Source of the DNA: Ilumatobacter sp.
Lineage (GTDB): Bacteria; Actinomycetota; Acidimicrobiia; Acidimicrobiales; Ilumatobacteraceae
Length of the DNA: 11,136 nucleotides
Direction of reading: 5' to 3'
Assembly (NCBI GenBank): GCA_029263275.1
Contig: JAJCXU010000259.1
Location: 1-11,136, forward strand
Shown here piece by piece: positions 1-11,136 of this stretch. Below the pieces are notes generated by a model that was not told the origin of the DNA, searched no databases, and saw only the letters and a list, made by a program, of their open reading frames with translations. The translations under genes were made by a program, and so were the position numbers. Each line of letters opens with the position of its first letter. Positions within the stretch are counted from its first letter, which is position 1.

Positions 1-377
1 GCGCGCAGCTTGCCGCGCCAGCTGAGCAGGCCGGTGGTGGCCATCGGGCCGATCTTGCCGGGCACGCCGAGCATCAATCCGTCCGGGATTTGGTGCAGCT
101 TCTTGTGCCACACGGCGGCGACGACCGACTCGGGGTGGACGAGGTCGTCACCGAGGCCAACGTCCGCAGCCAACGCGCTCGCGTCGGGCACCCGGGCCAA
201 GAAGGCGTCGGCTCCCTCGTCGATGTCGGCGAGGCCAGCGAAGGGCGAACTCCGAGTCTTTCCGCCGACGCGGTCGCTGCGCTCGAAGACCGTCACGTCC
301 ACGCCCTCGGTGGTGAGTTGGTGTGCTGCAGCCAGTCCGGCGATTCCGCCGCCGACGATGGCGATCGTCTCAGTCAT
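1..377 (-). CDS. hemY: Coproporphyrinogen III / protoporphyrinogen IX oxidase, HemY (CgoX) type; N-terminal part, runs off the left edge
   Basis: FAD-dependent oxidase that removes six electrons from the porphyrinogen ring late in heme synthesis; in actinobacteria the usual substrate is coproporphyrinogen III. Only about 125 N-terminal residues are present. They show the dinucleotide-binding loop [11 protein letters not shown] at residues 8-18, the following [13 protein letters not shown] segment (about 37-49), and the family block with [10 protein letters not shown] and [12 protein letters not shown], ending in LGVPGKIGP. The reading frame is open to the edge with no stop, so the gene continues to the left. 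ATG 377 is preferred over an in-frame ATG at 383 because a TATCCT box ends 8 nt before it and no Shine-Dalgarno sequence is visible. It lies on the same strand as hemE and hemH but is separated from them by a plus-strand operon. The family is clear; which porphyrinogen it oxidises is inferred from the phylum. Confidence 0.93.
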
Positions 378-385
378 CGCCATCG

Positions 386-391
386 AGGATA
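386..391 (-). promoter_or_regulatory. Putative -10 box of hemY (leaderless-type)
   Basis: On the minus strand the hexamer TATCCT fits the actinobacterial TAnnnT -10 pattern and ends 8 nt before ATG 377, so transcription would begin at or next to the start codon. No convincing -35 hexamer is seen. The divergent promoter for the plus-strand operon shares this 100-bp gap. Confidence 0.35.
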
Positions 392-440
392 CGCCCGGGC
401 CGAAGCCGTTGCATCGGGCGCCGTGGGCGCCACCGCGCAG

Positions 441-470
441 CTGACAGCGGGGCATGCTGTGGCCTACGTT
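441..470 (+). promoter_or_regulatory. Putative promoter of the plus-strand three-gene operon
   Basis: CTGACA at 441-446 (five of six matches to TTGACA), an 18-nt spacer and TACGTT at 465-470 (TAnnnT) make a good housekeeping-type promoter. The box ends 7 nt before ATG 478, which would place the transcription start at the start codon. There is no Shine-Dalgarno sequence, in keeping with a leaderless mRNA. A small inverted repeat (ACAGC 444-448 with GCTGT 456-460) overlaps it. Confidence 0.5.
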
Positions 471-477
471 GGCGCCG

Positions 478-1098
478 ATGATCTCCGCATTCGGCACCGA
501 CACGGCGCTCCTCCTGATCGACGTCCAACTCGGGGTGGACGACCTCGAACACTGGGGTGGGCCGACCGGGCGCCGCAACAACCCTGGTGCTGAGTCGGTG
601 ATGCTCGACCTACTCACGGCGTGGCGTGCAGCGGGTCGGCAGGTCGCGTTCACCCGTCACGACTCGCGTGAGGCGGCGTCGCCCTTGAAGTTCTCGTTGC
701 CGACTGGCGCGCAGAAGCCCGGGTTCGATCCTGCTGACCATGACATCGTCGTCTCGAAGGACGTCAACAGCGGGTTCGTCGGGACGTCACTCGACGTCGA
801 TCTGCGGCGACAGGGCATCAGCCGGTTGGTGATTGCTGGGTTCTTCACCAACTTCTGTGTCGAGACGACGACCCGCATGGCCGGCAACCTCGGCTTCGAC
901 ACCTATCTCGTTCACGACGGATGCGCGACGACCAACCGAGTCGGCCCCGACGGTGTCGATCACGACGCCGAGTTGGTTCATCAGATGAGCGTGGCCAACC
1001 TGCACGGCGAGTTCTGCACGGCGATCACCGGCGCCGACGCCGCGGGCCTGCGCCTCGCTGTCAACGCCCAACTCGATCGGATGCAAGGCAATGAGTGA
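478..1098 (+). CDS. Isochorismatase-family cysteine hydrolase
   Basis: A 206-residue enzyme of the isochorismatase-like fold, which includes amidases acting on N-carbamoyl and ureido compounds as well as true isochorismatases. The catalytic triad is visible: D15 in LLLIDVQ, K94 in [10 protein letters not shown] and the nucleophile C127 in [15 protein letters not shown], followed by the typical [10 protein letters not shown] strand (starting near residue 141). ATG 478 is chosen over ATG 454, because the fold normally starts a few residues before the ALLLIDVQ strand and because a promoter box lies 7 nt upstream of 478. It is the first gene of a plus-strand operon; the next gene is a guanidino-group hydrolase that begins within or just after its 3' end. 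A role in splitting a ureido product of that neighbour is an inference. The substrate cannot be read from the sequence. Confidence 0.88.
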
Positions 1099-1129
1099 AT
1101 TCACACCCGGACCGGGTGCAAACGTGAAT
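1099..1129 (+). repeat. 31-nt palindromic element, type 3, single copy
   Basis: Arms ATTCAC (1099-1104) and GTGAAT (1124-1129) are perfect inverted repeats around a 19-nt core containing CCGGACCGGGTGC. It begins at the base after the hydrolase stop codon (1096-1098). The reverse complement matches the copy at 10160-10190 at 27 of 31 positions, with the first 23 identical. This argues that it is an inserted intergenic element and not the original N-terminus of the next gene. Confidence 0.7.
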
Positions 1130-1144
1130 GGCGTGGATGTCGGT

Positions 1145-2005
1145 GTGAGTTCGACGTCGGCCATCCTGCGGCGAGTCGCGATGCGTCGGCCTGGAGCGCT
1201 GCTCACTGCCGATCACGAGCGCTGGCACTACGCCAAGCCGATCGACGCCGACCCTCTGCAAGGCCAGTACGACCGGTTCGCCGAGTTGGTCGAAGCGAGC
1301 GGCGCGGAGATCGTCTGGTTTCCGGAGACGGACGACGATCTCGCCGACTCGGTCTTCACCTACGACCCGTCGTTCGTCGTGCCGGGTGGCGCCGTCGTCC
1401 TTCGTGCCGGCAAGCCGCTGCGCGCTGGTGAGGCCGATCTCCACGCTGCGTTCTACGAGGCTGAGGGGATCCCGATTCTCGGACGGATCGAGGCACCGGG
1501 CACCTTCGAAGGCGGCGACAGTTTCTGGCTCGACGACACGACCCTTGCTGTCGGACGCGGCTTTCGGACCAACCAGGCAGGCATCGATCAGATGGCGGCC
1601 ATTGTCGAACCGCTCGGCATCGCGCTCGAGGTCTATGACCTGCCGTACCACCTCGGTCCCGAGGCATGCCTGCACCTGATGTCGGTCGTCAGTGCGCTTG
1701 ATGCCGACCTCGCCCTCGTTCACCTGCCGTTGATGCCGACGGCGCTGTACCAGCGGATGATCGAAATGGGCTACACCCTGCTCGAAGCACCCGCTGAGGA
1801 GTTCGACGCGAGCCTCGGGCTGAACCTCAACGTGCTGGCCACTGGACCACGCAAAGTGATCGCGGTCGAAGGGTTCCCGGCAACGCTGCAGTTGATGCGT
1901 TCCGCGGGATGTGAGGTGTCGACGTTCCTCGCCGACGAACTGTGCATCCCCTGCGAAGGTGGCCCCACGTGCCTGACGCGACCGCTGCTCCGGGGGAGTG
2001 GTTGA
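1145..2005 (+). CDS. Dimethylargininase-like hydrolase (DDAH / arginine deiminase superfamily)
   Basis: Guanidine-modifying hydrolase; family members turn N-methylated arginines, or related guanidino compounds, into citrulline or another ureido product plus an amine. Visible family features, numbered from GTG 1145: MRRPG near residues 13-17, FTYDPSFV in the substrate pocket, EGGD (122-125), GRGFRTNQAG, the catalytic histidine H177 in CLHLMSV and the nucleophile C276 in GGPTCLTRPL near the C-terminus. That makes 286 residues, a usual family length. An upstream ATG at 1091 is in frame and would add 18 residues and overlap the previous gene by 8 nt, but those residues are mostly encoded by the 31-nt repeat and are not family-like. 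GTG 1145 has a weak GGA 7 nt upstream. The start is therefore uncertain while the family is solid. Whether the true substrate is dimethylarginine is not shown. Confidence 0.9.
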   Translation: MSSTSAILRRVAMRRPGALLTADHERWHYAKPIDADPLQGQYDRFAELVEASGAEIVWFPETDDDLADSVFTYDPSFVVPGGAVVLRAGKPLRAGEADLHAAFYEAEGIPILGRIEAPGTFEGGDSFWLDDTTLAVGRGFRTNQAGIDQMAAIVEPLGIALEVYDLPYHLGPEACLHLMSVVSALDADLALVHLPLMPTALYQRMIEMGYTLLEAPAEEFDASLGLNLNVLATGPRKVIAVEGFPATLQLMRSAGCEVSTFLADELCIPCEGGPTCLTRPLLRGSG

Positions 2006-2018
2006 TGAGCGCGCGGAA

Positions 2019-2591
2019 ATGAAGCCTCGTCTCGTGCTCGTGACGGGCGAACCGGGCAGCGGCAAGAGCACGTTGGCCCGCGAGCTCGCGGTCTGCCTTC
2101 GATTGCCGTTCATCGCACGCGACGACATCCGCGGTGGACTCTTCTTCACTGCTGGCGCCTGGGGCGAGCAGTTGGACAGAATCCCGCCTGCAGACGAAGC
2201 GGTCGAGGGCTTCCTGTCGACCGTTGAGCTGCTCCTCGAACGCGGCGTGAGCTGTGTGGTCGAGTACGTCGTTCGAAGTAACCGACCTCAGGATCTCGAT
2301 CGACTCACCGCTCGAGGTGACTGTGTCGTCATTGTCGCGACGTGCGCAGATCCGATGGAGCGGGTGCGCCAACGGAACTCCACGGACCGATTGATTGCGA
2401 ATGAGGCAGTGCGGGACGCTGCTGGCTTTGCGTCTGTGGAGGAGCACACCGCTGCGTTGGTTACTCGCATGTCGCACGTTCGTGACGAGATGCGCCACGT
2501 CTTTCCGATGCCGACGCTGGAAGTCGACACGACCTCGGACTACCTGCCCGATCTCGACAGCATCATCGCGTTCGTCACCGCGCCGACCTGA
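2019..2591 (+). CDS. P-loop kinase-like ATPase (AAA_33 / zeta-like group)
   Basis: A 190-residue single-domain NTP-binding protein, last in the plus-strand operon. The Walker A loop GEPGSGKS is at residues 10-17, directly after the first beta strand (RLVLVTG). IARDDIRGG (about 32-40) fits the DD-containing substrate region of small kinases, and an arginine-rich stretch, ERVRQRNSTDR, looks like a LID. This layout fits kinases that phosphorylate small molecules or RNA, but no substrate is recognisable. ATG 2019 is chosen because the Walker strand then begins after three residues, as is usual. An in-frame GTG at 1998 would overlap the previous gene by 8 nt. Partners in the operon are a cysteine hydrolase and a guanidino hydrolase, so action on a small metabolite is a reasonable guess. 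Confidence 0.8.
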   Translation: MKPRLVLVTGEPGSGKSTLARELAVCLRLPFIARDDIRGGLFFTAGAWGEQLDRIPPADEAVEGFLSTVELLLERGVSCVVEYVVRSNRPQDLDRLTARGDCVVIVATCADPMERVRQRNSTDRLIANEAVRDAAGFASVEEHTAALVTRMSHVRDEMRHVFPMPTLEVDTTSDYLPDLDSIIAFVTAPT

Positions 2592-2653
2592 TGTCGCTGG
2601 ACGCGGACGCGTGTGTTCCGAGCCGGCCCATGCGGACAGGAGCCGCGACGTTG

Positions 2654-3595
2654 TCAGCGGAGGGCTGCGACGCGGCGCGCGAGAGCAGCCATGATCGACG
2701 GCTCGTCGTTCACGCACGCGGTGCGATCGAACGCGAGGCCGACCTGCTCGGCGCGCTGTGATGCTTCGATGTCGAGGTCGAACAGCACTTCGAGATGATC
2801 GGCCACGAAGCCGACCGCGCTGACGATGACGCCGCCGTGCTGGCCTCCTGATCCGAGTTCGTCGATCACTTCGAGGATGTCGGGACCGATCCACGGCTCT
2901 GGCGTCCGTCCGGCCGACTGCCAGGCGATGGTCCAGTCGTCGCCTTCCACGAGGCCGAGCTTGGCGGCAACCGCTTCGGCGGTCGTCCGCAGCTCGTCCG
3001 CATACGGATCGCCGCCGTCGATGATGCGCTGCGGAAGTGAGTGTGCAGTGAACAGCACTCGGACCGGTTGCTCGGTCGTGGCGCGCATCGTGGCGAGTCG
3101 TTCGCGGAGGTCGGAAGCGATGAAGTCGACGTACGCCGGCTCGACTGCCCAGCTCTCGACACCCGCCACGGGCGTTGCGGTACCTGCGTCGTCGACGCCC
3201 TGGCGGGTGCGGTCGAGGTACTGGCCGATCGAATACGCCGAGTAGTGCGGAGCGAGCACCAGGCCGATGAGCTTCGAGAAGCCCGCCGTGGCGAGCTCGG
3301 CACTGGTCACCTCGACCTTCGGGTCGGCATGCTTCAACCCGAGCGTCACGTGGAATGTGTCGGGCTCGATCTCGTCGAGGGCGGCTTGCAGCCCGTCGCG
3401 TTGGTCCTCGGTCAGCTTGGCGAGCGGCGAGATGCCACCGATGGCGTCGTACCGCGCAACCAAGTCGGCCAGCGCCTCGGGCGTGGGCGGTCGACCGCGG
3501 CGGATGTCGGTGTAGTACGGCTCGATTTCCTCAGTGGAGCGAGGCGTGCCATATGCCATCAGCACCACGCCGACGCGGCCTGCGTTGTCAGTCAT
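2654..3595 (-). CDS. hemH: Ferrochelatase (coproporphyrin III or protoporphyrin IX)
   Basis: Inserts ferrous iron into the porphyrin ring; in actinobacteria this is usually coproporphyrin III (CpfC). The 313-residue protein has VLMAYGTPRS (11-20), YYTDIRRGRPP, RYDAIGGISPL (48-58), LAPHYSAYSIGQYL (114-127), the catalytic H185 in FTAHSLP and E269 in GFVADHLEVLFDLD. It contains a single cysteine (C294), so the [2Fe-2S] cluster of mycobacterial homologues cannot be present. ATG 3595 is preferred. An in-frame ATG at 3607 adds four residues, and longer readings from about 3685 are made of repeat sequence. It follows hemE on the same strand, separated by 96 nt that are largely two palindromic elements. 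Its stop faces the stop of the plus-strand kinase gene across 62 bp in which I see no clear terminator. Confidence 0.96.
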   Translation of the reverse strand: MTDNAGRVGVVLMAYGTPRSTEEIEPYYTDIRRGRPPTPEALADLVARYDAIGGISPLAKLTEDQRDGLQAALDEIEPDTFHVTLGLKHADPKVEVTSAELATAGFSKLIGLVLAPHYSAYSIGQYLDRTRQGVDDAGTATPVAGVESWAVEPAYVDFIASDLRERLATMRATTEQPVRVLFTAHSLPQRIIDGGDPYADELRTTAEAVAAKLGLVEGDDWTIAWQSAGRTPEPWIGPDILEVIDELGSGGQHGGVIVSAVGFVADHLEVLFDLDIEASQRAEQVGLAFDRTACVNDEPSIMAALARRVAALR

Positions 3596-3617
3596 CGCCA
3601 CCAGCATGCCCGCCAGA

Positions 3618-3648
3618 GTTACGAATGGGGTCAGGCCCCTTTCGTAAC
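3618..3648 (-). repeat. 31-nt palindromic element, type 1, copy A
   Basis: Arms GTTACGAA (3618-3625) and TTCGTAAC (3641-3648) are perfect inverted repeats around the asymmetric core GGGGTCAGGCCCC. Read in reverse complement it matches copy B at 30 of 31 positions. The flanks CAGA before and TATTT after are the same, in direct orientation, as those of copy B. It lies in the hemE-hemH intercistronic region. Confidence 0.85.
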
Positions 3649-3661
3649 TATTTCGAGCAGA

Positions 3662-3692
3662 GTTACGAAAGGGGCCTGACCCCATACGTAAC
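3662..3692 (-). repeat. 31-nt palindromic element, type 1, copy B (inverted core)
   Basis: Arms GTTACGAA and TACGTAAC enclose GGGGCCTGACCCC, the reverse complement of the core in copy A, 44 nt along. Copies A and B can pair with each other over 31 bp with one mismatch and a 13-nt loop (3649-3661). The element ends in the last base of the hemE stop codon (3694-3692). Confidence 0.85.
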
Positions 3693-4732
3693 TATTTGGC
3701 GGTGCGCTCGTGGACGAGATCGACGACGGCGTGAAGAACGCCTGGGTCGCTGTGCTGGTGCACGCCGTGGCCGAGGTTGAAGATGTGGCCCGGGTGACCG
3801 CCGTTGTCGGCCAGCACGGCCTCGGCGCCAGCGATGGCCGGCGCGGTGCCAGCCAGCACGAGTGAGGGGTCGAGGTTGCCTTGTACGACGAGGTCGTCAC
3901 CGAGCCGACGGCGGGCGTCGGTGATCGTCGTGCGCCAATCGAGTCCGAGGACGCGGTTGCCGACGGTGTTCATCGACTCGAGTAGATGGTCACAACCGAT
4001 GCCGAAGTGGATGCCGGGTGCACCGGGATGCCGTTCGGCCAACTCGTTGAAGACCCGCTGCGAGTGCGGGAGGACGAAGTGGTCGTAGTCGGCCTTGCTC
4101 AGCGTGCCCGCCCACGAATCGAACAACTGGAAGGCACGGGCGCCGTGCTGCAGCTGCGCATCGATGAACGTGACGGCACTCGTGGCGAGCCGTTCCATCA
4201 CATCGCCGAACAGCACCGGATCGGTGTGCATCATCGCCTTGGTGTATCGATAGTCCTTCGACGGGCGTCCCTCGATCAGGTAGCTGCCGACGGTGAATGG
4301 CGCGCCCGCGAACGCGAGGAGCGGCACATCAGCCGGGAGCTCGGCGACGAGGAGGTCGACGGTGTCGATGACGTAGCTGATGTCATCCCAGTCGAGCGGT
4401 CGCAGGCGATCGAGATCAGCTCGGCTGCGGAATGGTGTCTCGGCGACCGGACCGGTTCCGGGTTGCACGTCCATGCCGAAGCCGACCGCGTGTGGGGGGA
4501 CCACGATGTCGCTGTAGAGCACAGCGGCGTCGACGCCGTATCGGCGGACCGGCTGCAGGGTGATCTCCGCTGAAACCTCAGGCTGCTTGATCGCATGGAG
4601 GATGGAGCCCTCGCCACGGACCTCGTGATACTCGGGCAGCGAACGCCCCGCCTGGCGCATGAACCAGACCGGCGTGTGTCGAGCCGGTTCGCCGCTCGCC
4701 GCAGCAATGAAGGGAGCGGTTTCGGTAGTCAT
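3692..4732 (-). CDS. hemE: Uroporphyrinogen decarboxylase
   Basis: Cytosolic enzyme that removes the four acetate carboxyls of uroporphyrinogen III to give coproporphyrinogen III, the substrate of HemY/CgoX. The 346-residue protein has the full family length and motifs: PVWFMRQAGRSLPEY (21-35) with the substrate-binding R26 and R30, YSDI with D75, FAGAPFTVGSY (141-151), FDSWAG (204-209), QGNLDP (284-289) and FNLGHGVH (318-325). It is the first gene of a minus-strand unit with hemH. The start at ATG 4732 gives the expected short N-terminus. A TAGCGT box ends 9 nt upstream and no Shine-Dalgarno sequence is visible. The final Lys-stop codons (AAATAG) coincide with the flank of the palindromic element, and the same AAATAG occurs at the matching place beside copy A. 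Confidence 0.97.
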   Translation of the reverse strand: MTTETAPFIAAASGEPARHTPVWFMRQAGRSLPEYHEVRGEGSILHAIKQPEVSAEITLQPVRRYGVDAAVLYSDIVVPPHAVGFGMDVQPGTGPVAETPFRSRADLDRLRPLDWDDISYVIDTVDLLVAELPADVPLLAFAGAPFTVGSYLIEGRPSKDYRYTKAMMHTDPVLFGDVMERLATSAVTFIDAQLQHGARAFQLFDSWAGTLSKADYDHFVLPHSQRVFNELAERHPGAPGIHFGIGCDHLLESMNTVGNRVLGLDWRTTITDARRRLGDDLVVQGNLDPSLVLAGTAPAIAGAEAVLADNGGHPGHIFNLGHGVHQHSDPGVLHAVVDLVHERTAK

Positions 4733-4741
4733 CGTCGCTCG

Positions 4742-4747
4742 ACGCTA
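4742..4747 (-). promoter_or_regulatory. Putative -10 box of hemE (leaderless-type)
   Basis: On the minus strand TAGCGT (TAnnnT) ends 9 nt before ATG 4732, which puts a transcription start within two or three bases of the start codon. There is no clear -35 hexamer. Confidence 0.35.
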
Positions 4748-4795
4748 TCGACGCGGCGCCGCATCGGGCCCGCCCGGCCTGACGTGACCGACCGA

Positions 4796-4852
4796 GTCGA
4801 CGTCGCGCTGGATGCCACTGTTGACGTCGCGGTTGGCGCCACGGTTGATGTC
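4796..4852 (+). repeat. Degenerate 24-bp tandem repeat between hemE and helD
   Basis: Two units of 24 bp (4796-4819 and 4820-4843) share GT(C/T)GACGTCGCG followed by a gat/ggcGCCAC end. A third, partial unit begins at 4844 with GTTGATGTCAC. The 24-bp period also keeps an open frame (DVAxxATV repeats), but no gene is supported there. It lies in the 174-bp divergent region and could be operator repeats or a coding remnant. Confidence 0.5.
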
Positions 4853-4865
4853 ACGTCACCCGCAA

Positions 4866-4893
4866 TTGATCCTGGGCCAGACGTCGGTAGCAT
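4866..4893 (+). promoter_or_regulatory. Putative promoter of helD
   Basis: TTGATC (4866-4871), a 16-nt spacer and TAGCAT (4888-4893) lie 13 nt before ATG 4907. The mRNA would have a leader of only about six bases. No Shine-Dalgarno sequence is present, so translation would be leaderless or nearly so. Confidence 0.4.
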
Positions 4894-4906
4894 TTGACGA
4901 CTCATT

Positions 4907-7060
4907 ATGACGCAGCAGCACCCTGACATCGCTGACGAGCAGGCGTACATCGAGCACGCGTACGACTGTCTCGAAACCAGCCGTAAAGCGGCGTTCCGCG
5001 TTCGAGGCCTCAACGAGGCCAGCATGGGCGGCACCTTCCAGGCCCGCTTTGAGCGCAACGCATTCGACAGCCAACTCGTTCGCCGCCTCGAAGAGTTGGA
5101 GCTCGGTGACGCCTCGCTCGTGTTCGGCCGAATCGACCGCTACGCGGAGTCGCCCGATCAACTCGAGGCATTCCACATCGGGCGTCTTGCCGTTGCCGAC
5201 GAAGATCGTGAACCGGTCGTCGTGGATTGGCGTGCACCCGTCGCCGAACCGTTCTACCGGGCCACCGGACGCGACTCGATGGGCCTGGCCCGGCGACGGC
5301 ATTTCATCATCGAAGGCCGGAAGCTGCTCGGCATCGAGGACGAACTCTTCGGTGAAGGTCATCTCGGGCTCGGCCACGACGAGGGACTCGACGGCACCAC
5401 CGGTGAGTCGGGTGTCGTCACTGCCGACTCGGGCTTACGCGGGTACTCCACGCTGCTCGCCGCACTCGAGCGCGGCCGCACGGGAACGCTCGGCGACATC
5501 GTTGCCACGATCCAAGGCGAGCAGGACGAGATCATCCGCTCGCCGCAGCATGGCGTGCTGGTCGTCCAGGGTGGTCCCGGGACTGGCAAGACCGTGGTCG
5601 CGCTGCACCGTGCCGCCTATCTGCTCTACACGCATCGGTTCCCGCTCGAGGACCAAGGCGTGCTCGTCATCGGTCCGAACCGCGTGTTCCTCCGTTACAT
5701 CGAGCGCGTGCTGCCTTCACTCGGCGAGGCGGGGGTCCAGCAAGTGGTGCTGGCCGATCTGATTCCCGGCGTGCAGTTCCGTCGGCCCGACGAACCGGGC
5801 GATGCCCACGAGGCAGTCAAGATCAAGGGCGAGGAGCGGATGTCTGATCTCATCGACAACGCGATCGCTGACCGCAAGCGGCCGCTGCGCGAAGACTTCG
5901 AGATGCCGTTCCGCGCGGGCTACGTACGGCTCCGAGCTGAAGAGTCAGCTCGCATCGTCAAGAACGCCAAGCGCCGGTTCAAGCGCCACAACTCCGGCCG
6001 ACGAGCCGTTGAGGGTGAGTTCTGGTCCGCACTTGCCGATTCGTATCACGACGTCGAGATCGGCCCCCGCGACGTCAAGGAAACACTGCGGCACACGCCT
6101 GAAGCACGAGCCGCGCTCGACACGATGTGGCCCCTCCTCACACCAGCGCAGCTACTTCACGACCTGTTCGGGTCGCGGGCCCTGCTCAAACTCGCGGCAC
6201 GCGGCGTGATGTCCGAGTCCGAAGCGCTTGCCCTGTATCGCAAGCGATCCGAGACTGTCGATGATGTGCGCTGGACGTTGTCTGACGTGGCACTGCTCGA
6301 CGACGTTCGCGATGTGCTCGGCCCGAAGCCGGGCAAGGGCGGCAAGATCGACGAACTCGACGAGATTCGCACCTACGGGCACATCGTCATCGACGAGGTC
6401 CAAGACCTCACGCCGATGCAGCTGAAGATGGCGATGCGCCGTTCGCTGAACGGTGCGATGACCATCGTGGGAGACCTCGCTCAGGCGACTGGCCCACTTG
6501 CTCCGAACGAGTGGGAAGACGTGCTCGCGCACCTGCCCGATCGCAAGCCGGCCCGTGTCATCGGGCTCTCGGTCGGCTACCGCATCCCCGGCCAGATCAT
6601 GGAGATGGCGAACAAGGTGATGGCAGTGGCCACGCCGTCGCTCCGAGCACCTGAATCCGTGCGCGTCGGTGACGTGTCGCCGACCATCGTGCGTGCGCCG
6701 TCGACCGCGCTGCTCGGAAAGACCGTCGCCGAGGAAGTGCTTGCGCTCGCTGAGGCCATCCCCGGTGCGAGCCTTGGCATCGTTGCTCCCGACCAGATCA
6801 TCGACGATCTTTCTGTGGCGCTCACCGAGGCGGGCATCAATCACGGCACCGCGACTCGCACGGGGCTCGACTCGGGCGTCACCCTGGTGCCGGTCAGTGT
6901 CGTGAAGGGCCTCGAGCTCGACGGCGTCGTCGTCGTCGAACCCTCAGCAATCGTCGACAGCATCGAGCACGGCATGCGCGCCCTCTACGTCGCGCTGACT
7001 CGCAGTACGCAACGCCTCACGGTCGTCCACGCCGACGAACTCCCCGAACCCCTCCGCTAG
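4907..7060 (+). CDS. helD: HelD-family superfamily 1 helicase (RNA polymerase recycling factor)
   Basis: HelD proteins bind RNA polymerase, push into its channels and release stalled complexes from nucleic acid, using ATP. Actinobacterial members (for example HelR) can also protect against rifamycins. This 717-residue protein is close to the usual actinobacterial length. It has an N-terminal helical arm (about 1-60), the conserved VVVDWRAPVAEPFYR segment (about 105-119), Walker A GGPGTGKT with K228, a long insertion between the helicase halves, Walker B VIDEVQDLTPMQ (D496, E497), motif III TIVGDLAQATGP, motif V VSVVKGLELDGVVVVEP and motif VI ALYVALTRSTQRLTV near the end. The start at ATG 4907 gives the expected arm. 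It stands alone, divergent from hemE and convergent with a lipoprotein gene, with a pair of palindromic elements beginning 10 nt after its stop. A rifamycin-related role cannot be judged from sequence alone. Confidence 0.93.
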   Translation: MTQQHPDIADEQAYIEHAYDCLETSRKAAFRVRGLNEASMGGTFQARFERNAFDSQLVRRLEELELGDASLVFGRIDRYAESPDQLEAFHIGRLAVADEDREPVVVDWRAPVAEPFYRATGRDSMGLARRRHFIIEGRKLLGIEDELFGEGHLGLGHDEGLDGTTGESGVVTADSGLRGYSTLLAALERGRTGTLGDIVATIQGEQDEIIRSPQHGVLVVQGGPGTGKTVVALHRAAYLLYTHRFPLEDQGVLVIGPNRVFLRYIERVLPSLGEAGVQQVVLADLIPGVQFRRPDEPGDAHEAVKIKGEERMSDLIDNAIADRKRPLREDFEMPFRAGYVRLRAEESARIVKNAKRRFKRHNSGRRAVEGEFWSALADSYHDVEIGPRDVKETLRHTPEARAALDTMWPLLTPAQLLHDLFGSRALLKLAARGVMSESEALALYRKRSETVDDVRWTLSDVALLDDVRDVLGPKPGKGGKIDELDEIRTYGHIVIDEVQDLTPMQLKMAMRRSLNGAMTIVGDLAQATGPLAPNEWEDVLAHLPDRKPARVIGLSVGYRIPGQIMEMANKVMAVATPSLRAPESVRVGDVSPTIVRAPSTALLGKTVAEEVLALAEAIPGASLGIVAPDQIIDDLSVALTEAGINHGTATRTGLDSGVTLVPVSVVKGLELDGVVVVEPSAIVDSIEHGMRALYVALTRSTQRLTVVHADELPEPLR

Positions 7061-7070
7061 ATCACCACTC

Positions 7071-7101
7071 AGTCACAGCGGGGCCGGGTACAGCTGTGAC
7101 T
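7071..7101 (+). repeat. 31-nt palindromic element, type 2, copy A
   Basis: AGTCACAGC (7071-7079) and GCTGTGACT (7093-7101) form a perfect 9-bp stem around the loop GGGGCCGGGTACA. It starts 10 nt after the helD stop codon, so it could help to end helD transcription, although no T-run follows. Confidence 0.85.
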
Positions 7102-7102
7102 C

Positions 7103-7133
7103 AGTCACAGCGGGGCCGGGTACGACTGTGACT
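7103..7133 (+). repeat. 31-nt palindromic element, type 2, copy B
   Basis: A direct copy of the preceding element, one base away and differing only in two core bases (GA for AG). Arms AGTCACAG and CTGTGACT are intact. The two copies make a 17-nt palindrome across their junction (7094-7110). The element's last base is also the last base of the lipoprotein gene's stop codon (7135-7133). Confidence 0.85.
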
Positions 7134-7621
7134 CAGCCGTCGCCGGTGAACTGATCGACGAGGTCGGTGAGCAGACTGAAGGCCTTGTCCGCGTCGGCTG
7201 GTCGAGTGCGCTCGACGGACGTGCGAGCCATGTCGATCGTGGCCCCGAGCCCATTGAGGAGTTCGGGTCGGTCGCGCTCGATCTCGGGTCGAATGCGCTC
7301 CCAGATCTGTTCGATGCGGGCGAGGGTTGCGTCGTCGCCATCGCCCTCTGCCACTTGTGATCCGAGACGACTCATCTCGATCGACATCTCGGGGAGCAGG
7401 TCGGCCGCCGAGCCGGTGAGGGCAATGGTCGAGGTCGGCGCGTCAGCGTCGACGATGACGCCCCCTTCGATCAGTTCCCCGCTCTCGAGCGCGGGTTCGG
7501 CTCCCTCGGGAACGTCGGTGACATCGGCGGTGGCGGACGTGTCGGTCTCAGCGTCGTCGACGGTGGTGGAGCAGGCACCGAGGAGCAGAATGCACCCGGC
7601 AACCATCAGTTGGCGTGGCAT
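7133..7621 (-). CDS. Small lipoprotein of unknown function
   Basis: A 162-residue protein with a lipoprotein signal: two basic-region residues, a hydrophobic core (LMVAGCILL) and the lipobox LLGAC with C17 as the lipidated cysteine. A Thr/Asp/Glu-rich, low-complexity stretch (about 18-50) follows, then a mostly helical part rich in charged residues (about 75-160), with RIEQIWERIRPEIERDRP as the most helix-like segment. I recognise no domain. ATG 7621 overlaps the regulator's stop codon as TGATG, which implies translational coupling; a GTG at 7624 is possible but adds only one residue. Being coupled to a DtxR-type regulator suggests a metal-related or envelope role, but no metal-binding motif (His or Cys clusters) is visible in the mature part. 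Confidence 0.8.
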   Translation of the reverse strand: MPRQLMVAGCILLLGACSTTVDDAETDTSATADVTDVPEGAEPALESGELIEGGVIVDADAPTSTIALTGSAADLLPEMSIEMSRLGSQVAEGDGDDATLARIEQIWERIRPEIERDRPELLNGLGATIDMARTSVERTRPADADKAFSLLTDLVDQFTGDG

Positions 7622-8283
7622 CACGCCGTGACCAGAATCCGCTCACTCGCGAACGAGCCGACGCCGATGTGCTGGCCCTTGATCTCGACGGTCAGTGTGC
7701 CGTCCGGTGACAACGCGGTGACCGTGCCGACATTGCCCGGCTGGATGGAAGATGCTTCGAGGAATTCGAGGAGACCGGGCTCGAATTCGAGTTCCTCGGT
7801 GATTCGCCGAACGGTGAAGGGTTCTCCCACAGCGACATCTGACAAGGGGCCGGAATCGGGCCGGGCTTCGTAGCCCGAACCCGGGATGGGGTTGCCGTGC
7901 GGGCAGGTGGTCGGGTCGCCGAGCAACTCGACCATCGCCTGCTCGACTGAATCGCTGATGACGTGTTCCCAGCGTCCAGCTTCGTGGTGTGCCTCGGCCC
8001 ACGACAGCTTCAGAACATCGGTGAGGAACCGTTCGGCCAGCCGATGGCGCCGCACGACCTGCACGGCGAGTCGTTCGCCAACCGGGGTGAGAACGATTGC
8101 CTTGTCGGCGGTGATGAGACCTTCGGCCTCGAGCCGCTTCATCATCTCCGACACTGCTGGTCGACTGACCTGCAGACGCTCAGCGATGCGGGCTTGGATG
8201 ACGTCGACATCGTCCTCCTGCAGTTCGAAGATGCACTCGCAGTACTCCTCAAACGCTGGATGGTGCTCGCCCGGGTTTGGCAT
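7621..8283 (-). CDS. DtxR/IdeR/MntR-family metal-dependent transcriptional regulator
   Basis: DNA-binding repressor that uses Fe(II) or Mn(II) as co-repressor. The 220-residue protein has the three-part layout of long members: winged helix (about 9-75; IQARIAERLQVSRPAVSEMM as recognition region), dimerisation and metal-binding domain (about 76-140; RRHRLAERFLTD and HHEAGRWEHVISD), a CPHGNPIP loop, and an SH3/FeoA-like C-terminal domain (about 150-220). Ancillary-site residues H80, E84 and H99 are kept, as are E106 and H107 of the primary site. However, the position of DtxR Cys102 is G103, and that of DtxR Met10 is E13, so metal preference cannot be assigned. ATG 8283 follows a TAGATT box by 6 nt and has no Shine-Dalgarno sequence, which suggests a leaderless mRNA. 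It is coupled to the lipoprotein gene downstream. Confidence 0.93.
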   Translation of the reverse strand: MPNPGEHHPAFEEYCECIFELQEDDVDVIQARIAERLQVSRPAVSEMMKRLEAEGLITADKAIVLTPVGERLAVQVVRRHRLAERFLTDVLKLSWAEAHHEAGRWEHVISDSVEQAMVELLGDPTTCPHGNPIPGSGYEARPDSGPLSDVAVGEPFTVRRITEELEFEPGLLEFLEASSIQPGNVGTVTALSPDGTLTVEIKGQHIGVGSFASERILVTA

Positions 8284-8289
8284 CTGGCC

Positions 8290-8295
8290 AATCTA
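8290..8295 (-). promoter_or_regulatory. Putative -10 box of the DtxR-family gene (leaderless-type)
   Basis: On the minus strand TAGATT fits TAnnnT and ends 6 nt before ATG 8283, the spacing expected when transcription starts at the A of the start codon. No good -35 hexamer or obvious metal box is visible. The GC-rich structure at 8315-8366 lies just upstream. Confidence 0.4.
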
Positions 8296-8314
8296 GCGGC
8301 CCTCGATCCACCGG

Positions 8315-8366
8315 CCGCCCCGCCCTCCCTCCGGTTGTCGCACGCACCCGTGCGGGGGCGGGGCGG
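8315..8366 (-). terminator. Nested GC-rich stem-loop after the SF2 helicase gene
   Basis: CCGCCCCGCCC (8315-8325) pairs perfectly with GGGCGGGGCGG (8356-8366). Inside the loop CGCACG (8339-8344) pairs with CGTGCG (8349-8354). The structure starts a few bases after the helicase stop codon (8373-8371), which suggests a transcription stop or mRNA-stabilising hairpin. No T-run follows, so a classical intrinsic terminator is not shown. Confidence 0.4.
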
Positions 8367-8370
8367 GGTG

Positions 8371-10083
8371 TTAGGAACGTTGGAGGCGGCGGAGCCAGCT
8401 CTCGGCGTAGCGCAGGCGGCGGCCGAGTTGTTCGTTCGTTGCACTCGCCACGCGGGCGACGCCAGCGATGCGGTTCATCTCGCCCTGCACCTTGGCGTGA
8501 TTCCATCCGGTCATGTCGACGAGCCGCTTCGCCACGTGTGCATTGCGGGTTCGCAGATCATCCTTGATCTCCGCGACGCTCATCGATCCATGCGGGATCA
8601 GCCCTGCCGCGGTGGGGATCTCCGGGAGGTCGAGCCCGAGTGATGGGTCATCCGAGAAGAACGGATCAGGTGGATCGGGCTCGTCGTCGTAGGCGACCAT
8701 TCCCAGGTCTTCCGGAGAGAAGTTGGGTTCGAATTCGATGCCGTCGAGGTGCTTGCCGTCTTCGCCGACGGTGTGCATGGTGATGTCGGTGACTGTCGAC
8801 GCCACGACCGAGAAGAGTGACATCTGCTCCATGTCGTCGTCGTGGACCTGGCTTTCGAGGCCGCCGTCAGGCTGGAAGTCGTCGTCATCGCCTTTGCCGG
8901 GTGGACGCAGCACGTGGCGCCGCGCCTCGGCGATGGTGAACGCATGCGCACGAAGGCGTGGATCGTCCGGGATGTAGACGTAGGCCTTCTGACTCGTCCG
9001 GCCTGCCTGCCAACGCACGAAGCGGCCGACCGCCTGGCGGAAGAACAGCTCGGTGGAGGTGGTTGTGGCGAACACGCCAACTCGCAGGCGAGGGATGTCG
9101 ACGCCCTCGGACACCATCCGCACCGACACCAGCCACGGCCGATCGTTGTCGCTGAACTCCGCGATCTTCTTCGATGAGCCCGGGTCGTCGCTGACCACCA
9201 CGTCGGCGGGAACGCCGAATCGGTCACGGAGCAGAATCGCGATGTGCTGAGCGTGCTCTTGGTCGGTGGCGATGACGAGGCCGCCGGCGTCGCGCTGCTC
9301 GGAGCGGATGTTGCGGAGCTGGTCGTTGGCCTTCTTGAGCACCGCTGGCATCCACTCGCCTTCGAGGCTCAGAGCTGTGCGCAGGCGCATCGAGGACTGA
9401 TCTTTGGTCAGCTCGTCCTGAAAGTTCGCCGACACGGTGTCTCCCGACGCCGAGGTCCATTCCATCTCGCCGTCGACACGCGGGAAGTAGACCGGCCGCA
9501 CGACACCGCCGTCGCGCAACGCGTCGGCGTAGCCGTAGGTGTAGTCGGCGTGGGCCAACTCGCCTTCCGCGGTGTTGTCGTACCGAACGAACGGGATCTG
9601 AGCGGCGTCGCTGCGGAACGGCGTGCCGGACAGTGAGAGGCGCTTGTGGGCGTGCCCGAACGACTTGCGGACGCCGTCGCCCCAGGCCTTTTCGTGGCCG
9701 GCGTGGTGGATCTCGTCGAGGATGACGAATGCTTCAGCAGAGAGCCCAGCGAGCTTCTTCGCCGCGCTGCCCATCGCGAGCTGCTGATACGTGGTGACGA
9801 GGCCGTGCACGTCGCGGGCCAGACCATCGCCCGGGGACCAGTCGGGATCGAGTTGCAGGCCCATGCGGTGAGCCGCACGCGACCACTGGATCTTGAGGTG
9901 GCTGGTCGGGGCGACAACGATCAGCGGACGGTTCTCGTCGGCGAGCGATGCCCGGGCACAGGTGAGCGCAAAAGTCGTCTTGCCGGCGCCAGGTGTGGCG
10001 ACCGCCAGGTAGTCCGGACCGGTGTTGGCGCGAAAAAGATCGAACGCAGCGCGCTGCCACGGGCGGAGGGTGACGGTCGACAT
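8371..10083 (-). CDS. DEAD/DEAH-box superfamily 2 helicase, substrate unknown
   Basis: A 570-residue ATP-dependent helicase. The N-terminal LRPWQRAAFDLF acts like a Q-type motif. It is followed by Walker A ATPGAGKTT with K35, motif Ia VVAPTSHLKIQW (56-67), motif II DEIHH (123-127), motif III SGTP (152-155), motif IV region GGLVIATDQEHA (267-278), motif V VSVRMVSEGVDIP (319-331) and motif VI QAVGRFVR (350-357). After the two RecA domains comes an acidic, Asp/Pro-rich linker (about 398-490), then a basic helical C-terminal domain (about 500-570) that may bind nucleic acid. Layout is closest to the single-chain DNA repair or restriction-like SF2 enzymes, but I cannot name a subfamily. ATG 10083 is chosen because the LRPWQ motif begins six residues in; an in-frame GTG at 10122 would add 13 residues with no family features. 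The DtxR-type gene follows after 87 bp. Confidence 0.9.
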   Translation of the reverse strand: MSTVTLRPWQRAAFDLFRANTGPDYLAVATPGAGKTTFALTCARASLADENRPLIVVAPTSHLKIQWSRAAHRMGLQLDPDWSPGDGLARDVHGLVTTYQQLAMGSAAKKLAGLSAEAFVILDEIHHAGHEKAWGDGVRKSFGHAHKRLSLSGTPFRSDAAQIPFVRYDNTAEGELAHADYTYGYADALRDGGVVRPVYFPRVDGEMEWTSASGDTVSANFQDELTKDQSSMRLRTALSLEGEWMPAVLKKANDQLRNIRSEQRDAGGLVIATDQEHAQHIAILLRDRFGVPADVVVSDDPGSSKKIAEFSDNDRPWLVSVRMVSEGVDIPRLRVGVFATTTSTELFFRQAVGRFVRWQAGRTSQKAYVYIPDDPRLRAHAFTIAEARRHVLRPPGKGDDDDFQPDGGLESQVHDDDMEQMSLFSVVASTVTDITMHTVGEDGKHLDGIEFEPNFSPEDLGMVAYDDEPDPPDPFFSDDPSLGLDLPEIPTAAGLIPHGSMSVAEIKDDLRTRNAHVAKRLVDMTGWNHAKVQGEMNRIAGVARVASATNEQLGRRLRYAESWLRRLQRS

Positions 10084-10136
10084 GGGAGGGGTCCGAGTCT
10101 GGCGACCCAGGTGATGGGGCACAACTCCCGACCGGT

Positions 10137-10146
10137 CACAATTGTG
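10137..10146. promoter_or_regulatory. 10-bp perfect palindrome upstream of the SF2 helicase
   Basis: CACAATTGTG is a perfect palindrome 54 bp before ATG 10083. CACAAT within it could also be a weak -10 box for the helicase on the minus strand. An operator function is only a suggestion. Confidence 0.2.
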
Positions 10147-10159
10147 CGCGCCCTCCCAG

Positions 10160-10190
10160 ATTCACGTTTGCACCCGGTCCGGACGTGAGC
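10160..10190 (+). repeat. 31-nt palindromic element, type 3, copy A of pair
   Basis: TCACGT (10162-10167) and ACGTGA (10183-10188) are inverted arms around TTGCACCCGGTCCGG. It matches the reverse complement of the element at 1099-1129 at 27 of 31 positions. It lies in the 217-bp divergent region between the SF2 helicase and ABC-F genes. Confidence 0.85.
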
Positions 10191-10194
10191 GGTC

Positions 10195-10226
10195 GCTCAC
10201 ATTTTGCACCCGGTCCGGACGTGAGT
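10195..10226 (+). repeat. 32-nt palindromic element, type 3, copy B of pair
   Basis: A direct copy of the element four bases before it; arms CTCAC (10196-10200) and GTGAG (10221-10225), with one extra T in the T-run of the core. The facing arms of the two copies form a 16-nt hairpin with stem GTGAGC/GCTCAC and loop GGTC (10185-10200). Confidence 0.85.
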
Positions 10227-10233
10227 GGGGTGG

Positions 10234-10239
10234 TACCGT
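10234..10239 (+). promoter_or_regulatory. Putative -10 box of the ABC-F transcript
   Basis: TACCGT (TAnnnT) ends 8 nt before the ATG of a five-codon ORF at 10248, the same spacing seen before hemY, hemE and the hydrolase gene. Any -35 region would fall inside the palindromic element at 10195-10226; no good hexamer is visible. Confidence 0.35.
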
Positions 10240-10247
10240 TCACGGCG

Positions 10248-10265
10248 ATGAAGAACCAGAGCTGA
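10248..10265 (+). CDS. Possible leader peptide MKNQS upstream of the ABC-F gene
   Basis: ATG AAG AAC CAG AGC TGA encodes five residues and ends 35 nt before the ABC-F start. Its ATG lies where transcription should begin from the TACCGT box, so it could be read as a leaderless upstream ORF. Short leader ORFs control several antibiotic-resistance ABC-F genes by ribosome stalling. For this one, only position and spacing support it; an ORF this short can arise by chance. Confidence 0.3.
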   Translation: MKNQS

Positions 10266-10288
10266 ACCCACCGTCCGTTCGCTCTCCT

Positions 10289-10294
10289 GAAAGG
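10289..10294 (+). promoter_or_regulatory. Shine-Dalgarno sequence of the ABC-F gene
   Basis: GAAAGG lies 6 nt before ATG 10301. This gene has a proper ribosome binding site, unlike most first genes in the window, so its start should lie within a leader and not at the 5' end of the mRNA. Confidence 0.6.
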
Positions 10295-10300
10295 CGCCCC

Positions 10301-11136
10301 ATGGCTGCTTCGCTCATCGCCCGTTCTGTTTCTGTTTCTCGCGGTCCACTCACCGTGCTCGATGCCGTCGACCTCACGCTGGGCCCCGGTCGCCGCGTGG
10401 GCTTGGTCGGTCCCAATGGCGTCGGCAAATCGACGTTGCTCGCCACGCTTGCCGGCTCGATTGCCCCGGACAGCGGGTCGGTTGCGATCACTCCGCCGTC
10501 GGCAAACGTCGGCCTCCTACCGCAGGAACCCGCCCGTTCGGAGAATGAGACGGTCAGACAATTCCTCGCGCGACGGACGGGTGTCGCGGCAGCACAACAA
10601 GAACTCGACGCCACGACGCAGGGTCTCGCTGATGGTTCGGCTGGTGCTGACGATCGGTATGCCGACGCCCTCGACCGGTGGCTCGCACTCGGTGCTGCTG
10701 ACTTCGATGCGCGCATCGGCGAAGTGTGGGCATCGCTCGGGCTCGGCGACCGCCTCATCGATCAACCGACGGCCACGCTGTCGGGTGGTGAAGCCGCCCG
10801 CTCGTCGCTCGCCTCGCTGTTGCTGTCGCGGTTTGACGTCGTACTCCTCGACGAACCAACGAATGATCTCGACCACGATGGTTTGGCGCGCCTGGAAGAG
10901 TGGGTACTCGGCCTCGACGCACCGGTGCTGGTGGTGAGTCACGACCGAACGTTCCTCGAACGGACCGTGACCGACGTGGTCGAAATCGATCACCACAGCC
11001 ATCGTGCGACCTGGTTCTCCGGCGGCTGGGCAGCATTCCTCGCCGAACGTGAGCTCGCCAAGCAGCACGCCCGCGAGGCCTTCGAGGAGTTCGACGGCAA
11101 GCGTCAGAACCTGCTCGACCGAGCCCAGCGCGAACG
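10301..11136 (+). CDS. ABC-F family ATPase, N-terminal part; runs off the right edge
   Basis: ABC-F proteins have two ABC ATPase domains joined by a linker, lack membrane segments and act on the ribosome, either as translation factors or as protection against antibiotics. The visible 278 residues contain one complete domain: Walker A GPNGVGKST with K43, Q-loop LLPQEP, signature LSGGEAARSSL (from 160), Walker B VVLLDEPTNDLD with D184 and E185, and the switch H214 in VVSHDRTFLE. The charged, helical start of the interdomain linker follows (about 245-278; FLAERELAKQHAREAFEEF). There are no membrane segments. GAAAGG is spaced well before ATG 10301. The second ATPase domain and most of the linker are outside the window, so resistance type versus housekeeping type cannot be decided. 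Confidence 0.93.
   Translation, partial: MAASLIARSVSVSRGPLTVLDAVDLTLGPGRRVGLVGPNGVGKSTLLATLAGSIAPDSGSVAITPPSANVGLLPQEPARSENETVRQFLARRTGVAAAQQELDATTQGLADGSAGADDRYADALDRWLALGAADFDARIGEVWASLGLGDRLIDQPTATLSGGEAARSSLASLLLSRFDVVLLDEPTNDLDHDGLARLEEWVLGLDAPVLVVSHDRTFLERTVTDVVEIDHHSHRATWFSGGWAAFLAERELAKQHAREAFEEFDGKRQNLLDRAQRE

Follow-up and report, generated by a model that had tools for sequence, protein, structure and literature searches.

Three types of hairpin repeat in an Ilumatobacter genome, most likely spread by small enzymes acting on single-strand DNA

Seven hairpin units in the window

The window, the whole stretch of 11,136 nucleotides from Ilumatobacter sp. that was analysed, contains seven hairpin units of three types, each present where an earlier, sequence-only reading of this DNA had placed it. 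A single type 3 unit (1099..1129, + strand, core CGGACCGGGT at 1108-1117) starts right behind the stop of an isochorismatase-family gene (454-1098). Two type 1 units follow, one at 3618..3648 (+ strand, core GGGGTCAGGC at 3627-3636) and the other at 3662..3692 (- strand), which is inverted relative to the first, lies 13 nt from it and contributes some of the bases of hemE's TAG stop codon. The type 2 units at 7071..7101 (+ strand, core GGGGCCGGGT at 7080-7089) and 7103..7133 (+ strand) form a direct repeat with a period of 32. Two more type 3 units, at 10160..10190 and 10195..10226 (both - strand), are also directly repeated, the latter with one inserted base. Gapless identities were as the earlier reading had given them: 22/31 between types 2 and 3, 12/31 between types 1 and 2, and 11/31 between types 1 and 3.

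Folded as single-stranded DNA, units of types 1 and 2 did better than shuffled sequences (z -2.9 to -5.8), while the type 3 units did so more weakly (z -2.2, -1.5 and -0.4), the unit at 10195-10226 having the poorest fold among the seven (z -0.4). The type 1 pair (3618-3692) folds as one long hairpin with -38.7 kcal/mol (z -13.9). For type 3, pairing is reliable only across 27 nt (TCACGT...ACGTGA), and the next flanking bases are variable. Compensatory change at the base pair adjoining these arms was looked for and not seen; by eye the two sides vary independently. An Rfam scan of the window at gathering scores gave no match, and a plasmid search with the window DNA returned two matches only, both distant.

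Copies, transposases and relatives

The window genome is a 3.54 Mb draft that is 70% complete. At up to 3 mismatches, the whole draft contains 38 copies of type 1, 43 of type 2 and 29 of type 3 (38, 43 and 30 at 86 loci when indels are allowed), and reversed patterns, used as a control on the same draft, gave 0 matches for all three types. By the classes of a rough gene caller, 69 of the 73 classified loci lie between genes and 4 inside genes, with the other 13 of the 86 left unclassified at contig edges. No locus holds more than 3 copies, and regular spacers are absent. Dimers are inverted in type 1 (2/2) and direct in type 2 (4/4) and type 3 (9/9). Type 2 and type 3 units are neighbours at 8 loci, against an expectation of 0.2-0.6 (P 1.6e-8 or less); type 1 is found beside type 2 or 3 near chance level only.

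The sequence-only reading had suggested a search for a RAYT-like transposase in the same genome. Searching the draft with PF01797 recovered three such genes, L001, L002 and L003, all over the cut-off; their matches to NF047646 (44-58 of 80 bits) fall below its cut-off. Types 1 and 2 each flank one of them: type 1 copies stand on both sides of L001, one of them truncated by the contig end, and inverted type 2 copies on both sides of L003. L002, at a contig end, has no hairpin on its one flank present in the draft, and the adjoining reading frame is one that we take to be an IS3-type integrase. A transposase for type 3, sought with PF01797 and the L003 protein in the 70%-complete draft, gave only these same three genes. 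Identity to L003 is 42% for L001 and 41% for L002; an IS200/IS605 insertion sequence, which would require several near-identical transposase copies, was rejected, three diverged genes being present instead. In the tree, L001 and L003 group with six others in one clade (SH-aLRT 99), with L102 entered in the wrong frame there (giving it a long branch) and in the RAYT-locus comparisons, and L108 left out of these. A profile match on the RAYT side led to TnpA-REP 4er8 (E 3.8e-4).

We compared ten genomes of the genus. Type 1 copies number 38 in the window genome, 48 in G115 and 35 in G117, and a type 1 RAYT was read in exactly these three (L001, L102 and L098, respectively). G112 has 11 type-1-like copies with a different inner core and without a type 1 RAYT, and the six remaining genomes have 0. 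Most type 1 copies in the window genome have a TTACG arm; in G115 and G117 most of those listed have a TTGCG arm, matching the copies that flank the RAYT. For genome G111, three of its five RAYT loci were included. Across 221 genomes of the family, a merged pattern for types 2 and 3 gave 75 matches, in the window genome only; the sole outside match, with 3 mismatches in G133, we take to be chance.

The sister species G114 has no copy of types 1, 2 or 3. At the site corresponding to 1099-1129 it shows one clean 32-nt gap, equal to the 31-mer and the next G, and no target duplication was seen there. The type 2 pair (7071-7133) is by eye also absent from G114, over ~64-66 nt before a conserved CTCAGCC, a gap that the aligner did not place cleanly, leaving 1099-1129 as the only clean empty site. 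At the hemE-hemH junction G114 has a hairpin of another kind, and at the 10160-10226 junction it is not alignable.

A shared core position flanked by variable arms

In transposase orientation, positions 10-19 read GGGGTCAGGC in type 1, GGGGCCGGGT in type 2 and CGGACCGGGT in type 3. The cores of types 1 and 2 are identical at 7/10 positions, with the remaining 3 all transitions, a likeness equalled by 2.8% of shuffled cores. Types 2 and 3 agree at 8/10 (equalled by 0.5%); types 1 and 3 agree at 5/10, for which 35% of shuffled cores are as good and which alone is not significant. All three types, multi-copy as they are and not confined to the window, have the core at an identical offset, and in types 1 and 2 its direction relative to the transposase gene is also identical. 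With multiple copies and a common core offset in every type, the refuting conditions set by the sequence-only reading did not come about. Compared with the motif GGGGWSAS, type 1 (GGGGTCAG) matches, and type 2 (GGGGCCGG) and type 3 (CGGACCGG) give no letter-exact match, the offset being the same. Judged by sequence, the window types contain variants of a cross-phylum core, aligned in the same register and enclosed by arms that change.

The core was traced in a wider set of RAYT loci. Either GGGGTCAG or GGGGACGG lies mostly 45-70 nt upstream of such genes across phyla (40/48 and 14/20 loci), and controls with shifted windows gave 3-7 of 42-47 and 0-2 of 16-20. Inverted repeats between the upstream and downstream flanks scored above 37, the 99% level of the controls, at 21/29 loci of the family and at 52/80 other RAYT loci; the 8/29 and 28/80 loci without one include some with a cut flank. 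Palindromic arms as a universal feature were rejected, because stems around the core do not exceed mismatched arms in every phylum. With phylum groups assigned from record titles and kinship, the mean stem was 5.27 vs 3.44 for mismatched arms in Acidimicrobiia (15/32 loci with an anchor), 5.57 vs 3.89 in Bacillota (14/20) and 3.57 vs 3.43 in other phyla (47/55).

The earlier suggestion that arms and core vary separately was borne out by exchanged combinations. Arms are alike and cores different between type 1 and L096 and between L107 and L115, and the reverse is seen between type 1 and both L091 and L092. A fixed length of 31 nt, also proposed, did not survive a comparison of 24 hairpin units that we gathered by hand within the same family, in which lengths ran from 23 to 37 nt (median 31). 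The foot C.GA is frequent in types 1 and 2 and occurs at either end in 0/29 type 3 copies.

REP-like hairpins and the enzymes that may move them

We consider it highly probable (roughly 0.85, on sequence grounds) that the units belong, as REP-like mobile hairpins that are not autonomous, to Y1 (HUH-tyrosine) transposases of the TIRYT / TnpAY1 subclass 2.1 kind, which would make small single-strand DNA enzymes the most likely means of their spread through the genome. We observed the copy number, the flanking of transposase genes, the empty sites in a sister species, the common core and register, the kinship of the RAYTs and the co-location of types 2 and 3. The REP-like nature suggested in the sequence-only reading is upheld, with multi-copy palindromes, mostly intergenic, and a RAYT between inverted copies for types 1 and 2, and its modular superfamily was largely right in taking the types as of one broader kind, fixed length excepted.

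Each type would mark the ends of a transposase gene as its terminal hairpin, with the gene seated between inverted copies. By analogy with E. coli TnpA-REP and IS200/IS605, we infer that the target of the enzyme is the single-stranded hairpin, which it cuts at the foot, and that copies are pasted elsewhere, mainly right behind gene ends. Type 1 would belong to L001 and type 2 to L003, enzymes with a putative common ancestor within the bacterial family. The core would be an old transposase-linked motif, GGGGTCAG, and the complementary arms would be lineage-specific and often changing. Type 3 is probably a sister of type 2, and its mover may be either the enzyme of type 2 or another that the draft does not contain; only its likeness to type 2 and its place beside type 2 make it a member. 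Less comfortable for this explanation are the lack of a type 3 RAYT in the draft, the bare flank of L002, the G112 copies without a type 1 RAYT, the type 3 feet without C.GA, the weak likeness of the type 1 and 3 cores, the RAYT loci without an inverted repeat (8/29 and 28/80) and the count of one clean empty site.

Within the same explanation, type 3 could be a diverged type 2 moved by the same enzyme, in which case one RAYT would have two REP classes; to this sub-case we give somewhat less than even odds. The 22/31 identity, the near-identical core, the 8 co-located loci and the failure to find a RAYT of its own in the draft speak for it, and in the available passages of PMC3686654 several REP classes of one orthogroup in Pseudomonas go with one RAYT. 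The C.GA foot missing at both type 3 ends and the 30% incompleteness of the draft speak against it. It is rather improbable that the three are unrelated repeat families that converged on ~31 nt as a general size of RAYT hairpins. Convergence would suit the chance-level likeness of the type 1 and type 3 cores and the difference in dimer orientation between type 1 and the other two, but the type 1 and type 2 RAYTs fall within one 8-row clade, the core offset is common to all three types and its direction relative to the gene to types 1 and 2, which also have C.GA feet in common.

We attach little credence to the hairpins being host regulatory elements (terminators or mRNA stabilisers) selected at gene ends, with an incidental link to transposases. 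Such selection would fit the junction classes from the rough gene caller, which put 39 loci at tandem, 27 at convergent and 3 at divergent junctions vs 100, 32 and 15 among all junctions of the same stretches. However, no terminator-like site in the window overlaps any unit, G114 lacks all three types and has the other hairpin at its hemE-hemH junction, and within the genus high type 1 copy numbers are found together with the type 1 RAYT. The hairpins may still have a secondary use for the host. DDE-type MITEs or CRISPR-like arrays, brought to mind by small palindromes that partly stand in tandem pairs, are very improbable in view of the clean empty site without target duplication, the Y1 genes between repeats and the loci of at most 3 copies without regular spacers.

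Classical GTAG REPs, REPINs and BIMEs with their RAYTs are treated by Nunvar 2010 (PMC2817692) and Nunvar 2013 (PMC3686654) and reportedly by Bertels 2011 (PMC3116915). Like classical REPs, REPINs and BIMEs, as far as the accessible parts of PMC2817692 and PMC3686654 describe them, the units are intergenic palindromes with inverted copies at a RAYT, and REP-RAYT coevolution, hybrid BIMEs and complementary changes are further parallels. Unlike in classical GTAG REPs, C.GA feet are common in types 1 and 2, and the transposases exceed the classical ones in length and have an additional C-terminal domain; a canonical GTAG REP was rejected, as 5' GT[AG]G stood directly at the foot (four bases, either end) in 0/38, 0/43 and 0/29 copies. 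CGTC REPs, described in part of PMC3733652 as lacking a dedicated transposase, are short multi-copy hairpins too, and were rejected, as the four bases tested at each end read CGTC in 0/110 copies.

In the available passages of Di Nocera et al. 2013 (PMC3733652), TIRtrons or TIRYT are Y1 genes enclosed by inverted repeats; many of these repeats contain GGGGWSAS, some are self-complementary and some reach moderate abundance. The Y1 genes of types 1 and 2 likewise lie between inverted repeats. Those passages describe TIRs unrelated to GTAG REPs, whereas here a single genome has three types of hairpin, each built as arm-core-arm, and the arms change; the lineage studied here goes unmentioned in that paper, the word 'actinobacteria' being absent from its text. 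Like subclass 2.1, in the accessible part of Quentin et al. 2018 (PMC6006769), the enzymes have an HUH core with a Y-NP motif, and the DnaA-related C-terminal helix-turn-helix reported there is seen here in relatives. The same part reports no REP-like sequences at genes of subclasses 2.1 and 2.3, whereas the hairpins here flank genes and reach tens of copies. The available text of PMC12306157 gives REP counts for one Acidimicrobium without the word 'RAYT'.

The family had not been recognised in the sequence-only reading. Its enzymes and inverted repeats are published (PMC3733652 and PMC6006769, as far as accessible), but arm-core-arm REP families of TIRYT/2.1 enzymes were not found in the open-licence literature, which was our scope; what is added here is REP-like hairpins at subclass 2.1 enzymes. 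Subclass 2.1 is reported in PMC6006769 to be the second largest of its transposase family and to lack REP-like sequences. Hairpins with a cross-phylum core, changing arms and tens of copies per genome are candidates for its substrates, and three types per genome, with relatives differing mainly in arms or core, make REP-RAYT specificity testable with natural variants.

More tentatively, one enzyme might read two codes. Its HUH domain would read arms and foot as a single-stranded hairpin, a DnaA-domain-IV-like tail would read the core as double-stranded DNA, and the core, by a TTGAC-like -35 upstream of the gene, would be an operator for the enzyme's self-repression; as a whole we regard this as possible and rather doubtful. 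If true, having one reader for each part would account for the independent change of arms and core, and for the rise of new arm types (types 1, 2 and 3) around a core that stays recognisable from Actinomycetota to Bacillota and Pseudomonadota.

Two smaller signals, both post hoc, come from hand-picked or filtered sets and serve as leads only. The arm motif [GT]T[CT]AC occurs in 13/24 collected units (shuffled mean 1.16), and a TTGAC-like sequence lies near the core at 23/35 loci vs 14/136 background windows, with exact TTGAC at 13/35.

Hairpin units and their copies in the genome

The sequence-only reading had placed seven hairpin units at gene junctions, and on rechecking the window we found all of them where it had put them: type 1 at 3618-3648 and 3662-3692, type 2 at 7071-7101 and 7103-7133, and type 3 at 1099-1129, 10160-10190 and 10195-10226. 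Its identities also held (22/31 for types 2 and 3, 12/31 for types 1 and 2, and 11/31 for types 1 and 3). No terminator-like site in the window overlapped any unit, and Rfam gave no match to the window. The genome to which this contig belongs is a 3.54 Mb draft in 672 contigs, 70% complete. Allowing up to three mismatches, it contained 38 copies of type 1, 43 of type 2 and 29 of type 3, while the reversed patterns, searched as a control, matched nothing. An indel-tolerant search returned 38, 43 and 30 copies at a total of 86 loci; all three types are thus multi-copy, which the earlier reading had left to a genome-wide search. By a rough gene caller, 39 of these loci were tandem, 27 convergent and 3 divergent, with 4 within genes and 13 at contig edges, compared with 100 tandem, 32 convergent and 15 divergent among all junctions in the same stretches. 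The proposed fixed length of 31 nt was not borne out: 24 collected units spanned 23-37 nt, with a median of 31. AATA stands at the left end of 13 of the 38 type 1 copies and forms TAG with the element's first G; at 3690-3692, the TAG formed with the type 1 unit is the hemE stop codon.

Empty sites and adjoining units

The genome of a sister species (G114, 82% complete) is collinear with positions 478-11136 at 74-78% identity and types 1, 2 and 3 are all absent from it. Opposite the type 3 unit at 1099-1129, it shows a single 32-nt gap equal to the unit plus the next G; the adjoining bases are retained, and the empty site shows no target duplication. This is the one cleanly aligned empty site; the junction of the type 3 pair was not alignable. 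The type 2 pair is also absent, ahead of a CTCAGCC conserved in G114 and a further genome, G119; the length difference there, read by eye (the aligner scattered the gap), is approximately 64-66 nt, or two 32-nt periods. At the hemE-hemH junction, which in our genome holds the type 1 pair, G114 has a different hairpin (L316, approximately 3229-3284), CGTCACATCT-GGTGCCAGGCACC-AGATGTGACACG, with arms CGTCACATCT and core GGTGCCAGGCACC. The junction is a single site colonised by different hairpin types.

Types 2 and 3 lie within 6 nt of each other at eight loci, where 0.2-0.6 would be expected assuming 1,500-3,500 junctions; type 1 was found beside types 2 or 3 only near chance level. The eight loci show four relative arrangements with differing gaps, and the adjoining units therefore look like independent insertions, an indication that types 2 and 3 are handled in common. 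Dimers were direct for type 2 (4/4) and type 3 (9/9) and inverted for type 1 (2/2). Hybrid BIMEs of two RAYTs have been reported from Stenotrophomonas (PMC2817692).

Transposase genes and their hairpins

A search for the RAYT-like transposase suggested by the earlier reading found three Y1 (PF01797) genes in the draft. L001 has type 1 copies on both sides, one truncated by the contig end, and L003 is flanked by inverted type 2 copies, a single copy to one side and two to the other. For L002, which stands at the end of a contig, the one sequenced flank showed no hairpin, and no type 3 enzyme was found in the 70% complete draft. Among 10 genomes of the genus, type 1 copies number 38 in our genome, 48 in G115, 35 in G117, 11 in G112 and none in the remaining six, and a type 1 RAYT was read in exactly the three genomes with 35-48 copies (L001, L102 and L098). 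The copies in G112 are type-1-like with a different inner core, CGGGTCAGACCCG; this genome, 99% complete, has no RAYT matching them, and they are possibly orphans whose enzyme was lost. A search of 221 family genomes found types 2 and 3 in our genome only, bar one 3-mismatch match. The flanks of two other RAYTs of the family carry tandem arrays whose units, approximately 36 nt long, do not form simple palindromes; the arrays of L104 are inverted relative to each other across the gene, and those on either side of L095 share one strand. In another genus (G107), the upstream flank of RAYT L103 has a hairpin, GGTGTCACAGCGGGTGTCTGACACC, that includes GTCACAGCGGG, 11 letters identical to the left arm and core start of type 2.

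Such genes have been described as TIRtrons, with repeats containing GGGGWSAS (Di Nocera 2013, PMC3733652), and 20 of those 26 examples were placed in subclass 2.1 (Quentin 2018, PMC6006769). Where the latter paper treats this subclass, REP-like sequences are reported as not found; the loci described here, in contrast, do show REP-like hairpins for such enzymes. Because types 1-3 fail the tests for a GTAG foot and a CGTC foot, they belong to neither the GTAG nor the CGTC REP superfamily. They would nonetheless work like those REPs; the analysis is comparative throughout, and the structure used is that of a relative.

A shared core with changing arms

PF01797 genes occur in 20 of the 221 family genomes. 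A strict scan found similar hairpin pairs in the flanks of 17 of 30 family RAYT loci, and by manual count 14 of these 17 have a YCAGR centre with differing arms. A second set came from a protein-based scan of named genomes in many phyla, flanks not considered, from which the best 80 of 542 loci were taken. Inverted repeats exceeded the 99% level of mismatched pairs at 21/29 family loci and 52/80 of these best other loci. Nearest the gene, the motif reads GGGGTCAG/GGGGTCAA, or GGGGACGG in Bacillota, in most cases at a distance of 45-70 nt from the start position. Within 220 nt upstream, GGG[TA]C[AG][AG] was present at 14/20 Bacillota loci and 40/48 loci from other phyla (of 55, 7 had flanks that were too short), compared with 0-2 of 16-20 and 3-7 of 42-47, respectively, in windows farther upstream, and 2/20 and 7/48 on the opposite strand. 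In 23 of 35 loci (L118-L195), a TTGAC-like sequence follows the core within approximately 6-28 nt of the core start, versus 14 of 136 background windows, which would fit an overlap between the repeat and the transposase promoter. Both this -35 neighbour of the core and the arm motif [GT]T[CT]AC are post hoc leads.

The proposal that the three types form one superfamily stands in part. All three cores sit at the same offset, positions 10-19 (GGGGTCAGGC, GGGGCCGGGT and CGGACCGGGT for types 1, 2 and 3), and those of types 1 and 2 share their direction relative to the transposase gene. Shuffles did as well in 2.8% of cases for types 1 and 2, a modest likeness, and in 0.5% for types 2 and 3, a better one; for types 1 and 3 the figure was 35%, which is not significant. 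The kinship of types 1 and 2 gains weight because their RAYTs fall within one clade of eight family rows (SH-aLRT 99; quick method, no bootstrap). A C.GA foot was found at 16/38 left and 25/38 right ends of type 1, at 14/43 and 20/43 of type 2, and at 0/29 of type 3, against a background of 2.2%, or 12.7% given the A.

We also scanned 800 kb of a closed genome (G111, 4.83 Mb), half of that sequence selected around two of the genome's RAYTs, and found 191 hairpins, where shuffled sequence gave 66; TCAGA was the most frequent centre (30). The families GTCTCAGAGAC (18) and GTGTCAGACAC (12) match two RAYT loci of this genome (L109 and L116). Two others from the same 800 kb, GCTCCCGGAGC (8) and CATCCCGGATG (6), have GGTTA arms and a CCCGG centre (L276-L315) and matched no RAYT among three of the genome's five RAYT loci.

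Stems around the core rose above those of mismatched-arm controls in two groups, the Acidimicrobiia set and Bacillota; other phyla showed no such excess. The palindromic arms therefore seem to have been added to an old core in particular lineages. That arms and core vary separately, as first suggested from the window, is seen in both directions. Within the family, L107 and L115 have the arms CGTCAAAGTT in common around inner stems GTGTCAGACAC and GTGCCAGGCAC, changed on both sides together, and arms of the TACGAA type enclose one inner stem in type 1 and another in L096. In L091 and L092, a core resembling that of type 1, GGGGTCAG-CCCC, lies between other arms.
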